In this document: piece after piece, positions 1-64,000 of the stretch
Layout: the number at the start of each line of letters is the position of its first letter
Numbering within the stretch: the first letter of the stretch is position 1
Assembly: GCA_019240125.1 (NCBI GenBank)
Contig: JAFAYW010000109.1
Span: 1 to 64,000 of the forward strand
DNA length: 64,000 nt
Source: Alphaproteobacteria bacterium
Lineage (GTDB): Bacteria > Pseudomonadota > Alphaproteobacteria > ATCC43930 > CGMCC-115725
Direction of reading: 5' to 3'
The notes under the pieces: generated by a model
What the model was told of the DNA's origin: nothing
What the model saw: only the letters and a program-made list of their open reading frames with translations
Database searches by the model: none
Program-made: the position numbers and the translations under genes

Positions 1-291
1 CGGGCGCTGGAGCGCAACCGGTTTGCCGCCGGCTTCAAGCTCGCGTTGACGCCCAGCGAGTATTTCGCGCGGCAGATCTGGTGCACCTACATCGATGATT
101 TTGTCGGCGTGTCGAACCGGCAGTTTATCGGGGTGGACCGACTGATGTGGTCGTCCGATTACCCACACCAGGCTTCGTCCTGGCCGCACTCGCAGGCGAT
201 TGTGGCGCGCGATTTCGCCGGCGCCAGCGAAGACGATTGCGTCAAGATCACCCGCGGCAATGTGGCCGCTCTCTACGGCTTCGACGCGTAG
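1..291 (+). CDS. Amidohydrolase-family protein, C-terminal fragment
   Basis: The gene runs in from the left edge; only the last 96 codons are present. The visible part contains WSSDYPH followed by WPHS and ends in GNVAALYGF. This is the usual C-terminal pattern of amidohydrolase-2 (ACMSD-like TIM-barrel) enzymes, where the Asp of SSDYPH is a metal/catalytic residue and the GNxAxLYGF helix closes the barrel. Substrate cannot be inferred. The stop at 289-291 lies inside the 3' end of the convergent cupin gene (19-bp overlap). A TTG at 46 is only an internal codon, because the frame is open from base 1. Confidence 0.75.
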   Translation, partial: RALERNRFAAGFKLALTPSEYFARQIWCTYIDDFVGVSNRQFIGVDRLMWSSDYPHQASSWPHSQAIVARDFAGASEDDCVKITRGNVAALYGFDA

Positions 292-620
292 AACACCGCC
301 AGCCAGATGGTGGGGCTGGCCGGGTCGGTCCACTCGACCCGGTGGCGGCGATGCGGCGGTATATGCAGCCAGTCGCCCGGGCCGAGTTGGCGGGAGGCAG
401 TTTCATCCTCGAAGCGCAGTCGGGCGGCGCCCGCGATGACCACGACCCATTCGGCTTCATCCTGGTCATACCAGAAGCCGGGCGGGCTCGCCTGACCCAA
501 CGAGACGATGCGCTCGATGCGCACCGGTGGCGTGGCGGGCAACGCCTCGATCACCTCGCCATCCCGCGCATCGGGCAGGTTGGCGAAAAGACTCCCCCAT
601 GCGCTCACCGGCACACTCAC
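273..620 (-). CDS. Small cupin-domain protein downstream of glpK
   Basis: A protein of 115 residues starting at GTG 620, which overlaps the glpK stop in a GTGA arrangement and suggests translational coupling. The middle carries a single cupin fold: GFWYDQDEAEWVVVIAGAARLRF (metal-side strand, given in part), then LGPGDWLHIPPHRRHRVEW (second cupin motif with His ligands). Such small cupins are often sugar or metabolite binding or isomerase-like; nothing visible fixes the function. A much longer frame continues upstream to 1496, but it is antisense-like low-complexity sequence lying inside glpK, so the short form is preferred. Confidence 0.7.
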   Translation of the reverse strand: MSVPVSAWGSLFANLPDARDGEVIEALPATPPVRIERIVSLGQASPPGFWYDQDEAEWVVVIAGAARLRFEDETASRQLGPGDWLHIPPHRRHRVEWTDPASPTIWLAVFYASKP

Positions 621-2110
621 GATGTCGCCGCGGCGAGCACGCCGGCGACGGCGCGTTGCCAGCCGGCGTAGCGCTCGTCGCGTTCTGCCGCCGGCATCGC
701 GGGCCTGAACACCCGTTCGCCGTTCCAGCCCGCCATCATCGCCTCGGGCTCCGGGCACAGCCCGCGCGCCAGCCCGGCGACATAAGCGGCACCCCAGGCG
801 GTGGTCTCCAGCTTGGCGGGTCGCTCGACCTGCGCCGGCAGGATGTCGGCGAGGAACTGCATCGCCCAATCGTTCGCGGCAAGGCCGCCATCGACCCGCA
901 GCCGTTCGATAGCCACGCCGCCATCGGCGGTCATTGCGGCGATCAGGTCGCGCGTCTGAAACCCGATCGCCTCCAATGTGGCGCGGGCGATCTCCGGCAG
1001 ACCGCACTCGGCGGTGAGCCCGGTCAATGCACCACGTGTCTCCGGTTCCCAGTACGGCGCGCCGAGCCCGGCAAAGGCCGGCACGAAATAGACGCGCTGG
1101 CGCGGATCGGCACGCTCGGCGAGCCCCTGCGTCTCGGATGCCGCCTCGACCGCGTGCAACCGGTCGCGCAGCCACTGCACCGCCGCGCCGGCAATGAAGA
1201 TGCTGCCCTCCAACGCATAGGCGGTCTCGCCGCGCAATCGGTAGGCGATCGTGCTCAATAGCCGATGCCGCGACGCCGCCGGCTCGGCGCCGGTATGCAG
1301 CAGCGCAAAGGCGCCGGTGCCATAGGTTGATTTGATCATTCCCGGGCGGAAACAGGCCTGCCCGATCGTCGCCGCCTGCTGATCCCCGGCCACCCCTGCG
1401 ACCGGGATCGCATCGCCAAGGATCCCCGTCGCGACCGTGCCGAAATCGCCGTCGGTATCGCGCACCTCGGGCAGCAACGCGCGCGGGATGCGGCAAGCGG
1501 CGAGCAGATCATCGTCCCAGGCAAGGCGGCGCAGATCGAACAGCATCGTGCGGGCCGCGTTCGTGACGTCGGTGACATGCAGCGCGCCGCCGCTGAGCCG
1601 CCAGAGCAGAAAGCTGTCGATCGTGCCAAACGCGATCTCGCCGCGCTCGGCGCGGGTCCGCAATCCATCGGTATTGTCGAGCAGCCAGGCGATCTTCGAC
1701 GCGGAAAAATACGGATCGATGACGAGGCCGGTGCGGCTGGCGACGAGCTCCGTCAGCCCGTCGCGCCGCCACGCCGCGCATTGCGGCACCGTTCGACGAT
1801 CCTGCCAGACGATCGCGGAGCGCACTGGGCGCCCGGTCGAGCGCTCCCACAGCACGGTGGTTTCACGCTGATTGGTGATGCCGATGGCGGCAACCGGCCT
1901 GCTCTGAGCCGCGCCGATTGCCTCGCGGCAGGTCGCGACCACGGCATCCCAAATTTCTTCGGGGTCATGCTCGACCCATCCCGGTTGCGGATAATATTGC
2001 CGCAACTCGCGGCGGGCGACGTGGTGCACCATACCCACCGCATCGAACAGGATTGCGCGGGTGCTGGTCGTTCCCTGGTCGATCGCCAGGAGGTGGGATG
2101 GCGGGCTCAT
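617..2110 (-). CDS. glpK: Glycerol kinase
   Basis: Phosphorylates glycerol to sn-glycerol 3-phosphate with ATP in the cytoplasm, feeding glycerolipid synthesis or glycolysis. At 497 residues it has the normal family length. The N-terminus has the FGGY-kinase phosphate loop AIDQGTTSTRAILFD; the second domain has VAGDQQAATIGQACF and the ATP-site stretch RVDGGLAANDWAMQF. It is followed, with a 4-bp overlap, by a small cupin gene. No glpF or glpD is visible beside it. gpsA, which makes the same product from DHAP, lies at about 31 kb in this window but is not linked. Confidence 0.95.
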   Translation of the reverse strand: MSPPSHLLAIDQGTTSTRAILFDAVGMVHHVARRELRQYYPQPGWVEHDPEEIWDAVVATCREAIGAAQSRPVAAIGITNQRETTVLWERSTGRPVRSAIVWQDRRTVPQCAAWRRDGLTELVASRTGLVIDPYFSASKIAWLLDNTDGLRTRAERGEIAFGTIDSFLLWRLSGGALHVTDVTNAARTMLFDLRRLAWDDDLLAACRIPRALLPEVRDTDGDFGTVATGILGDAIPVAGVAGDQQAATIGQACFRPGMIKSTYGTGAFALLHTGAEPAASRHRLLSTIAYRLRGETAYALEGSIFIAGAAVQWLRDRLHAVEAASETQGLAERADPRQRVYFVPAFAGLGAPYWEPETRGALTGLTAECGLPEIARATLEAIGFQTRDLIAAMTADGGVAIERLRVDGGLAANDWAMQFLADILPAQVERPAKLETTAWGAAYVAGLARGLCPEPEAMMAGWNGERVFRPAMPAAERDERYAGWQRAVAGVLAAATS

Positions 2111-2240
2111 CGCATCTGTCGCGTCTGGCTGGTGGTCTCCGTCACCATAACACGCCGTTGCCGGCGCGTTTCAGGGGCGACGGTACAATCCGGCACAACG
2201 AGCCGGCGAAACGGTCCTGACGCCATAAACGCGATCCGTT

Positions 2241-4826
2241 ATGATGGCCGTGGTTTCGCCCGGTGCTAGTGCGGGCGTGGGCCGCACCGGGAAACCACCG
2301 AGCCAAGCCATCGTGATCTCGAACGAGAGAGCCAGCGCGCCGCCCAGACGGCCGAGCGAGACGCACACGCCGCTCGGCGCGGTGTTCCGCCGCCTCTCGA
2401 CCGATACGGCGCCGGCCCCCGCCCCCGAACCGCCGGCCGCGCACGCGAGCCCGGTACCGAGCAGCGCGGAACAGGCGGCGCCGGAAGTTTCGCCGCCTTC
2501 CGCGCTGCCGGAGCCGCCGCCTTCTCTACGGGCCGCCTCACCGCCGGCGGCCTCCCCCGATATACCGCCACCTCAGCCGCCGGCAACCCCGCCATCGCCT
2601 CCGATCGTGCCGCCACGGCCATCGCTCGCCGCCGGACTCCTCGCCCGCGCGAGCGCGAGCCCGCCGTCGTCGGGAACCGTGATCCGGCGAGAACCGCAAC
2701 TGCCATCCATTCCGGCAGTGGAGACACAAACCGTTCCCGAGTCGCTCCCACTCGCAGCGGCACCATCACCACCGCCCCTGCCGGTACCGGCACCGCCACA
2801 GCCAAGCCCATTACCGCCGCAGCCCCCCAGACCGGCGACGGCCTCTGAGGCACCACCCGTCCGTGCAGAAGCTACCCCGACTGCCCCGGCTCCCCCGGCC
2901 GTCGAGGTCCCGCCAGCTCCAGCCTTGATCGAGCCTGCCGCTGATGCGGCGGCGGCGCTGATCACGTTTCCTGCGACACCGCCGGCGCCCTCCAGCGAAA
3001 CCACGGTTACGCCAGTCGCAAGCGCGGTACCGCCCGCCCCGCCCCGCGCGCAGACCGCTGCTCGCCGGCCGCCCCCCCATCCGGCAACCGAAGGATGGGC
3101 GACGCCGACAGCGCTAGCAGCGACGACGCCCCCGCTCGAGCAATCGGCCCCGTTCGGCATCGCTGATGCGCCGATCGCGCCGCAGGCAGCGCAACCGCCG
3201 GTCGCAGCGCCGCAGCAAATAGCCAAGCCGATGCCCGCACCAGCGCCAGAAACGAGACCGGCACCTCAGCCGGCTGCCACTGTGATGGAACCCGCCGCGC
3301 CGCCGCCACGGGCGCAACTCGCGACAGCTGCGCCAGCCGCGCCCCCGCGATCTGCGCCTCGGAACGCGCCCACGCCAGCGGCCCAGAGATGGCGGGTGCC
3401 CGACTGGGTGGGGCAGCCTGTACTGACGTTGGCGGTGCCGCACAGCGTCTTTGGCTGGGGACATGGACCAGGCGTGCCGCGTCCGGCGAGCGCATCCTCG
3501 CCCACGCCAGGCCGCGCCAGTTCGGCTGACACCGAGGCTGACACCGAGAGTGAGACGGTCGGCTTTGCCGAGACGCCCGACCCGATCCCCGCCCCTGGGA
3601 CCACGGCGAGCTTAAAAGAGCCCGAGCCGCCGCACCATCGCGGCCAATCGCGAGCGGCGGACATCGCCATAAGCGGACCTGCGGCGACAGAGCCGACTGC
3701 GATGGCGCATACGCCGCGGGGTCCGGTGGCAGGCGAGCTGACGCCGCCAGCGCCCGACGTAATGGTGCCACCGAAGGTGCCGGACGACGCTCTCGTCGTG
3801 CCCTCGCTCGAGACGGTGGCCGACGCACTGTTGCACGCCGCGGAAGACGCGAGGGCGAAAGAGCTTGCCGTTGCCCCGGTTGACGCAGCATCAGAGGAGG
3901 TCCCGCCGCCACCCTCGGCCGAGCGGCTTGAGGGGGTGATCCGCGCTGCGAAAGCCGAGGCTTTCCCTGCCGAGCCGGCATCGGAGCCCGTCACGATCGT
4001 CCCGCCAGCGGCGCCGATGCCAGCGGAACCAATTCCCGCGAGCGGGCGTCAGGCGGCCGAGCCGTCGCAGACCCAACCGACCAATGAACCGGCGCGCGCG
4101 CCCCGTCCCCTCGGTGCTCCGCAATCGCCGGCGCGACCCGTTATGGCGGAACCGGCGCCGGCGGATGCTCAGCCCCGGCATCTCACGACCGAACCCGCCG
4201 CCTCTCCTGGAGATGCCGCCACGGTCGCGGCATCATTCCCGGCAATGGTTGAACCGGGCCCGGCTCCGGTGGCGGCACGGCACCCGGCATCCTCGCACGA
4301 GCTGCCAGATGCGCCCCGCGACGCGGCGGAGATTTCGCGCAACCGGCGTATGTTCCGGCGCGTCGCCGTGCAGCTCGATTTCGAGATGGATGGCGCCGCC
4401 GCCGATCTGATCGACCTGTCGATTGATGGCTTTGCGATCAGCGGCGCGCCGCCGCGTCCGGCGGGGTCGGTGATCCCGGTGGTTTTCGGCCTGTCAGTAG
4501 ACGGAGTCGAGATCGGCACCGCACTGCAAGCCCGCATGGTCTACAACAGCCCGTTGCGCGCCGCCGGCCGTTTTATCGAGCCGACACCCAGCCAGACAGC
4601 CTTGTTGCGATATCTGGTGACGTGGCGCGGCAAATCGGCGGGTGCGCTCGGTGCCACGGGCTTGCTGGATGCGATCGCTGGCATTCCGCCGCGCAATCTG
4701 TCGCCAGGCGACTCACCGGTGCTCGAATTGCCTGGCCGCCGCCCGCCATGGTGGTCGCGTCTGCTGGCCCGCTTGCCGTTCTTTGGCGGGCGCACTCGCG
4801 ATCGCGACTACCAGGATCAGCGGTAA
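2241..4826 (+). CDS. Very long Pro/Ala-rich protein with C-terminal PilZ (c-di-GMP-binding) domain
   Basis: An 861-residue protein. About residues 20-695 are low-complexity Pro/Ala/Glu-rich and expected to be disordered. A compact C-terminal domain (about 700-805) carries the two PilZ hallmarks: an RxxxR motif (R702/R703 to R706/R707 in NRRMFRR) and (D/N)xSxxG (D725-L-S727-I-D-G730). PilZ domains bind cyclic di-GMP. The gene is convergent with the glycosyltransferase genes of the polysaccharide locus, overlapping by 10 bp at 4817-4826, so a role as c-di-GMP receptor for polymer synthesis or export is a reasonable inference. The start is uncertain: no strong ribosome-binding site precedes ATG 2241, and internal GTG codons exist. 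Confidence 0.75.
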   Translation: MMAVVSPGASAGVGRTGKPPSQAIVISNERASAPPRRPSETHTPLGAVFRRLSTDTAPAPAPEPPAAHASPVPSSAEQAAPEVSPPSALPEPPPSLRAASPPAASPDIPPPQPPATPPSPPIVPPRPSLAAGLLARASASPPSSGTVIRREPQLPSIPAVETQTVPESLPLAAAPSPPPLPVPAPPQPSPLPPQPPRPATASEAPPVRAEATPTAPAPPAVEVPPAPALIEPAADAAAALITFPATPPAPSSETTVTPVASAVPPAPPRAQTAARRPPPHPATEGWATPTALAATTPPLEQSAPFGIADAPIAPQAAQPPVAAPQQIAKPMPAPAPETRPAPQPAATVMEPAAPPPRAQLATAAPAAPPRSAPRNAPTPAAQRWRVPDWVGQPVLTLAVPHSVFGWGHGPGVPRPASASSPTPGRASSADTEADTESETVGFAETPDPIPAPGTTASLKEPEPPHHRGQSRAADIAISGPAATEPTAMAHTPRGPVAGELTPPAPDVMVPPKVPDDALVVPSLETVADALLHAAEDARAKELAVAPVDAASEEVPPPPSAERLEGVIRAAKAEAFPAEPASEPVTIVPPAAPMPAEPIPASGRQAAEPSQTQPTNEPARAPRPLGAPQSPARPVMAEPAPADAQPRHLTTEPAASPGDAATVAASFPAMVEPGPAPVAARHPASSHELPDAPRDAAEISRNRRMFRRVAVQLDFEMDGAAADLIDLSIDGFAISGAPPRPAGSVIPVVFGLSVDGVEIGTALQARMVYNSPLRAAGRFIEPTPSQTALLRYLVTWRGKSAGALGATGLLDAIAGIPPRNLSPGDSPVLELPGRRPPWWSRLLARLPFFGGRTRDRDYQDQR

Positions 4827-5773
4827 AGCCGGACATGCAGCTTGGGGTGCCACAGCACCTTGCCAAGCCCGCCGACGGTCTGCCCCATCGCCGCCAGCCA
4901 CCGCTCGTTTTTGAACGGCCACAGCGCCAGCGCCAGTGGTCCATAGACCAGCACCTGGCCCGCGCCAATCGCCATCCACAATGCCGCCTGCGCCGGTTGC
5001 GCCGGCTTCACTGCCATGCGGACCAGCGTGGTGATCTGACCCTGATGAAAGCGTCGCTTGAAGACGTATCGCGGTTCGACGCGATCGGCCGGGATCGTCT
5101 CCCAGATCGTCGCTTCAGTGCTCCAGACGATCTTGCGGCCAGAGCGGATCAGGCCGCGGTAAAACAGCGTATCACCGCCGCCAGCCAGCCCGAGAAACAG
5201 GTCGAACGGCGCCGGGTTGTCGGCAAAGCAACGCTGCCGGTCGAACAGGCCGTTGAGCTTGCTCCAATTCCACAGCCGCGTGCCGGTCGGCACTCGCGCA
5301 TCGCGGGTATAGACGCGGCGTGCATAGGCGGCGGCCTCGGGAAGACGCGGGTAACACGGGCCGCACACCACATCGGCGCCGGTTTCCGCCATCGTCTTCA
5401 GAAAGGCCGCGAGCCAACCGGGCTCGGCCTCCTCGTCATCGTCGAGCCAGGCGATGTAACGGGCGCGCGACTCGGCGATGCCGGTGTTGCGAACGTGCGA
5501 GATGCCCGGGCGCGGGTCCGCGACGTAGCGGATCGGCACGGCCGCGCTTTCCCCCATCGCCTCGACCGCGTCGCGGCCGGACTCGGCGGGGTCATTGTCG
5601 ACCACTAGTATCTCGTACGGCACCGTGACGCCGGTCTGCGCGAGGCAGCTGGCGATCGATTTCGTCACCATGTCCGGCCGCTTATAGGTCGGGATGATGA
5701 TCGTGATCTCGGCGGGCACGATGTCGACAAGGCGGGCGGTATCGTTGGCAGGGACCAGCATATGTATCGTCAT
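4817..5773 (-). CDS. Family 2 glycosyltransferase (first of tandem pair)
   Basis: A 318-residue GT-A fold enzyme predicted to add a sugar to a lipid-linked or growing polysaccharide acceptor at the inner membrane face. The nucleotide-sugar region starts at EITIIIPTYKRP. The metal-binding acidic motif is D111-D112-D113 in AWLDDDEEAEPGW, after GISHVRNTGIA. The C-terminal third has a hydrophobic stretch (QAALWMAIGAGQVLVYGPLA) and ends with VGGLGKVLWHPKLHVRLYR. It is paralogous along its whole length to the next gene upstream, 15 bp away, so the two are probably co-transcribed products of a tandem duplication. Donor and acceptor are unknown. Confidence 0.85.
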   Translation of the reverse strand: MTIHMLVPANDTARLVDIVPAEITIIIPTYKRPDMVTKSIASCLAQTGVTVPYEILVVDNDPAESGRDAVEAMGESAAVPIRYVADPRPGISHVRNTGIAESRARYIAWLDDDEEAEPGWLAAFLKTMAETGADVVCGPCYPRLPEAAAYARRVYTRDARVPTGTRLWNWSKLNGLFDRQRCFADNPAPFDLFLGLAGGGDTLFYRGLIRSGRKIVWSTEATIWETIPADRVEPRYVFKRRFHQGQITTLVRMAVKPAQPAQAALWMAIGAGQVLVYGPLALALWPFKNERWLAAMGQTVGGLGKVLWHPKLHVRLYR

Positions 5774-5788
5774 ATCTGTGGGGCGCCC

Positions 5789-6703
5789 TTATCGGTACAT
5801 GCGCAGGTGCATTTTGGGGTGCCAGAACACCTTGCCCAGCCCGCCGACCGCCTTGTCGGCGATGGTCAGCCAGCGCTCGTGCTTGATGGCGCGCAGCAGC
5901 AATGCGGCTGGGCCGTATAGGGCGGCCTGGGCACAGCCGATCGCCATCCACAACGCCGCCTGCTTCAATTCGCGCGGGCGGATCGCGGTACAGACAAAGG
6001 TGGTGGTCTGGGCGCCGCGGAAGGCGCGACGCAAAAGATAGCGGGTGTCGAGCCGGTCGGGCGGGATCGCCTCCCAGGCGATCGCCTCGGCGCACCACAC
6101 TACGCGGCAGCCGCGGCGCATCAAACCGCGCAGAAACAACGCATCCTCGCCGCCCGACAGACCGAGCCGCGGGTCGAACGGTTCGGCCGTGTCGCCAAAG
6201 CAGCGCGCTTTGTCGAGCAACGTGTTGCCGATACCGCTCCAGCGCGGCAACACCGTGCCGGTCGGCAAGCAGGCGTCGCGGGTGTAGACCTTGCGACGAT
6301 ACGCGTCGGCCTCTCCGGCGTCGGGAGGAAAGCGCGGCAGGACGGGACCGATCACGACATCGGCGGAAAAGCGCTGCGCGGTGTCGAGAAAAGCGGCGAG
6401 CCAGCCCGGCTCGGCCTCTTCGTCATCATCGATGAACACGACATAGCGGCCGGCGGCGTTGACGATCCCGGTGTTGCGGGCATGCGAGATGCCGGGCCGG
6501 CTTTCACCAACATAACGCACCGGCACGATTCCGCGCGCCGCCGCCGCTTCGACAGTCGGACGCGCGGAACCCGCGGCATCGTTATCGACCACGATGACCT
6601 CGAAGGGCATGGCGACACCTTGCTGTGCCAGACAGCTGGCCAACGTCCGCGCCAAAAGAGCCGGGCGCCGATAAGTGGGGATGACGATGCAGATATCGAC
6701 CAT
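5789..6703 (-). CDS. Family 2 glycosyltransferase (second of tandem pair)
   Basis: A 304-residue GT2 enzyme closely matching its neighbour: CIVIPTYRRPALLART at the N-terminus, GISHARNTGI, then D92-D93-D94 in VFIDDDEEAEPGW as the metal/nucleotide-sugar site. The last segment, AVGGLGKVFWHPKMHLRMYR, is nearly the same as in the downstream copy. Differences in the acceptor half suggest the two add different residues or act at successive steps. It is the first gene of the minus-strand pair; the divergent deacetylase gene starts about 110 bp away, so the space between 6704 and 6812 should hold promoters for both directions. Confidence 0.85.
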   Translation of the reverse strand: MVDICIVIPTYRRPALLARTLASCLAQQGVAMPFEVIVVDNDAAGSARPTVEAAAARGIVPVRYVGESRPGISHARNTGIVNAAGRYVVFIDDDEEAEPGWLAAFLDTAQRFSADVVIGPVLPRFPPDAGEADAYRRKVYTRDACLPTGTVLPRWSGIGNTLLDKARCFGDTAEPFDPRLGLSGGEDALFLRGLMRRGCRVVWCAEAIAWEAIPPDRLDTRYLLRRAFRGAQTTTFVCTAIRPRELKQAALWMAIGCAQAALYGPAALLLRAIKHERWLTIADKAVGGLGKVFWHPKMHLRMYR

Positions 6704-6812
6704 GGCGACGGAGCACGATATTAGGCAGTGGTTAAAATCTTAAGAATAAAAGGTCATGTAGATCGGCATGCGGGAGCGGCTGAGCCCGTCGCATAGGGAG
6801 ATAGAGTTACGA

Positions 6813-7583
6813 ATGAACGGGTCAATCGCCAGCCACATCGCCCGCCGGCTTGGCCCGCTATTGCGGGTGCGGCCGCGGCGCGTCAGCCTTGCGGGCGGGG
6901 TGGTCTCGTTCAGCTTTGACGATTTCCCCAGTAATGCCTTGCTGACCGGAGGTACCATTCTCGAAAAATATCAGGCGCGCGGCACCTATTACACGGCATT
7001 GGGGCTGGCCGGCGGCGACAGCAATGTCGGCCCGATCGCCACGCCGGAAGAGATTTGCGAGACCCACGATCGCGGCCACGAACTCGCCTGCCACGGCCAC
7101 GATCATCTTGATTACAGCCGCGCCCCGCTGGAGCGAATCGAGGACGATCTGCGGCGCAACAGCGACGCGTTCCGTGAATTGCTCGGCGGCTACGAGCCGG
7201 TCAGCTTCGCCTATCCTTACGGGCGCTATCTACTGGCGGGCAAGCGCCGGCTGGCAACGCATTACGCTTCCTGTCGCGGCACCACCGGCGGGGCGAATGC
7301 CGGCACCGCCGATTTCGCCGATCTGCGCGGCACCCGCATCTACGCGCCGATCTTCAAGGAAGCCGCGTTGCGCCGGTTGATCGATCGTAGCAAGGCGGCG
7401 GGCGGCTGGCTGATCTTCTACACCCACGACGTGTCGGAGACGCCGTCGGAATATGGCTGCACACCGCACCAGTTCGAAAGCATCGTCGCCTATGCGGCCG
7501 AACGCTCGCCGATCCTGACGGTACGCGATGTGATGGCGCGGCTGGAGCGTCCGGCTGCTACCGGTGAGGCGGCCGCCGAATAG
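6813..7583 (+). CDS. Polysaccharide deacetylase (NodB/CE4 fold)
   Basis: Predicted to remove N- or O-acetyl groups from an exopolysaccharide. From ATG 6813 (AGGGAG 12 bases upstream) the protein has 256 residues. CE4 motif 1 is SFDDF (D36, D37: catalytic base and metal ligand) and motif 2 is HGHDH (H94 and H98 as metal ligands). FAYPYG and FYTHDV give motifs 3 and 5. No signal peptide is evident, which recalls the cytoplasmic-looking deacetylases of exosortase-type EPS loci. An in-frame upstream start at 6768 would add 15 residues. The 3' end overlaps the convergent methyltransferase by 26 bp. Confidence 0.85.
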   Translation: MNGSIASHIARRLGPLLRVRPRRVSLAGGVVSFSFDDFPSNALLTGGTILEKYQARGTYYTALGLAGGDSNVGPIATPEEICETHDRGHELACHGHDHLDYSRAPLERIEDDLRRNSDAFRELLGGYEPVSFAYPYGRYLLAGKRRLATHYASCRGTTGGANAGTADFADLRGTRIYAPIFKEAALRRLIDRSKAAGGWLIFYTHDVSETPSEYGCTPHQFESIVAYAAERSPILTVRDVMARLERPAATGEAAAE

Positions 7584-8256
7584 CGATCAGCGATTTGGTC
7601 AGGCCGGCGAATTTCTCGTGCAACATCTCGGCTTCGGGGAACAGCGCGCGGAAGCGCCGCTCATCGAGCAATTGACAGCTCTCGACGCTCCGTATCGCGT
7701 CATCGACGTTGCGCATCTGCGCGCGAAAGCCGCGTTGCCGCTTCATCAGCATGCGCACGCGCACCGGTACCGGCATGAACTGGAAACCCAGCGTTCCAAA
7801 ATGCGGCTCCCACGGGAACCAGAAATTTGGTGTCTGGACGAAATAGGCGCCGGCCACCCGGTCGATCTCGCGGGCGAAATTGGCCTGCTGCTCCCACGGC
7901 CCGACATGCTCGATGACCGAGTTGCTGTGCGCTATGTCGAAGGACCGGTCGTCATAGGGTAGGGCGCAGGCATCGGCCTGGGCATAGCGGAAGACCCCCT
8001 CCGGATCGCCGGCGCTCGACACACCCGTATCGCCGATATTGGCGATCAGCACCGTAACCCGATGTTCGAGGAGAAAGTCTGTCGGGACGATCGTCCAGTA
8101 TTTGCGGGTGCCGCCGACATCGAGGATCGAACAGCTTCCTTTACGGCCAGACACGGCGGCGACCATGTCAAGCAGCGGACCGATACGACGTCGCCGCAGA
8201 CGCGAGCCGAGCGAGGTGGGCGAAGAGTAATTGCCGATGCGCTGCGCCAGGGTCAC
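7558..8256 (-). CDS. SAM-dependent class I methyltransferase
   Basis: A 232-residue methyltransferase starting at GTG 8256, chosen because GAGGAG stands 5 bases upstream. The SAM-binding glycine motif is degenerate but recognisable as ILDVGGTRKYW; the following acidic strand region contains DACALPYDDRSFDIAHSNSV, and IEHVGPW is typical of methyltransferases acting on sugars or lipids (Methyltransf_11 type). It sits in the polysaccharide locus between the deacetylase and the polymerase, so methylation of a glycan residue is the simplest inference. The acceptor is unknown. Confidence 0.75.
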   Translation of the reverse strand: MTLAQRIGNYSSPTSLGSRLRRRRIGPLLDMVAAVSGRKGSCSILDVGGTRKYWTIVPTDFLLEHRVTVLIANIGDTGVSSAGDPEGVFRYAQADACALPYDDRSFDIAHSNSVIEHVGPWEQQANFAREIDRVAGAYFVQTPNFWFPWEPHFGTLGFQFMPVPVRVRMLMKRQRGFRAQMRNVDDAIRSVESCQLLDERRFRALFPEAEMLHEKFAGLTKSLIAIRRPPHR

Positions 8257-8423
8257 ATCATCTCCTCAGATTGGGCACCGGCTCTCCATGGCCATCCCGC
8301 GGCCATGATCCGCGCTAAGATATACGCGGCAGGCTTAAGGTTTTCTTGCCGGGAACGTGGCACGACTTACGGGCCGCCATGCCGGTGCGATGGCAATAAG
8401 TTTGGCGTGACGCAGAGTGACTC

Positions 8424-9791
8424 ATGAAATTCATCGCCACCCGCCTCGAGATCGTCGTCGCTTTTGTCTACCTGTGGATCTGCGCCGGGATCCTGTGGCC
8501 GCCAACCCCCTACTTCTCGCAGACCGCACCGGCACTCGACGCGTCTGATCCGGCGGGCCTGATCGCGCATACAATGTTCCTCGGCGTATTGCTGCTGGCT
8601 GGTGTATTCCGCCGCCGCCAGATGCTGCTGGCGATGCGCTGTAGCTGGCCGATCCTGATGATCCTGGCGCTCGCCTTTCTCAGCGCCTTCTGGTCGGATG
8701 CGCCGGAGCTTGTCTTGCGCCGCGCCGGCACATTGGCCGTGATGACCCTGTTCGCAATGTACCTCGCTGCCCGCTTCGAGATGCCGCAGCTGGTATCGAT
8801 CCTGGTCAAGGTCAGCGCGTGCGGTGCTGTCGTATCGTTCGTGGTGATAGCGGTGGCGCCCGGCCTCGCCTATGGCGGCAGCATCGACTATCCGAATGCG
8901 ATCCGCGGCGCCTTTACCGCCAAGAACACGCTGGGCGGCATCTCGGCGATGGGTATCGTGATCGCGGCTTATGCGTTCTGGCGCGGCTATGGCTCGCGGC
9001 TGATCTCGGGCTTGCTGCTGCCGGCCAATATGGCGCTGGTGTTTATCTCGGTGTCGGCGACGGCCCTGATCCTGATCATCGTCGGCGCTTATGCGGCGGT
9101 TGTCACGGCCGCATTCCGCCTGCGCAACGCGTTCGGGTTCACTGCCGGCTTCGCCTTGACGGTGATCGGATTCGCCGGTCTGGGTCTGCTGGGACTTGGC
9201 TGGCAGGAGGTGCTGCTCCTGCTCAATCGCGACGCCACGCTCACTGGCCGTGCCGAGATCTGGCAGATGTCGTCCGACGATATCGCGCACCGCCCATGGC
9301 TTGGCTTTGGCTATGGCGCATTCTGGCGGCACGACACGCTTGAGGCGCGGACCATGTGGGAGAAGGTCTACTGGATCGTGCCGCATGCGCATAACGGATT
9401 GCTCGAGATCGGGCTGGCGCTGGGCATCATCGGCATGATCGCGATCACCGTGTTATGGGTCATCGCCGCCTGGCGGGGCATCCGGGTGCTGGCCTGGCCG
9501 TCGGCAACGCATGTCGGGTTTTGCCTGGCGATATTCGCCGCCGTTTTTTTCGAGAATCTGACTGAGTTCGAATTCCTCAAGGCGGACTCACTGTATTGGA
9601 GTTTATTCACGATCGGTTTTGTCTATCTCGGCCGCGAGGCGATGGAGAGGCGCGCCGCGCTCGGCAGAGCTGGGGTTGCCGCACGTGTTCTCAGCGCCAC
9701 CCAGCCCCTGCCGGGGGTGCGGCCAGGGGCGTTGCCGGGCTCGTTGCCCGGGCCATTGACCGCGCGAGCTACCGCGGCGGCGCCGCGTTGA
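8424..9791 (+). CDS. Wzy/O-antigen ligase-type polysaccharide polymerase
   Basis: A 455-residue integral membrane protein with about ten to twelve hydrophobic segments. The large periplasmic loop region contains TLTGRAEIWQMSSDD, then RPWLGFGYGAFW and HAHNGLLEIGLALG, the pattern of the Wzy_C (RfaL/ExoQ) family, which polymerises or ligates undecaprenyl-linked repeat units in the periplasm. The C-terminal 50 residues are Pro/Gly/Ala-rich and probably cytoplasmic tail. The gene is divergent from the methyltransferase (167 bp between starts, likely two promoters) and overlaps the convergent GH10 gene by 23 bp. No Wzx flippase is seen in the locus. Confidence 0.85.
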   Translation: MKFIATRLEIVVAFVYLWICAGILWPPTPYFSQTAPALDASDPAGLIAHTMFLGVLLLAGVFRRRQMLLAMRCSWPILMILALAFLSAFWSDAPELVLRRAGTLAVMTLFAMYLAARFEMPQLVSILVKVSACGAVVSFVVIAVAPGLAYGGSIDYPNAIRGAFTAKNTLGGISAMGIVIAAYAFWRGYGSRLISGLLLPANMALVFISVSATALILIIVGAYAAVVTAAFRLRNAFGFTAGFALTVIGFAGLGLLGLGWQEVLLLLNRDATLTGRAEIWQMSSDDIAHRPWLGFGYGAFWRHDTLEARTMWEKVYWIVPHAHNGLLEIGLALGIIGMIAITVLWVIAAWRGIRVLAWPSATHVGFCLAIFAAVFFENLTEFEFLKADSLYWSLFTIGFVYLGREAMERRAALGRAGVAARVLSATQPLPGVRPGALPGSLPGPLTARATAAAPR

Positions 9792-10857
9792 GCGCCTCCG
9801 CGACCGCGACATAGGCGGGCTTTGGCAGGTAAGCGGTGTCGTAGGGCAAGGGCCGCGATAGCTGCCCATCGGAACGCCGCTCGTCGTTCTGCGCGCTCGT
9901 CACCCAATTGTCGCGATCCGTCAGCCCCCAGGACACGACCAGCTTCACCGCCTTGTTGGCCAATGCGACGCTGAGATAACGGCGATAAATGTCGGCAATC
10001 TGGGGATCGCGCTGTTTGACATCGGCGGGGGCGTCGCGATCATAGACATCGAGCTCGGTGAGATAGATATCGAACCCGCGGCTTGCCAGTTCGCGCAGAA
10101 AATCGGAGAAGACGCGCTCATTGAAATGCCCGAACGAGCGGGTCGAAAGGTGGCTCTGTAAGCCGATCGCATCGATCGGCGTGCCGCGCTTTTTCAAGCC
10201 GTCGAGCAAGGCGAGCAGAGCGCGCCGCTTGTCTTCGTGCCACGACAGATCGAGTTCCAGCCCGAAATCGTTGAGGTCAAGCCGCGCCTTGGGGTCCGCC
10301 TCGCGCGCCGCACGAAAGGCAAGATCGATGTAATCCGGCCCGACCTTGTCCAGGAACACCGTGCGGCGCAACCCGCCCGTCTGCCCGTCTTCGAGTTTCA
10401 GCCCCTCATTGACGACATCCCACGACTGCACCTTGCCGGCAAAATGCTGGCAGACTTTGGTGATGTGATCGGTCATCGCGCGCGCCGCGTCGGCGCCGCC
10501 GGCGAGGTCGCGAAACCATCCAGGCACGTGCTCACCCCAAACGAGGCAGGCGCCGTGAAATCGCATCTGATGCGCTGTCGCCCAGGCGATTTCTCCGTCC
10601 ACGGCGGCAAGGTCGAAACTGCCGCGGCGCGGTTCCAGATAATCGAAATGAACCTCGCGGCTCACAAACAGGTCGCACTCGCGCGCCATCATGTCGCCGT
10701 AGGCGCGGTCTTTGCCGAGTACGTCACCGCGCACCATGCTGCCGAACAGCAGGCCCCGCGCCTCCGCGAGCTGGCGCAATCCCGGAATGGCCGCGTGGCC
10801 CGAATGCGGTGCACAGAAGGCGGCAGCGGCGAACGCCAGATCGCGACGGGTCAGCAA
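9769..10857 (-). CDS. Secreted GH10 glycoside hydrolase (endo-1,4-beta-xylanase family)
   Basis: The preferred start is TTG 10857, with GAGG eight bases upstream, giving 362 residues. The N-terminus LTRRDLAFAAAAF then looks like a twin-arginine signal (TRRDL) followed by a hydrophobic stretch, ending near HSGHAA, so export to the periplasm or beyond is expected. The GH10 catalytic pair is visible: acid/base Glu151 in WDVVNEGL and nucleophile Glu268 in IYLTELDV. Further GH10 signatures are CLVWGEHVPGW and DAIGLQSHLS. Inside a polysaccharide locus it more probably trims or releases the polymer made here than degrades plant xylan; that is inference. A longer frame to 11040 lacks support. Confidence 0.88.
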   Translation of the reverse strand: MLTRRDLAFAAAAFCAPHSGHAAIPGLRQLAEARGLLFGSMVRGDVLGKDRAYGDMMARECDLFVSREVHFDYLEPRRGSFDLAAVDGEIAWATAHQMRFHGACLVWGEHVPGWFRDLAGGADAARAMTDHITKVCQHFAGKVQSWDVVNEGLKLEDGQTGGLRRTVFLDKVGPDYIDLAFRAAREADPKARLDLNDFGLELDLSWHEDKRRALLALLDGLKKRGTPIDAIGLQSHLSTRSFGHFNERVFSDFLRELASRGFDIYLTELDVYDRDAPADVKQRDPQIADIYRRYLSVALANKAVKLVVSWGLTDRDNWVTSAQNDERRSDGQLSRPLPYDTAYLPKPAYVAVAEALNAAPPR

Positions 10858-10928
10858 GCAGGGAACCTCGTGGGCAGGGGCAGAGGGACGAGTATATAAG
10901 CCCGATGGGCCGCTGGCGCGTCCGGAAC

Positions 10929-12068
10929 TCAGCCTGGCGCGCGGGCTCGCGCAAGACGGCGCACTTGGCCGATCAGGTCGGTTTGCCGGACGGCATGACG
11001 CATTGCGTCGAAGCCATGAAACGCGGCCCGCCCGCGCCACGTCGATGCAAGCTGGATGGCGTCACGATAGACGACCTCACGGGGCCGCCAGCGGGTTTTC
11101 GAAACATCGCTGCCGGTCGACAGGTTGACGAGGCGCAGATTGCGGTCGATCGCCCATTTGATGATTTCGGCCAAGGCCGTGGTCATCACGCTAAACCGCC
11201 CCCACTCCGGCTCATAGCCCGAATAGTACAGATACAACTCATCATCGAACAGAAACCCGAGCCGCGCGGCCCGGGAGACACCATCGATCTCCAGCTCGAA
11301 CAGCCGCAATTGGTTGAGAGCCGCCATATGGCGCGCATATTCCGTGATAAAGCGACGGGCGGCCGGGTCAGCAAAAACATCGCGATGCCGCACCGCGACG
11401 GCGGCGTTGGCGCGCGCCGCGTGCATTGCGAAAAACCGGGTCAACGCATCGTCAAGCCCGCCACTCCCGTCAATGACACGCAGACGGTATCGATGGCCGC
11501 TACGCTGCAGCGAGTTGTGGCCCTTGCGCAATGCTTCCTTGATGTTCCGCGGCAACGTCTCGCGGAAAGCGGCCCAGCTCGACGGCAGATCGAGGACGAA
11601 AGCCGAACCCTGGCCCTCATCGACCATGCGCGTCGCTCCGCGCAGCTCGTCGAGCGCTGCACTCGACAGCCCATCCCAATGAAACCAGTCATATCCAAAG
11701 GCGCCACCGAGTTCGGCCAGCGCGCGCGCCACAAAAGGCTGATGCTCGGCGCGGCAGATCAGGCCGCGAATTTCTGTGATGTTGGGGTCGGCACCAAAAA
11801 ATCGCAATTCTCGCACGCGCAGCAGACCGCCGGCCGGCCGATGCGTCATCATCAACGGAGCCACGGCGATCAGCCGGCCGGACGCATCGCGCACCGCATG
11901 GACCAGAAACTCGTCGCGCACCAGCCAGCTGCGGGCCCGCAGATGGCGCCACCACAGCTTGTTCCAAAGAGGCGTCGCAAATGGGAGGCGCGGGGTCAGG
12001 CTCGCCTCGAGCCGACACCACTCACCAGCGATGCGGTCGATCTCGGACGGACCGGCGAGGCGTTCCAC
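10929..12068 (-). CDS. FemAB/GNAT-like protein of polysaccharide locus
   Basis: A protein with the acetyltransferase-6 (CelD/FemAB-like GNAT) layout. The early segment WCRLEASLTPRLPFATP is followed by VHAVRDASGRLIAVAPLMM, and the central NIKEALRKGHNSLQR resembles the basic FemAB helix. The C-terminal half has LFELEIDGVSRAARLGFLFDDELYLYYSGYEPEW, given in part, typical of the second GNAT fold. Members occur in many EPS loci, but their donor (acyl or aminoacyl) is usually unknown. The start is unclear: the frame is open to 12482 and has no ATG in the conserved part; GTG 12068 is taken (379 residues). It lies downstream of the CpsD-like gene after about 200 bp. Confidence 0.7.
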   Translation of the reverse strand: MERLAGPSEIDRIAGEWCRLEASLTPRLPFATPLWNKLWWRHLRARSWLVRDEFLVHAVRDASGRLIAVAPLMMTHRPAGGLLRVRELRFFGADPNITEIRGLICRAEHQPFVARALAELGGAFGYDWFHWDGLSSAALDELRGATRMVDEGQGSAFVLDLPSSWAAFRETLPRNIKEALRKGHNSLQRSGHRYRLRVIDGSGGLDDALTRFFAMHAARANAAVAVRHRDVFADPAARRFITEYARHMAALNQLRLFELEIDGVSRAARLGFLFDDELYLYYSGYEPEWGRFSVMTTALAEIIKWAIDRNLRLVNLSTGSDVSKTRWRPREVVYRDAIQLASTWRGRAAFHGFDAMRHAVRQTDLIGQVRRLARARAPG

Positions 12069-12274
12069 GGTCAGGGCAGTCGGCGTGCTGATAGAGACTT
12101 GCTGTGGCGCAGAAAGTGCGCCGATATGCGAATTCGTAGCTAAACATCCCCGCCATAAAAAAATAAATCTCGCGGAAACCTGGCGACGGGGCAATTCGCC
12201 TTTGGTATGGGCGGCGCCGCGCATGCGGCGGACGGACCCGCCTGCGGGGCACGGGCTAAAACGGCGTCTCGCCG

Positions 12275-13102
12275 CTACAGCAGTTTGTAGAGGAAATCCG
12301 GAATATAGTTGGTGCGTCGGTTCAGAACAGCGCCCAGCACCTGGCCACCGGCCTGTTGCACCAGATCTTTGGCGCGGGCAATGACGGCGGGGCGTGTCTT
12401 CTCGGCCTGCACGACCAGGATGACGCCGTCGGTCGCTTCGGGGAGGAGCCGTGAATAGGCCTGATCGCCGACCGGCGGGCAATCGATAATCACCAGCTCG
12501 AACTGTTCGCGCACCCGCCGGTATGCCTCACGCAGCGTATCGGAATCGATTGCTGCCGGACCGCGCTCGCCAATCAACCGTGCGACGGTCAGGAGCGTGC
12601 CGGGGACCTGCTGCAGCGAGTCGAAATCGTTGGCGCCGCTCCACAGAAATTCGACGAGGCCCGGGGCACTCTCGCGGCCAAAGGCGCGGGCACTCTGGGG
12701 CTGCCGTCGATCGGCGTCGATCAATAAGGTGCGGCGATGGCCGCTGGTGGCGGCCAGCATGGCGAATTCACGGGCGATCGTAGAGGCACCTTCACCCGCT
12801 GTCGCGGAGACGATCTGCAACACTGTGCCATTGTTGCTGTCGAGCAGCGGCCGTATCGAGGCGAGGAGCGGCGCAAGTGGCGTCGCCATCGAGCTGGCCG
12901 GTTCTGCCGGCGGCACTCCCACGGCAGCGCGGCTCTGGGCCAATGGCTGCGGAGCAGCATCGAGCCCACGCGTTGCCGGCTGGCGAGCAGGACCAACACC
13001 GCCGCCAGCCCGCCTTGCGCGTTGCAAGGCATCGTAGACGCTGCTCAACCTACCACCGCCTTCCGTGACCGGCCCGTGGCTGCTCACCGGGGCCGCAATC
13101 AT
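12275..13102 (-). CDS. CpsD/CapB-like BY-kinase-fold ATPase, Walker-A lysine replaced
   Basis: A 275-residue protein with a Pro-rich N-terminus and a P-loop domain from about residue 80. It resembles the cytoplasmic kinase partner of Wzz proteins, which controls polymer chain length. Walker A' (LLIDADRRQP) and Walker B (VIIDCPPVG) are intact. Walker A, however, reads SATAGEGAST with Ala106 where the lysine of GEGKST should be. The C-terminus (YIPDFLYKLL) has only two tyrosines rather than a Tyr cluster, so autophosphorylation may be weak or absent. ATG 13102 lacks a clear ribosome-binding site; TTG 13048 (SSVYDALQRAR) is an alternative start. The Wzz partner is two genes upstream. Confidence 0.8.
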   Translation of the reverse strand: MIAAPVSSHGPVTEGGGRLSSVYDALQRARRAGGGVGPARQPATRGLDAAPQPLAQSRAAVGVPPAEPASSMATPLAPLLASIRPLLDSNNGTVLQIVSATAGEGASTIAREFAMLAATSGHRRTLLIDADRRQPQSARAFGRESAPGLVEFLWSGANDFDSLQQVPGTLLTVARLIGERGPAAIDSDTLREAYRRVREQFELVIIDCPPVGDQAYSRLLPEATDGVILVVQAEKTRPAVIARAKDLVQQAGGQVLGAVLNRRTNYIPDFLYKLL

Positions 13103-13191
13103 TACCGATCAGGGCCGGCACCACCGCCGTGCCGCAGCATAAATGCGAGTACCTATTAAGTCGATAAAATGGTCGAGGATTGGTTAACGCC

Positions 13192-14610
13192 TCACGGGCG
13201 TCGCGGTGGCAGCCGCGAGCGGATCGGCGCTGCAGGTGTTTCCTCCGCGGCGATAACGCGCGACGACGGCGGTGCCAGGGTGTGATCGGGCGGTGGCCAG
13301 GAAGCCTCTTCATTCGGGTCCGCCTCGATCGGTGGCGGCGTTCGCTGTACTGGCATCATCACGACAGGCGCCAGGGCCGCTGGCGCCTGGAAACCGTACC
13401 AGACCGGCTCGGACGGACCTCGTCCCCCGGTGTCAAAGACCGGCTCGAATACCGGCACGACGATCGGGACATCGTCGGCCGAGATCGGTGCGCCGACGGC
13501 TATCGCCATTTTCGGGGGACCGCGGTGCGTCGGTGCTGATGCCGGCAGAACCGGATACGCCGGGGGCGCGGCCGCGATCGCGGACGCCGGTTCCTCCCCC
13601 GTTGCCCAGACTGGGGTCTGCGGTCTCGCTTGCGCCGGCCGAAGGGGAGGCGCGAAGGCGGGGCGGGACGATGCCGGCGGCGGCGCTGTCGGGACAAACG
13701 CGTCGGGTTCGTCACGCTCGCGGGCGAGAGCGCCGCGCAACCGCATCGCGGCCCGCCACCCCCCTGAGAGACGTTGCGGCGTGGCCGGTTTAGCCGGACC
13801 CGATTTGGCGAGAAACTCACGGACCGTGGCGCTGGCGAGGTGACTTCCCAGCGGCCGCTGCCCGGCGCCGAACCCGGCAATCAGCGCATTGTCGGCGAGG
13901 ATGTTGATGACGCGCGGGATGCCGCCAGCCGCCTCGGCGATCAGCCAGGCGGCGCTTGGCGACATGACCTGCGCCAGTTCCACCGCGCCGCTGACCCGGA
14001 TGCGGTGCTCGATATACTCGAACGTCTCCGGTACGCTGAGGGGCGCGAGACGGGCCCGCAAGGCGACTCGCTGATTGACCTGGCGCATGTCGCGCCGCGC
14101 CAGGATCGTATCGACCTCGGGCTGGCCGACCAGGACAATCTGGATCAGCTTTTCGGTATCGGTCTCGAAATTGCTGAGGAGGCGGAGGAATTCCAGTGTC
14201 TCGGGCGGCAGCAGCTGGGCCTCGTCGATCATCAGCACGACGGTCTTACCGGTCTCGAACAGCTCCAGCAACTTCATCTGCAGCCGCGGCACCGCGGCGA
14301 AGACGCTCTCCGCCTCCTCCATGCCCATCTCGCGGCAGATATACTGCGCCATCTCGAGCGGACTGACTTGCGGTGTGAAGATGTAGATCAGCTTGACCGC
14401 ATCGGCGAGCGTCTGGTCGAAAAACGCCCGGATGATCGTGCTCTTGCCGGTGCCCACCTCACCGGTACAGACGATGAACCCCTTGCGGGTCTCGACCCCG
14501 TAGATGATCGTCGCCAGCGCCTCGCGATGCACCTGGCTCATGAACAGCATGGCCGGGTCGGGCGTGACCGCGAAGGGGGTGCGGTTCAGCCCGTAGAACT
14601 GCTCATACAT
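13192..14610 (-). CDS. ExeA/GspA-like AAA ATPase with Pro-rich tail (EPS-locus type)
   Basis: A 472-residue protein whose first 270 residues form an AAA domain: MYEQFYGLNRTPFAVTPDP at the N-terminus is the classic ExeA-family opening, the Walker A loop is GEVGTGKST (50-58) and Walker B is VVLMIDEAQ (D128, E129). The last 200 residues are Pro/Ala-rich and probably disordered. Proteins of this kind accompany exosortase/PEP-CTERM EPS loci, but their exact job in export is not known. It sits between the Wzz gene (32 bp upstream) and the CpsD gene (90 bp downstream) on the same strand, so co-transcription is likely. Confidence 0.85.
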   Translation of the reverse strand: MYEQFYGLNRTPFAVTPDPAMLFMSQVHREALATIIYGVETRKGFIVCTGEVGTGKSTIIRAFFDQTLADAVKLIYIFTPQVSPLEMAQYICREMGMEEAESVFAAVPRLQMKLLELFETGKTVVLMIDEAQLLPPETLEFLRLLSNFETDTEKLIQIVLVGQPEVDTILARRDMRQVNQRVALRARLAPLSVPETFEYIEHRIRVSGAVELAQVMSPSAAWLIAEAAGGIPRVINILADNALIAGFGAGQRPLGSHLASATVREFLAKSGPAKPATPQRLSGGWRAAMRLRGALARERDEPDAFVPTAPPPASSRPAFAPPLRPAQARPQTPVWATGEEPASAIAAAPPAYPVLPASAPTHRGPPKMAIAVGAPISADDVPIVVPVFEPVFDTGGRGPSEPVWYGFQAPAALAPVVMMPVQRTPPPIEADPNEEASWPPPDHTLAPPSSRVIAAEETPAAPIRSRLPPRRP

Positions 14611-14642
14611 CGCCGGCCAGATCTCGCCCGGCTACCAACGGG

Positions 14643-16139
14643 TCAGGCCGCGGCGGACCGGTTGTCGTTTTCCGGCCGGCGCGAATTCGGCACCGAGGCG
14701 AGCACCGGCACGCCGATGATCCTCTCGACGCTCTCCACCGTAATCAGAGTCTCGCGGAAGATCAGAAGGTATATCAGCAAGGCCGAGGAGCCGACCAGGC
14801 CGAGCAGGATACCGCCAAGCAGGAACGGGACGTGCCGCGGCCCGGCCGGGCGATCCGAGGCTTGCGGCTTCTGCAGAACACTGACGCTGACACTGTTGCC
14901 GCGGTCGAGATCCTCGGTCATCCGTGCCGCTTCGTACTGGGTGCGATAGGTGTGCACCAGCTCGGTCAGCGTGCGCTGCTCGCGTTGCGCATCGTCGAGC
15001 GCCTTGGCGCCATTCTCAAGGTTGCGCAGGCGTTCTTCGAGCGTGTTCTCCTGCTGCGTGCGGAGCGCAATCTGCTGATCGAGGGGCGCCGCGTCGGCCT
15101 CGGCACGGTTAAGCGCCACTGCCATGTCGTCATAGGCCGGGTTGCGTTGCGACGAGGTCTTGCGCATCGACGCGGCCGGTCCGTGCAGAAACTCCTGCAC
15201 CTTGCCGATTTCGGCTTCGGCGTCATGCAGCGGCTTGACGTCGCCGACATAGCGTTCGCGCAATTGCTGAGCCTTGACCTGCAAATCAAGCAACCGCGCG
15301 CCGGCTTCGTCGACGGCATTGGACGAGGAATCAGTACCGGCTACCATTTGCGGGGTCGATTTCAGCTTGCCGCGCAAGAAATCGATGCGGTTGTGCAGAT
15401 CGACCGCCTGACTGCGCAATTGCTGCAAAATCGTACTTGTTGCGGCACGGTCGTCGATCAGTTTGGAGCGTTGCGCCTCGGCATCGAATACTCCCTGCGA
15501 ATTCTTGATATCGGTGACCTTCTGGGTCGCCGCGTCGAGCTGCTGCTCGTACTGACGTGTCTGTTGTTCGAGGAATTTGTAGCGCGGATCGGCGAACATC
15601 TCCGCGTGCTTCCTCTGATAGAGATCGATCAGTGTATCGAGCGTCTGAACCGCTAGCTGGCGATCGGAATTTCGGTAGGTGATCTCGATAACGTCAGCCA
15701 GCTCGACCGGTTTTACGCTGAAATCAGCCTCGAACTTGCGCAACGCCGCCTGCGTCGCAGACTGGTCGGAGCTGGAGCTGAACCCAAGGAACCCAAACCA
15801 TCCGCTGCTGCCGGGGTAAAGCCGGTCGGCGCCGATCTTGTTGATGGTCGCCTCGAGCAGGTCGCGGCTTGTCAGAATCTGAATCTCGGAATTGACGACC
15901 TCCTGCTTGGTCATCGAAGGTGCCGCGGCAACTGGCTGGTTGGGGTCGGAGCGCACCTGGAATTCGCGGCCGCTCTTCACCAGCATGCGGGCCGCCGCCT
16001 GATAATACGGCGTCAAGGTCAGCGACCACCCGACCACCAGCAGCGCCAGAATCGCGAAGATGCCAAATAGCTTCAGCCGTTCCTTGAACAGGATGCTGAG
16101 GATTTCTCGGGTGGTCAGCTCATAGGGGTTCGCGGCCAT
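14643..16139 (-). CDS. Wzz/GNVR polysaccharide chain-length determinant protein
   Basis: A 498-residue inner-membrane protein with a TM helix near residues 25-45 and a second near 440-460, flanking a large periplasmic coiled-coil region rich in Gln/Glu/Arg (for example YKFLEQQTRQYEQQLDAAT). The N-terminal Wzz domain includes YQAAARMLVKSGREF. After the second TM is a short cytoplasmic tail (ERIIGVPVLASVP) and no fused kinase, so the kinase function would be in trans. Such proteins set polymer length with a BY-kinase and a Wza channel, whose candidate genes are next door. The gap to the Wza gene is about 50 bp. Confidence 0.88.
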   Translation of the reverse strand: MAANPYELTTREILSILFKERLKLFGIFAILALLVVGWSLTLTPYYQAAARMLVKSGREFQVRSDPNQPVAAAPSMTKQEVVNSEIQILTSRDLLEATINKIGADRLYPGSSGWFGFLGFSSSSDQSATQAALRKFEADFSVKPVELADVIEITYRNSDRQLAVQTLDTLIDLYQRKHAEMFADPRYKFLEQQTRQYEQQLDAATQKVTDIKNSQGVFDAEAQRSKLIDDRAATSTILQQLRSQAVDLHNRIDFLRGKLKSTPQMVAGTDSSSNAVDEAGARLLDLQVKAQQLRERYVGDVKPLHDAEAEIGKVQEFLHGPAASMRKTSSQRNPAYDDMAVALNRAEADAAPLDQQIALRTQQENTLEERLRNLENGAKALDDAQREQRTLTELVHTYRTQYEAARMTEDLDRGNSVSVSVLQKPQASDRPAGPRHVPFLLGGILLGLVGSSALLIYLLIFRETLITVESVERIIGVPVLASVPNSRRPENDNRSAAA

Positions 16140-16188
16140 GCGGTCATCCTCGCGTGGGCTTGGCGCCGGACGCCACGCCCGGGAGCTG

Positions 16189-16869
16189 CTATTGGATGGT
16201 ATACTGGAAGTAGAACGGCACGTTGCGCACGTAATTCACAAGGAAGTCGTTCAACGATCCAAGCACCGTCTGCGGAACATACACGACGTCATAGGATTTG
16301 AGTAGCGGGTCCTGCCCGCCGGCCCCGGCGAAATTGCCGAGCGAAACCTCGTAATAGAAGATCTTGTTGTCCGACGAGCGGCGCAGGATCAGCACATCGT
16401 CGGTATGCGCGCCGCTCTTGACGCCGCCGGCCTGAGCCAGGGCGCGCGACACGGTCAGCGGCACGTCGCTTCGGACCAGCCCGGGATTGTTGACCCAGCC
16501 ATCGACAAAAATCTCCTGCGGCGCGTAGGTCCGCAATGTCACGGTCAGGTTCGGGTCTTTGATGACCTGGGCGTAACGCTCGTTGAGCAATTTGGTCGCT
16601 TGGCCGACGGTCAGCCCGCCCACGGTGACGCTGTTGACCATCTGCAGCGAGAGGCGCCCGTCCGGCCCGACCAGAACGCGATCGTTGAGATCGGGATAAT
16701 ACGGAAAACGGACTTCGATCTCGTCATTTGGCGCGAGCGTGTGCTCGTCGGTCACCGGAACGCCGCCTGGAAACACCGCTGGCCCCTCCAGGCTGGGCCC
16801 GGACGGGGCGCATCCGCCGAGCGAGGCGATCGCCAGAAGGGCAATCCCGAACAGCCAACCGAGCCTCAC
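16189..16869 (-). CDS. Wza-type polysaccharide export lipoprotein
   Basis: A 226-residue exported lipoprotein. The signal peptide MRLGWLFGIALLAIASLGGC ends in a lipobox with Cys20. The Poly_export domain starts at LAPNDEIEVRFPYYPDLNDRV, followed by SLBB-type segments (APQEIFVDGWVNNPG, then VSRALAQAGGVKSGA). Family members form the outer-membrane channel through which the polymer leaves the cell. It is shorter than E. coli Wza (about 380 residues), in line with compact alphaproteobacterial forms. It is the first gene of the wza-wzz-ATPase-cpsD run; the region 16870-16955 would hold its promoter. Confidence 0.88.
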   Translation of the reverse strand: MRLGWLFGIALLAIASLGGCAPSGPSLEGPAVFPGGVPVTDEHTLAPNDEIEVRFPYYPDLNDRVLVGPDGRLSLQMVNSVTVGGLTVGQATKLLNERYAQVIKDPNLTVTLRTYAPQEIFVDGWVNNPGLVRSDVPLTVSRALAQAGGVKSGAHTDDVLILRRSSDNKIFYYEVSLGNFAGAGGQDPLLKSYDVVYVPQTVLGSLNDFLVNYVRNVPFYFQYTIQ

Positions 16870-16955
16870 CCCAATCCCCCGGCCACGCCAGCCCGGCCCC
16901 TAAATCGGCCACTACCGGCAGTTGTCGAAACCTTCGGCGAACTATCACCGATCAA

Positions 16956-16992
16956 ACAGAGAGGCCGCAAGCGCTTGCTGCGGCCTCTCTGT
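16956..16992 (-). terminator. Strong hairpin, terminator of the sugar-phosphate transferase gene
   Basis: A perfect 14-bp inverted repeat (ACAGAGAGGCCGCA at 16956-16969 and its complement at 16979-16992) with a 9-base loop. It lies 38 bp past the minus-strand stop at 17030. Read on the minus strand the stem is followed by a short T-rich run (TTTGAT), so it looks like a rho-independent terminator separating this gene from the wza operon. Confidence 0.7.
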
Positions 16993-17029
16993 TGTGTCGA
17001 GGGCCGCCGCGGCGGCCCGGCCGGCAGGA

Positions 17030-18712
17030 TCAGTACGCGTGGCGCTGCCCCAAGACGGTCTTGAGGGTCAGCAGCATGATCTGGAAATCGAACCACAGCG
17101 ACCAGTTGTTGATGTACTCGATGTCATAGCGAACGCGGGCGCGCAGGGCTTCCTCGGTCGAGACCGGGCCATGATAGCCATTGATCTGGGCCCATCCGGT
17201 AATGCCGGGCTTGACGTGATGGCGCATCGCATAATCGGGCACGATATCGCGGTTGGGGCGCTCTTCGACCTGCATGCTGATGGCATGGGGCCGCGGCCCG
17301 ACCAGCGACATCTCGCCACGCAGGACATTGAGCACCTGCGGCAACTCATCGAGGCTCCAGCAGCGCAGAAACTTGCCGACCCGGGTGACGCGCGGATCGT
17401 TCGGCCGCGATTGCGACTCGCCGTTCGGCTCGGCCGCGGCGGCGGTCATCGTACGAAACTTATAGACGCCGATCACCCGATCGCCGAAGCCATGGCGGTT
17501 CTGCCGGAAGAATACGGGGCCTCGCGAGTCGAGCTTGATCGCCAGGGCGATAGCCAGAAACACCGGAGCACCGGCAACCAGCGCAAGCATCGCCAGGCTG
17601 CGATCGACCGCCGCCTTGACCAGGACCTGGCCAAAGCTCAGCGGCCGGCCATGCACCTCCAGCAGCGGCAGGCTGCTCAGATCGTCCTCTTCATTGCAGC
17701 CCAGATCGAACCCGACCTGATCCGGCGCCAGACTGATTTCGACCGGCATCAGGCGCAGTTTCTTGACGATCTGGACAACGCGATCGGCGGCGGCGTGCGG
17801 CAACGCCACCAATACCCGGTCGATATCGCGGTGCCGCGACATCGCGATCAGATCCTCGGTAGTGCCCATGGCCAGATTGCGCAAGTCGACGCTGGTGATG
17901 CGGCCGCGGGCGCGATCATCGAATACGCCAACCACCTCAACCGTGTCGGCGCAGCTATCCTGCAGGTGGCCAAGCAGCTGTTCCGCCAATTCGCCAGTGC
18001 CGTAAATCGCCACCCGTTCTTTCAGACAGCCGCGAGTGCGCCAGAAGGCGACCGTCGCCGACATCGCAACCCGGCTGGCGCAAACGCAGCCGACCGCCAG
18101 CATCGCCCACATCGATAACCAGTGGGTCAGCGGCGGGCGCAGGCTATGCTCCGCCGGCACCAGAAGCATGATCGCGAGCACCGTGACCATGAACGGCCAC
18201 AGTGTGCGCAAGGCACCGTCGGCGAGGCGGCGCGATAGAGGACGCCGCATGACATCGGCGGGAGTGCGCCCATCGGTATTCGGCCGCCGCACGACCATAC
18301 CCATGATGGCAAGCGCGGTAATCGTCGTTGTCGCATCGAGCGGCGTGTGAAAATTGGGCTGCAGCCAGTAGGCCACAGCGCCCGCAGCGGCGATTGCCGC
18401 GATCTCGGCGCAGCCTGCTGTAAGCGCGATGCTGCGCGGGTCGATGCGGGGCCGGACGGGTGCCGCCGCCGGACGGCGAGTCGGCGCAAGACGCGATTGT
18501 GGCGGATCAAGCTCGATGACGTTGCTGACCGCGGAAACTTCCGCGCCAACCAGCGCGAGAGTCCGCTCGGCATCGACCTGTAGCGTGGTTACGCGAGCGG
18601 TCGCGGCATCCCTGGCATCCTCTGTGGTCAGTCCCGGCAGGGTCGGCAAGGAGCGACGCGCGGTCGCCTGGGTGCTGATCATGTCGAACTCGGCTATGGA
18701 GGAAGGTGACAT
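17030..18712 (-). CDS. Polyprenyl-phosphate sugar-1-phosphate transferase (WcaJ/ExoY-type initiating enzyme)
   Basis: Starts polymer assembly by moving a sugar-1-phosphate from a nucleotide sugar to undecaprenyl phosphate at the inner membrane. The 560-residue protein has a low-complexity N-terminus, four hydrophobic segments, a Rossmann-like CoA_binding_3 part ([17 protein letters not shown]) and the C-terminal bacterial sugar transferase domain. That domain carries [38 protein letters not shown] and [15 protein letters not shown]. Substrate (glucose or galactose) cannot be told from sequence. ATG 18682 is an alternative start. A strong hairpin follows the stop. Confidence 0.92.
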
Positions 18713-19063
18713 TGATCGGTTAGCCTTCTATTACACGAACCGAACAAAAACCGGAAAGTGCTCCTTCACCGCCTCACCCGCTCTTGATGTAAGCTGGAGG
18801 AGATAGGGTGCGGGTTCATCGCGAACCAAGGCCTCGCGTGTCGCGCCACCCGCAGTCATCAGACTGTTCTCGGTCGTGCTCGCGCGGTTGCTCGACACAG
18901 CAACAACTGATCGCGCACGCAGACGCGGCAGCAAGCTAGTCAACATTGTAGGAATACCCGTCTATTTTGATGGTTAACCTAAGATGTTCACCATCTTTTC
19001 ACGAAGTCGATTGTCTCGGTCGGGATCAGGTCTGTCGAAAGAGCATGCCCTTTGTTTTATGCC
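18713..19063. other. 351-bp divergent intergenic region with likely promoters
   Basis: Separates the minus-strand sugar transferase from the plus-strand gamma-glutamyltransferase, so it should carry promoters in both directions. The part from about 18955 is clearly more AT-rich than its surroundings. It includes an imperfect GATGGT...ACCATC inverted repeat (18969-18995) followed by TTTT. A 71-codon frame (18731-18946, minus) has no ribosome-binding site or recognisable motif and is not called. Confidence 0.4.
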
Positions 19064-20755
19064 ATGAACGTAAAGTGTGTATTAATCGCAGCCAGCATCT
19101 TCGCGGTTCCCGTTCAGAGAGCACTCGCGGGGCCGCAGGAGACGCTCGGCACGCACGGCATGGTCGCCACGGCTCAGGCCGAGGCGAGTGCCGTCGGACA
19201 GCGAATCCTGGCCGCCGGCGGCAACGCGATCGATGCCGCGGTGGCGGTGGGATATGCGCTGGCGGTGGTCGAACCGTGCTGCGGCAACATCGGCGGCGGC
19301 GGCTTCATGCTGGTGCATCGTCCGGGGTATGACGACAAGGTAATCAACTTCCGCGAGAAGGCACCGCTGGCCGCCACCGAGACGATGTATCTCGGCACGG
19401 CTGGCGATCCTTTGCGTGACGCTAGTCTGTACGGGTATTTGGCGGCCGGCGTCCCCGGCACTGTAATGGGGCTTGATCGCGCGGAGAGCGAATTCGGCCG
19501 GCTCGGCCGCGAGGCGGTGATGCAGCCATCGATCGCCCTCGCCCATGATGGCTTTGTGCTGAGCGAGTCCGATGCGGCCACACTTGCGGCCAAGGCGCAG
19601 CGCCTGGCCCAGGACCCGGCGGCCGCGCGAATATTTCTTCACGCCGATGGTGCGCTCTATCGCGCAGGTGAGCGCCTGGTACAGTCCGACTTGGCCCACA
19701 CTCTCGGATTGATCGCGGAACGCGGACCTGCCGCGTTCTATCGCGGACCGATCGCGACCAGCATGGTTGAAGCGGCAGCCCGAAATCACGGTGTATTAAC
19801 GCAGCAGGATTTGGCGGCATACACAACCACGGAAGACGCGCCGGTCACCTGCGACTACCATGACTACCACTTTATATCCGCACCACCGCCGAGTTCCGGC
19901 GGCACCGTGTTGTGCGAGATGCTCGAAATTGTCGCAGACTGGCCGCTGTCCCGATTGGGCGCGCGGACGCCGCAGACGGTGCATCTGATGGCGGAGGCTA
20001 TGCGGCAGGGTTTTCGTGATCGCAACACTGTTCTCGGCGATCCCGCCTTTGTCCCCGACCGCCACGCCGAGTTGTTATCGGCAGCGCATATCGATGTAAT
20101 CCGCGCTGCGATCGATCCGGCCAGAGCAACACCAACCGTCGCGCTTCCTGCCGAAAGACAACCGCGTGAACAACCGCAGACGACGCATTATTCTGTTGTA
20201 GATGAAGAAGGAAACGCGGCATCCGTCACTTACACATTGAACGGAAATTTTGGTGCCGCCGTGGTGCCGCCGGGTACCGGTTTCCTGCTTAACAATGAAA
20301 TGGATGATTTTTCAATAAAGGCCGGTGTCGCCAATCTATTCGGACTACAGCAGGGCGCCGCGAATGCTATTGCACCGGGTAAGCGACCGCTTTCATCGAT
20401 GACGCCGGTAATTGTCGAAAAAGGCGGGAAGCCCCTGCTTGTTGTGGGAAGCCCCGGCGGACCAAGAATCATCACGACCGTATTCGAGACGATACTCAAC
20501 ATCATCGATTTCGGGATGACACCGGGTGAGGCGGTGGCGGCACCGCGATTTCACCACCAGTCACTGCCCGACACGCTTTACTACGAACGTGGCGCGTTTA
20601 CGTCAGAAACAATCGACAGTCTTGCGGAGCGAGGCTACCACCTGACCGAGCAGTCGCATTGGGGCGGGGTCGAACTGGTCGCCATTGGACCGAACGGCGA
20701 GATGATCGGTGTCAACGACCCTCGCCGTCCGGGCGGGGCCGCGCTCGGCAACTGA
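19064..20755 (+). CDS. ggt: Gamma-glutamyltransferase (glutathione hydrolase), periplasmic
   Basis: An Ntn-hydrolase precursor that cleaves or transfers the gamma-glutamyl group of glutathione. From ATG 19064 it has 563 residues; the N-terminus MNVKCVLIAASIFAVPVQRALA is a Sec signal peptide ending in an AxA-like site. Self-processing should occur before Thr373, the first Thr of TTHYSVVD, which becomes the catalytic N-terminus of the small subunit. Other family signatures are GGNAIDAAVAVGYALAVVEP, GNIGGGGFM, PPSSGG and the SSMTP and GSPGGPRI stretches. A TTG at 19052 is a possible but less likely start. It is monocistronic, ending just 9 bp from the convergent selenoprotein gene. Confidence 0.93.
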   Translation: MNVKCVLIAASIFAVPVQRALAGPQETLGTHGMVATAQAEASAVGQRILAAGGNAIDAAVAVGYALAVVEPCCGNIGGGGFMLVHRPGYDDKVINFREKAPLAATETMYLGTAGDPLRDASLYGYLAAGVPGTVMGLDRAESEFGRLGREAVMQPSIALAHDGFVLSESDAATLAAKAQRLAQDPAAARIFLHADGALYRAGERLVQSDLAHTLGLIAERGPAAFYRGPIATSMVEAAARNHGVLTQQDLAAYTTTEDAPVTCDYHDYHFISAPPPSSGGTVLCEMLEIVADWPLSRLGARTPQTVHLMAEAMRQGFRDRNTVLGDPAFVPDRHAELLSAAHIDVIRAAIDPARATPTVALPAERQPREQPQTTHYSVVDEEGNAASVTYTLNGNFGAAVVPPGTGFLLNNEMDDFSIKAGVANLFGLQQGAANAIAPGKRPLSSMTPVIVEKGGKPLLVVGSPGGPRIITTVFETILNIIDFGMTPGEAVAAPRFHHQSLPDTLYYERGAFTSETIDSLAERGYHLTEQSHWGGVELVAIGPNGEMIGVNDPRRPGGAALGN

Positions 20756-20764
20756 ATTCCGGCC

Positions 20765-21709
20765 TCAGGGGGTTCCGGCGGCGACGCGGGCGCGTGTCAT
20801 CTTGGCAACGTCCTTGGTGTGGTCAAACTCCGCGCGGCGGCGCGCGATCTCCTCTGGTGACAGCTGCGCGATGTTCGAGTAGTCGCGTTTCCACGACACC
20901 TCATCGTTCCAGCGAAGCGGGTTCTGCACCGTGGTGCGCGCCGCCGGAGCCGTTTCGAGCAGTCGCAAGGCGAGCGCCAGGGTGAAATCCTGCGACTCCA
21001 CATCGTGCGGCCGGCCCGCTGGGTTACCGAGCGGGAAGTCACTGAACAGGAAACGCGGTACGCCGACATACTCGACGATATCCTTGGCACAGCCGAGAAC
21101 CACGGTCGGGATGCCGTTCGCTTCGAGATGACGGGCAGCCAGACTCACGGTCTGGTGGCACACCGGTCAAACGGCGAGGAGAACGACCGCGTCCAGTCTG
21201 TCGGCCTGCGCCCGCTTCAGCAATTCGGTGCAATCCTGCTGCAGCGTCACTCGGTGGCTGCGATTGGTTGGCGCACCGTAGAAGAACGGAGCCAACTCGC
21301 CGATGCCGCCCGCCGCCGCGGCGCGACGCATCGCAGGCAACGGGAACCAGCAGGCGCTGTCCGTGGCGCCGGTGTGGACGCGGTCATAAGCGATGTGAGA
21401 GATGCGCAGATCGTGCTCGGCAGCGGTGTCACCGGAATAGACGGTGAAGAACTTGGCGGCACCGTTATGAGGTGCACCCGGGCCCTGATCACCCGCCTGT
21501 GGCTTGAAGGGCGCCGCGGTCGTGACCAGGCCGACGCGGCTTTCCGCTACCGGCTGCTTCATCGGGGTAAACGGCACATCGGCGTAATGCGCCCAACGAT
21601 AGGGCGCGCCGTAGCCGAGCCCCTGATAGTAATCATGGATGCGCCTCAGGTAGGGAATCGGCACATCCTCGTCCGACGCAAAGCCGAACTCGTCCTCAGC
21701 ATCGCTCAT
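20765..21709 (-). CDS. GrdB-type selenoprotein with UGA-encoded selenocysteine (Sec181)
   Basis: Two frames that would otherwise be split (21709 to 21167 and 21163 to 20765) are the same reading frame, interrupted only by TGA at 21169-21167. Read through, they give 314 residues with the motif AV-U181-P-V-C184-H185-Q. This is the UxxCH redox motif of the glycine/sarcosine/betaine reductase selenoprotein B family, and homology continues on both sides (YGAPTNRSHRV before; GIPTVVLGCAKDIVEYVGVPRFLFSDFPLGNP, given in part, after). The start ATG 21709 has GGAG six bases upstream. A SECIS-like hairpin follows the TGA. It is shorter than clostridial GrdB (about 435 residues) and no grdA/grdC genes are near, so classical glycine reductase is unlikely; reaction unknown. 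It lies 13 bp after a cupin gene. Confidence 0.85.
21139..21169 (-). promoter_or_regulatory. UGA-Sec codon with bacterial SECIS-like hairpin
   Basis: TGA at 21169-21167 is followed in the mRNA by the 6-bp hairpin CCAGACCGTGAGTCTGG (21155-21139): stem CCAGAC/GUCUGG and loop CGUGA. The loop guanine is its second base and lies 19 nucleotides after the UGA. This agrees with the described bacterial SECIS pattern: a hairpin directly downstream, inside the coding region, with a G among the first two loop bases about 16-37 nt from UGA. It would recruit SelB. selA, selB, selC and selD are not in this window. Confidence 0.75.
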
Positions 21710-21722
21710 CGGCGGCTCCGCC

Positions 21723-22121
21723 TCAGCCGGCGGTCTTGAAGTATTCTATGTCGTGCGGCTTGGGCTGCCACGCCGGGTTGCTCGGCCATTCCTTGGTGCG
21801 CCCGGAGAATTCCTCGCCATACCGCACCCGGAACAGCAGTGTCCGCTTGGGCCCGGTGATCCATTCGTGCAATTCGCCGCGTGGATGGACGACAAAACAG
21901 CCCGGCTTGACATCAATCGTTTCGGTTGGGGTGCGCATCGTGCCGCCGCCCTCGAAGCAGAAATACAGTTCGACGGCGTTTGGGTGGCAATGATAGGGGC
22001 TTACCTGTCCCGGTTCCCAGCACGCCACGGTCACATCGCCTTCACCCGCCTTGCCGAGGATTTTCTCGACATGGTGCGCGGGGTCGAATTTCTCCTCGGC
22101 CTTGAGATCGAATGCCAGCAT
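21723..22121 (-). CDS. Cupin protein, likely operon partner of the selenoprotein
   Basis: A 132-residue single-domain cupin. Cupin motif 1 is SPYHCHPNAVELYFCFEGGG (His and Glu metal ligands) and motif 2 is KPGCFVVHPRGELHEW (further His). The C-terminal GRTKEWPSNPAWQPKPHDIEYF is specific to a subgroup of cupins I recognise only as hypothetical. It ends 13 bp before the selenoprotein start on the same strand, which suggests one transcript and a linked job, perhaps binding a metal or the substrate of the selenoenzyme; that is inference. Confidence 0.8.
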   Translation of the reverse strand: MLAFDLKAEEKFDPAHHVEKILGKAGEGDVTVACWEPGQVSPYHCHPNAVELYFCFEGGGTMRTPTETIDVKPGCFVVHPRGELHEWITGPKRTLLFRVRYGEEFSGRTKEWPSNPAWQPKPHDIEYFKTAG

Positions 22122-22192
22122 CGCGCTCCCCTGTAAAAGGTTTCTGCTGCTGGTCTATCGCGCGCGCCGGTGCGGCAGCAAGAGGGGACGTA

Positions 22193-22780
22193 TCACGAGC
22201 CACGGCTTACAGTGCTGGCGGGTCTTGTATAGGCCCAGATTTGCGCCGGCGGCAGGTTGCGCCATACACGCCGGGCCTCCATCCCCGCGATCCCGAGGCT
22301 ATGGGTTGCGACGGGCGAGACAAAACCGTTGGTCACCTGCAAAAACTTGCCTGCCGGGCCGAGCAGATCGAGGCACGGCAATACCACGGCGCGCTGCGCT
22401 TCGAGCGAAAACCATTTGATCGGCAGGCTCGACACCACCGTGGCGAGCCTGGTCACTCCATGTGCGGCGAGCGCCCCGGCGATTTTGGTGGCGTCGGCTT
22501 CCAGCACCGTCACTGTGCGGAACGAGCGCCGCAACACACGAGCCAGGGCCGGCTCGCGCTCGAGGATGATCAGCCGCTCGGGCCGGCAGCCTGCGCGCAG
22601 CAACCCCTCGGTCAGGCTGCCTGTGCCGGCACCGAGTTCGAGAACCGGTCCCGGCCGTCGCAGATCGGTGAGGCCGGCAAAGGCGTCCGCCAGAAAGCGG
22701 CTGCTGGGATAAACCGACGCGATGCTCAGCGGCTTGCGCAGCCACAATCCGAAAAACAACCCAGCCTCAGGGCTCATCAT
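22193..22780 (-). CDS. PmtA-like SAM methyltransferase (phospholipid N-methyltransferase family)
   Basis: A 195-residue class I methyltransferase. FGLWLRKPLSIASVYPSSRFLA matches the conserved opening of the PmtA/rRNA-dimethylase-like group. The SAM site is VLELGAGTGSLTEGLL with acidic ILERE in strand 2 and VLEADATKI in strand 3; the catalytic region is VVSSLPIKWFSLEAQ. Family members methylate phosphatidylethanolamine stepwise toward phosphatidylcholine at the membrane surface, common in alphaproteobacteria. The ATG at 22780 (or 22777) is used. It is followed after 71 bp by the cupin-selenoprotein pair and could share its transcript. Confidence 0.75.
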   Translation of the reverse strand: MMSPEAGLFFGLWLRKPLSIASVYPSSRFLADAFAGLTDLRRPGPVLELGAGTGSLTEGLLRAGCRPERLIILEREPALARVLRRSFRTVTVLEADATKIAGALAAHGVTRLATVVSSLPIKWFSLEAQRAVVLPCLDLLGPAGKFLQVTNGFVSPVATHSLGIAGMEARRVWRNLPPAQIWAYTRPASTVSRGS

Positions 22781-22850
22781 GTGTTCCCTCTCACAGGAGC
22801 AGAGGAACGCAAAATCTACAAACGGTGTATGACAGTTTTCGTGACGCTAG

Positions 22851-22882
22851 ATTTGGTGATGATGATACCATCGTCGCCAAAT
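22851..22882 (+). repeat. 14-bp near-palindrome / RNA hairpin between divergent genes
   Basis: Bases 22851-22864 pair with 22869-22882 around a 4-base loop (ATAC). As plus-strand RNA all 14 positions pair, two of them as G-U wobbles (ATTTGG on one side, CCAAAT on the other); in the opposite strand those two become A-C mismatches. It lies between the pmtA-like gene (minus) and the small gene at 22942 (plus), with no T-run after it. It may be a leader hairpin of the plus-strand gene or an operator. Confidence 0.5.
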
Positions 22883-22941
22883 AGTCACGGTTCGCCGCTA
22901 GGGTGACAGGACTGGTACACGCGGCAGCGACGGGGGAGCGC

Positions 22942-23313
22942 ATGATCGATCCGCAACGCCTGCACCAGGGTGCGAAGCACCGGGCGTTCTACGCGACGAT
23001 GTCACAACTCGCCGCTGCGGGGCGCCATATACGGCGCCGGCGCGATAAGCGGATCAAACGTCAATCACTGTTGCGGATGTTGATGCCGAGTCAGGCGCAG
23101 CCCGAAATGGCGGCAGGGCCGGACGCGGTGCGGCTTGCGGTGCTGGCCATGGAAGACCTCGGCCGCGCGTCATTGCGCGCTTCGTTTAGCGGCCGGCCTG
23201 TTGAGGTCCATGCACCCGACGAAGCGACCGCGGAAATCTTTCGCGCCGCCTTGGCGCAGACCGCGCGCACCCGCGTCACCGACCGCCTGATCCGCGTAAC
23301 CGTGGCCGTTTAG
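22942..23313 (+). CDS. Small basic hypothetical protein
   Basis: Not recognised. From ATG 22942, chosen because GGGGGAG lies just upstream, it has 123 residues. The first half is strongly basic (HIRRRRDKRIKRQSLLRML), while the second half reads like a small alpha/beta domain (VRLAVLAMEDLGRASLRASFSGRPVEVHAP and on, ending RVTDRLIRVTVAV). No signal peptide or TM segment. It stands alone on the plus strand, convergent with the histidine kinase 16 bp away. A longer start at 22903 is possible. Confidence 0.5.
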   Translation: MIDPQRLHQGAKHRAFYATMSQLAAAGRHIRRRRDKRIKRQSLLRMLMPSQAQPEMAAGPDAVRLAVLAMEDLGRASLRASFSGRPVEVHAPDEATAEIFRAALAQTARTRVTDRLIRVTVAV

Positions 23314-23329
23314 CGCTACGCCGCTTTCG

Positions 23330-25813
23330 CTATAGCGGGCTGCCTTTGCTGGCATTGGGAAGCCGCACGACCTTGCTCGGCTCCTCACTGTCGACCATCT
23401 CGGCGATCTTCGCCAACAGCTCGGCGGCATGGAACGGCTTGCGGATAAGCTGGTGTGCGAAGGTGCTGTCAGGCGGCAGCGCCACGGCGGCGAACCCGGT
23501 GACAAATAACACCGGCAGGTCGGGTCGCATGCCGCGAGCCGCCTCCGCCATCTCGACACCGCTCATGCCGGGCATCACCACATCGGCGACCAGCAGCCGC
23601 ACGCGCGCGCCATTCCGTTCAAGCAGATCGAGCCCCGCGTAGCCGGTTTCCGCCTCCAGCACTTCGTAGCCGGCATCTACCATCATTGCCGCCGAAACCG
23701 CGCGGACATCGGCGTCGTCATCGACCAACAGGATCGTGCCGTTGCCGCGGCTTGCCACCCGTCCCTCACGGCTCCGGGGGCGGCGGCCGAGGACCACGGC
23801 GCCATGCGCACGCGGCAGATACACCCGCATCGCGGTCCCTTCACCCGGCCGTGTGTCGATGCGCACACCGCCACCGAGTTGCTGCGCAACCCCCAAAACC
23901 TGAGACAGCCCGAGCCCCGATCCCTTGCCAATTGCCTTGGTCGTGAAGAACGGGTCGAACACCTTGTCGAGGATATTGGGCGGGATGCCGGTGCCGCTGT
24001 CGGTCACCGAGACCATGACGTAATCGCCTGCGGTCGGTTCCTCCGGCCGTTCCGGCCGGCCGAGTGTCACATTGGCCGTCTCGATCAGGATCGCGCCGCC
24101 CTCCGCCATGGCATCGCGCGCGTTGATCGCGAGATTGAGCAAGACAAGCTCGATCTGGCTGGCGTCGGCGAGCGCCGGCCACAGGGTGGCCGACAACACG
24201 GCCTCGATGCGCACCGTGGCGCCGATCGTGCTTTGCAGCAGCCCGCTCATACTATTAACGACGAGGTTCAGATCGACCGGCTCGGGTCGCATCTGCTGCT
24301 GACGCGAAAACGCCAGCAACTGCCCCGTAAGCCGCGCCCCGCGCTCGGCCGCCGAGGCCGCCGAATTGAGCAGCCGCAGCGCGCGGGTATTTTCTGGGTT
24401 GAGCTGGGTCTGCAGCAGTTCGAGATTGCCAATGATAGCCGTCAGCAGGTTATTGAAGTCATGCGCGACGCCCGAGGTCAATTGTCCGACCGCCTCGATA
24501 CGCTGGGCCTGGCGGAGCCGCGTCTCGGCCTTTTCCCGCTCGTCGATCTGCGCTTCCAGCCGCAGATTGGCTGCCTCAAGCTCGGCAGTACGCTCGGCCA
24601 CCCGCTGCTCCAGCCGCTCATTGGCCTCGCGCATATCATCGATATCGACCGCAGTGCCGAGCCAGAAGACCAGCCGGCCATCGATCCGTACCGGCCGGTT
24701 GCGGATGCGGTGCCAGCGATACACGCCGTCATGCCGCCGCAGCCTGGCCTCGACAACAAAATCCTCACCGGCGGCGAAACCATGGGCGCGAGCCGCGTCG
24801 AGCCGCTCGCGGTCCTCCGGAGGATGCAGCGCCGAGCGGTCTGCCGGGCGCGGCCCGATGGGGTGACCGGCGTAAAGCCGTAACCGCTCATTGTAATATT
24901 CGGCCGTTCCGTCCGGGCCGATTACAAAGGCGATATCGGGCAGCGCCTCCAGCATCAGCCGAAAGCGTTCCTCGCCTTCACGCAGCTGGGCCTCGGCCTC
25001 CTTGCGATTATCGATATCGCGGAAGGCAACGACGATATTGCCGTTCGGAGCCGGGTTCGCGTCGAGCCCGATCCAGCGATTGCCGATCATCGGCGCGCGC
25101 AACTCGAGGTGACAGGGCTCCCGTGACGACATCACGCGCGCGTAATGTCCGTAGGGCTCGCCGGTCTCGATGCCGGGGAAAACCTCCAGCAGATGCCGTC
25201 CGATGACCGCCTCGGCCGGCTTTTCCCAAAATTCGAGCGCTTTGCGATTGGCGAAGACGATGTGAAAGGCGGGGTCAAGTTCGAACACCGCCTCGCCGAT
25301 CGTGTGCAGGACCTCGGCGAGGCGCTGCTCTGAGGCGCGCACCGCTTCGCTCGCGTCGTGACCGACCTGGGCCATCGCCAGTGCCAGCCCGACGCGCGAA
25401 AGCAGCTGCCGGCCACCGAACGGCCATGTCAGATAATCGTCGGCGCCGCCCGCCAGGGTTTCACGCTCGGCCGCGGCGTCGAGCGCCCGCCCAATGGCAA
25501 TCGCCGGGATCCATTTCCCCGGCGCCTCAGCGCGCAAGCGCTCGATCAACGAGGCGGCGGGACGACAGAGATCGGCGTCTCCAATCAACACATCGGGCGG
25601 ATCACGCGCCGCCGCGGCCAAGCCGGTTTCCGCGCTCGACGCCAATTCGACCGCGCATCCGGCAGCAGCAAGGATACGTTGTACCCGGTCGCGAACTTCG
25701 GCCGCCGCGGCGCACGCCAGGACACGAGCCGGCGAACCGTCGGGCCGCCGGATCAGCGCACGAAAATCGGCACCGCCGGCAAGCGCCTGCGCCAGGATCT
25801 GCTGTGTGGGCAT
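23330..25813 (-). CDS. Hybrid sensor histidine kinase with two PAS domains and N- and C-terminal receiver-like domains
   Basis: An 827-residue soluble hybrid kinase. Order: degenerate receiver (about 28-145, [10 protein letters not shown] and WPFGG), PAS (about 160-270, [22 protein letters not shown]), second PAS/PAC (about 280-400, [17 protein letters not shown], with [14 protein letters not shown]), coiled coil, HisKA with phospho-His451 in [18 protein letters not shown], HATPase_c ([33 protein letters not shown]) and a C-terminal receiver with Asp744 in [10 protein letters not shown]. No TM segments, so it senses a cytoplasmic cue. No response-regulator gene adjoins it. The C-terminal residues are close to the convergent small gene. 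Confidence 0.92.
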
Positions 25814-25963
25814 GCGCGTTGGCCCAGGATCGGCCTTCGTCGCGCGGTCGATGTCGCTGATGCCAGTTCCCCCAAACCGACTGGATTAACGTTGTTAACA
25901 GCGGCGAAGTTCCGTGGTGAACGCTTCATTGCGATAACGTTTGTCATCATGCGGGAGGTGCGC

Positions 25964-27355
25964 ATGACCAGGACACGCCAGGAGCACGATAGTCTGGGTA
26001 CGGTGGAGGTGCCGGCCGATCGGCTGTGGGGCGCGCAGACGCAGCGCTCGCTGCAGAATTTCCCGATCGGTCGCGGGCGCTTCATCTGGACACGCCGGGT
26101 GATCCGCGCGTTCGGGCTCCTCAAGAAAGCCGCCGCCTTAGCCAATCAGCAACTGGGCGAATTGCCCGGGGAAAAGGCGCAGGCAATTGCGCAGGCGGCC
26201 ACCGAGGTCGCCGATGGGCAATGGGACGGCGAATTCCCGCTGGTCGTATTTCAGACCGGGTCAGGCACCCAATCCAACATGAATGCCAATGAAGTCATCG
26301 CCACTCGCGCCAACCAATTGGCTGGCAGTACCCTGTCGATCCATCCCAATGATGACGTCAATCGCAGCCAGTCGTCGAACGATGCCTTCCCGGCGGTTAT
26401 GCACATCGCTGCAGTCGAAGCGGTGGAAGGCGACTTGCTGCCGGCACTCAGCGGATTGCGCGCTGCCCTTGCCGCACGAGAGGCCGCGCTGGGTGACATC
26501 GTCGTGATCGGGCGCACTCATCTGATGGACGCCACGCCGCTGACGCTCGGGCAGCTGTTTTCCGGTTGGACGGCGCAGCTCGATGCGGCGGGTGCGACAC
26601 TGCGCGGCGCGCTCGACGGCACGTACGAGCTGCCGCTGGGTGGCACCGCCGTCGGCACCGGGCTCAATGCGTCACCCCATTTTGGTCCTCTCGCGACGCG
26701 ACTGCTTGCCGCCGACACTGGACGTGCGTTCCGGCCGGCGGCCAACCTGTTCGCCGTCGGCTCGGCACATGACGCCCTGGTAACGCTGAGCGGCGCTTTG
26801 CGCGTCGCGGCGGTGGCCTTGATGAAGATCGCCAACGATCTGCGCTGGTACGCCAGCGGACCTCGCGCCGGTATCGGCGAATTGAGCCTGCCGGAAAATG
26901 AACCCGGTTCGTCGATTATGCCAGGCAAGGTCAACCCGACCCAGTGCGAGGCCCTGACGATGGTCGCGGCGCAGGTTTTCGGCAACGACCACACCGTCGC
27001 TTTCGCCGGCAGTCAGGGGAATTTTCAGCTCAATGCCTACAAGCCGATCATCCTGCACAATGTGCTGGAATCGGCCGAATTGCTGGCCGAAGCCTGTCGT
27101 TCGTTCAATGAACGCTGCGTCGCCGGCATCACCGCGAACGAACCGCGCATTCGCGAAAACCTGGAACAGTCGCTGATGCTGGTGACCGCGCTGTCACCTC
27201 ATATCGGCTATGAGAAGAGCGCGAAGATCGCGCTCGCCGCACATCACGAGGGCACCACATTGCGCGAGGCTGCGCTCAAGCTAGGATTTGTTACGGAAGA
27301 CCAATTCGACGCCTGGGTACGCCCGCGGGACATGACGCATCCTGTCGCAGACTAA
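25964..27355 (+). CDS. fumC: Fumarate hydratase, class II
   Basis: Interconverts fumarate and L-malate in the TCA cycle; an iron-independent homotetramer. ATG 25964 is preceded by GGGAGG and gives 463 residues, the usual length. Family signatures are visible: [30 protein letters not shown] (substrate B-site region), [15 protein letters not shown] and the superfamily signature [15 protein letters not shown] with the catalytic Ser. The frame is open upstream to 25358 but that part overlaps the kinase gene antisense and is not coding. Confidence 0.95.
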
Positions 27356-27379
27356 CGCCAGGCCGCTTTCCTGACTAAG

Positions 27380-27405
27380 CCCCCTCTCCTGACCGGGAGA
27401 GGGGG
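27380..27405. terminator. Bidirectional terminator-like hairpin between fumC and clpA
   Basis: A perfect 10-bp stem (CCCCCTCTCC and GGAGAGGGGG) with a 6-base loop, 25 bp after the fumC stop and 19 bp from the convergent clpA stop. There is no T-run on either side. The same CCTCTCC/GGAGAGG palindrome is common as a dispersed repeat in GC-rich genomes, so it may serve either role. Confidence 0.55.
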
Positions 27406-27423
27406 TGCGGTCTGAGCGACGGT

Positions 27424-29736
27424 CTATTCGACCAGTTCAGGTTCTTGCGGCTCGATGATCGTGGTCGGCGCCGGGCGCGGGCGGAAGGTGAAGGTGAGCT
27501 TGTCGGCTTCCTTGTCGACCGAGGTCATGACCACGCCACCCTTGGCGAGCGCGCCGAACAGCAATTCCTCGGCGAGCGGCTTTTTGATGTGCTCCTGAAT
27601 AAGCCGGCCGAGCGGGCGGGCTCCGAACAGCGGGTCGTAACCCTTCTCGGCCAACCATTCGCGGGCGCTTGAGTCGAGCTCGATTGTGACGTTGCGATCG
27701 GCCAGCTGCTCTTCAAGCTGCAGGACGAACTTGTCGACCACTTTGCCGATCGTCGCAGGCGCCAATGGCGAAAAGGAGATGATCGCATCCAGCCGGTTGC
27801 GGAATTCCGGCGTAAACATCCGATTGATCGCCTCTTCGTCGTGCCCGGTGCGGATGCCGCTGCCAAACCCGATTGCCTGCTTCGCCAGTTCGGCGGCGCC
27901 GGCATTGGTGGTCATGATCAGGATGACGTTGCGGAAATCGACAATCTTGCCGTTGTGATCGGTCAATTTGCCGTAATCCATGACCTGCAGCAGGATGTTG
28001 TACAGGTCGGGATGCGCCTTTTCGATTTCGTCCAGCAGCAACACGCTGTGCGGATGCTGGTCGACCGCGTCGGTCAGCAAGCCGCCCTGGTCAAACCCGA
28101 CATAGCCCGGCGGGGCACCGATCAGCCGCGATACGGTGTGCCGCTCCATGTACTCCGACATGTCGAACCGAGTGATCTCGATGCCGAGCGTGTGCGCGAG
28201 CTGGCGTGCCACCTCGGTTTTGCCGACCCCGGTCGGGCCCGAGAACAGATAGGAGCCGATCGGCTTTTCGGGGTCGCGCAATCCGGCGCGCGCGAGCTTG
28301 ATCGCCGATACCAGCGACTCGATCGCCGGATCCTGCCCGAACACGACCATCTTCAGGTCGCGGTCGAGGTTCTTCAGCACCTCGCGATCGTCGCGCGACA
28401 CGCTCTTGGGCGGGATGCGCGCCATCGTCGCGATACAGGCCTCGACCTCTTTGGCCGTGATCGTCTTGCGGCGACGGTTTTCCGGCACCAGCATCTGCGC
28501 CGCGCCGGTTTCGTCGATCACATCAATCGCCTTGTCCGGCAATTTCCGGTCACCGATATAGCGGTGCGACAGCTCCACCGCCGCCTTGATCGCCTCGGCG
28601 GTGTAGCGGACCTTGTGATGCCGTTCGTAATACGGCTTGAGGCCTTTCAGTATCTTGATCGAATCTTCGATGGTCGGCTCGTTGACATCGATTTTCTGGA
28701 AACGCCGGACCAGCGCCCGGTCCTTCTCGAAATAGTTGCGGTATTCCTTGTAGGTGGTCGAGCCGATACAGCGGATCGTGCCGCTGGCCAGAGCCGGTTT
28801 CAGCAGGTTCGACGCATCCATCGCGCCGCCCGACGTAGCGCCGGCACCAATTACGGTATGGATTTCGTCGATGAACAGTACCGCGCCGGGCTGCGCCTCA
28901 AGCTCGGACAGCACCGCCTTGAGCCGCTCCTCGAAATCGCCGCGATAGCGCGTGCCGGCCAACAGCGCGCCCATATCGAGCGCGAAAATCGTCGCGTTGA
29001 CCAATACCTCCGGCACTTCGCGCTGCACGATGCGACGCGCCAGGCCCTCGGCGATCGCGGTCTTGCCGACCCCTGGATCGCCGACATAGAGCGGGTTGTT
29101 CTTGGAACGTCGGCACAGGATCTGGATCGTGCGCTCGACCTCGGCCTCGCGTCCGATCAGCGGGTCGATCTTGCCGCCCTTGGCCTTTTTGTTAAGATTG
29201 ACGCAATAGGCGTCAAGCGCATCGTGGTTGCGCTTCTGGCCCTTTTCGCTGCCGCGTTCCTCTTCCTCGGCGCCCTGGACGCGACGGGTCTCCGAACGCC
29301 CCGCCGTCTTGGCGATGCCATGCGAGATGTAATTGACCGCGTCGAACCGGGTCATGTCCTGCTCTTGCAGGAAATAGACGGCATGGCTCTCGCGCTCGGC
29401 GAACATCGCGACCAGTACGTTGGCGCCGGTCACTTCCTCGCGACCCGACGATTGCACGTGGATCGCTGCGCGCTGCAGGACGCGCTGGAAGCTCGCGGTG
29501 GGTTTGGCGTCATCGCTGTGGTTCGATACGAGATTTGTCAGCTCGTTATCGACATAGGTCAGCACGTCGCGGCGCAATCGATCGAGATCGACGCTGCAGG
29601 CGCGCAATACCGCGATCGCGTCCTGATCCTCGGTAAGCGCCAGCAACAAATGTTCCAGGGTTGCGTATTCATGCCGTCGCTCATTCGCATGAGCCAGGGC
29701 CCGGTGCAGAGACTTCTCTAAATTACGTGAGAGCAC
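27424..29736 (-). CDS. clpA: ClpA, ATPase subunit of the ClpAP protease
   Basis: An AAA+ unfoldase feeding substrates to ClpP. At 770 residues it has normal length: Clp_N repeats at 1-145; first AAA with Walker [16 protein letters not shown] (about 219-233) and [13 protein letters not shown]; second AAA with [16 protein letters not shown] and [12 protein letters not shown]; ClpP-docking loop AIGFGSG; C-terminal D2-small domain with [10 protein letters not shown]. The missing middle coiled-coil region distinguishes it from ClpB. It follows clpS by 27 bp on the same strand, the common clpS-clpA operon. Confidence 0.97.
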
Positions 29737-29763
29737 GGCCGCTCCCTTCCTGCCGATGGATGC

Positions 29764-30093
29764 CTAATCTTTTTCCAATGTGCATTGCAGCGGATGCTGG
29801 TGCTGCCGGGCGAAATCCATCACCTGCGTCACCTTGGTTTCCGCTACCTCGTACGTGTACACGCCGCAGATGCCGACGCCGCGCCGATGCACGTGCAGCA
29901 TGATACGGGTCGCTTCCTGGCGGTTTTTGTTGAAGAACCGTTCAAGGATGTGAACGACAAACTCCATCGGCGTATAGTCGTCATTCAGCATTAACACCTT
30001 GTACATGGACGGCTTCTTCGTCTTCGGCTTGGCCCTGACGATGACGCCGGTCCCCGGTCCTTCCTCTCCGCCACGCTTTCCGTTGTCGCTCAT
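29764..30093 (-). CDS. clpS: ClpS, N-end-rule adaptor for ClpAP
   Basis: Delivers proteins with destabilising N-terminal residues to ClpA. A 109-residue protein with a flexible N-terminus (residues 1-28) and the folded core [20 protein letters not shown], where the NDD segment forms the N-degron pocket, then [23 protein letters not shown]. It is the first gene of clpS-clpA. The preceding hairpin at 30116 lies in its leader. Confidence 0.96.
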
Positions 30094-30115
30094 CTCAATC
30101 CGAGCCTACTGGCCG

Positions 30116-30153
30116 AGCCAATCGGTGTGCTCGCTACACCGATGATATTGGCT
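30116..30153 (-). repeat. Bulged inverted repeat between gpsA and clpS
   Basis: Left arm AGCCAATCGGTGT (30116-30128) pairs with ACACCG and ATTGGCT on the right, interrupted by a 5-base bulge (ATGAT), around a 7-base loop. It lies 48 bp past the gpsA stop and 23 bp before the clpS start. There is no T-tract, so it is either a weak gpsA terminator or part of the clpS leader. Confidence 0.4.
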
Positions 30154-30200
30154 TTGCCGACCCGCGGGAAAGCCCCTTCTCGGGGATAGTGCACATGCCG

Positions 30201-31190
30201 TCACTCGGCCCGGTACGGGCGGCTGAGCAAACCATCGATCATCATGTCAATCGCTATCCCATGGTGCAGTACGCCATCAACCGCCGTGGTAACCGGCATC
30301 TCGATCCTGAGGCGGGTCGCCAGCCGCGCCACCGCAGCCGCAGTCGCCACACCCTCTACAACGGCCCGCCGGCCACTTAATGCCGATGCAAGGGTCGCGC
30401 CGCGACCGAGCGCCACACCGAGCGTGTAATTACGCGACTGCCCCGCCGTGCAGGTCAGCACCAGATCGCCCAGCCCCGACAGGCCGCGAAAGGTGTCGGG
30501 CTCGGCCCGCTTGGCCGAACCCAGCCGCACGATCTCAGCGATCCCGCGGGTGATCAGGGCGGCCCGCGCATTATCGCCAAGACCGCGTCCCTCGATGATG
30601 CCGCAGGCAATCGCCAGCACATTCTTGACCGCGCCGCCGATCTCAACCCCGATTGGATCATCGGATAGATAGGGTCGGAAGCGGCCGGTGCCGAGAGCCG
30701 TGACGAAAGATTGTGCAACCGTGCGATTCCGGCTAGCGATCGCCACCGCGGCCGGCAAGCCCCGCGCCACTTCGCCGGCGAAAGTGGGGCCGCTCAACAC
30801 CGCCACAGGCGCTGCCGGAATGATCTCCACGGCGATCTCGCTCATCGTCTGAAGCGATTCCGTCTCAATACCCTTGGCACACAACAGGAGCGGCCTCCGC
30901 GGCGGCACCAGCGGGGCCAGGCGATTGAGAATACCGCGGACGAACTGAGCCGGGACGACGATCAACACGCCATCAGCGTCGTCCAGGGCGGCGGTCAGGT
31001 CGCTGGTGGCCGTAATCGCGGGATCGAGCGGGATACTCGGAAGATAGAGCGGATTTTCGTGCCGCGTGGCGATCGCCTCGACGATCGTGGCATCTCGTCC
31101 CCAGAGGGCCACCTGAATGCCCGCGCGAACCGCGACAATGGCCAGGGCGGTGCCCCAGGCGCCCGCGCCGATGACGGCAAGACGCTTCAC
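30201..31190 (-). CDS. gpsA: NAD(P)-dependent glycerol-3-phosphate dehydrogenase
   Basis: Reduces dihydroxyacetone phosphate to sn-glycerol 3-phosphate for phospholipid synthesis. A 329-residue protein starting at GTG 31190, overlapping the tsaD stop (GTGA). The dinucleotide site is VIGAGAWGTALA (residues 6-17); substrate residues lie in CAKGIE, GPTFAGEVARGLPAAV, and GGAVKNVLAIACGI where the Lys is catalytic; GLSGLGDLVLTC is a further signature. tsaD-gpsA is a frequent arrangement in proteobacteria. Confidence 0.96.
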   Translation of the reverse strand: MKRLAVIGAGAWGTALAIVAVRAGIQVALWGRDATIVEAIATRHENPLYLPSIPLDPAITATSDLTAALDDADGVLIVVPAQFVRGILNRLAPLVPPRRPLLLCAKGIETESLQTMSEIAVEIIPAAPVAVLSGPTFAGEVARGLPAAVAIASRNRTVAQSFVTALGTGRFRPYLSDDPIGVEIGGAVKNVLAIACGIIEGRGLGDNARAALITRGIAEIVRLGSAKRAEPDTFRGLSGLGDLVLTCTAGQSRNYTLGVALGRGATLASALSGRRAVVEGVATAAAVARLATRLRIEMPVTTAVDGVLHHGIAIDMMIDGLLSRPYRAE

Positions 31191-32263
31191 GTCGGCCGCC
31201 CGGCCGGCCGGGCGGCCGCGCCGTCATCGGACGGGTCGAGCGGCCAGCGCGGCCGCACCGGTGCGTCCAGAGCATCGGTCAAGCCCCGCCGCAGACGCTC
31301 CAGACCGGCCCAGGCGATCATCGCGCCATTATCTGTGCACAGCACCGGCGGCGGTGCGACAAAATCCAGCCCCATTTCGGCGGCGAGCACCGCAAGACGG
31401 GCGCGCAGCCGGGTGTTGGCAGCCACCCCGCCAGCCGCGACGAGCGTCGTACCCTCGGGGTGATGCTGCCGAAACCAACGCAGCGCATTGGCGGTGCGGT
31501 CGACGAGCGTGTCGCAGATCGCCATCTCGACCGCGGCCGCGAGATCCGCGGTCAGCTCGGCATCGAGCTCGCCCGCCGCCGCGACAGCCTGGCGGACCGC
31601 CGTCTTCAGCCCGGAAAAAGAGAAATCGCAGCCCGGTCGACCCTTCAGCGGGCGGGGCAGGGGAAAGCGCCGCGGATTGCCACTGAGCGCGGCTTGCGCG
31701 ATGGCGGGGCCGCCCGGATAGCCGAGGCCCAGCAGTTTGGCGGTTTTGTCGAAGGCCTCACCGGCCGCATCGTCGCGGCTGGTACCAAGCTGCCGATGGC
31801 GTCCAATGCCGGTGCAGACCAGCAATTGCGAATGGCCGCCCGATGCGAGCAGCAGCAGATAGGGAAATGCGACCGGCTGCGCCAACCGCACCGCCAGCGC
31901 GTGCGCCTCCAGGTGATTGACCGCCAGAAACGGCTTGCCCGAGGCCCAGGCAAGCCCCTTTGCGACGGTCGAGCCGACGATCAGGCCGCCGATCAATCCC
32001 GGCCCGGACGCGGCGGCGACGCCGTCGAGATCGCTAAGGTCGCAATCCGCCTCGGCCAGCGCCCGCGCAACAAGGTCATCGAGATGGTCGAGATGCGCCC
32101 GCGCCGCGATTTCCGGGACAACACCACCATAGGGGGCGTGCTCGACCAGCTGTGAGCGGATCAGATTGGCACGGATTGTCGGCACCGGGCGTTCGCTGAC
32201 CACTGCGACCGCCGTTTCGTCGCAACTCGTCTCGATCCCGAGGACCGTCAGCCCGTCGCCCAT
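31187..32263 (-). CDS. tsaD: tRNA N6-adenosine threonylcarbamoyltransferase TsaD
   Basis: Transfers threonylcarbamoyl to A37 of ANN-reading tRNAs. The start at ATG 32263 (MGDGLTVLGIETSCDETAVAVV) gives 358 residues, the family norm; a longer frame to 32419 overlaps the spoVR-type gene and is discarded. Signatures: AARAHLDHLDDLV and NHLEAHAL (metal His), LASGGHSQLL, GEAFDKTAKLLGLGYPGGP and AAGGVAANTRLR. The Kae1 ATPase fold needs TsaB and TsaE partners, which are not in this window. Confidence 0.96.
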   Translation of the reverse strand: MGDGLTVLGIETSCDETAVAVVSERPVPTIRANLIRSQLVEHAPYGGVVPEIAARAHLDHLDDLVARALAEADCDLSDLDGVAAASGPGLIGGLIVGSTVAKGLAWASGKPFLAVNHLEAHALAVRLAQPVAFPYLLLLASGGHSQLLVCTGIGRHRQLGTSRDDAAGEAFDKTAKLLGLGYPGGPAIAQAALSGNPRRFPLPRPLKGRPGCDFSFSGLKTAVRQAVAAAGELDAELTADLAAAVEMAICDTLVDRTANALRWFRQHHPEGTTLVAAGGVAANTRLRARLAVLAAEMGLDFVAPPPVLCTDNGAMIAWAGLERLRRGLTDALDAPVRPRWPLDPSDDGAAARPAGRPT

Positions 32264-32322
32264 CTTGTAGAAATGGCGCGCGGGCCAAGAGGCCGCAATG
32301 TCCTCCGACAGACCGCGACCGG

Positions 32323-33909
32323 CTATTTCGCCTCCGCGCTGGTCGCATCGTAGGTCTTGAGGACCTTGTCGGTCGCGGCTTCGAGTTCGAGTAATTTGAC
32401 GCCATACCCCCAGAGCCACGACGCGTAGCGCAACACCGAACGGCAGGTGCGCTCGTCGAGCAACACGCCATCATGAACATAATGCGCAAGGATTAGGCAG
32501 CGGTCGCCGGTCAGGTCGACATCGACGACCTGGACGTCCGGCTCGCGGCGCGACAGATCGTATTGCCGCGACAGGGCGCTGCGCAATTTGCGGTAGCCGG
32601 TCTCGTCGTGGATCGACTCCACCTTGAGAGCCGGTTTGCCGGCATCGTCCGACACGTGGAACATGCGGAAATGCCGCATTACCGCGGGGCTCAGATACTG
32701 CAGAACAAAGCTTTCGTCGCGGTAATTGGCCCAGGCATCGCGTAACACCCCGTAAGGGTCGCCGCAACCGGCGATCTCCGGAAAGAACTCATGGTCCTCC
32801 GCCTTGGGGTCGAGGCAGATACGCTTGATATCGCTCATCATCGCGAAACCCAGCGCGTAGGGGTTGATGCCGCTGAACCGCGGATCGTCGAAACCGGGCT
32901 GGAACACGACGCTTGAATGCGAATGCAGAAATTCGAGCATCGAGCCTTCGGTAACCAGGCCCTTATCGTGCAGCCGATTCATGATCTCGTAATGCACGAA
33001 GGTAGCACAGCCCTCGTTCATCAACTGCAATTGCTTCTGCGGATAGAAGTATTGCGATACGTTGCGCACAATGCGGATCAGCTCACGCTGCCAATCCTTG
33101 AGCCGGGGCGCCCGCTTTTCGATAAAATAGAGGAGGTTTTCCTCGGGCAGGCCGAGATGATGCCGCACATCCTGAGCCTGACGCGCCTCTTCCAGGGTAT
33201 CGGCGTCCTTTTCCGCAGTCGGCACGGTGCGCCACAGATCGTTGAAGGTGGTCTCTTCATGGACGCGGCGGTTTTCGGCACGCTGCCGCTCCTCGGCGAG
33301 GTTCGGCTTGGAGCGGTGCGCATAGCGGTTGACGCCGTGTTCCTTCAGCGCGTGCGCCGCATCAAGCACCCTCTCGACCGCCTCGACCCCGTATTTCTCC
33401 TCGCACTTGGTGACGTAATCACGCGCGAAGCTGAGGTAATCGAGAATGCCACCGGCATCAGTCCATTGCCGGAACAGGTAGTTGTTCTTGAAGAAATGAT
33501 TGTGCCCGAACGCCGCATGCGCGAGGACGAGCGTCTGCATCGTCATGGAATTTTCTTCCATGATGTAGCAGATGCAGGGGTTAGAGTTGATGACGATCTC
33601 ATAGGCGAGACCTTGCAACCCCTTGCGGTACAGCGTTTCGTGATAGGCGAAGCGCTTGCCAAAGCTCCAATGCCGGTACATCAGCGGCAAGCCGACCGAC
33701 GCGTAAGCGTCGAGCATCTGCTCCGAAGTGATGACCTCGATCTGCACGGGGTAGATGTCGAGCCCAAGCTCGTCGAAGGCGATCGTCTCGATCGCGTCGT
33801 ACACACGGCGCAGCGTGTTGTAGTCCCAGTTGGGGCCGGTAAAGAGCGGCATCTCCGCCCTTAACTGGGCAGGGAGTTGTACAGGCGTATCGAAACGCGT
33901 GTCAGGCAC
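32323..33909 (-). CDS. SpoVR/YcgB-family protein
   Basis: Conserved protein of unknown biochemistry, related to Bacillus SpoVR and E. coli YcgB, which acts with YeaG and YeaH in stress and nutrient-limitation responses. GTG 33909 is chosen: AAGGGGGG stands just upstream and the start overlaps the yeaH-type stop by 8 bp, suggesting coupling. That gives 528 residues. Visible family segments: FTGPNWDYNTLRRVYDAIE, YPVQIEVITSEQMLDAY, CICYIMEENSMTMQTLVLAH, AAFGHNHFFKNNYLFRQWTD, and FVHYEIMNRLHDKG. A His/Glu-rich centre (HAAFGHNHFF, CATFVHYEIMN) could bind metal. Confidence 0.92.
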   Translation of the reverse strand: MPDTRFDTPVQLPAQLRAEMPLFTGPNWDYNTLRRVYDAIETIAFDELGLDIYPVQIEVITSEQMLDAYASVGLPLMYRHWSFGKRFAYHETLYRKGLQGLAYEIVINSNPCICYIMEENSMTMQTLVLAHAAFGHNHFFKNNYLFRQWTDAGGILDYLSFARDYVTKCEEKYGVEAVERVLDAAHALKEHGVNRYAHRSKPNLAEERQRAENRRVHEETTFNDLWRTVPTAEKDADTLEEARQAQDVRHHLGLPEENLLYFIEKRAPRLKDWQRELIRIVRNVSQYFYPQKQLQLMNEGCATFVHYEIMNRLHDKGLVTEGSMLEFLHSHSSVVFQPGFDDPRFSGINPYALGFAMMSDIKRICLDPKAEDHEFFPEIAGCGDPYGVLRDAWANYRDESFVLQYLSPAVMRHFRMFHVSDDAGKPALKVESIHDETGYRKLRSALSRQYDLSRREPDVQVVDVDLTGDRCLILAHYVHDGVLLDERTCRSVLRYASWLWGYGVKLLELEAATDKVLKTYDATSAEAK

Positions 33910-35191
33910 GAACGCCCCCCTTGGCAAACAGCTCGTGAAACACCGAGAAAATCTGCGCCGGATCACCGACCCGCCGCATCGCGAAATGCTCGTGCATTGG
34001 CGCCACTTCGCTGTAGGCGCGCCACAGATCGCTGTCCCGCGACAATCCGGTCAGACTCCCGCCCATGCCGTCACCAACTTCGACATACGCGAAATATTGG
34101 CACAACGGCAGTACCTCGCCACCCAGCAATTGCACGCAGCGGCCACTATCCGCGCCATAATTGTCGCCATCGGAGGCCTGTGCGCCATAAATGTTCCAGC
34201 GATCGGTCGGATAGCGGGCGCGGGCAATCTCCAGCATCTTGTCGAGCGCCGTCGACACGACGGTGCCGCCGGTCTCGCGGCTGTAGAAAAACGTCTCCTC
34301 GTCAACCTCCTCGGCTGTGCTGGTGTGGCGCACGAACACCACGTCGACATGCCGGTAACGCCGCGTCAGAAACACGTGCAATAGCATAAAGAAACGCTTG
34401 GCGAGGTCCTTCATCGCCTCGGTCATCGAGCCCGACACATCCATTAGACAGAACATGACGGCTTCGGTATTGGGTTTGGGCACCCGGTCGAAGCGGCGAT
34501 AGCGGACGTCGATCGGGTCGATCCAGGGGATGATCTTGCTGCGCTTCTCGAAGCGTTCAAGCTCGATGGTCAGCCGCTCGACTTCTTCCTCATTGTCGTT
34601 CGCGCGCGCTTCCTCGAGCTGCTTGCGCAGCGCGTCCATGTCCGACAATTTCGGGCGGCGCAAGGCGATCCGACGGCCCATGCTATTGCGCATCGTGCGT
34701 GGCACGCTGAGGTTCGAGGGTGACCCCGTAACCGTGTAGCCAGCCCGCTGCAGATCGACCGCCGTCGTATCCTTGAGGCTCTTCTTAACGAGGTCCGGGA
34801 GCTCCAGATCCTCGAAGAACATATCGAGGAATTCGTCCTTCGATAGGGTGAACTCGAACGCGTCGTCGCCGCCGCCATCCGGGCTGCCCTCCCGGCCGCC
34901 ACCACCCTCGCCGCCTTGCGGACGCGGGATTTCGTCGCCACGAATATATTCCTTGTTGCCAGGCACGACGTGATCGCTGCGACCGGAGCGGCGATTGTGA
35001 TGAAAGATCGGCTCGGAGATGCCGCGCGTCGGGATTGCGACTTTTTCGCCATGCGCGATGTCAGCAACCTTGCGCTTGCGCAACGCCTCCTGCACTGCTG
35101 ACTTCACCTCGACGCGAGCGCGGGCAAGGAAGCGTTGCCGGTTGCTGAGGCTCTTGCCTTTGGGATTGGGTCGGCGGTCGACAATATTCAT
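33902..35191 (-). CDS. yeaH: DUF444/YeaH-family protein
   Basis: A 429-residue partner of PrkA/YeaG. The N-terminus IVDRRPNPKGKSLSNRQRFL is typical, then a disordered Gly-rich stretch (PQGGEGGGGREGSPDGGG) and a C-terminal von Willebrand-like domain with MIDAS motif DVSGSM (in MFCLMDVSGSMTEAM). The start at ATG 35191 (AAAGGG nine bases upstream) is preferred to TTG 35200. It stands between prkA (120 bp upstream) and spoVR (8-bp overlap downstream), all one strand. Confidence 0.93.
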   Translation of the reverse strand: MNIVDRRPNPKGKSLSNRQRFLARARVEVKSAVQEALRKRKVADIAHGEKVAIPTRGISEPIFHHNRRSGRSDHVVPGNKEYIRGDEIPRPQGGEGGGGREGSPDGGGDDAFEFTLSKDEFLDMFFEDLELPDLVKKSLKDTTAVDLQRAGYTVTGSPSNLSVPRTMRNSMGRRIALRRPKLSDMDALRKQLEEARANDNEEEVERLTIELERFEKRSKIIPWIDPIDVRYRRFDRVPKPNTEAVMFCLMDVSGSMTEAMKDLAKRFFMLLHVFLTRRYRHVDVVFVRHTSTAEEVDEETFFYSRETGGTVVSTALDKMLEIARARYPTDRWNIYGAQASDGDNYGADSGRCVQLLGGEVLPLCQYFAYVEVGDGMGGSLTGLSRDSDLWRAYSEVAPMHEHFAMRRVGDPAQIFSVFHELFAKGGVRA

Positions 35192-35210
35192 CTTCAGCAA
35201 CCCTTTAGAA

Positions 35211-35283
35211 CGTCATGCCCGGGCCTGGCCCGGCTTTCTGCGGGAGCCCGCGATCCCCGGGCCAAGCCACGGGGACGACGACT
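35211..35283. repeat. Dispersed GC-rich palindromic element
   Basis: The 110-bp gap between prkA and yeaH is filled with a palindromic sequence beginning GTCATGCCCGGGCCTGGCC and ending in CCCCGGGCCAAGCCACGGGG. It looks like the short interspersed GTCATGCCCGGGC-type elements common in alphaproteobacterial intergenic spaces. It could fold in the transcript and tune expression between prkA and yeaH. Only one clear copy of this type is in the window. Confidence 0.5.
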
Positions 35284-35310
35284 AATGTGGGGATGGCCGG
35301 TGTCGAAGCG

Positions 35311-37257
35311 CTAGCCGGCCTTGTTCACCCGCATGTACCACTCGACAAGACGGCGGACCTGCCGCTCGGTATAGCCACGCTCGACCATGCGTTGCACGAA
35401 ATCGGCGTGCTTCTTCTCGGTGTCGGAGTCCTTCTTGCTGCCAAAGCTGATGACCGGCAGCAAATCCTCGACCTGTGAGAACATGCGGCGCTCGATAACC
35501 TCCCGCAGCTTTTCATAGGAGGTCCAGGATGGGTTGCGCCCGCTGTTGGCGGCACGCGCGCGCAACGCAAACTTGACCACCTCGTTCCGAAAATCCTTCG
35601 GGTTGGCGATGCCGGCCGGCTTTTCGATCTTTGACAGCTCCTGGTTCAGAAGCTCGCGGTTCATCAACTGCCCGGTATCTGGATCCTTGTAGTCCTGATC
35701 CTCGATCCAGGCATCGGCATAAGCAACGTAGCGGTCGAACAGGTTCTGCCCGTAATCCGAATAGGATTCGAGATAGGCCTTCTGGATTTCGTGGCCGATG
35801 AACTCGGCGTAACGCGGTGCCAGCTCGGCCTTGATAAAGTTGAGATACTTTTTCTCGATCTCTTCCTGGAACTGTTCGCGCCAGATCGATTGCTCAAGCA
35901 CGTACATCAAATGTACGGGGTCAGCCGCAATCTCCTGCGTATCAAAATTGAACGTGCTCGACAACACCTTGAAGGCGAAACGCGTCGAAATACCTTCCAT
36001 CCCCTCGTCCACCCCGGCGGCATCGCGGTATTCCTGAGCCGACTTGGCGCGCGGATCGGTGTCCTTAAGGCTCTCGCCGTCATACACCCGCATCTTTGAA
36101 TAGGTATTCGAGTTCTCATGCGGCTTCAGGCGCGACAGCACGCAGAAACGTGACAGCAGATCAAGCGTCGAAGGCGCGCACGGAGCTGCCGATAGTTCGC
36201 TGTTCTGCAGCAGTTTTTCATAAATCTTGCGCTCTTCCGTCGAACGCAGGCAATACGGCACCTTGATGACCGAGATACGGTCAATAAAAGCCTCATTGTT
36301 CTTGTTGTTCTTGAAGCTCTGCCACTCGGCTTCGTTTGAGTGCGCCAGGATGATGCCCTGGAAGGGAATCCCACCGATATTCTCGGTGCCGCCATAGTTG
36401 CCCTCCTGCGTTGCCGTCAGCAGCGGGTGCAACATTTTGATCGGCGCCTTGAACATCTCGACGAATTCCATGAGGCCTTGCGTCGTGCGGTTTAATCCGC
36501 CCGAGAAGGAATACGCGTCGGGATCGTTCTGGCTGTACATCTCGAGTTTGCGGATATCGACCTTGCCGACGAGGCTCGCGACATCCTGATTGTTCTCATC
36601 GCCCGGTTCGGTCTTGGCGACACAGATCTGTTTCAGGCGCGAGGGCGTCAGCCGGATGACCGAAAACTTGGTGATATCCCCGCCATATTCGTCCAACCGC
36701 TTGACGGCCCACGGCGAGATCATGCCGGTTAGGCGCCGCTTTGGAATGCCATAACGATTTTCGATTTCTTCGCCGAGCGTATTCGGGTCGAACAGGCCGA
36801 GCGGGCTCTCGAAGATCGGGCTGATTTCATTCCCCGCCTTCAGCGCGAAGATCGGCTCCTTCTCCATCAAAAGCTTCAGCCGCTCCGCGAGCGACGACTT
36901 GCCGCCGCCAACGGGACCGAGCAGGTACAGTACCTGCTTGCGCTCTTCGAGCCCTTGAGCCGCGTGCCGGAAGAAGCCGACAATCCGCTCGATTGTCTCC
37001 TCCATCCCGTAAAAATCCTCGAAGGCGGGATAGACCTTCATAGTCCGGTTCATGAAGATCCGGCCGAGACGCGGGTCTTGGCTGGTATCGACGGTGATCG
37101 GTTCTCCGATCGCCTTCAGCAGTCGTTCCGCCGCTCCGGCGTAGAATGACGGATCATCGGAACAGGCTCGCAGGTAATCCTCGAGCGAGTATTCCACCTC
37201 GCGCCGGTTCTCATAGAGACGCGCGTAGAGCCCAAAAATCCCGTCTTCGTGCCGCAT
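35311..37257 (-). CDS. prkA: PrkA/YeaG serine-protein kinase
   Basis: A 648-residue protein of the PrkA family: an AAA-like N-terminal part with Walker A LLGPVGGGKSSLAERLK (about residues 110-126) and a C-terminal kinase-related domain. Start ATG 37257 has GAGGTG five bases upstream. Other signatures: MKVYPAFEDFYGMEETIERIV, EGNYGGTENIGGIPFQGIILAHSNEAEW (in part), and VERGYTERQVRRLVEWYMRVNKAG at the end. In E. coli the yeaG-yeaH pair is stress-induced, and with ycgB influences survival under nitrogen starvation; here prkA leads the prkA-yeaH-spoVR operon. Confidence 0.95.
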   Translation of the reverse strand: MRHEDGIFGLYARLYENRREVEYSLEDYLRACSDDPSFYAGAAERLLKAIGEPITVDTSQDPRLGRIFMNRTMKVYPAFEDFYGMEETIERIVGFFRHAAQGLEERKQVLYLLGPVGGGKSSLAERLKLLMEKEPIFALKAGNEISPIFESPLGLFDPNTLGEEIENRYGIPKRRLTGMISPWAVKRLDEYGGDITKFSVIRLTPSRLKQICVAKTEPGDENNQDVASLVGKVDIRKLEMYSQNDPDAYSFSGGLNRTTQGLMEFVEMFKAPIKMLHPLLTATQEGNYGGTENIGGIPFQGIILAHSNEAEWQSFKNNKNNEAFIDRISVIKVPYCLRSTEERKIYEKLLQNSELSAAPCAPSTLDLLSRFCVLSRLKPHENSNTYSKMRVYDGESLKDTDPRAKSAQEYRDAAGVDEGMEGISTRFAFKVLSSTFNFDTQEIAADPVHLMYVLEQSIWREQFQEEIEKKYLNFIKAELAPRYAEFIGHEIQKAYLESYSDYGQNLFDRYVAYADAWIEDQDYKDPDTGQLMNRELLNQELSKIEKPAGIANPKDFRNEVVKFALRARAANSGRNPSWTSYEKLREVIERRMFSQVEDLLPVISFGSKKDSDTEKKHADFVQRMVERGYTERQVRRLVEWYMRVNKAG

Positions 37258-37648
37258 AGCTTCACCTCAATCGACTGTCGTCGACCGTAAATTTCCGATC
37301 ATCCACGACGCTAACAATCAACAGGCAGGAGTATCCTAATGATTCGCGTCGCACCGCGAGCCACCCGTCTGCCCTCGCCAAACCGCGGCCCCACTGCCAC
37401 GATCCCCCGGCTAAACACCCCACAACCCAGATATACGCAACCCACATGCCAGAAAATTTATGGCGATTTCGTGAGCAAACGATTTACGCATTGCGCAGTA
37501 TTCGGAAGTGTCCGCAACCAGGACGCAACGTAAACAACATGTTGTGTCGCCACTCTTCCCAACTTGCACAATATATGATCGTTGGCGCCTATCCCCAAGG
37601 GTGATTTTCGCGCGGGCAGTGAGGGTATCGGTTGGCTGCCGTAGTCCG
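37258..37648. other. 391-bp non-coding region upstream of prkA
   Basis: Holds the prkA promoter (minus strand) and the 3' flank of the SGNH gene. It contains a perfect 12-bp palindrome ACAACATGTTGT at 37534-37545, a plausible regulator site. A 64-codon plus-strand frame at 37339-37533 has a good AGGAG seven bases before its ATG but no recognisable motif; it is noted here and not called. No hairpin with T-run was seen. Confidence 0.35.
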
Positions 37649-38488
37649 TTAGGGCGCCGATGGACGGATGGGGCCCGCATCGCCGGATTTCGGATGGAAG
37701 GCAGCGATACGAGCGGTGCGGGCGGAAGGCGGTGTCTGCGACCACCAGTTCCACGCCAAAGCCTCAGCGAGATTGACGGCAAGGCAGCCATACCCGTCAT
37801 CGGTCATATGCAACCCGTCAGAACCGATCATTCGAGCTGCCTCGGCGGGATGCTCGGTTGCCCGGTTGCGCATAATGTCAAAGCGACGGAACAGGCCGAT
37901 GTTGTCGCGTTTTGCAACGCCTGCAATCAATCCTTGCATTACGCCAAAGGTCGAGCGGGCGGTGACCCGAGGTGCATCCTGCAGGTCCATCAGCACGACA
38001 TCGGCGCCGATCTGCTTCAGCCGGGCAACGCCGCGCTCGATAATTTCCCCATCGAGCGCGAGATCGTCCTGCCGCAACACCGCGTTGGTGCCGACCTGCC
38101 AGATCACCAGATCAGGATGATCGGCGACAACATCGCGTTCGAGACGGGCCATTTCCTCCCCGGCATCCTCGCCGCCTTTGCCGCGATTGATGACGCGCAG
38201 CGCCAGATCGGGAAACCGCTCGTGCAACTCGTGTTCAAGCAGTGCGGGATAAGCATGGGCTGGCGAACTGGCGCCAATTCCCTCTGTGGACGACGATCCG
38301 ACGGCAACGATCGTCAAGGTATCCCCGAGCCGGACGCGGGCTGCCGACTCAGTCAGCGGCGCCTGGATCGCAACCAGCGGCATCGGGGCGGTGCAATTCA
38401 CCGCTTCCGCTGAAGCCGCGGTTTTCGCGCCCATGACAACGGCTGCGAGCATGGCGACGATTGTCGCCGCGCGAGTAACGCCGCGCAT
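37649..38488 (-). CDS. Exported SGNH/GDSL-family hydrolase
   Basis: A 279-residue secreted protein with a Sec signal peptide (MRGVTRAATIVAMLAAVVMGAKTAASA, in part). SGNH blocks: block I VAVGSSSTEGIGA with the Ser nucleophile in the third position of GSS, block II INRGKGGEDA (Gly), block III QVGTNA (Asn), block V SDGLHMTDDGY with the Asp-x-x-His pair. It is probably an esterase or acetyltransferase acting on a periplasmic glycan or lipid. Its ATG overlaps the stop of its paralogue upstream (TAATG), so the two are translationally coupled. The acyltransferase gene of the same operon suggests that the substrate is an acylated polymer. Confidence 0.85.
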   Translation of the reverse strand: MRGVTRAATIVAMLAAVVMGAKTAASAEAVNCTAPMPLVAIQAPLTESAARVRLGDTLTIVAVGSSSTEGIGASSPAHAYPALLEHELHERFPDLALRVINRGKGGEDAGEEMARLERDVVADHPDLVIWQVGTNAVLRQDDLALDGEIIERGVARLKQIGADVVLMDLQDAPRVTARSTFGVMQGLIAGVAKRDNIGLFRRFDIMRNRATEHPAEAARMIGSDGLHMTDDGYGCLAVNLAEALAWNWWSQTPPSARTARIAAFHPKSGDAGPIRPSAP

Positions 38489-39231
38489 TACTGAGCTACC
38501 GTCTGGATCTCCCGGGCGAGCCGGCGCCCGAGGCAGTCATAGACCTTGGCCGCGACGCGCGCGCGCTCCTCGTCGGTCGTCTCGTCGAAGTTAAACATGT
38601 GCTGCTCGCTCCAGTACCGCATCATATCGAAGCGCGGGAAAACGTAGATATCGTTAACGTCGCCAACCCGATGAATTGCCTGCAGATAGCGCTGAAAATC
38701 TATCACGGCCGTCGTGCTGTGGGAAAATTGCATATCGACAAGGAGGATGTCGATTGCCCGATTTTTGACCTCGTTAATGCCTTTCTGCAAGGCTGCGGCG
38801 AAATCGTCGACCTCGATGCCTCGCACTGCATCGCTGATGCCAGCCTCCCAGATCACCAGTACCGGGTCTTCCGCGAACACATCGGTCGCAAACCGGTCGA
38901 GCATCTGCTGTGTCGTATCGCGCGATACCCCTTTGTTGACGACGTTGAACGGGACATCGGGAAACATCGCCGTCAATGCCACCTGCATGCGGTGCGGGTA
39001 GGCGAGCTCGCGCCCGCCAGCCGCTGACCCCTTGGTCGAGGCACCACCGATCGCGACAATTGTAACCGGCTGTTTGCCATGCAGCCGCTCGCTCAGGTGC
39101 GGCAGCTTGGCTTGAATTTCGGTCAAATCAGGGGGGATGGTGCATTCGTCCGCCTCGGCCGCCAGGGCGCCGCTGGAAGACAGCGCGAGTAGCAAGGCGC
39201 CCGCCCAAGCCAGGAATGCCCGGCGCTTCAC
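38488..39231 (-). CDS. Exported SGNH-fold protein lacking catalytic residues
   Basis: A 247-residue paralogue of the next gene, with signal peptide MKRRAFLAWAGALLLALSSSGALAA (in part). Positional equivalents are VAIGGASTKGS (Ala where the nucleophile Ser should be), VNKGVSRDTT (block II), IWEAGISDA (Asn of GTN gone) and NFDETTDEERARVAA in place of the SDGLHMTDD block (no DxxH). With nucleophile, Asn and His/Asp all replaced it should not be a classical esterase; a binding or scaffolding partner of the active paralogue is the best guess. It overlaps the OpgC-like gene upstream (ATGA) and the active paralogue downstream (TAATG). Confidence 0.85.
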   Translation of the reverse strand: MKRRAFLAWAGALLLALSSSGALAAEADECTIPPDLTEIQAKLPHLSERLHGKQPVTIVAIGGASTKGSAAGGRELAYPHRMQVALTAMFPDVPFNVVNKGVSRDTTQQMLDRFATDVFAEDPVLVIWEAGISDAVRGIEVDDFAAALQKGINEVKNRAIDILLVDMQFSHSTTAVIDFQRYLQAIHRVGDVNDIYVFPRFDMMRYWSEQHMFNFDETTDEERARVAAKVYDCLGRRLAREIQTVAQ

Positions 39232-40454
39232 CGCGGGAGGCTCTCGCCCGCCGCTGCCGCAGGCGAACGCTCCATCATGCGATACCAGTCGATGACCTTG
39301 GCCACCAGGATCATCGTCGCGATACCCCCCGCATTCACCACGAATTGCATCACCAGTCCCGAGTTGTATTCCGACAAGATGAAGTGCCCCAGCGCGGAGA
39401 GCAGAATACTAAGACAGAATATCTCCAGCGAGTGACTGCCGCATACCAGAAGCGGGCGGGCCGCCGCGCTGCGGAGAAAGCCCGCACCGGGCGGGACATG
39501 CGCAGCCACCAGGACTATCAAGGCAAAAAAGGGAATAAGCCGTATCGGCGAGAGATTGTTCTTGTTCACGGGCCACAATGTCTTGATGAAGAGCCCGGGA
39601 AATCCATCCCAGACCCCATGCAGGGTCCAGGTAACCTTGACCAAAAGACATACGATGAAAATCAGGAGCGCGACCGGGTAGAGCAGGCGCACCAGAGCCG
39701 CCATGTCGCGACCTTGCACGAGCCGATAGCCAAGCGCCGCGCCAACCACAAACAGAAACTGCCAGGCCAACGGGTTGAAAAACCAGACATGCCCGGTGGG
39801 GTAGGCCGGCACGGCGATCCCCAAGAGCTGCACCGCGAGATAGAGGCCAGCCGACGGCACCACCACAAGCGCCCAGTGCACCCGCAGACCGAGGAGGATC
39901 AGCGGGAAAACCCCCAGCATCACGATGTAGAGCGGCAGGATGTCGAGAAAGGTGGGCTGAAACTGCAAGATCAGCGCCTGCATGATCGCGAGATGCGGTT
40001 CACCGAGAAAGTCGGTGACCCGCATCTCCTCATTGTACATCGGATTGCGGAACGCGCTCGCTGTGTACGACACCTCGGCGATGAAGATGACAAAGAGAAA
40101 CACATGCGCGACGTAAAGCTGCCACACGCGGCGCAGGACCTGAGCGGACGCATAGAGAGCACCGCTCGTCGCAAGGCGGCGGCCATAGACCAGCGCGGCG
40201 GTAAAGCCCGAGACGAAAATGAAGACCTCCGCCGCGTCGAAAAACGTCAGCGCCTGTAAGGTGAAGTAGCTGAAAAAATTCTCTGAGATGTGATCGATAA
40301 AGATCAGCATCAGCGATAAGCCGCGAAAGAAATCGAGCCGCAGATCGCGCCTCGCGGCGTGACTGCGCACCGGCTCAGGCAGCGGCCGTGGGCTGGCGAC
40401 GACGGACGCCAGAGCCGCTGCCTCTGGCAATCCCAGAGCCGACACCGGCGTCAA
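39228..40454 (-). CDS. OpgC-type integral membrane acyltransferase
   Basis: A 408-residue protein with about ten TM helices. RRDLRLDFFRGLSLMLIFIDHI is the conserved OpgC start (membrane-embedded acyltransferase-3-like family, catalytic His in the first segment), followed by DAAEVFIFVSGFTAALVYG. OpgC succinylates periplasmic glucans in some alphaproteobacteria; related proteins acylate other glycans. The start TTG 40454 overlaps the aminotransferase stop (TTGA); GTG 40445 is an alternative. With two SGNH proteins directly downstream, this resembles acyltransferase/SGNH modules that decorate envelope polymers. Confidence 0.87.
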   Translation of the reverse strand: MTPVSALGLPEAAALASVVASPRPLPEPVRSHAARRDLRLDFFRGLSLMLIFIDHISENFFSYFTLQALTFFDAAEVFIFVSGFTAALVYGRRLATSGALYASAQVLRRVWQLYVAHVFLFVIFIAEVSYTASAFRNPMYNEEMRVTDFLGEPHLAIMQALILQFQPTFLDILPLYIVMLGVFPLILLGLRVHWALVVVPSAGLYLAVQLLGIAVPAYPTGHVWFFNPLAWQFLFVVGAALGYRLVQGRDMAALVRLLYPVALLIFIVCLLVKVTWTLHGVWDGFPGLFIKTLWPVNKNNLSPIRLIPFFALIVLVAAHVPPGAGFLRSAAARPLLVCGSHSLEIFCLSILLSALGHFILSEYNSGLVMQFVVNAGGIATMILVAKVIDWYRMMERSPAAAAGESLPR

Positions 40455-41602
40455 TCGAGTAGCGGCCGCAGGCGCGCGACCGCCTTGGCGATGACGTCGG
40501 GGGCACGCGCGAAGCAGAGCCGCAGACAGCCTTCGCCCATCGGGCCAAAGGCGCTTCCCGGGGCAAGGCCGACTTTGCTTTCGTGCAAGGCCCTTTGCGC
40601 AAAGGCGAAACTGTCGGTGAGGCCGTCAATCCGCAGAAAGGCGTAAAATGCCCCCTCGGGCCGCGCCACGGCGACACGCCGGCAGGCCTGCAAGGCATCG
40701 ATCGCGACATTGCGGGCGTCGTGGCAGCGCGCGACGAACTCGGCGACAAACGCCTCGCCGCCGCGCACCGCCGCGATGCCGGCATGTTGCAGAAAGGTCG
40801 GGGACCCGCTGGTGTTGAACTCGACCAGCTTCTCCATCTCCGGCAGCAGATCGGGCGGGATCGTCATCCAGCCCAATCGCCAGCCGGTCATCGCCCAGCT
40901 CTTCGAAAAACTGTTGACAACGATCAGCCGATCGCTGGGCTCACCCTGCGCAAGAAACGACGGGGCCGTGCGGTTGCCGTAAACGATACGGCCATAAACC
41001 TCGTCGGCGATCACCCATAATCCGCGTCGCCGCGCGAAATCCATGATCTCCGCGATTTCGCCTGACGAGGCGACCCAGCCGGTCGGGTTCGATGGCGAAT
41101 TGATAAAAATGCCTCGCGTGCGGTCGTCACAGGCAGCGCTCAGTCGGTCGAGGTCGAGCTGCCATCCGCCATCCTCTCGCGGGTCGAGCGAGACCAGTCG
41201 GGGCTCGCCGCCCATGATCGACACCGCGGCGGCGATATTCGGCCATACCGGGCCGATGATCACGAGATTGTCACCTGCGTCGATTACCGCCTGCGCGACC
41301 AGCATCAACCCGGTCATGCCAGAGCTTGTTACAAGGATGCGATCCGGCTCAAACCATTGTCCATACAGCCCCGCTTGGTAGTCGGCGAGGGCTTCCCGCA
41401 GCTCCGGCAGGCCGGCCTTGTAGGTGTAAAATGTATGACCGGCGCGCAGCGCGTCGGTCGCCGCGGCGGCGATAAATTCAGGCGTCGCAAGGTCTCCCTC
41501 GCCATACCACAGTGGGATCACGTCGGCATCGCCCATGCCCAGCGCGGCGATCTGGGCAATCTGCGAGGTTGGCAGGTCGCGAATATCATCGCGAATGCGC
41601 AT
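40451..41602 (-). CDS. Class I/II PLP-dependent aminotransferase
   Basis: From ATG 41602 (MRIRDDIRDLPTSQIAQI) it has 383 residues. The PLP-binding Lys is in VVNSFSKSWAMTGWRLGW; other fold-type I signatures are TSSGMTGLMLVAQA, NSPSNPTGWV and IADEVYGRIVYG. It transfers an amino group between an amino acid and a 2-oxo acid; aspartate/aromatic type is likely but the substrate is not fixed by sequence. It leads the operon with the OpgC-like acyltransferase and SGNH genes. A longer frame up to 41680 lacks support. Confidence 0.9.
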   Translation of the reverse strand: MRIRDDIRDLPTSQIAQIAALGMGDADVIPLWYGEGDLATPEFIAAAATDALRAGHTFYTYKAGLPELREALADYQAGLYGQWFEPDRILVTSSGMTGLMLVAQAVIDAGDNLVIIGPVWPNIAAAVSIMGGEPRLVSLDPREDGGWQLDLDRLSAACDDRTRGIFINSPSNPTGWVASSGEIAEIMDFARRRGLWVIADEVYGRIVYGNRTAPSFLAQGEPSDRLIVVNSFSKSWAMTGWRLGWMTIPPDLLPEMEKLVEFNTSGSPTFLQHAGIAAVRGGEAFVAEFVARCHDARNVAIDALQACRRVAVARPEGAFYAFLRIDGLTDSFAFAQRALHESKVGLAPGSAFGPMGEGCLRLCFARAPDVIAKAVARLRPLLD

Positions 41603-41675
41603 CAGCGATTTTTCCCTTGCGGCACGTCGCGCTCTGTGACAGTGTGTAACACATCGTAACGCTCGTTGACGAGTA

Positions 41676-41774
41676 AGCACCTTTCAGGCCGCAAGTACCT
41701 TGGCAGGCGTTGCGAAATAGCACCTTCAAAGCACATTCGCCCACGCACATTCCGCTAGCACCTTTCAGGCCGCA
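41676..41774. repeat. Direct repeats of 18 bp, 81 bp apart
   Basis: AGCACCTTTCAGGCCGCA occurs at 41676-41693 and again at 41757-41774, and a shorter relative (AGCACCTTCAAAGCAC) lies between at about 41718. This is in the 291-bp gap between the aminotransferase and the CoA-transferase genes, which is otherwise without a recognisable gene. Confidence 0.6.
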
Positions 41775-41794
41775 GCATCTTGCCTTTTGTTTAA

Positions 41795-41816
41795 CGAGCC
41801 GGCTCCCGCCGGCTCG
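41795..41816 (-). terminator. Terminator of the CoA-transferase operon
   Basis: A perfect 9-bp stem (CGAGCCGGC and GCCGGCTCG) with a 4-base loop. It lies 77 bp beyond the minus-strand stop at 41894; read on that strand it is followed by TTAAACAAAA, which is AT-rich but not a pure T-run. Confidence 0.6.
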
Positions 41817-41893
41817 TGGCATTTTACGGCCACGCTGATGTACCGGCTGGCGGCCAGTGTGTCGTCAAAATCGAGGAACGCCAAAGTGCCGCG

Positions 41894-42541
41894 TCAGCCC
41901 ACACCCTGCCGCACCCGAAAGGCAGCCTCGGTCTGGCGGGTCACATCTTCCAGCGAGACATCCGGCGCCAGTTCGGTCAGCTCCATGCCGCTGCCCTTGC
42001 GATCGATTTCGAACACTCCAAGCTCGGTGATGACCATGTCGACCACCCCCGCGCCGGTCAGCGGCAGATTGCAGCGATGCAGTAATTTGGGCTCACCTTT
42101 GGCCGTATGCTCCATCAGCACGACCACCCGCTTCACCCCGGCGACGAGATCCATCGCGCCACCCATGCCCTTGACCATGCGCCCGGGGATCATCCAGTTG
42201 GCGAGATCGCCATTTTCCGCGACCTGCATCGCGCCAAGGATCGACAGATCGATATGGCCGCCGCGGATCATGCCGAAGGATTGCGCGCTGTCGAAGTAAC
42301 TTGTTGTCGGCAGTTCTGTAACAGTTTGTTTCCCGGCATTGATCAGATCGGGGTCCTCCTCACCCTCAAACGGGAACGGCCCCATCCCCATCATTCCATT
42401 TTCGCTCTGCAGCTGCACGGTCATGCCGGGTGGAATGTAGTTCGAGACCAGCGTCGGGATGCCGATCCCGAGATTGACATAAAACCCGTCCTGCAACTCG
42501 CGCGCGGCGCGGCGCGCCATATCCTCGCGTGACCACGGCAT
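41894..42541 (-). CDS. scoB: 3-oxoacid CoA-transferase subunit B
   Basis: The second subunit of succinyl-CoA:3-oxoacid CoA-transferase, which activates acetoacetate for ketone-body or PHB-derived carbon use. 215 residues with the catalytic Glu47 in LQSENGMMGMGP, preceded by VNLGIGIPTLVSNYIP. It follows subunit A by 11 bp on the same strand and has its own downstream hairpin. Related acetate/adipate-type CoA-transferases share the motif, so the precise substrate is likely but not certain. Confidence 0.93.
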   Translation of the reverse strand: MPWSREDMARRAARELQDGFYVNLGIGIPTLVSNYIPPGMTVQLQSENGMMGMGPFPFEGEEDPDLINAGKQTVTELPTTSYFDSAQSFGMIRGGHIDLSILGAMQVAENGDLANWMIPGRMVKGMGGAMDLVAGVKRVVVLMEHTAKGEPKLLHRCNLPLTGAGVVDMVITELGVFEIDRKGSGMELTELAPDVSLEDVTRQTEAAFRVRQGVG

Positions 42542-42552
42542 AGGTCGGCTCC

Positions 42553-43266
42553 TTATGGGTTAGGCTCGCGCTTGCGCACGGTGCGCTGTTCGATGCGCTT
42601 TTCGTAGCTTGGATAGTGGACTATGCGCTGCACAAAAATGCCCGGCGTATGGATGTGATCCGGGTCGATCGCGCCGGGTTCCACCAATTCCTCAACCTCG
42701 ACAACCGTCATCTTCCCCGCCGTCGCCATCACCGGATTGAAGTTGCGCGCGGTCTTGCGATAGACGAGGTTGCCCTCGCGGTCAGCCTTCCAGGCATGCA
42801 CGATCGCCAAATCGGCAACGAGACCGCTTTCCATGACGTAGGTCTCGCCGGCAAACTCGCGGGTCTCTTTTCCCTCAGCCACCAGCGTGCCCACACCGGT
42901 TTTGGTAAAGAATGCGGGTACCCCGGCGCCCCCAGCGCGGATGCGCTCTGCCAACGTGCCTTGCGGGTTGAACTCCAGCTCCAACTCACCCTTGAGGTAC
43001 AGTTCGGCGAACAGTTTGTTTTCGCCGACATAGGACGAGATCATCTTGTGGATCTGCCGGGTTTCGAGCAGCAGCCCCAGCCCTGCACCGTCGACACCGG
43101 CATTGTTCGAGATCGCAGTCAGCCCGGATACGCCGGAATCGCGGATCGCATGGATCAGCTTTTCGGGGATGCCGCACAGGCCAAAGCCGCCAGCCATTAT
43201 CGTCATCCCGTCGCGCAACACACCCGAGAGCGCCGCCTCGGCAGTCGGGTAGACCTTGTTGGCCAT
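42553..43266 (-). CDS. scoA: 3-oxoacid CoA-transferase subunit A
   Basis: First subunit of the same enzyme, 237 residues. The opening [31 protein letters not shown] (in part) is the family signature with the glycine-rich CoA-binding loop; [22 protein letters not shown] and [19 protein letters not shown] follow. It leads the two-gene operon. A 138-bp gap separates it from the response-regulator gene, leaving room for a promoter. Confidence 0.94.
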
Positions 43267-43405
43267 GGCAGCTCCTGCGGATCGTCAACCAGACGCGAGA
43301 GCCCGGTGATAGAGCCGCCACACCCCGCCTGTCAATTTGGCCTCGCTTGCGGGAGACCTCAACATCGCCCTGCCCCCGGCCTGAGGCGGACGACCCACGT
43401 ATCCA

Positions 43406-43780
43406 TCAGCTCAAGCCGCGGCGCCGCAGCAGTTCCGCGACCTGTTGCACCAGAGCGTCCGGGCGGACGGGCTTGCCGAGCGCGAGGTCGGCCCCCCGCC
43501 GGATGGCGCTCGGCAGGAAGACATCTGCGTGCAACGAACCTGAGATTGCCAGGATCAGGCAACGCGGGGCTTCCTCGCGGACGGCATTGATGAGAGTGAT
43601 CCCTTCGCCGCCCGGCATCACCAGATCCGCAATCAGCAAATCTGGCGTGCTTTTGCGGAACTCCGACAATCCTGCGACGCCGTCGCCGACTACCGAGACG
43701 ACATGCCCGGCATCAACTAGTGTTAAATGGAGCAGATCGCGTATTCCTTCGTCGTCATCGACGACCAGTATTTTCGCCAT
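43406..43780 (-). CDS. Single-domain CheY-like response regulator
   Basis: A 124-residue stand-alone receiver domain: acidic pocket VVDDD (D8, D9), phospho-acceptor Asp52 in LIADLVMPGGEG, signalling Ser/Thr in LAISGS and conserved Lys in LGKPV. There is no output domain, so it must act through a partner (kinase, phosphotransferase or motility/polymer target). No kinase gene adjoins it; the hybrid kinase at 23-26 kb is a possible but unproven partner. The 269 bp after its start is divergent with the next gene. Confidence 0.92.
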   Translation of the reverse strand: MAKILVVDDDEGIRDLLHLTLVDAGHVVSVVGDGVAGLSEFRKSTPDLLIADLVMPGGEGITLINAVREEAPRCLILAISGSLHADVFLPSAIRRGADLALGKPVRPDALVQQVAELLRRRGLS

Positions 43781-44049
43781 GTTTTGATCTCATCGTGGCA
43801 TATGACTGGTTATAGAGAGCTTTGATCGCGGACTGGCTAGGGAATACATGGGGATTTCGGAAAGCGGCTGCCGATTATAAGCGCGATCAAGGCCAATTAC
43901 TGGTCCGAAGGCGGCCCTCTCCGCGACCGGCGACGCCGGGCGGAATTTCGCCGCACCAGCCTTTGAGGATGCGAATGACAGCTTGGGGCGATATCTGATT
44001 AAGCTGGCCGCGGTGCAGCCGGCAACCGGGACTGCAGGGAGAAAGCGTC

Positions 44050-44538
44050 GTGAAGGCACGCCAACAGGAAATCGATCACTCGGGTGCACCGCGACGCTTT
44101 GGGTTCTGGCGCAACGGCGTCGCCGTGGTTGGACTTGTCGCCATCCTGACAGCTCCCGCTCAAGCGCAGATGGGTGGCCCTGGTCGGCGCGGGCCGTCAC
44201 AGGAGCAGCAGCGGGCGCCAAAACAATCGGCCGTACCACCTGGCCCGGTTGTAATCCCGCAACTCTGGCCGCGCCTTGATGAGGGCGCCCTGTTGTGCAA
44301 GTCACGCGACGATCTTGTAAAATATCAGAAGCTCACCGGCAGTGGCGGCAGCCCTGCCGGGTTGGCCGGCTGCCGCCTGATCAGCAAACAGCTGGGAATT
44401 CAGATCGTCGAGCGCGATGGCCCCTCGCGCACCCAGATTGTTACGACAGACGACGCGAAAGAGAGCGGGTGGACAAACGCGTATCTGCCGTCAACACCGC
44501 CGGCCGCCGCCACGCAGGGCTCCGGCACCAAGAAATAA
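44050..44538 (+). CDS. Exported hypothetical protein, Pro/Gln-rich
   Basis: Not recognised. GTG 44050 has AGGGAG about nine bases upstream and gives 162 residues. A hydrophobic stretch GVAVVGLVAILTAPAQAQ ends in a likely signal-peptidase site (AQA), so the mature part is periplasmic or outer. It begins with GGPGRRGPSQEQQRAPKQS and is rich in Pro; the later part contains two Cys (LLCKSRDD and AGCRLISKQ) that could form a disulphide. No neighbour explains it; htpG follows after 160 bp. Confidence 0.6.
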   Translation: MKARQQEIDHSGAPRRFGFWRNGVAVVGLVAILTAPAQAQMGGPGRRGPSQEQQRAPKQSAVPPGPVVIPQLWPRLDEGALLCKSRDDLVKYQKLTGSGGSPAGLAGCRLISKQLGIQIVERDGPSRTQIVTTDDAKESGWTNAYLPSTPPAAATQGSGTKK

Positions 44539-44698
44539 TCCGAGCCCAACCTGGTTTCCCGGCCGGTTTGCCGCTCGGGCGGAATACAGCGCCCCGATTG
44601 CTCGGTCCCACCGATGCGATCATGCGGCATCGGTTCTTGCGACAGCGGCGCTTGCGCCACATATCTGCGGCAATCCTGCCACCAGCAACAAGCCAAAG

Positions 44699-46603
44699 AT
44701 GAGCGATACAGGCGCCTCTGAGACCCTAAGCTTTCAGGCGGAAGTCAGCCGCCTGCTCGATATCGTCGCGCACTCGCTGTATAGCGAGAAGGAGATTTTC
44801 CTGCGCGAGCTGATATCAAACGCATCCGATGCCTGCGACCGGCTGCGCTATGCCGCGCTGACCGAACCCGCATTGAGCGAAGGCGACGCGCATTACCGGG
44901 TCGTGCTGACCCCGGTGAAATCCTCCAAGACCCTGACCATTGCCGATAACGGCATCGGAATGAACCGCAACGAGCTGATCGAAAATCTCGGCACAATCGC
45001 CCGTTCCGGCACCGCCGCCTTTGTCAACCAGCTGGGTGAGGCGGCCAAGGACAAGGAGGGCGGCGGCAGGGATCTCAGCCTGATCGGCCAGTTCGGGGTC
45101 GGCTTCTATTCCGCTTTCATGGTCGCTGACAAGGTCGAGGTGCTGAGCCGCAAGGCGGGCGAGCACGAGGGCTGGCGCTGGACTTCGGACGGCAAGGGCA
45201 GCTTTACGATCGAGCCCGCCCCCAATGTGCCGCGCGGCGCCCGCATCACCCTGCATATCCGCGATGGCGACGAGGACTATCTCGAAGCGCACCGTTTGCG
45301 GCAGATCGTCAAAACGTATTCCGATCACATCGCGCTGCCGATCGTCCTGGCGGACGGCAGCAAGGAAGAGACGATTAACACAGCCTCGGCGCTGTGGACC
45401 CGGTCCCGTTCCGAGATCACGCCTGAACAGTACAAGGAATTCTATCATCATGTCGGCCACGGGTTTGACGACCCTTGGCTGACGATCCATGCCCGCGCCG
45501 AGGGTACCCTCGAATACACGTATCTGCTGTTCGTCCCCTCGCAGAAGCCGTTCGATCTGTTCGACCCGGAACGCAAACCGCGCCTCAAGCTCTATGTGCG
45601 GCGCGTCTTCATCACCGATGAGGGCGTCGAGCTCCTGCCGGCCTACCTGCGCTTTATCAAGGGCATCGTCGACAGCCAGGACCTGCCGCTCAACATTAGC
45701 CGCGAGATGTTGCAGGCCAACGCCACGATCACACGAATGCGGCAGCAATTGACCCGCCGCGTCCTGTCGGATCTCGGCAAAAAGGCGAGCGATGCCGTCG
45801 AGGAGTACACGCAATTCTGGGAGAATTTCGGCCCGGTCCTCAAGGAAGGGCTCTACGAAGATCGCGAGCACCGCGATACGTTGTTGCCTTTGGTCCGCTT
45901 CCGCTCGACGACGCGAGATGGTTGGGTGTCGCTCGACGCGTACGTCGCGGCGATGCGCCCCGGCCAGGAGGCGATCTACACGATCACCGGCGACAATCTC
46001 GACCTTCTGCGCAAGAGCCCGCAGCTTGAGGGCTTCCGGGCGCGCGGCGTCGAGGTGCTGTTGCTGACCGACCCGATCGATGAATTCTGGGTGCAGGCCG
46101 TCGCCACCTACAAGGAAAAGTCGTTCAAATCGGCGACTCGCGGCGGCCTCGATCTCGACAAGATCACGCCGTCCGACGACAAGAAGGACGAGCCCGCCAA
46201 ACCCGAACCGACGGCCAAGCTCGCCAGCCTGATCGCAATCTTCAAATTGGCGCTCGGTGATGCGGTAAAGGATATCCGCAGCTCGGCGCGATTGACCGAC
46301 AGCGCGGTGTGCCTGGTCGCCGATGAAGGCGACCTCGATATGCATCTCGAACGGCTGCTGAAACAACACCGGCAGCTCGACACGGCGTCAAAGCGGATTC
46401 TTGAAATCAATCCTCGACATTCGCTGATCGAGCGGCTGGCCGCCTCGGTCGGCGATACCGGTGCCTCAGACCAGCTTTCCGAATTCGCCTGGCTGCTGCT
46501 CGATCAGGCCCGCATCGTCGAAGGTGAGCAACTCCCCGACCCCGCCGCCTTCGCCCGCCGCATGGCGACATTGCTTGAGCGAGGCCTGCCGGCGGCCGCA
46601 TGA
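44699..46603 (+). CDS. htpG: HtpG, Hsp90-family chaperone
   Basis: An ATP-dependent cytosolic chaperone, 634 residues from ATG 44699. GHKL ATPase motifs: ELISNASDACDRLRY, LTIADNGIGMNRNEL, and GQFGVGFYSAFMVADKVEV. Middle-domain sequence includes VLFVPSQKPFDLF-like YLLFVPSQKPFDLFDPE and VRRVFITDEG, LPAYLRFIKGIVDSQDLPLNISRE. A frame opening further upstream at 44417 includes the 3' end of the preceding gene and is not used. No heat-shock promoter was identified with confidence. Confidence 0.96.
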   Translation: MSDTGASETLSFQAEVSRLLDIVAHSLYSEKEIFLRELISNASDACDRLRYAALTEPALSEGDAHYRVVLTPVKSSKTLTIADNGIGMNRNELIENLGTIARSGTAAFVNQLGEAAKDKEGGGRDLSLIGQFGVGFYSAFMVADKVEVLSRKAGEHEGWRWTSDGKGSFTIEPAPNVPRGARITLHIRDGDEDYLEAHRLRQIVKTYSDHIALPIVLADGSKEETINTASALWTRSRSEITPEQYKEFYHHVGHGFDDPWLTIHARAEGTLEYTYLLFVPSQKPFDLFDPERKPRLKLYVRRVFITDEGVELLPAYLRFIKGIVDSQDLPLNISREMLQANATITRMRQQLTRRVLSDLGKKASDAVEEYTQFWENFGPVLKEGLYEDREHRDTLLPLVRFRSTTRDGWVSLDAYVAAMRPGQEAIYTITGDNLDLLRKSPQLEGFRARGVEVLLLTDPIDEFWVQAVATYKEKSFKSATRGGLDLDKITPSDDKKDEPAKPEPTAKLASLIAIFKLALGDAVKDIRSSARLTDSAVCLVADEGDLDMHLERLLKQHRQLDTASKRILEINPRHSLIERLAASVGDTGASDQLSEFAWLLLDQARIVEGEQLPDPAAFARRMATLLERGLPAAA

Positions 46604-46658
46604 CGCTTCCCGTATGAGATTGCCGCGTTTCTGGCCCGTGCGACGACCTCTAAAGAGA

Positions 46659-46687
46659 CGTCATCGCGAGTGCAGCGAAGCAATCTC
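46659..46687. repeat. Short dispersed repeat, CGTCATYGCGAG family, copy 1
   Basis: CGTCATCGCGAGTGCAGCGAAGCAATCTCG-like sequence (given in part) in the htpG/SMR gap. It resembles the widespread GTCATTGCGAG...GAAGCAATC interspersed element. A second, diverged copy in the opposite orientation is at 54744-54773 in this window. Confidence 0.55.
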
Positions 46688-46704
46688 GGCAGCCTGCCGC
46701 CGCT

Positions 46705-47040
46705 CTAATGCTGATGGATCAGCAGGATGCCGCCGCCGATCAGGATGAGGCCGCCGATCTGGGGCCAGCCGAATGGCTCGTTCCACAGCAGATGGGCGAT
46801 GATCGCGACGATGACATAGCTCGCCGCGACTGACGGAAAGGCCACCGAAACCGGGATCTTCTTGAGCGCCACAATGTAGCAAAACGCGGCGATGACATAG
46901 ATAGCGAAGCCGACAAGCGTCAGCGGGTTGAGGAACTGCGCGGCCAGAGTGGGCGAGGCGACGGCGCCGGATTTCAGCGTGATCTGACCGGCGATGCCGA
47001 AAAGCACCGCGGCAACCAGGCTCGCATAGTAAATCGCCAT
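46705..47040 (-). CDS. SMR/ArnE-like small membrane protein
   Basis: A 111-residue protein with four TM helices: MAIYYASLVAAVLFGIAGQI opens it, VGFAIYVIAAFCYIVALKKI and VAFPSVAASYVIVAIIAHLL follow, and GWPQIGGLILIGGGILLIHQH ends it. It fits the EmrE/ArnE-like family, whose members efflux cations or flip undecaprenyl-phosphate sugars. Directly downstream (2 bp) of a GT2 of the ArnC/GtrB type, the flippase role is favoured. Confidence 0.82.
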   Translation of the reverse strand: MAIYYASLVAAVLFGIAGQITLKSGAVASPTLAAQFLNPLTLVGFAIYVIAAFCYIVALKKIPVSVAFPSVAASYVIVAIIAHLLWNEPFGWPQIGGLILIGGGILLIHQH

Positions 47041-47042
47041 CC

Positions 47043-48056
47043 TCAGCCATGCTCACGCAGCAGGGATGACGTCACCGCCGGGGACGCCGCCGCATTGCCG
47101 CGAATCACCGATCGCACGATTGATTGCGGCTTGCGGTTGGTCGTCAGATAGAGGCGACCGAGATATTCGCCGACCAGCCCCAGGATAAGCAACTGCACCC
47201 CGGAGAGCAGCATCACCGCCGCCATCAGTGATGCCCAACCCTCCGGCGGCGAGAAGAACAGCGCCTCGATGATCGCCGCCACGCCGCCCAGCGCACCGGC
47301 AAAGCTCAGCGCGAAGCCGGTCAAGGTGCTGACGCGCAGCGGCATGACCGAGAAATTGACGAACATGCTCAGCCATAGTCGCAACAGGCGCCGCAACGTG
47401 TAATTGCTGCGCCCGACGGCGCGCGGCAGGTGCCTGACCACCAGCCGATCGATGTCCTGAGTCACCTGCAGGATAAGCCCATCGACATAAGGAAACGGAC
47501 CCTCATAGCGGGTGACCTCGCGCACCACGAAAGCGCTCATGCAGCGGAAGCTCGACAGGTAGAAGCCGGAGGGCTTGTCCAAGACAAACCCGGCGATCCA
47601 GTTGGTGAACTGGCTGCCGACGTTGCGCCAGCCGGCATGCTGCTTCTCGTCGTAATAGGTATAAATGACCTCGCGGCCGCTTTGCTGAGCGAAGGCGAGC
47701 AGGCGTGCGACCTCCTCCGGCGGGTTCTGCAGGTCATCATCCATCGTGATGATATGCGCCCCGCGCGCGTGCCGCAGCCCCGCCATCACAGCGTTGTGCT
47801 CGCCGAAATTGCGGGAGAGATCGACCAGCGTCACCGTCACCGAGGCGGTCTCGACAAGCCGCCGACATACCTCCCGGCTGTTATCGGGACTACCGTCATT
47901 GACCAGGACGATCTCATGCCCGCCGGGGATCGCGAGCCGTTCCAATGCGCTCACCAACTCGCCGATACTGCTGGCGCCGTTATAAACCGGGATCACCACG
48001 GACAGGGCTGGTCCGGTGGCGAGCGCTGGCGAGAGCGGGCCGGTATCATCAGGCAT
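47043..48056 (-). CDS. ArnC/GtrB-like polyprenyl-phosphate glycosyltransferase (GT2)
   Basis: 337 residues from ATG 48056 (MPDDTG; longer starts at 48065 and 48080 exist). GT2 catalytic part: SVVIPVYNGASSIGELV, VNDGSPDNSREVC, DLSRNFGEHNAVMAGL and the metal site TMDDDLQNPPEE. Two C-terminal TM helices (TLTGFALSFAGALGGVAAII; LMAAVMLLSGVQLLILGLVG) and GEYLGRLYLTTNRKP match the dolichol-phosphate-mannose-synthase/ArnC/GtrB type, which loads a sugar onto undecaprenyl phosphate on the cytoplasmic face. It overlaps the methyltransferase stop by 8 bp and precedes the SMR protein. Confidence 0.88.
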   Translation of the reverse strand: MPDDTGPLSPALATGPALSVVIPVYNGASSIGELVSALERLAIPGGHEIVLVNDGSPDNSREVCRRLVETASVTVTLVDLSRNFGEHNAVMAGLRHARGAHIITMDDDLQNPPEEVARLLAFAQQSGREVIYTYYDEKQHAGWRNVGSQFTNWIAGFVLDKPSGFYLSSFRCMSAFVVREVTRYEGPFPYVDGLILQVTQDIDRLVVRHLPRAVGRSNYTLRRLLRLWLSMFVNFSVMPLRVSTLTGFALSFAGALGGVAAIIEALFFSPPEGWASLMAAVMLLSGVQLLILGLVGEYLGRLYLTTNRKPQSIVRSVIRGNAAASPAVTSSLLREHG

Positions 48057-48789
48057 GTCCGGCATTCTCTCTGGCGGCAACGGCGATCAACGAGCCGCCG
48101 AATGGCAGCCGGAAGCCTTGCCGCAGCCAGGCGGTCTCGCAGGATGTGGCAGCGCGGCACAGCGCCTCGATTGGCGCGGGGAACAGGTGCACGTCGCTCT
48201 GTGTCTCGCGCCCCGGCAGCAATTTGCGTGTCAGCACCATCAGCGGAAACAGGATCGCGTTCCAGTAGCTCAGAAACAGCGGGCGGAACCCGCTGCGGCG
48301 CAGCAGGCGAGCGACGCGCCGCCGCGTGTAGCGCCGCACGTTCGCGACCGCCGTATCATGCCGCGACAGCATCCAGGAATAGGCCGGCAGGTTGAGGATC
48401 AGCACGCCCTGTTCTTTCAGACAGCGATGAAACTGCGCCAGTGCGGCGGCCTCGTCGACATCGCGATGGCACAGCACATCGGCGCTGACAATCGTGGTGA
48501 AGGCGGCATCGGCGAAGGGCAGCGCGTTGACCGAGCCCACACAAACCGGCCGGCTACTCTTGAAGACGGCGCGAGCGCACGCCACCGCGTCCCGATCAAG
48601 TCCTACGGCCGGCCGCGAGTGGCGGGCGGCAAAGCGCCTCAGCAGGCCGCCCGTGCCGCACCCGGCATCGAGAAACAACCCTTCACCGGCGTGTCGCTCA
48701 TATTGCAACAGCAGGTTGGCGTGGGTGGCGCGAAACCACCACATCAGCTCCTCGCTGCGGTCCAGCTTTTCGTATTCGGCGCGGTCCAG
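48049..48789 (-). CDS. SAM-dependent methyltransferase, probable CTG start
   Basis: A class I methyltransferase with FLDAGCGTGGLLRRF (SAM site) and NALPFADAAFTTIVSADVLCH (motif region), and a hydrophobic C-terminal patch. The only ATG (48744) cuts into the conserved opening that family members have just before WWF. The in-frame sequence upstream, DRAEYEKLDRSEELMWWFR, is typical of that opening, and CTG 48789 has GGAG seven bases before it. Hence a CTG start (246 residues) is proposed; ATG 48744 (231 residues) has GAGGAG only three bases upstream. It acts in the sugar-transfer operon, target unknown. Confidence 0.72.
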   Translation of the reverse strand: MDRAEYEKLDRSEELMWWFRATHANLLLQYERHAGEGLFLDAGCGTGGLLRRFAARHSRPAVGLDRDAVACARAVFKSSRPVCVGSVNALPFADAAFTTIVSADVLCHRDVDEAAALAQFHRCLKEQGVLILNLPAYSWMLSRHDTAVANVRRYTRRRVARLLRRSGFRPLFLSYWNAILFPLMVLTRKLLPGRETQSDVHLFPAPIEALCRAATSCETAWLRQGFRLPFGGSLIAVAARENAGHA

Positions 48790-48844
48790 TTTGCATCTCC
48801 AGCGGCGTCACAGAACGACCGCTCTGGCTGAGCTATTCCCCGCC

Positions 48845-50566
48845 TCAACGATAGGTCGCAGTCGCGGCCGGCAACACGACGCTGGCCGATGGATGCGTCG
48901 CCAACCGCCGCTCGGCGAGGATGTCACGCCGATCCAACACGACCGACAGCAAGGCGCCCATCCGCTCGACCCGGTAGACCGGGCGCCCCGGCAGCGACTT
49001 GTCGCAATCATCCTTGGTGAAAGCGATGAAGAATTCAGCCTGATCGCGCCGATACATAAACCGGAAATTCGACGGAAAGTAGTACGCCGCCGATACCGGC
49101 GGCCCACACACTGCTACCGTGAACTGGCGATCCTCAAAATCGGCGCCGTACTCGCTCTGCAGATACGCCTGCAGGCCGTGCACCGCCTCGGCGTAAGAGT
49201 TGCCCCAATAATCCAGCTTGAACTTGCGCTGCGCACCATCCACGCCGCCGACGAACGCGTTGTAGTAGACGTACTGGTCTGGGTGGAGCATCAGCATCGT
49301 CGCGACATGCGCAACGCCGTAGAGACCGAGCGCGGCGTAAATCGGGCGCCAGTAGGGGACCGCCGCGAGCATCGTAAGGATCCGGTCCATCGCCAACGCC
49401 GCGGCGACGGCGATCGGCGGGAGGACGAAAATGAAATGCCGCATGCCGTCGAACAGCACCGCCTTGATCAGGATCGCATAGGCGACGGGAAAGACGATCG
49501 CGAAGGCGACGAGGAACCCGCCGAGCACCGTCTCTCGCGACTGGGATCGCCACCGGCACGCAAGGGCGTGGATAGCGAACGCAACTGCGATCGCCAGCAG
49601 CACCAGAACGAGTTCCGGCAGGGCCAGCAGGATGTAGCTCGGCAGGTAGTCCCATGGCAGGTCTGCGGCCGGAAAGAAGCTGCCGTCGTACAGCGTGTAG
49701 AACGGGAAAGTCTCGTGCGAAAAAAACGCCAGCGCCTGTAGTGGGTGGTCGATCGGATCGAATTGGGCCCAGGGCCAGAATACCAGCATCACAAAGAAGC
49801 CGATGACCGCTACCGGTAGCAGCACGCGCCAGAGACTGGTCCATCCCAGCCCGAGCAACAGCACCGGACGTCGCGCCGCGGCGGCCTGCCATAATCCGGA
49901 GAGGCAGAGCAGAAGACCCAGATAACACAGGAACAACAGGCCGCCGACCCGCACCCCCAGCGCCAGCCCGATCGCCAGCCCCAGCCTGATCAACAATTGC
50001 CATGGCGGGCGCGGCAGGCTCGGCAGAATGCGGACCATGTAATAGACCGCCCAGACGCCCCCCACCGCAAAGGGGATATCCTTCGGGTTGTTGAACATCT
50101 GCCCATAGTAATTCGGGGTCAGCAGCAGGAAGACCAGCGCCAGCAAGCCCGTCCGAGGCCCCCCCAGACCGCGACCGAGCCGCCAGCAGCCGGCCAATCC
50201 GAGCAGACCGAATGCCGAGCCGAGAAGATGCCGGGTCTCGTATACACCGATCGGCGAGACACGATTGAGCGCCGCCGCGAACGTGTCGAACAGCGCGCCG
50301 TAATTATAGAGATTCTGAAAATTCAGCGAGCGCTGGTCGGTGAAGAACGACAGGTAATAATCGAGGACGAGGTTGCCGTACCAGTTATGGACGTCTTCAT
50401 CCCAGGTGACGCCGTAACTGGTAAAAGTCAGAATCGCGATGATGGCGGTGACCATCAGCAGCATGACGGCGAGCCGGTCGCAGTCGAGCCCGAACGCGAA
50501 GGCGCCGCGCCGCGCCGGTCGCGACACGCCTCGGGATGGATGATGGCTCAGGAAGACGGGCTGCAT
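48845..50566 (-). CDS. GT39-like integral membrane glycosyltransferase
   Basis: A 573-residue polytopic protein of the ArnT/PMT-like GT-C type, which moves a sugar from a polyprenyl-phosphate donor to an acceptor in the periplasm. The first extracytoplasmic loop has the acidic catalytic motif YGVTWDEDVHNWYG (Asp-Glu pair). About ten to eleven TM helices follow, then a soluble C-terminal domain with DYWGNSYAEAVHGLQAYL and PSNFRFMYRRDQAEFF. With the ArnC/GtrB-like enzyme and SMR protein downstream it completes a load-flip-transfer set. Confidence 0.82.
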   Translation of the reverse strand: MQPVFLSHHPSRGVSRPARRGAFAFGLDCDRLAVMLLMVTAIIAILTFTSYGVTWDEDVHNWYGNLVLDYYLSFFTDQRSLNFQNLYNYGALFDTFAAALNRVSPIGVYETRHLLGSAFGLLGLAGCWRLGRGLGGPRTGLLALVFLLLTPNYYGQMFNNPKDIPFAVGGVWAVYYMVRILPSLPRPPWQLLIRLGLAIGLALGVRVGGLLFLCYLGLLLCLSGLWQAAAARRPVLLLGLGWTSLWRVLLPVAVIGFFVMLVFWPWAQFDPIDHPLQALAFFSHETFPFYTLYDGSFFPAADLPWDYLPSYILLALPELVLVLLAIAVAFAIHALACRWRSQSRETVLGGFLVAFAIVFPVAYAILIKAVLFDGMRHFIFVLPPIAVAAALAMDRILTMLAAVPYWRPIYAALGLYGVAHVATMLMLHPDQYVYYNAFVGGVDGAQRKFKLDYWGNSYAEAVHGLQAYLQSEYGADFEDRQFTVAVCGPPVSAAYYFPSNFRFMYRRDQAEFFIAFTKDDCDKSLPGRPVYRVERMGALLSVVLDRRDILAERRLATHPSASVVLPAATATYR

Positions 50567-50664
50567 CTACTCTGTGGGCGCAGCAGTTTCTTTGCGGCTT
50601 CCTTGCGCTGCCGGACGGCTCCGCGTCAAGTCACCAACGGTGGTAAGCGGCTCTACTAAGGGGG

Positions 50665-51828
50665 TTACAGGCCAACTCCCGCGAAAAGGTCGTCGAGCAC
50701 CGTGCGCGCTTCAAAACAGTCGCCGGCGATTTCGCGCGCCGCCCGGCTGTGGGCGGCATAGTCAGCCGCCACCGCCTCGATTGCGGCCACGGCTTCGTCA
50801 TGCGTCGCATAATCGAACACGCCGCGCCCCACCGGACAATAGGTGGTGAACCCGGTCCGCATCGTCACCGCGGGCCGGCCGCTGGCGAGATAGCACACCG
50901 TTCGATCGCTGAACCAGCCGCTGTTCGGCCGCACATAAATGTCCTTCGCGACGGTGAACTCGCCGCGCGAGCCGGCAATAAACGCCTGATAGCTCTCCAT
51001 GCTGGCCGAGACCGGCCGGGGATCGACGAGGTGCCAGCCGGCGCCTTCCACGTCGCGCCGCACCGCCGCGTCCGGCGGCAGCATCGCCATCTCGAACCCG
51101 GTTTCCTTGCAGCGCGTTGGAATATCGAGAAACCGCACGAAGTTCAGGTGCTTGGACCAGACATACGTCTCACCCTCGAATTCGATGTCCTTGCCCTTGT
51201 TCTCCCAGGTCGCAATTGTCGTGAAATTGCGCGGCTCCCCCTCGGCTTTCGGCCATAGGTCGAGATCGACGGGTGGCCGGGTCGGGCGCCACGGGATTCC
51301 GCACAACGGCACATCGCAACCGGGCGTGCCGAGATTGGCGCCGTAGGTGAAGAAATCGGTGTGCGCATCGAGATAGCCGCGCGAGCCCGCATCGGCCTTG
51401 GCGTATTTGATCTGCTCGAACACCGGGTCGGTATCGACCATGATGCGCACCGGACAACGCATATGCTCGTCACGCAACCGGGTTGCGCCGCATAGATTGA
51501 TCAGCCCGGCGGCCTCGGTATAAAGCGAGGCGACCTGCTCACGCGACAGGCCATGATAGACATCGTTGATGGCGTCCCAGTAGGCCCAGCGCCCGGCAAA
51601 GCCATGCTGTTCCATGGCTCGCCGTAGATACGCGACATTGTAGTCGCAATCCATCATCACGCTGCTGATGCGCGGATCATACGGATTGGCGCCGTGATCC
51701 TCGACATACCAGGCCTCAAAGCCGAGCTTTTCCAGCCCGGCGAGATATTGCATCGCCTGCCAGACGATGCCGGCGAGCGGCATCTGGCCCGCGAAATGGA
51801 GTACAACGATCTTGCCGCGTTTGCGCAC
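50665..51828 (-). CDS. Glycosyltransferase-like protein, GT1/GT4-type fold
   Basis: From GTG 51828 (RKRGKIVVLHFAGQMPLAGI) it has 387 residues; ATG 51885 would add 19. Rossmann-like opening IVVLHFAGQMPLAG, then GLEKLGFEAWYVEDHGANPYDP, and a second half with TIATWENKGKDIEF and a donor-site-like region TVCYLASGRPAVTMRTGF, which resembles the nucleotide-sugar end of GT-B glycosyltransferases. No exact family is recognised. It leads the minus-strand sugar-transfer operon. Confidence 0.7.
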   Translation of the reverse strand: MRKRGKIVVLHFAGQMPLAGIVWQAMQYLAGLEKLGFEAWYVEDHGANPYDPRISSVMMDCDYNVAYLRRAMEQHGFAGRWAYWDAINDVYHGLSREQVASLYTEAAGLINLCGATRLRDEHMRCPVRIMVDTDPVFEQIKYAKADAGSRGYLDAHTDFFTYGANLGTPGCDVPLCGIPWRPTRPPVDLDLWPKAEGEPRNFTTIATWENKGKDIEFEGETYVWSKHLNFVRFLDIPTRCKETGFEMAMLPPDAAVRRDVEGAGWHLVDPRPVSASMESYQAFIAGSRGEFTVAKDIYVRPNSGWFSDRTVCYLASGRPAVTMRTGFTTYCPVGRGVFDYATHDEAVAAIEAVAADYAAHSRAAREIAGDCFEARTVLDDLFAGVGL

Positions 51829-52046
51829 GTGTCTGTCCGCGTGACCTGGCCACCGGAATGGGGTTGCGGCGATAACGTGCCACATCTGCGAAAATTTCGG
51901 CTGACGAATTGCCGCAGGGCTCGGGCTGCTTAGCCGAGTGGGCGCGGGCTTGCTCAGGCGGCTAGCCGCGTGCTAGGCAGAACGAGCGAACGGCCACTCG
52001 GGGGTCCCCTATGGCCGCTTTTCAGAGGACATGCGAAGCCCCGATC

Positions 52047-52382
52047 ATGACCTACGTCGTCACTGAAGCATGCATCCGCTGCAAGTACATGGATTGCGTC
52101 GAGGTTTGCCCCGTCGATTGCTTCTATGAAGGCGGCAATATGCTCGTCATTCACCCGGATGAGTGCATCGATTGCGGCGTTTGCGAGCCGGAATGCCCTG
52201 CCGAGGCCATCATACCCGACAGCGAGCCGGTCGCGGAGCAGTGGCTCGAACTGAATCGCGAGTACGCAGCAAGCTGGCCAAACATTACGCGCAAAAAGCC
52301 CGCGCCGGATGATGCTGACCAGTGGAAAGGTGTCGACGACAAGTACAAGCAGCATTTCGATCCAAATCCTGGCGGCTCGTAA
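52047..52382 (+). CDS. fdxA: Seven-iron ferredoxin (FdxA)
   Basis: A small electron carrier of 111 residues. The N-terminus [29 protein letters not shown] (in part) and [18 protein letters not shown] supply Cys for a 3Fe-4S and a 4Fe-4S cluster; the C-terminal extension [17 protein letters not shown] is characteristic of the alphaproteobacterial FdxA group. ATG 52047 is taken because homology starts there; an in-frame start at 52011 adds 12 unrelated residues. A hairpin follows the stop. Confidence 0.95.
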
Positions 52383-52412
52383 GCCGCTAATTTACCGGTT
52401 CGCGTCAGTGAC

Positions 52413-52432
52413 CCGCCTGTAATGACAGGCGG
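52413..52432 (+). terminator. Hairpin after fdxA
   Basis: A perfect 8-bp stem (CCGCCTGT and ACAGGCGG) with a 4-base loop AATG, 30 bp after the fdxA stop. No T-run follows. Downstream, before carD, is a 13-bp palindrome CTGGCTCAGCCAG at 52447-52459 and an AT-rich AAAATATGCTACACAAT stretch that could be part of a carD promoter. Confidence 0.5.
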
Positions 52433-52611
52433 ACATGGCTGATCTGCTGGCTCAGCCAGGTAAAATATGCTACACAATCAGCCGGCGCCATCGACGCCAG
52501 CCTCCTCATCGGTTCCGCGCTCTGTATGGATGTGGGCGGTCTCCCTCTATTGGGTGGCCAGGAGGCGTGTCGTTTCTGTGCCCCGATGGATCGGTTGTAC
52601 GAGAGAACAAT

Positions 52612-53109
52612 ATGACGGCCGAGAAGATGACTTTCGCCGCTGGCGACCTTGTCGTTTACCCCACTCACGGGGTCGGCAAGATCACGTCGATCGAGACGCA
52701 GGAGATTGCCGGCTACACCCTCAGCGTGTTTGTCGTGACGTTTGACAAAGACCGCATGACCCTGAGGGTACCGCTGGCGAAAGCGACAGTGTCCGGGCTG
52801 CGCCGGCTGTCGAGCCGGAAGGAGATGGATGCCGCGGTGGCCAAACTGCGCGGCCGTTCGCGTGCCAAGCGCACCATGTGGAGCCGCCGCGCCCAGGAAT
52901 ATCAGGCCAAGATCGCCTCTGGCGATCCCGCCTCGATCGCCGAGGTGGTGCGCGACCTGTTCCGCAATTCCACCCAGCCCGAGCAATCCTACAGTGAGCG
53001 CCAGATCTATCAGGCGGCACTCGACCGGTTTGTGCGTGAGTATGCAGCTGTCGAGCAGCTCGATGAAATGACCGCCACGCAGCGCGTCGAAGAGATGCTT
53101 TCGGCCTGA
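52612..53109 (+). CDS. carD: CarD-family RNA-polymerase-binding regulator
   Basis: 165 residues from ATG 52612 (MTAEKMTFAAGDLVVYPTHGVGKI, in part). The N-terminal CarD/CdnL/TRCF domain (residues 6-60) contacts the RNAP beta subunit and stabilises open complexes; the C-terminal helical part (VPLAKATVSGLRRLSSRKEM, then EVVRDLFRNSTQPEQSYSERQ) binds upstream DNA near the -10. In alphaproteobacteria it is an rRNA and global transcription activator. An in-frame start at 52435 lacks support. A GGCCGC-GCA-GCGGCC hairpin at 53116-53130 follows the stop. Confidence 0.94.
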   Translation: MTAEKMTFAAGDLVVYPTHGVGKITSIETQEIAGYTLSVFVVTFDKDRMTLRVPLAKATVSGLRRLSSRKEMDAAVAKLRGRSRAKRTMWSRRAQEYQAKIASGDPASIAEVVRDLFRNSTQPEQSYSERQIYQAALDRFVREYAAVEQLDEMTATQRVEEMLSA

Positions 53110-53149
53110 TAAGCCGGCCGCGCAGCGGCCGCAGCGGAGTCGATTTCGA

Positions 53150-53956
53150 ATGAATGCCGCCAAGCGGCAAAATATCTTCAGCCTGCGCAAGGCGCAGCGC
53201 ACCTGGGCGATGGCAGCGATCCACGGCGAGGTGGATCGTTTGGCGCGCCTGCATGACCGGATCGCTGAGCGATTTCGCGATGGCGACCGAATAATCTACC
53301 TCGGCAACTATCTCGGCCGCGGCGAGGCGATCAACGCCACCGTCGAGGAGCTTCTTGATTTCCGGCGCCGCATCCTCGCCAGACCACGCGGTTTCGCCTG
53401 CGACATCGTGTATTTGCGCGGCGCGCAGGAGGAGATGTGGCACAAATTGCTGGAGCTCCAGTTTGCCCCCAATCCGGGCGCGGTGCTTACGTGGATGGTG
53501 CGCGAGGGGATCGAGCCGACCATCCGCGCCTATGGCGGCGATCTGCGGCAGGGATTTGCCGCGACCCGCGACGGGCCACGCACCATTACCCGCTGGACCA
53601 GCGCCCTGCGCGCTGCGATGAATGCCGCGCCCGGACATACGACGCTGTTTACCAGCCTGCGACATGCGGCGGTGACCGAGGATCGTCGCGTGCTTTTTGT
53701 CCATGCCGGTGTCGATGCCAGACAAAAGCTTGAGACGCAGCGTGATGCGTTCTGGTGGGGTGACAGCGATATCCTGACGCTCACCGCGCCATTTGACGGA
53801 TTTCGGCGCGTCGTCCGTGGCTTCGACCGCGAGAGGCGCGGCGTGGTCGAGACCGAGTTCGGCGTCTCACTCGATGCAGGTGCGGGGCGCGGCGGGCGTC
53901 TGCTGGCGGCGGCCTTCGACCCGGACGGCGCTGTCGTCGATCGGTTGGAAATCTGA
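53150..53956 (+). CDS. Metallophosphoesterase-fold protein missing metal ligands
   Basis: 268 residues with the layout of the PPP-type phosphatase/Ap4A hydrolase fold but altered metal motifs. The GDIHG motif reads AAIHGEVD (Asp to Ala), GDYxDRG reads GNYLGRG (both Asp changed), and GNHE reads RGAQEEM (Asn-His lost), while FVHAGVDARQ is kept. It is therefore probably catalytically inactive as a metal phosphatase and may bind a ligand or protein. It follows carD by 40 bp on the same strand and may be co-transcribed. It converges with the SDR gene (3 bp apart). Confidence 0.75.
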   Translation: MNAAKRQNIFSLRKAQRTWAMAAIHGEVDRLARLHDRIAERFRDGDRIIYLGNYLGRGEAINATVEELLDFRRRILARPRGFACDIVYLRGAQEEMWHKLLELQFAPNPGAVLTWMVREGIEPTIRAYGGDLRQGFAATRDGPRTITRWTSALRAAMNAAPGHTTLFTSLRHAAVTEDRRVLFVHAGVDARQKLETQRDAFWWGDSDILTLTAPFDGFRRVVRGFDRERRGVVETEFGVSLDAGAGRGGRLLAAAFDPDGAVVDRLEI

Positions 53957-53959
53957 TCG

Positions 53960-54715
53960 TTAGATAGCGGTGTAGCCGCCATCTACCAGCAGGTCACTGC
54001 CCGTTACAAACGAGGCGGCGTCGCTAGCGAGAAACACAGCCGCGCCGGCGATCTCGTCGGGCATGCCAATGCGGCCCAACAGGTGCTTTGGCCCCATCTC
54101 AGCCTGCGCCGCCTCGAATGAGCCGAACCGATAGGTCATTCGTTGCGTCGCGACAGCGCCCGGCGACAACGTGTTGACCCGGATATTCTGCGGCGCGTGA
54201 TCGATCGCCATCGCCTTGGCAAGTTGGATCAGCGCGCCTTTGGTGGCGCAATAGGCTGGCCGCCCCGCCGCCCCGACACGCCCCATTTGCGATGCAATAA
54301 AGATGATCGAGCCGCCGCCGCCCTGGATCATGTACGGCAAGATGGCGCGGCTCAGCAGAAATGAGCCGGTCAGGTTGATCTCGACGGTGCGATGCCAGTC
54401 GGCGATGGTGATTTCAAGCACCGTGCCGGTCGGATCGTTGGGCGCGGCGCCGCTCACCAGAATATCCAGGCGTCCGAACGCGGCATGCCCGGCCGCGGCG
54501 GCGGCGTGCGTGTGTGCCTCATCGGCGGCATCGCAATGCTGCGAGATCGCCTGGCCGCCGACCTCATTGACCAGTCGCACGGTCTCGGCTGCGCGTCCGG
54601 CGTTGATATCGCAGCACACCAGCGACGCGCCGGCCTTTGCGAAGGCGATGGCTATGGCTCGGCAAATATCGCCGCCGGCACCGCTGATCAGTGCTGTTTT
54701 CCCCGACAATTCCAT
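53960..54715 (-). CDS. Short-chain dehydrogenase/reductase with unusual cofactor motif
   Basis: 251 residues from ATG 54715 (MELSGKTALISGAGGD). SDR catalytic Ser (IIFIASQMG), Tyr and Lys (AYCATKGA) are present and the C-terminus GSDLLVDGGYTAI is typical. The TGxxxGxG cofactor loop, however, reads SGAGGDIC: the second and third Gly are Asp and Cys. NNAG is also altered to SGAA. Cofactor binding may be changed. Substrate unknown. Confidence 0.85.
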   Translation of the reverse strand: MELSGKTALISGAGGDICRAIAIAFAKAGASLVCCDINAGRAAETVRLVNEVGGQAISQHCDAADEAHTHAAAAAGHAAFGRLDILVSGAAPNDPTGTVLEITIADWHRTVEINLTGSFLLSRAILPYMIQGGGGSIIFIASQMGRVGAAGRPAYCATKGALIQLAKAMAIDHAPQNIRVNTLSPGAVATQRMTYRFGSFEAAQAEMGPKHLLGRIGMPDEIAGAAVFLASDAASFVTGSDLLVDGGYTAI

Positions 54716-54743
54716 GAACGATCCTCGGCAGCACACAAGCGCG

Positions 54744-54773
54744 GCGAGATTGCGTTGCTACGCGCGCAATGAC
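54744..54773. repeat. Short dispersed repeat, copy 2 (opposite orientation)
   Basis: GCGAGATTGCGTTGCTACGC continuing to GCAATGAC; its complement aligns with the GTCAT-GCG-AGCGAAGCAATCTCG element at 46659. It lies in the leader region between the SDR and ABC ATPase genes. Confidence 0.5.
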
Positions 54774-54824
54774 AATTCCCTTGGCGCCACTCAAGCGTAG
54801 CAATGCAGCCTCTGTCAGGTCTGC

Positions 54825-55925
54825 CTAAAGCACGAGGTCGGTGCGCGGGTCGATCAGATGCATGTGGTTGAGGTCGGCGACCAGCGGCATGGTTTCGCCG
54901 GCGTTACCGGCGGCCGCCGGATTGACGCGGCCGCACACTTCGACACCGTTGATGATGAAGTACACCATCGTCTCCATGCCCATCGGCTCGACGACATCGA
55001 GCAGCACATCAAATGCGGCACGCCCGGGCGGCAGCGCCTCACCGCGCCGTTCGATCAGGTCCTCCGGGCGGAGGCCGAGGATCAGTTCGCGGCCGGAATG
55101 CGCCTTGTAGCGCGCGACGCGATCCTGCGGCACCGGCAAGGACAGCGTATCCGAGAGCTGTACCTTGAGACCGCCATTCGCCTCGACCAACTGGCATGGG
55201 ATGAAATTCATCCCCGGCGAGCCGATGAACCCGGCGACAAACCGCGTCTTCGGCGCGTGGTAGACCTCCTGCGGACTGCCGATCTGCTCGATATTGCCGC
55301 CATTCATCACAACCACGCGGTCGGCAAGGGTCATCGCCTCGACCTGGTCATGGGTGACGTAGACGGTCGTCGTGGTGACCTTCTGGTGAACCTTCTTGAT
55401 CTCGGTGCGCATCTGCACGCGCAGTTTGGCGTCGAGGTTCGACAGGGGCTCGTCGAACAGGAAGACCTTGGGGTTGCGCACGATCGCGCGGCCCATCGCA
55501 ACGCGCTGGCGCTGGCCGCCCGACAACTGCTTCGGCTGCCGCGCGAGCAGGTCGGTGATGTCGAGGATGCGCGCAGCATTTTCGACCCGTTCCTTGATCT
55601 CCGGCTTGGGGAATTTGCGCAGCCGCAATCCGAACGACATGTTCTCGAACACGGTCATGTGCGGATAGAGCGCGTAGTTCTGGAACACCATCGCAATGTC
55701 GCGGTCCTTGGGCGGCACATCGTTGACCAATTGATCGCCGATGAAGATTTCGCCCGAGGTCGCCTCTTCGAGGCCGGCGATCATCCGCAAGGTCGTGCTT
55801 TTGCCGCAGCCGGAGGGGCCGACCAGGACAATGAACTCGCGGTCGGCGATATCGAGATCGATGCCTCTGACCGCCGGAGTCTTATCGTAATTCTTGACGA
55901 TTTTACGCAACGCGACTTGCGCCAT
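54825..55925 (-). CDS. Sugar ABC transporter ATP-binding protein (UgpC/MalK type)
   Basis: 366 residues. Walker A GPSGCGKSTT, signature LSGGQRQRVAMGRAIV, Walker B VFLFDEPLSNLDAKLR and H-loop VTHDQVEAMTLAD. The C-terminal regulatory OB-like domain (about 240-366, GLRPEDL) is that of carbohydrate importers of the CUT1 class. It follows two permease genes with 6-bp spacing, forming a permease-permease-ATPase operon without a visible binding protein. Confidence 0.93.
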   Translation of the reverse strand: MAQVALRKIVKNYDKTPAVRGIDLDIADREFIVLVGPSGCGKSTTLRMIAGLEEATSGEIFIGDQLVNDVPPKDRDIAMVFQNYALYPHMTVFENMSFGLRLRKFPKPEIKERVENAARILDITDLLARQPKQLSGGQRQRVAMGRAIVRNPKVFLFDEPLSNLDAKLRVQMRTEIKKVHQKVTTTTVYVTHDQVEAMTLADRVVVMNGGNIEQIGSPQEVYHAPKTRFVAGFIGSPGMNFIPCQLVEANGGLKVQLSDTLSLPVPQDRVARYKAHSGRELILGLRPEDLIERRGEALPPGRAAFDVLLDVVEPMGMETMVYFIINGVEVCGRVNPAAAGNAGETMPLVADLNHMHLIDPRTDLVL

Positions 55926-55931
55926 GGTCCT

Positions 55932-56858
55932 CTACCCCTTGGTCGCGCCGGCGGTCAGACCGGCAATGTAATAATCCATCAGGAAGGCATAGATGATCAG
56001 CGGCGGCGCCGCCCCCAGCAGCGCTCCCGTCATGATCTGGCCCCAGTTGTAGACGTCACCCTTGATCAGGGTGGTGACGATCCCAACCGGCAATACGAGC
56101 TGGTCTTCCGAAGTGGTGAAGGCCAGGGGGTAGAGGAAATTCGCCCAGGATACCGTGAAGGCGAAGATCGTCGCCGCGATGATGCCCGGCAGCGCCACGG
56201 GGATGAATACCCGGGTCAATATCTGGAAATAGCTCGCGCCGTCGATGAGCGCCGCCTCGTCCAGTTCTTTCGGAATGCTGGAGAAATAGCCGATCATTAT
56301 CCAGGTGCAGAACGGCACGGTCAGCGTCGGGTAAAGGAAGATCAGCACCCACCAGTGATTGATGAGCTCGATGCCGGTCTTGTCGTGGACCCAGGCGAAG
56401 ATCTTGAAGAGCGGGATGAACAGCAGCGTGTCGGGGATCAGGTAGGTCAGGAACACGCCCGTAGCCAGCGTCGCCGATCCCCAGAACTTCATTCGCGCCA
56501 GTGAGAACGCCGCCAGGATGCTGACGATGATCGACAGCGAGACTACCAGAACCGATACCACCGCCGAGTTCTTAAAGAAGGTCAGAAACGACTTGCTGGA
56601 CAACAGGTTGACGTAATTCTCCAGCGTCGGGTGATAGACCCACCACGGGTTGGTCACAGCCCCGATCTCGGCACTCGATTTGAGCGACGTGATCAGCATG
56701 TAGATCGGCGGCATCAGGAAGAAGACGACGAACAACGAGAGAAAGAAATAAGACCAGTACAGCGCGCGTTTGCGTTCGCGCGAAATGCTGCCGTAGCGGA
56801 CGGCCCCAGGGGCGCCACCGGGGGCGCCCCCGGTGGCGACGGCGGTCGCGGTGCTCAT
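55932..56858 (-). CDS. Sugar ABC transporter permease (MalG/UgpE type)
   Basis: 308 residues, six TM helices. N-terminal RYGSISRERKRALYWSYFFL is followed by FLMPPIYMLITSLKSSAEI. The EAA loop DEAALIDGASYFQILTRVFI fits CUT1 permeases, and TFAFTVSWANFLYPLAFT and LVLPVGIVTTL follow. It is 2 bp from the upstream permease gene and 6 bp before the ATPase gene. Confidence 0.92.
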   Translation of the reverse strand: MSTATAVATGGAPGGAPGAVRYGSISRERKRALYWSYFFLSLFVVFFLMPPIYMLITSLKSSAEIGAVTNPWWVYHPTLENYVNLLSSKSFLTFFKNSAVVSVLVVSLSIIVSILAAFSLARMKFWGSATLATGVFLTYLIPDTLLFIPLFKIFAWVHDKTGIELINHWWVLIFLYPTLTVPFCTWIMIGYFSSIPKELDEAALIDGASYFQILTRVFIPVALPGIIAATIFAFTVSWANFLYPLAFTTSEDQLVLPVGIVTTLIKGDVYNWGQIMTGALLGAAPPLIIYAFLMDYYIAGLTAGATKG

Positions 56859-56860
56859 GC

Positions 56861-57790
56861 TCAGGCCTCGTTGCCGCGCTTGCGGACGTTTCGCAGGATG
56901 AAGATCGCCGCCGTTCCGAGGATCGGAAACATGAACAGCGATACCGAGGCACCAAGCGGCAAGTCATTACCCCAGATGCCCAGCGTGAAGGCCCAGGTCG
57001 CAAAGACATGCGTCTGATCGACCGGGCCGCCATTCGTCAGGATCTTGACGATGTCGAAATTGGCGAAGGTGACGATCAGCGAGAACAGGCCGGTAATCTG
57101 GATGATGTTGCGCATCATCGGCAGGTTCACGTACCAGATCTTCTGAAGCCAGTTGGCGCCGTCAATCGCCGCCGCCTCGTGCAGCTGGTCGGGTACCGAT
57201 TTCAACGCCGCCAGATACATGATCATGAAGAAGGGCGAGCCGACCCAGACATTCACCAGAATGACGCCAAACCGGGCCCAATATGGGTTGCCGAGCCAGG
57301 GGATCGATGGCAGGCCGAGATGCGCGAAGATCCAGTTGAAGGCACTATAGGAAGGGTCGAACAGCCACAACCAGGCCAGCGTGCTCATCGCCGGTGGGAT
57401 CACCCAGGGAATGAGCAGCATGCCGCGCCATTTGCGCTGCCCCTTCAACGGAATGTTGTGGACGAAATGGGCCACGATAAAGCCGATGACGGCCTTGAAG
57501 ATGACAGCGGTTACCGCGAACAGCACCGACTGTTCGACCACCATCCAGAATGTCGATCGCTTGAACAGGAACAGGAAATTGCCGAAGCCGACAAACTTGG
57601 TCATCGACTTGTTCAACGTCGCCAGGTGGATCGCGTAGAACGCGGGATACACCACCAGACAGAGAATGATCGCGATCAATGGCAGCGCCATCAGGAACGC
57701 AACTGTAGACTTGCGCCGCAGGATCGAACGGGCGTTCCCTCTGCGGCCAACCGCCGCGACACGAAGGTCGCTGGCTACGGCATCGGCCAT
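56861..57790 (-). CDS. Sugar ABC transporter permease (MalF/UgpA type)
   Basis: 309 residues from ATG 57790, preferred because AGGAG stands eight bases upstream; a TTG-like longer frame to 57811 is less likely. Six TM helices, with the EAA motif HEAAAIDGANWLQKIWYVNL; the N-terminus MADAVASDLRVAAVGRRG is followed by VAFLMALPLIAIILCLVVYP. First gene of the permease-permease-ATPase operon. The region 57791-57927 should hold its promoter and holds no solute-binding-protein gene. Confidence 0.92.
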   Translation of the reverse strand: MADAVASDLRVAAVGRRGNARSILRRKSTVAFLMALPLIAIILCLVVYPAFYAIHLATLNKSMTKFVGFGNFLFLFKRSTFWMVVEQSVLFAVTAVIFKAVIGFIVAHFVHNIPLKGQRKWRGMLLIPWVIPPAMSTLAWLWLFDPSYSAFNWIFAHLGLPSIPWLGNPYWARFGVILVNVWVGSPFFMIMYLAALKSVPDQLHEAAAIDGANWLQKIWYVNLPMMRNIIQITGLFSLIVTFANFDIVKILTNGGPVDQTHVFATWAFTLGIWGNDLPLGASVSLFMFPILGTAAIFILRNVRKRGNEA

Positions 57791-57927
57791 CTTTATCGCT
57801 CCTAATATCAACGCCGACGGCTACTCGCGAGCGGCCGGCGGCGCGTTACCGATCCTATCGCGTTTGCTTGAGGGTTGCATCAACTCTAACCCAGCCATGC
57901 CAAATTGCCTCACGGGTGCCGGCCGAT

Positions 57928-59766
57928 CTAGGCCTCGCCCTCGGCAGGCGGGGTACCGGGACTGAAAACGCCGGCGTCGTCTTCTCCGAGGCTGCGCCGG
58001 CGTTCAAGTTCCTGCGCATAGCGCCGCAAGGCATAGGCCTCGCTGACATAACCCAGAATGTGCCGGTTTTCGGCAGTATCGACCACTGGCAGGCTTTCCT
58101 GCGCCGTACGGCTGAAGCGAATGAGTGCGGTGCGCAGATCATCGCCGGGCAGCAGAAACGCCGCGCTTCCGGTCACCAGATCGGCGACGCGGCGTGGTTC
58201 GGCATCCGCATCCGGGCGTCCCGCTTCGGCAGGATCGACGGTGCCACAGAGCCGGCCGCCGCTATCGACCACGAAAACCTGCTTGGTGCTGCCGGGGGGA
58301 AACCGCCGCAACATCTCCGCGACCGACTGCTCGCTGGCGATCACCGCCGGATCGCGCCGCATCATCGGCCCGATCTTGATCTCGCCGAACCACCCGATGT
58401 CTTCGGGGCTGCGTATTTTCAGGCCGCGCAAATGGAAGCGCCAGGTGGCAAACGAGTACCCGAACCAGTGGCGTACCGCGAACGCGGCGGTGAGCACCGC
58501 GACCATCACACCGGTGGTCGCCGAGAAGTCGCCGGTGGTTTCCAGCACCAGCATGATCATCGTCACCGGCGCGCCGACGATGGCCGCGGCCACCGCACCC
58601 ATCCCCACCAGGGTATAGAGCACCGGGTCGGGCGCCAGGGAGGGCGCGAAATGCGCCGGCAGCTCGGCGCAGAAATTACCGAACAGGCTGCCGAGGAATA
58701 ATGAGCTGCTGAACAGGCCACCGCGAAATCCCGAGCCGATCGACACGGCGGAGCCAAAGGTCTTGGCGACGATCAGCCCGCCGGCCAACGGCAGCGCGTA
58801 TCCCGAGTGCAATACCTGCAGAATCGCGCCATGGCCGCTGCCCAGAATCTGCGGAAACGGCAGGGCGACGACACCGACAATGGCGCCACCAAGAGCGGGG
58901 CGGCCCCAGCGCGGAACACGCAGGCGCCGAAAGATGCCCTCGGTGCCGGTGACGCCTTTCATCACCAGTACCCCGATCGCCGCCGCGGCGAGACCGATCA
59001 CGAAAAACGCCGGGTAGTCGGGTGGGGAGATCACCATCTGGCGATCCATCACAAAGATCGGATTGGTGCCGACGATTGTCCGCACCGTCAATGCGCCGAC
59101 TAGAGCCGACATGCCGACGGGCGCAAGCGTCTGCAACGTGTAACTGCCGACGATCAGCTCGAAGGCATAGAAGGCGCCGGCCAATGGCGCGTTGAACGCG
59201 GCGGCGATAGCACCGGCAGCGCCGCAGCCGACCAATGTGCGTACGTCGTCACGACGCAACCCGAGATGCCGGCCAAGCCGCGATCCCATCACCGAACCAA
59301 GCTGGGTGTAAGCCGCCTCGAGGCCGACCGAGGCACCAAACCCGCCCGACAGCAGTGTGACCAGGACCAGCCCGAGGCTATCACCCAGAGACATGCGACC
59401 GCCGAACAAGGCATTAGCCTCGATCGCGTCGACCACTTCGCGGGGTCGCCATCGGCGCAGCACGGCGGCGGTGATGCCGACCAGCAACCCGCCGCCGGTC
59501 AGTACCGCGAGGACGCGCAGCCAGGGCAGATCGCCGGCCGAGCTCAGATGCGCCTCGGCGGCCTCGCCAAACGCCACGCCGCGCAACCCATCGAGCAGCA
59601 GGTCGAGCACAAGCACGCCAAGCCCGGCGAGGATCCCGGCAATCATCGCCAGCAGAATCAGAAAGATGTCGCTGTCGCGCAGCCGAGGCTCGGCGGTATT
59701 TGCCGGCCGCAGCTCGACCGCCTGTTCGCCAGAGAGAGCCGGAGAGTCGACCAGTGACGACGCCAT
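57928..59766 (-). CDS. ClC-type chloride channel/antiporter with C-terminal CBS domains
   Basis: 612 residues. The ClC core (about 30-440) has GGFGASVGLEAAYTQLGS, holding the gating Glu, and GCGAAGAIAAAFNAPLAGAFYAFE, plus GSGFRGGLFSSSLFLGSLFG. The C-terminal 150 residues contain two CBS domains (MMRRDPAVIASEQSVAEML; VADLVTGSAAFLLPGDDL with LPVVDTAENRHILGYVSE), which usually bind nucleotides and regulate gating. Whether it is a channel or a H+/Cl- exchanger cannot be said. It is alone on its strand here. Confidence 0.93.
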   Translation of the reverse strand: MASSLVDSPALSGEQAVELRPANTAEPRLRDSDIFLILLAMIAGILAGLGVLVLDLLLDGLRGVAFGEAAEAHLSSAGDLPWLRVLAVLTGGGLLVGITAAVLRRWRPREVVDAIEANALFGGRMSLGDSLGLVLVTLLSGGFGASVGLEAAYTQLGSVMGSRLGRHLGLRRDDVRTLVGCGAAGAIAAAFNAPLAGAFYAFELIVGSYTLQTLAPVGMSALVGALTVRTIVGTNPIFVMDRQMVISPPDYPAFFVIGLAAAAIGVLVMKGVTGTEGIFRRLRVPRWGRPALGGAIVGVVALPFPQILGSGHGAILQVLHSGYALPLAGGLIVAKTFGSAVSIGSGFRGGLFSSSLFLGSLFGNFCAELPAHFAPSLAPDPVLYTLVGMGAVAAAIVGAPVTMIMLVLETTGDFSATTGVMVAVLTAAFAVRHWFGYSFATWRFHLRGLKIRSPEDIGWFGEIKIGPMMRRDPAVIASEQSVAEMLRRFPPGSTKQVFVVDSGGRLCGTVDPAEAGRPDADAEPRRVADLVTGSAAFLLPGDDLRTALIRFSRTAQESLPVVDTAENRHILGYVSEAYALRRYAQELERRRSLGEDDAGVFSPGTPPAEGEA

Positions 59767-59795
59767 GATCCGCCTCGCGTCGGCGCGACGCCGCG

Positions 59796-60887
59796 TTACC
59801 GCTCGGTCAGTTTGAGCTCGATGCGCCGGTTGCGGCTGAAAGCATCGTCACCCGTCCCGGAATCGAGCGGCTGGTTGTCGGCAAATCCGGCGGCGACCAA
59901 CCGGTTCGCCGGAATGCCCTGCGAGATCATATACCGCACAACCGAGATCGCGCGTGCCGCCGACAGTTCCCAATTGGAGGCGAACAGCGCATTGCTGATC
60001 GGCCGCCTGTCGGTGTGCCCGTCGACGCGCATCACCCAGTTGATGTCGGTCGGGATTTTCGCGGAGATCTCCTTCAGAGCGCCGATAACCGGGTCAAGCT
60101 GCTGTTTCGCGGCATCGCTGAGATCGGCGTTGCCGGGGGTGAACAGCACCTCTGACTGGAACACAAAGCGGTCGCCGACGATGTGGATATCCGGGCGATC
60201 GCCGATCACCTCGCGCAGCCGGCCGAAGAACTCGGAACGAAACCTTGCCAGCTCCTGCACCTTGTTGGCGAGCGCCAGGTTCAGGCGTTTGCCCAGTTCG
60301 GCGATCTGGGTCTGCTGATCCTTGACCTTGGCATCTGACAGGTCGAGCGCCGCTGAGATTTTCGCCAGCTGGTCGCGCAAGGCCGCGACCGATGCGCTCA
60401 ACTGCTCGACCTGGGCCCTCGCGGCGGCGCTGATCTGCTGCTCGGCGGTCAGCGCCTTTTCCGCGGTGGTGGCACGATCGCGCAACACGCCAAGCTGCGA
60501 CAGCGCATCCTGCAACTGACCTGTGGTCTGCGCTGTCGTCGCCGTCTGCTGCGCCAATTGCGTGTTGAGGCTGGCGACCTGGCCCTTCAGCGAGTCGCGC
60601 TCGGCAGCAATTGCCGACAACTGCTCTGTCAGCGCGGTGTTGCTGGCTTGCAGCTTCTCGTTGGCGCCGCGTTCCAACGACAGCAGGTCGGCGAGCTGGC
60701 TGACCTGCTGCTGGAGGTCTTTGAGCGCCTTGTCGCGGCCCGACAGTGCGTCGGACAGCATGAATTGTCCGGCGGTAAAGACCAGCAGAATGAAGATGAT
60801 GACCATCAACAGCTGCGCCAGGGCGTCGACAAAACCCGGCCAGATATCGATGCTGGAACGCCGCGCGCGGCGGCTGGCGAGCGGCAT
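59796..60887 (-). CDS. MotB/OmpA-like peptidoglycan-binding membrane protein
   Basis: 363 residues. A single TM helix near residues 25-45 (LAQLLMVIIFILLVFTAGQF), preceded by Asp18-like SIDIWPGFVDALAQ as in MotB/TolR-type stators, then a long coiled coil (about 55-200, Gln/Leu/Ala-rich), then an OmpA domain (about 240-363: FTPGNADLSDAAKQQLDPVI, RVDGHTDRRPI, ARAISVVRYM, NRRIELKL) that binds peptidoglycan. It is 3 bp after the MotA/ExbB-like gene. The two form an ion-driven or tethering complex; the physiological role is unknown. Confidence 0.87.
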   Translation of the reverse strand: MPLASRRARRSSIDIWPGFVDALAQLLMVIIFILLVFTAGQFMLSDALSGRDKALKDLQQQVSQLADLLSLERGANEKLQASNTALTEQLSAIAAERDSLKGQVASLNTQLAQQTATTAQTTGQLQDALSQLGVLRDRATTAEKALTAEQQISAAARAQVEQLSASVAALRDQLAKISAALDLSDAKVKDQQTQIAELGKRLNLALANKVQELARFRSEFFGRLREVIGDRPDIHIVGDRFVFQSEVLFTPGNADLSDAAKQQLDPVIGALKEISAKIPTDINWVMRVDGHTDRRPISNALFASNWELSAARAISVVRYMISQGIPANRLVAAGFADNQPLDSGTGDDAFSRNRRIELKLTER

Positions 60888-60890
60888 TAT

Positions 60891-62093
60891 TCAGCGCGTG
60901 CCTTCCTCGGCGAGTGCGGCGATGGTGCGCGCCAGCAGGCGGATCTCGCTGCGCACCTCCTGCATGGTCTGCACTCGGCCCTCGGGCAGGTCCTCGCTGA
61001 GCCGCGCGATATAGGCCTCGATATTGCGCAGGTGGGTGCGCAGGACATCGTCGCTTCCGAGCGAATTCTCCGCCACCGACGCCAGCCGGGCGAGCGATGG
61101 TTTCAATTCCATCTGGTTTTCCGCGAGCCGCAGCATCAGCAGCTGGCCCGCCTTCATATGCTCGCTCAGAGTGCCGAGCCGATCGGTCAGTCCGACCAGC
61201 GTGTTGTTGCTGCTGATACGGCTTTCCTCGCTGCGCGCCAGGGTACGCTGCAGGTTCTCCATGCTGTCGGCGGTCTGCTCCAGCAGCGCGTGCAGATAGG
61301 CCGGCAACGAGCCGTCGCCGCCCTCGCCAAGCGGGCCGGATGACAGCCGCGTATAAGTCGACAGCCACTCTTCCAGATCGTTGTAGAACCGGTTCTGCGC
61401 CTGCCCCGCCTGCAGATCGAGAAAACCGAGCACCAGGCTTCCAGCCAGTCCGAACAGCGACGAGCTGAATGCGGTGGACATGCCATGCAGCGGCGTCTCG
61501 AGGCCGCTCTTGAGGTTCGCGAAGGCACGCGTCAGGTCGCCGCCGCCGACATCCAGCGCCCCAATCACGCCGCCGACCGAGCGCACTGTTTCGAGCAGGC
61601 CGTAAAACGTGCCCAGCAATCCCAGAAACACCAATACCCCGATCAGATAGCGCGAGGTTTCCCGCGTTTCGTCGAGGCGCGAGGCGATACCGTCAAGCAG
61701 CGTCTGCATCGAGGTTGCCGACAGCGTCACACGCCCGCTCTGACGCCGACCCAGCATGCGTGCCATCGGTGCGAGCAGTCGGGGTGTCGCCCCCGGTGGC
61801 GCGGTCAAATCACGAGCGGCGAGACGATCGCGGAAGCTTTCGATCCACTCGGTGGCTGGCTCCAAGGTCAGCACCTGGCGGAAAATATAGACCACACCGG
61901 CGGCAAGGACGCCGAGGATCACGCCATTGACTGCCGGATTGCCCATAAATGCGGTCAGCAACGGGCTGCCGAGCGCGACCGCAAGGACTGCCACCAGTAC
62001 CAGGAACACCGCCATCCGGATCAGGATCCGGTACGGGCGGCTCATCTCACGCCGAGCGTCTGGCGCGGCCTCGACGATTTCGCGGTCAGCCAT
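60891..62093 (-). CDS. MotA/TolQ/ExbB-like proton-channel-family protein
   Basis: 400 residues with TM helices near 28-48 and 55-75 and the conserved MotA/ExbB pair later (SRYLIGVLVFLGLLGTFYGL; GMSTAFSSSLFGLAGSLVLG). The last 150 residues form a helical cytoplasmic tail (SDDVLRTHLRNIEAYIARL). It pairs with the OmpA-like gene directly downstream. The N-terminal ATG 62093 overlaps the stop of a small upstream ORF by 8 bp. Confidence 0.85.
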   Translation of the reverse strand: MADREIVEAAPDARREMSRPYRILIRMAVFLVLVAVLAVALGSPLLTAFMGNPAVNGVILGVLAAGVVYIFRQVLTLEPATEWIESFRDRLAARDLTAPPGATPRLLAPMARMLGRRQSGRVTLSATSMQTLLDGIASRLDETRETSRYLIGVLVFLGLLGTFYGLLETVRSVGGVIGALDVGGGDLTRAFANLKSGLETPLHGMSTAFSSSLFGLAGSLVLGFLDLQAGQAQNRFYNDLEEWLSTYTRLSSGPLGEGGDGSLPAYLHALLEQTADSMENLQRTLARSEESRISSNNTLVGLTDRLGTLSEHMKAGQLLMLRLAENQMELKPSLARLASVAENSLGSDDVLRTHLRNIEAYIARLSEDLPEGRVQTMQEVRSEIRLLARTIAALAEEGTR

Positions 62094-62325
62094 GCGGACC
62101 GGACACCGGCGCGGGCACTAGTGGCTCGATTAGCCCCGTACCAGTGATGAGGTGTACCGGCGCGGGCGGCACAGCGGGCAGATTTGACGGCTGCCGGATG
62201 GAGGCCAGAGGCGGGACGGCCGCGTCACTCGAAAGTGCGGATTGACCCTCCCGGATCGGCGCCGTGCCAAGCACATCGCCAATCACAATCCCGGCGGCGG
62301 CCAGGGCCAGCGCCGTGCGCCGCAC
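62086..62325 (-). CDS. Small hypothetical protein with N-terminal hydrophobic segment
   Basis: 79 residues from GTG 62325 with GAGG eight bases upstream. RRTALALAAAGIVIGDVLG could be a signal peptide or TM anchor, followed by a Pro/Ala-rich tail ending LVPAPVSGPHG. It overlaps the start of the MotA/ExbB-like gene, so translation coupling is likely and supports it being real. No family recognised. The gap 62326-62514 to suhB is otherwise empty. Confidence 0.5.
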   Translation of the reverse strand: MRRTALALAAAGIVIGDVLGTAPIREGQSALSSDAAVPPLASIRQPSNLPAVPPAPVHLITGTGLIEPLVPAPVSGPHG

Positions 62326-62514
62326 GTGCGGTCCTCGTCCTATGGCGGGACCTATATTGTGCCCGCGGGCACACGCAGGCTGCATCGGCAGACGCAAACT
62401 CCTAGAACGCTGCGGAACGGTACAGTGCTTCCCACGCAGCCTTGTCAAACTAGCGGATGGCGGCCGCGCCGGCCATTGCATTTCGTGGGTAGGCGCTTGT
62501 GAGGCCGCGCCCTT

Positions 62515-63312
62515 TCAGCGCAGCGCCTCCTTGAGCATCGCGGCAAGCGGCAGGTGCAGATGATTGTTGGCGGCGAGTATATCGCCGCTGGTCAGCATCG
62601 TCTGCCCACCTGCCAGGTCGGCGACAAAGCCGCCGGCCTCGCGCACCAGCAGCAGCCCGGCCGCGACATCCCAGGGCTGCAGCCCGAATTCCCAGAATCC
62701 GTCGAGCCGGCCCGCCGCGACATAGGCGAGATCGAGCGAGGCGACGCCCAGCCGGCGCACGCCGCTGGTGGTGCCCATCACGCGGCCCAGCGTCGCCAGA
62801 TACCGGGGATGGTCACCGCGGTCGCGAAACGGAATGCCGGTGCCGATCAGGGCGTCGCCAAGCTGTCGCCGCGCCGAGACCCGCAGCCGGCGATCGTTGA
62901 GAAAGGCGCCGGCGCCCTTTTCGGCCCAAAACATCTCGTCCCGAGTCGGCTCGTAAATCACGCCGGCGACGATTTCACCGTCGCGTTCGAGGCCGATCGA
63001 GATCGCGAAATGCGGGATGCCATGAAGGAAATTGGTGGTGCCATCGAGCGGATCGACGATCCAGCGATGATGCGGGTCGCTGCCCTCACTGGCTCCGCCT
63101 TCCTCGAACAGCATCCCGTAGCCGGGGCGCGCCTTGGACAATTCGGTCTTCAGCGTCTTTTCGGCGCGCAGATCGGCACTCGAGACAAAGTCGCCCGGGC
63201 CCTTGACCGATACCTGTAACTGCTCAACCTCGCCGAAATCGCGCTTCAAGCCGCGCGCTGCCTTCAACGCGGCCGACGTCATGACGTTGATGATCGGCGA
63301 GCGAATCGCCAC
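62515..63312 (-). CDS. suhB: Inositol monophosphatase-family protein (SuhB type)
   Basis: 265 residues from GTG 63312 (GGAG six bases upstream; TTG 63324 is an alternative). IMPase metal motifs: LFEEGG (Glu70/71, first metal), WIVDPLDGTTNF (Asp87, Asp90) and QPWDVAAGLLLVREAGG (third Asp). SuhB dephosphorylates inositol-1-phosphate and in enterobacteria also helps rRNA transcription antitermination. A 117-bp gap separates it from efp. Confidence 0.93.
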   Translation of the reverse strand: MAIRSPIINVMTSAALKAARGLKRDFGEVEQLQVSVKGPGDFVSSADLRAEKTLKTELSKARPGYGMLFEEGGASEGSDPHHRWIVDPLDGTTNFLHGIPHFAISIGLERDGEIVAGVIYEPTRDEMFWAEKGAGAFLNDRRLRVSARRQLGDALIGTGIPFRDRGDHPRYLATLGRVMGTTSGVRRLGVASLDLAYVAAGRLDGFWEFGLQPWDVAAGLLLVREAGGFVADLAGGQTMLTSGDILAANNHLHLPLAAMLKEALR

Positions 63313-63429
63313 AAGCAGCTCCAATCAAAGATGTTACGTGGGTCAGCGACGCATGACCGACCATATGGGAGAGGATTGGGAGCGCCGGCTTGCGCCACGC
63401 TCACCGCTCCGAGGAACGGGGATCGGCTG

Positions 63430-63996
63430 TCAGTCCTTGGCGCGTTCGACGTAGGTGCCGTCAGCCGTGTTGACGACGATGCGCGTACCGGCCTCGATAT
63501 GCGGCGGGATCATAACGCGGCGGCCGTTGCCCAGCTTGCCGGGCTTATAGGACGAGGAGGCAGTCTGGCCACGCACCACCGGGTCAGCCTCGATGATCTC
63601 CATCACGACGCTGCCGGGGATTTCGACCGAGAGCGGCGTGCCCTCATAGAGCTGCACCGTGCACACCATGCCGTCCTGCAGAAAATCCGCCGGCTCGCCA
63701 ATCAGATCGCGCGGCACCGTGACCTGCTCGTAATTCTCGTTGTCCATCAGCGTTGCCTGATCCCCTTCCATATAGAGGAACTGCATTTCCTTCTCGTCGA
63801 GACGCACCCGCTCGACCGCTTCCTGGGTTCGAAAACGCTCGGTCGCCTTGTTGCCGGTGCGCAGATCGCGGATGTCGAGCACCGTAAAGGCGCCGCCCTT
63901 GCCGGGCTGCACAATGTCGCGCTTCAGCACCAGCCACAGCTTGTTCTGGTGCTCCAGTACGTTGCCGGGCTTTAATTCGATGGCGTTGATCTTCAT
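63430..63996 (-). CDS. efp: Elongation factor P
   Basis: 188 residues; relieves ribosome stalling at Pro runs. Domain I ends with VQPGKGGAF, where Lys33 is the residue modified (lysinylated in EpmA-bearing species), then domains II and III (EKEMQFLYMEGDQATLMDNE; PGSVVMEIIEADPVVRGQTA). The Pro-rich proteins of the window (PilZ protein, AAA protein) would be natural clients. The start ATG 63996 is near the right edge and lacks visible upstream context. Confidence 0.97.
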   Translation of the reverse strand: MKINAIELKPGNVLEHQNKLWLVLKRDIVQPGKGGAFTVLDIRDLRTGNKATERFRTQEAVERVRLDEKEMQFLYMEGDQATLMDNENYEQVTVPRDLIGEPADFLQDGMVCTVQLYEGTPLSVEIPGSVVMEIIEADPVVRGQTASSSYKPGKLGNGRRVMIPPHIEAGTRIVVNTADGTYVERAKD

Positions 63997-64000
63997 GACG

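Follow-up and report, generated by a model that had tools for sequence, protein, structure and literature searches.

PrdB, the 26-kDa selenocysteine (Sec) subunit of D-proline reductase, and GrdB, which with GrdF and GrdH represents protein B of glycine, sarcosine and betaine reductase (PF07355, TIGR01917/01918), operate together with a pyruvoyl subunit. Sec-containing relatives of PrdB are already known: 'PrdB' selenoproteins have been recorded since 2005 from the Sargasso Sea metagenome (42 Sec and 1 Cys sequences; PMC1088965) and were also reported from the GOS metagenomes (235 Sec and 110 Cys sequences; PMC2398784), where the Sec form with its UxxC motif is among the commonest selenoproteins of both surveys. 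The stand-alone alphaproteobacterial branch described here is an additional member of these relatives, and no paper on it was found in the open-access literature, outside which most subscription journals lie. The marine 'proline reductase PrdB' resembles it in Sec/Cys exchange, UxxC motif and assignment to pfam07355 (PMC1088965, PMC2398784); these sequences come from marine metagenomes, and the likeness to the alphaproteobacterial subfamily is by description only.

The locus lies within a 64-kb stretch of DNA, the whole of which is here called the window (Table 1). If TGA is read as U, the frame 21709-20765 (-) translates into 314 residues, of which one internal residue, number 181 in the motif V-U-P-V-C-H-Q, is U; the frame closes with a TGA at 20767-20765 (-). 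This agrees to the base with the sequence-only reading, which had described the frame as whole except for one TGA at the U of a UxxCH motif. The same reading had expected standard annotation to break the gene, and ORF calling does yield one piece of 180 aa (21709-21167) and another of 132 aa (21163-20765, with a GTG start), cutting the gene at its active-site residue. The nearer homologues are 62-74% identical and cover almost the whole length of the protein. No relative was found in the viral contigs searched, and neither Rfam (at gathering thresholds) nor ARAGORN gave a match within the window.

Table 1. Features of the PrdB-like locus in the window
Feature	Position	Strand	Remarks
Predicted PrdB-like selenoprotein gene	20765..21709	-	314 aa, Sec at residue 181; frame open but for one internal TGA
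UGA codon, predicted selenocysteine (U181 of UPVCHQ)	21167..21169	-	Homologues have TGA or Cys codons only
Predicted bacterial SECIS hairpin, stem CCAGAC/GTCTGG, loop CGTGA	21139..21155	-	Covarying stem; loop kept and pairs compensated in Sec forms only; fits bSECIS model
Cupin_2 protein, adjoining the selenoprotein gene upstream	21723..22121	-	PF07883, E 2e-9

At the site aligned with U181 the residue is U or C and nothing else (compared in 24 Sec and 80 Cys sequences, all distinct), which answers the proposal of the sequence-only reading to look for Cys or Sec at this position. Within the GTDB family, 18 of 39 genomes carry relatives. Among 80 named genome contigs the site holds Cys in 74 and TGA in six (three other pattern matches were unrelated frames and were left out). 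In a sample of 398 genomes across the phylum 17 matched, own genome included, mostly with Cys; two Sec forms in this sample share one genome of the same class and another family. The genome that carries the window has four members of the family, located in the window, on contig C47 (74% identity) and on contigs C322 and C236, and in each of them a single TGA occupies this site. Two subfamilies can be told apart by their motifs, UPVCHQT and UPLCTRA. The genes on C322 (L135:3437) and C236 (L136:8259) both have Sec, belong to the UPLCTRA subfamily and carry the hairpin GCGCGC-CGTGA-GCGCGC, and Sec is the sole form of that subfamily among the sequences studied here.

The hairpin past the UGA consists of the arms CCAGAC (21155-21150) and GTCTGG (21144-21139) around the loop CGTGA (21149-21145). 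It begins 11 nt past the TGA; counted from the A of the TGA, the loop G comes at 19 nt, and 17 nt separate the UGA from the loop. The 6-bp stem, the CGUGA loop and the distances of 11 and 19 nt had been given in the sequence-only reading. The bSECIS model (quoted in PMC13188914) asks for a loop of 3-9 nt, a stem of 4-16 bp, an MFE <= -7.5, a G within the first two loop positions and a UGA-to-loop distance of 16-37 nt, and here we find a loop of 5 nt, a stem of 6 bp, an MFE of -15.1, the G of CGUGA at the second position and a distance of 17 nt. Folding of the mRNA past the UGA, also proposed earlier, gave -15.1 kcal/mol for a 50-nt stretch with z = -0.65, ordinary for its composition; a single sequence is therefore no proof of the hairpin, and comparison is needed.

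The comparison of 19 distinct Sec sequences shows 98.2% of the cells paired and both sides changed in four of the six pairs, counts that are not independent, being largely one difference between the subfamilies (CCAGAC/GTCTGG vs GCGCGC/GCGCGC). The covariation score of the stem among these sequences is 0.66, against 0.26 in shuffles (0/500 reach it), and the covariation is lost when partners are slid by one to three columns. Additional change beyond the subfamily difference is seen in the stem TCAGAC/GTCTGA of locus L207, and in L214 (CCAAAC/GTTTGG) the pair is kept via two silent codon changes, CAA for CAG and TTG for CTG. The full 6-bp stem occurs in 22 of 24 distinct Sec forms but in only one of 80 distinct Cys forms, and the loop CGTGA in 22/24 and 3/80, respectively. 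In addition, every one of the 24 Sec forms has GTG as the Val codon of the loop, while among Cys forms with Val retained GTC is used 17 times and GTG five times. Sequence comparison, then, shows the predicted hairpin just past the UGA to be an RNA element that goes with the Sec form.

Selection was compared on the two sides of the TGA against the C47 paralogue. Before the TGA we obtained dN 0.20 and dS 1.21 (dN/dS about 0.17), and after it dN 0.14 and dS 0.77 (dN/dS about 0.18). As the ratios are alike, the downstream part is constrained as protein in the same way as the upstream part. The assembly is a MAG, Cys homologues are common and TGC or TGT is one base away from TGA, so that the TGA might be put down to a random nonsense mutation of a Cys gene, or to a sequencing error. 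However, the TGA recurs at the same codon in many genomes and in three other genes of the same genome, purifying selection is equal past it, and the SECIS element goes with TGA and not with Cys; a pseudogene or error has next to no probability. It is also conceivable that the UGA is a true stop and that the GTG at 21163 starts a second, separate polypeptide, since the 132-aa ORF begins only three bases past the stop codon. This GTG, however, is a conserved Val codon within the active-site motif, the motif is part of one unbroken chain in the Cys homologues, and two polypeptides would leave the hairpin unexplained, which makes such an arrangement exceedingly improbable. We conclude from the sequences that the gene almost certainly encodes a selenoprotein whose internal UGA is read as Sec. 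The sequence-only reading had likewise taken it for a real selenoprotein and not a broken gene, and this is borne out by the site that holds only TGA or Cys codons, the hairpin tied to Sec, the constraint past the TGA and the decoding machinery.

A working Sec machinery had been predicted from the gene, and its components were all found in the genome (G000; 6.27 Mb in 372 contigs, 99% complete): selD, selA and selB are consecutive on contig C225, and one tRNA-Sec with the anticodon UCA is located on contig C371. The SelB of C225 clusters with SelB proteins of the same genus, and C225 is therefore probably no contaminant; the estimated contamination of 6.5% means that contigs could be foreign, and the genus grouping covers the SelB of C225. 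Across the GTDB family 20 genomes have SelB evidence, and 12 of these carry a Sec form, versus two of the 19 without, a split counted from match lists in which truncated SelB fragments were accepted if they fell inside the SelB tree. The two Sec-form genomes without SelB evidence are 74 and 77% complete.

Among named families the protein is closest to PrdB (TIGR04483, E 9.6e-20, 71 bits vs a cut-off of 300), followed by the GrdB family (TIGR01917, E 1.2e-11, also below cut-off), while its PF07355 score of 18.9 is just under the gathering score of 22. It shares 28% identity over 201 aligned residues with PrdB of Terrisporobacter, including the UxxCH motif with a Sec aligned to U181, but differs from PrdB in length (314 aa vs 241 aa), in scoring far below the family cut-off, in lying outside any prd operon and in that no PrdA partner was found. 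With GrdB, GrdF and GrdH it has the C-terminal half and the Sec motif in common, but the N-terminal part of the profile is missing from it and GrdE was not found in the genome. RefSeq entries from Roseomonas and Haematobacter named 'glycine/sarcosine/betaine reductase selenoprotein B family protein' are 50-64% identical over the length and have the same motif, with Cys in place of Sec; the literature searched yielded no paper that names this RefSeq family. The earlier description as GrdB-like is to be refined, as PrdB comes ahead of GrdB with all scores below cut-off. Nor should the GrdB/betaine reductase B label be taken for its function, since the genome search showed no partner of the PrdA/GrdE type.

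Homology to PrdB and the aligned Sec are what a functioning subunit of D-proline or glycine/betaine reductase, as the family names imply, would have in its favour. But the scores lie far under the equivalog cut-offs, and PF09338, which covers the pyruvoyl partner (PrdA/GrdE-type), was not found in this 99% complete genome, although the identical search matched the prd plasmid of Terrisporobacter (NZ_CP117524) as a positive control; PF04723 (GrdA) also gave no match in the genome, in a search without positive control. Such a functioning subunit is consequently very unlikely. In its motif the protein resembles a PrdB-type selenol protein. The low scores and the missing PF09338 partner suggest a stand-alone PrdB-related protein that is probably no subunit of proline or glycine reductase.

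In genus g1 the cupin gene adjoins the PrdB-like gene on its upstream side at seven loci (the window, G021, G022, G023, G025, G026 and G027). Outside the own genome this cupin is 72-90% identical, and it accompanies both Sec and Cys forms; the C47 paralogue has no cupin beside it. The Cupin_2 protein upstream is a probable co-transcribed partner of the PrdB-like gene. A CoA-transferase III gene is found directly downstream in 52 of the 123 loci with room for it, mostly close Bradyrhizobium and partly duplicated loci, so that they represent few independent lineages. They include Bradyrhizobium, a MAG of Acetobacteraceae (L119) and the Sec forms L054 and L207. The C47 paralogue has a CoA-transferase III about half a kilobase downstream, and none is adjacent to the window gene itself. 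Two neighbours in the window were rejected as partners, a gamma-glutamyltransferase (19052-20755, +) and a methyltransferase (22193-22780, -), as neither is kept beside the homologues.

An AlphaFold model of the protein is of moderate confidence (pLDDT 63). In its better part a strand (174-178) precedes residue 181 and a helix (182-197) follows it. Searching the PDB by sequence gave nothing meaningful, and searching it by fold with this model gave no match at E <= 0.001.

From what is known of bacterial Sec decoding, SelB carrying Sec-tRNA would bind the hairpin and Sec would be inserted at U181. The UxxCH motif and the homology suggest that the selenol of U181 may form a redox pair with Cys184 (a selenenylsulfide), or alternatively that it may serve as the nucleophile by which a small substrate is reduced. 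In either case the selenol chemistry would proceed without the pyruvoyl partner needed by the proline and glycine reductases. Judged from sequence, a redox role of the protein is perhaps to be expected, and we consider it fairly likely. An organic-acid catabolic route is hinted at by the cupin and, outside this lineage, by the CoA-transferase III; that the gene belongs to a small route of this kind is perhaps possible, yet rather doubtful. Also rather doubtful, and offered tentatively, is the proposal of a distinct alphaproteobacterial subfamily, pyruvoyl-independent and linked to a cupin or to CoA-transferase III, that might carry out an undescribed selenol-dependent step in organic-acid breakdown. 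Sec and Cys users among the alphaproteobacteria, many Bradyrhizobium included, have the family in common, and the Cys form would thus be accessible in a genetically tractable organism. Moreover, a PrdB-type selenoprotein may exist outside proline reductase, and counts of 'PrdB' in metagenomes would then be no proxy for proline reduction.

The survey also gave several observations on other Sec-related genes. Two full-length SelB proteins, 41% identical, are encoded in the genome of the window (L134:3917-5866 on C225 and L133:11946-13913 on C153); G005 and G008 likewise have two, and the SelB proteins of the family split into separate clades. Near the second selB on C153 there is a formate dehydrogenase alpha gene (L133:16070-19408) with an in-frame TGA at 16820 (ARI-U-HSS) and the hairpin loop AGUCU. 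A division of labour, with one SelB for CGUGA hairpins and the other for the AGUCU hairpin of formate dehydrogenase, is unsupported, because a Sec formate dehydrogenase with the loop AGUUU is encoded in genomes that have the C225 type alone (e.g. G006, 98% complete), and a CGUGA hairpin is present in G031, whose SelB is solely of the other type. Nor do the SECIS loop types sort cleanly with the SelB clades. In G007 (L174, contig C305) a formate dehydrogenase alpha match above the family cut-off has one internal TGA; matches as strong as this one in other genomes have no internal TGA. Finally, the Cys homologue of Roseomonas haemaphysalidis (L018:8881-10353) adjoins a gene for the SelO adenylyltransferase.
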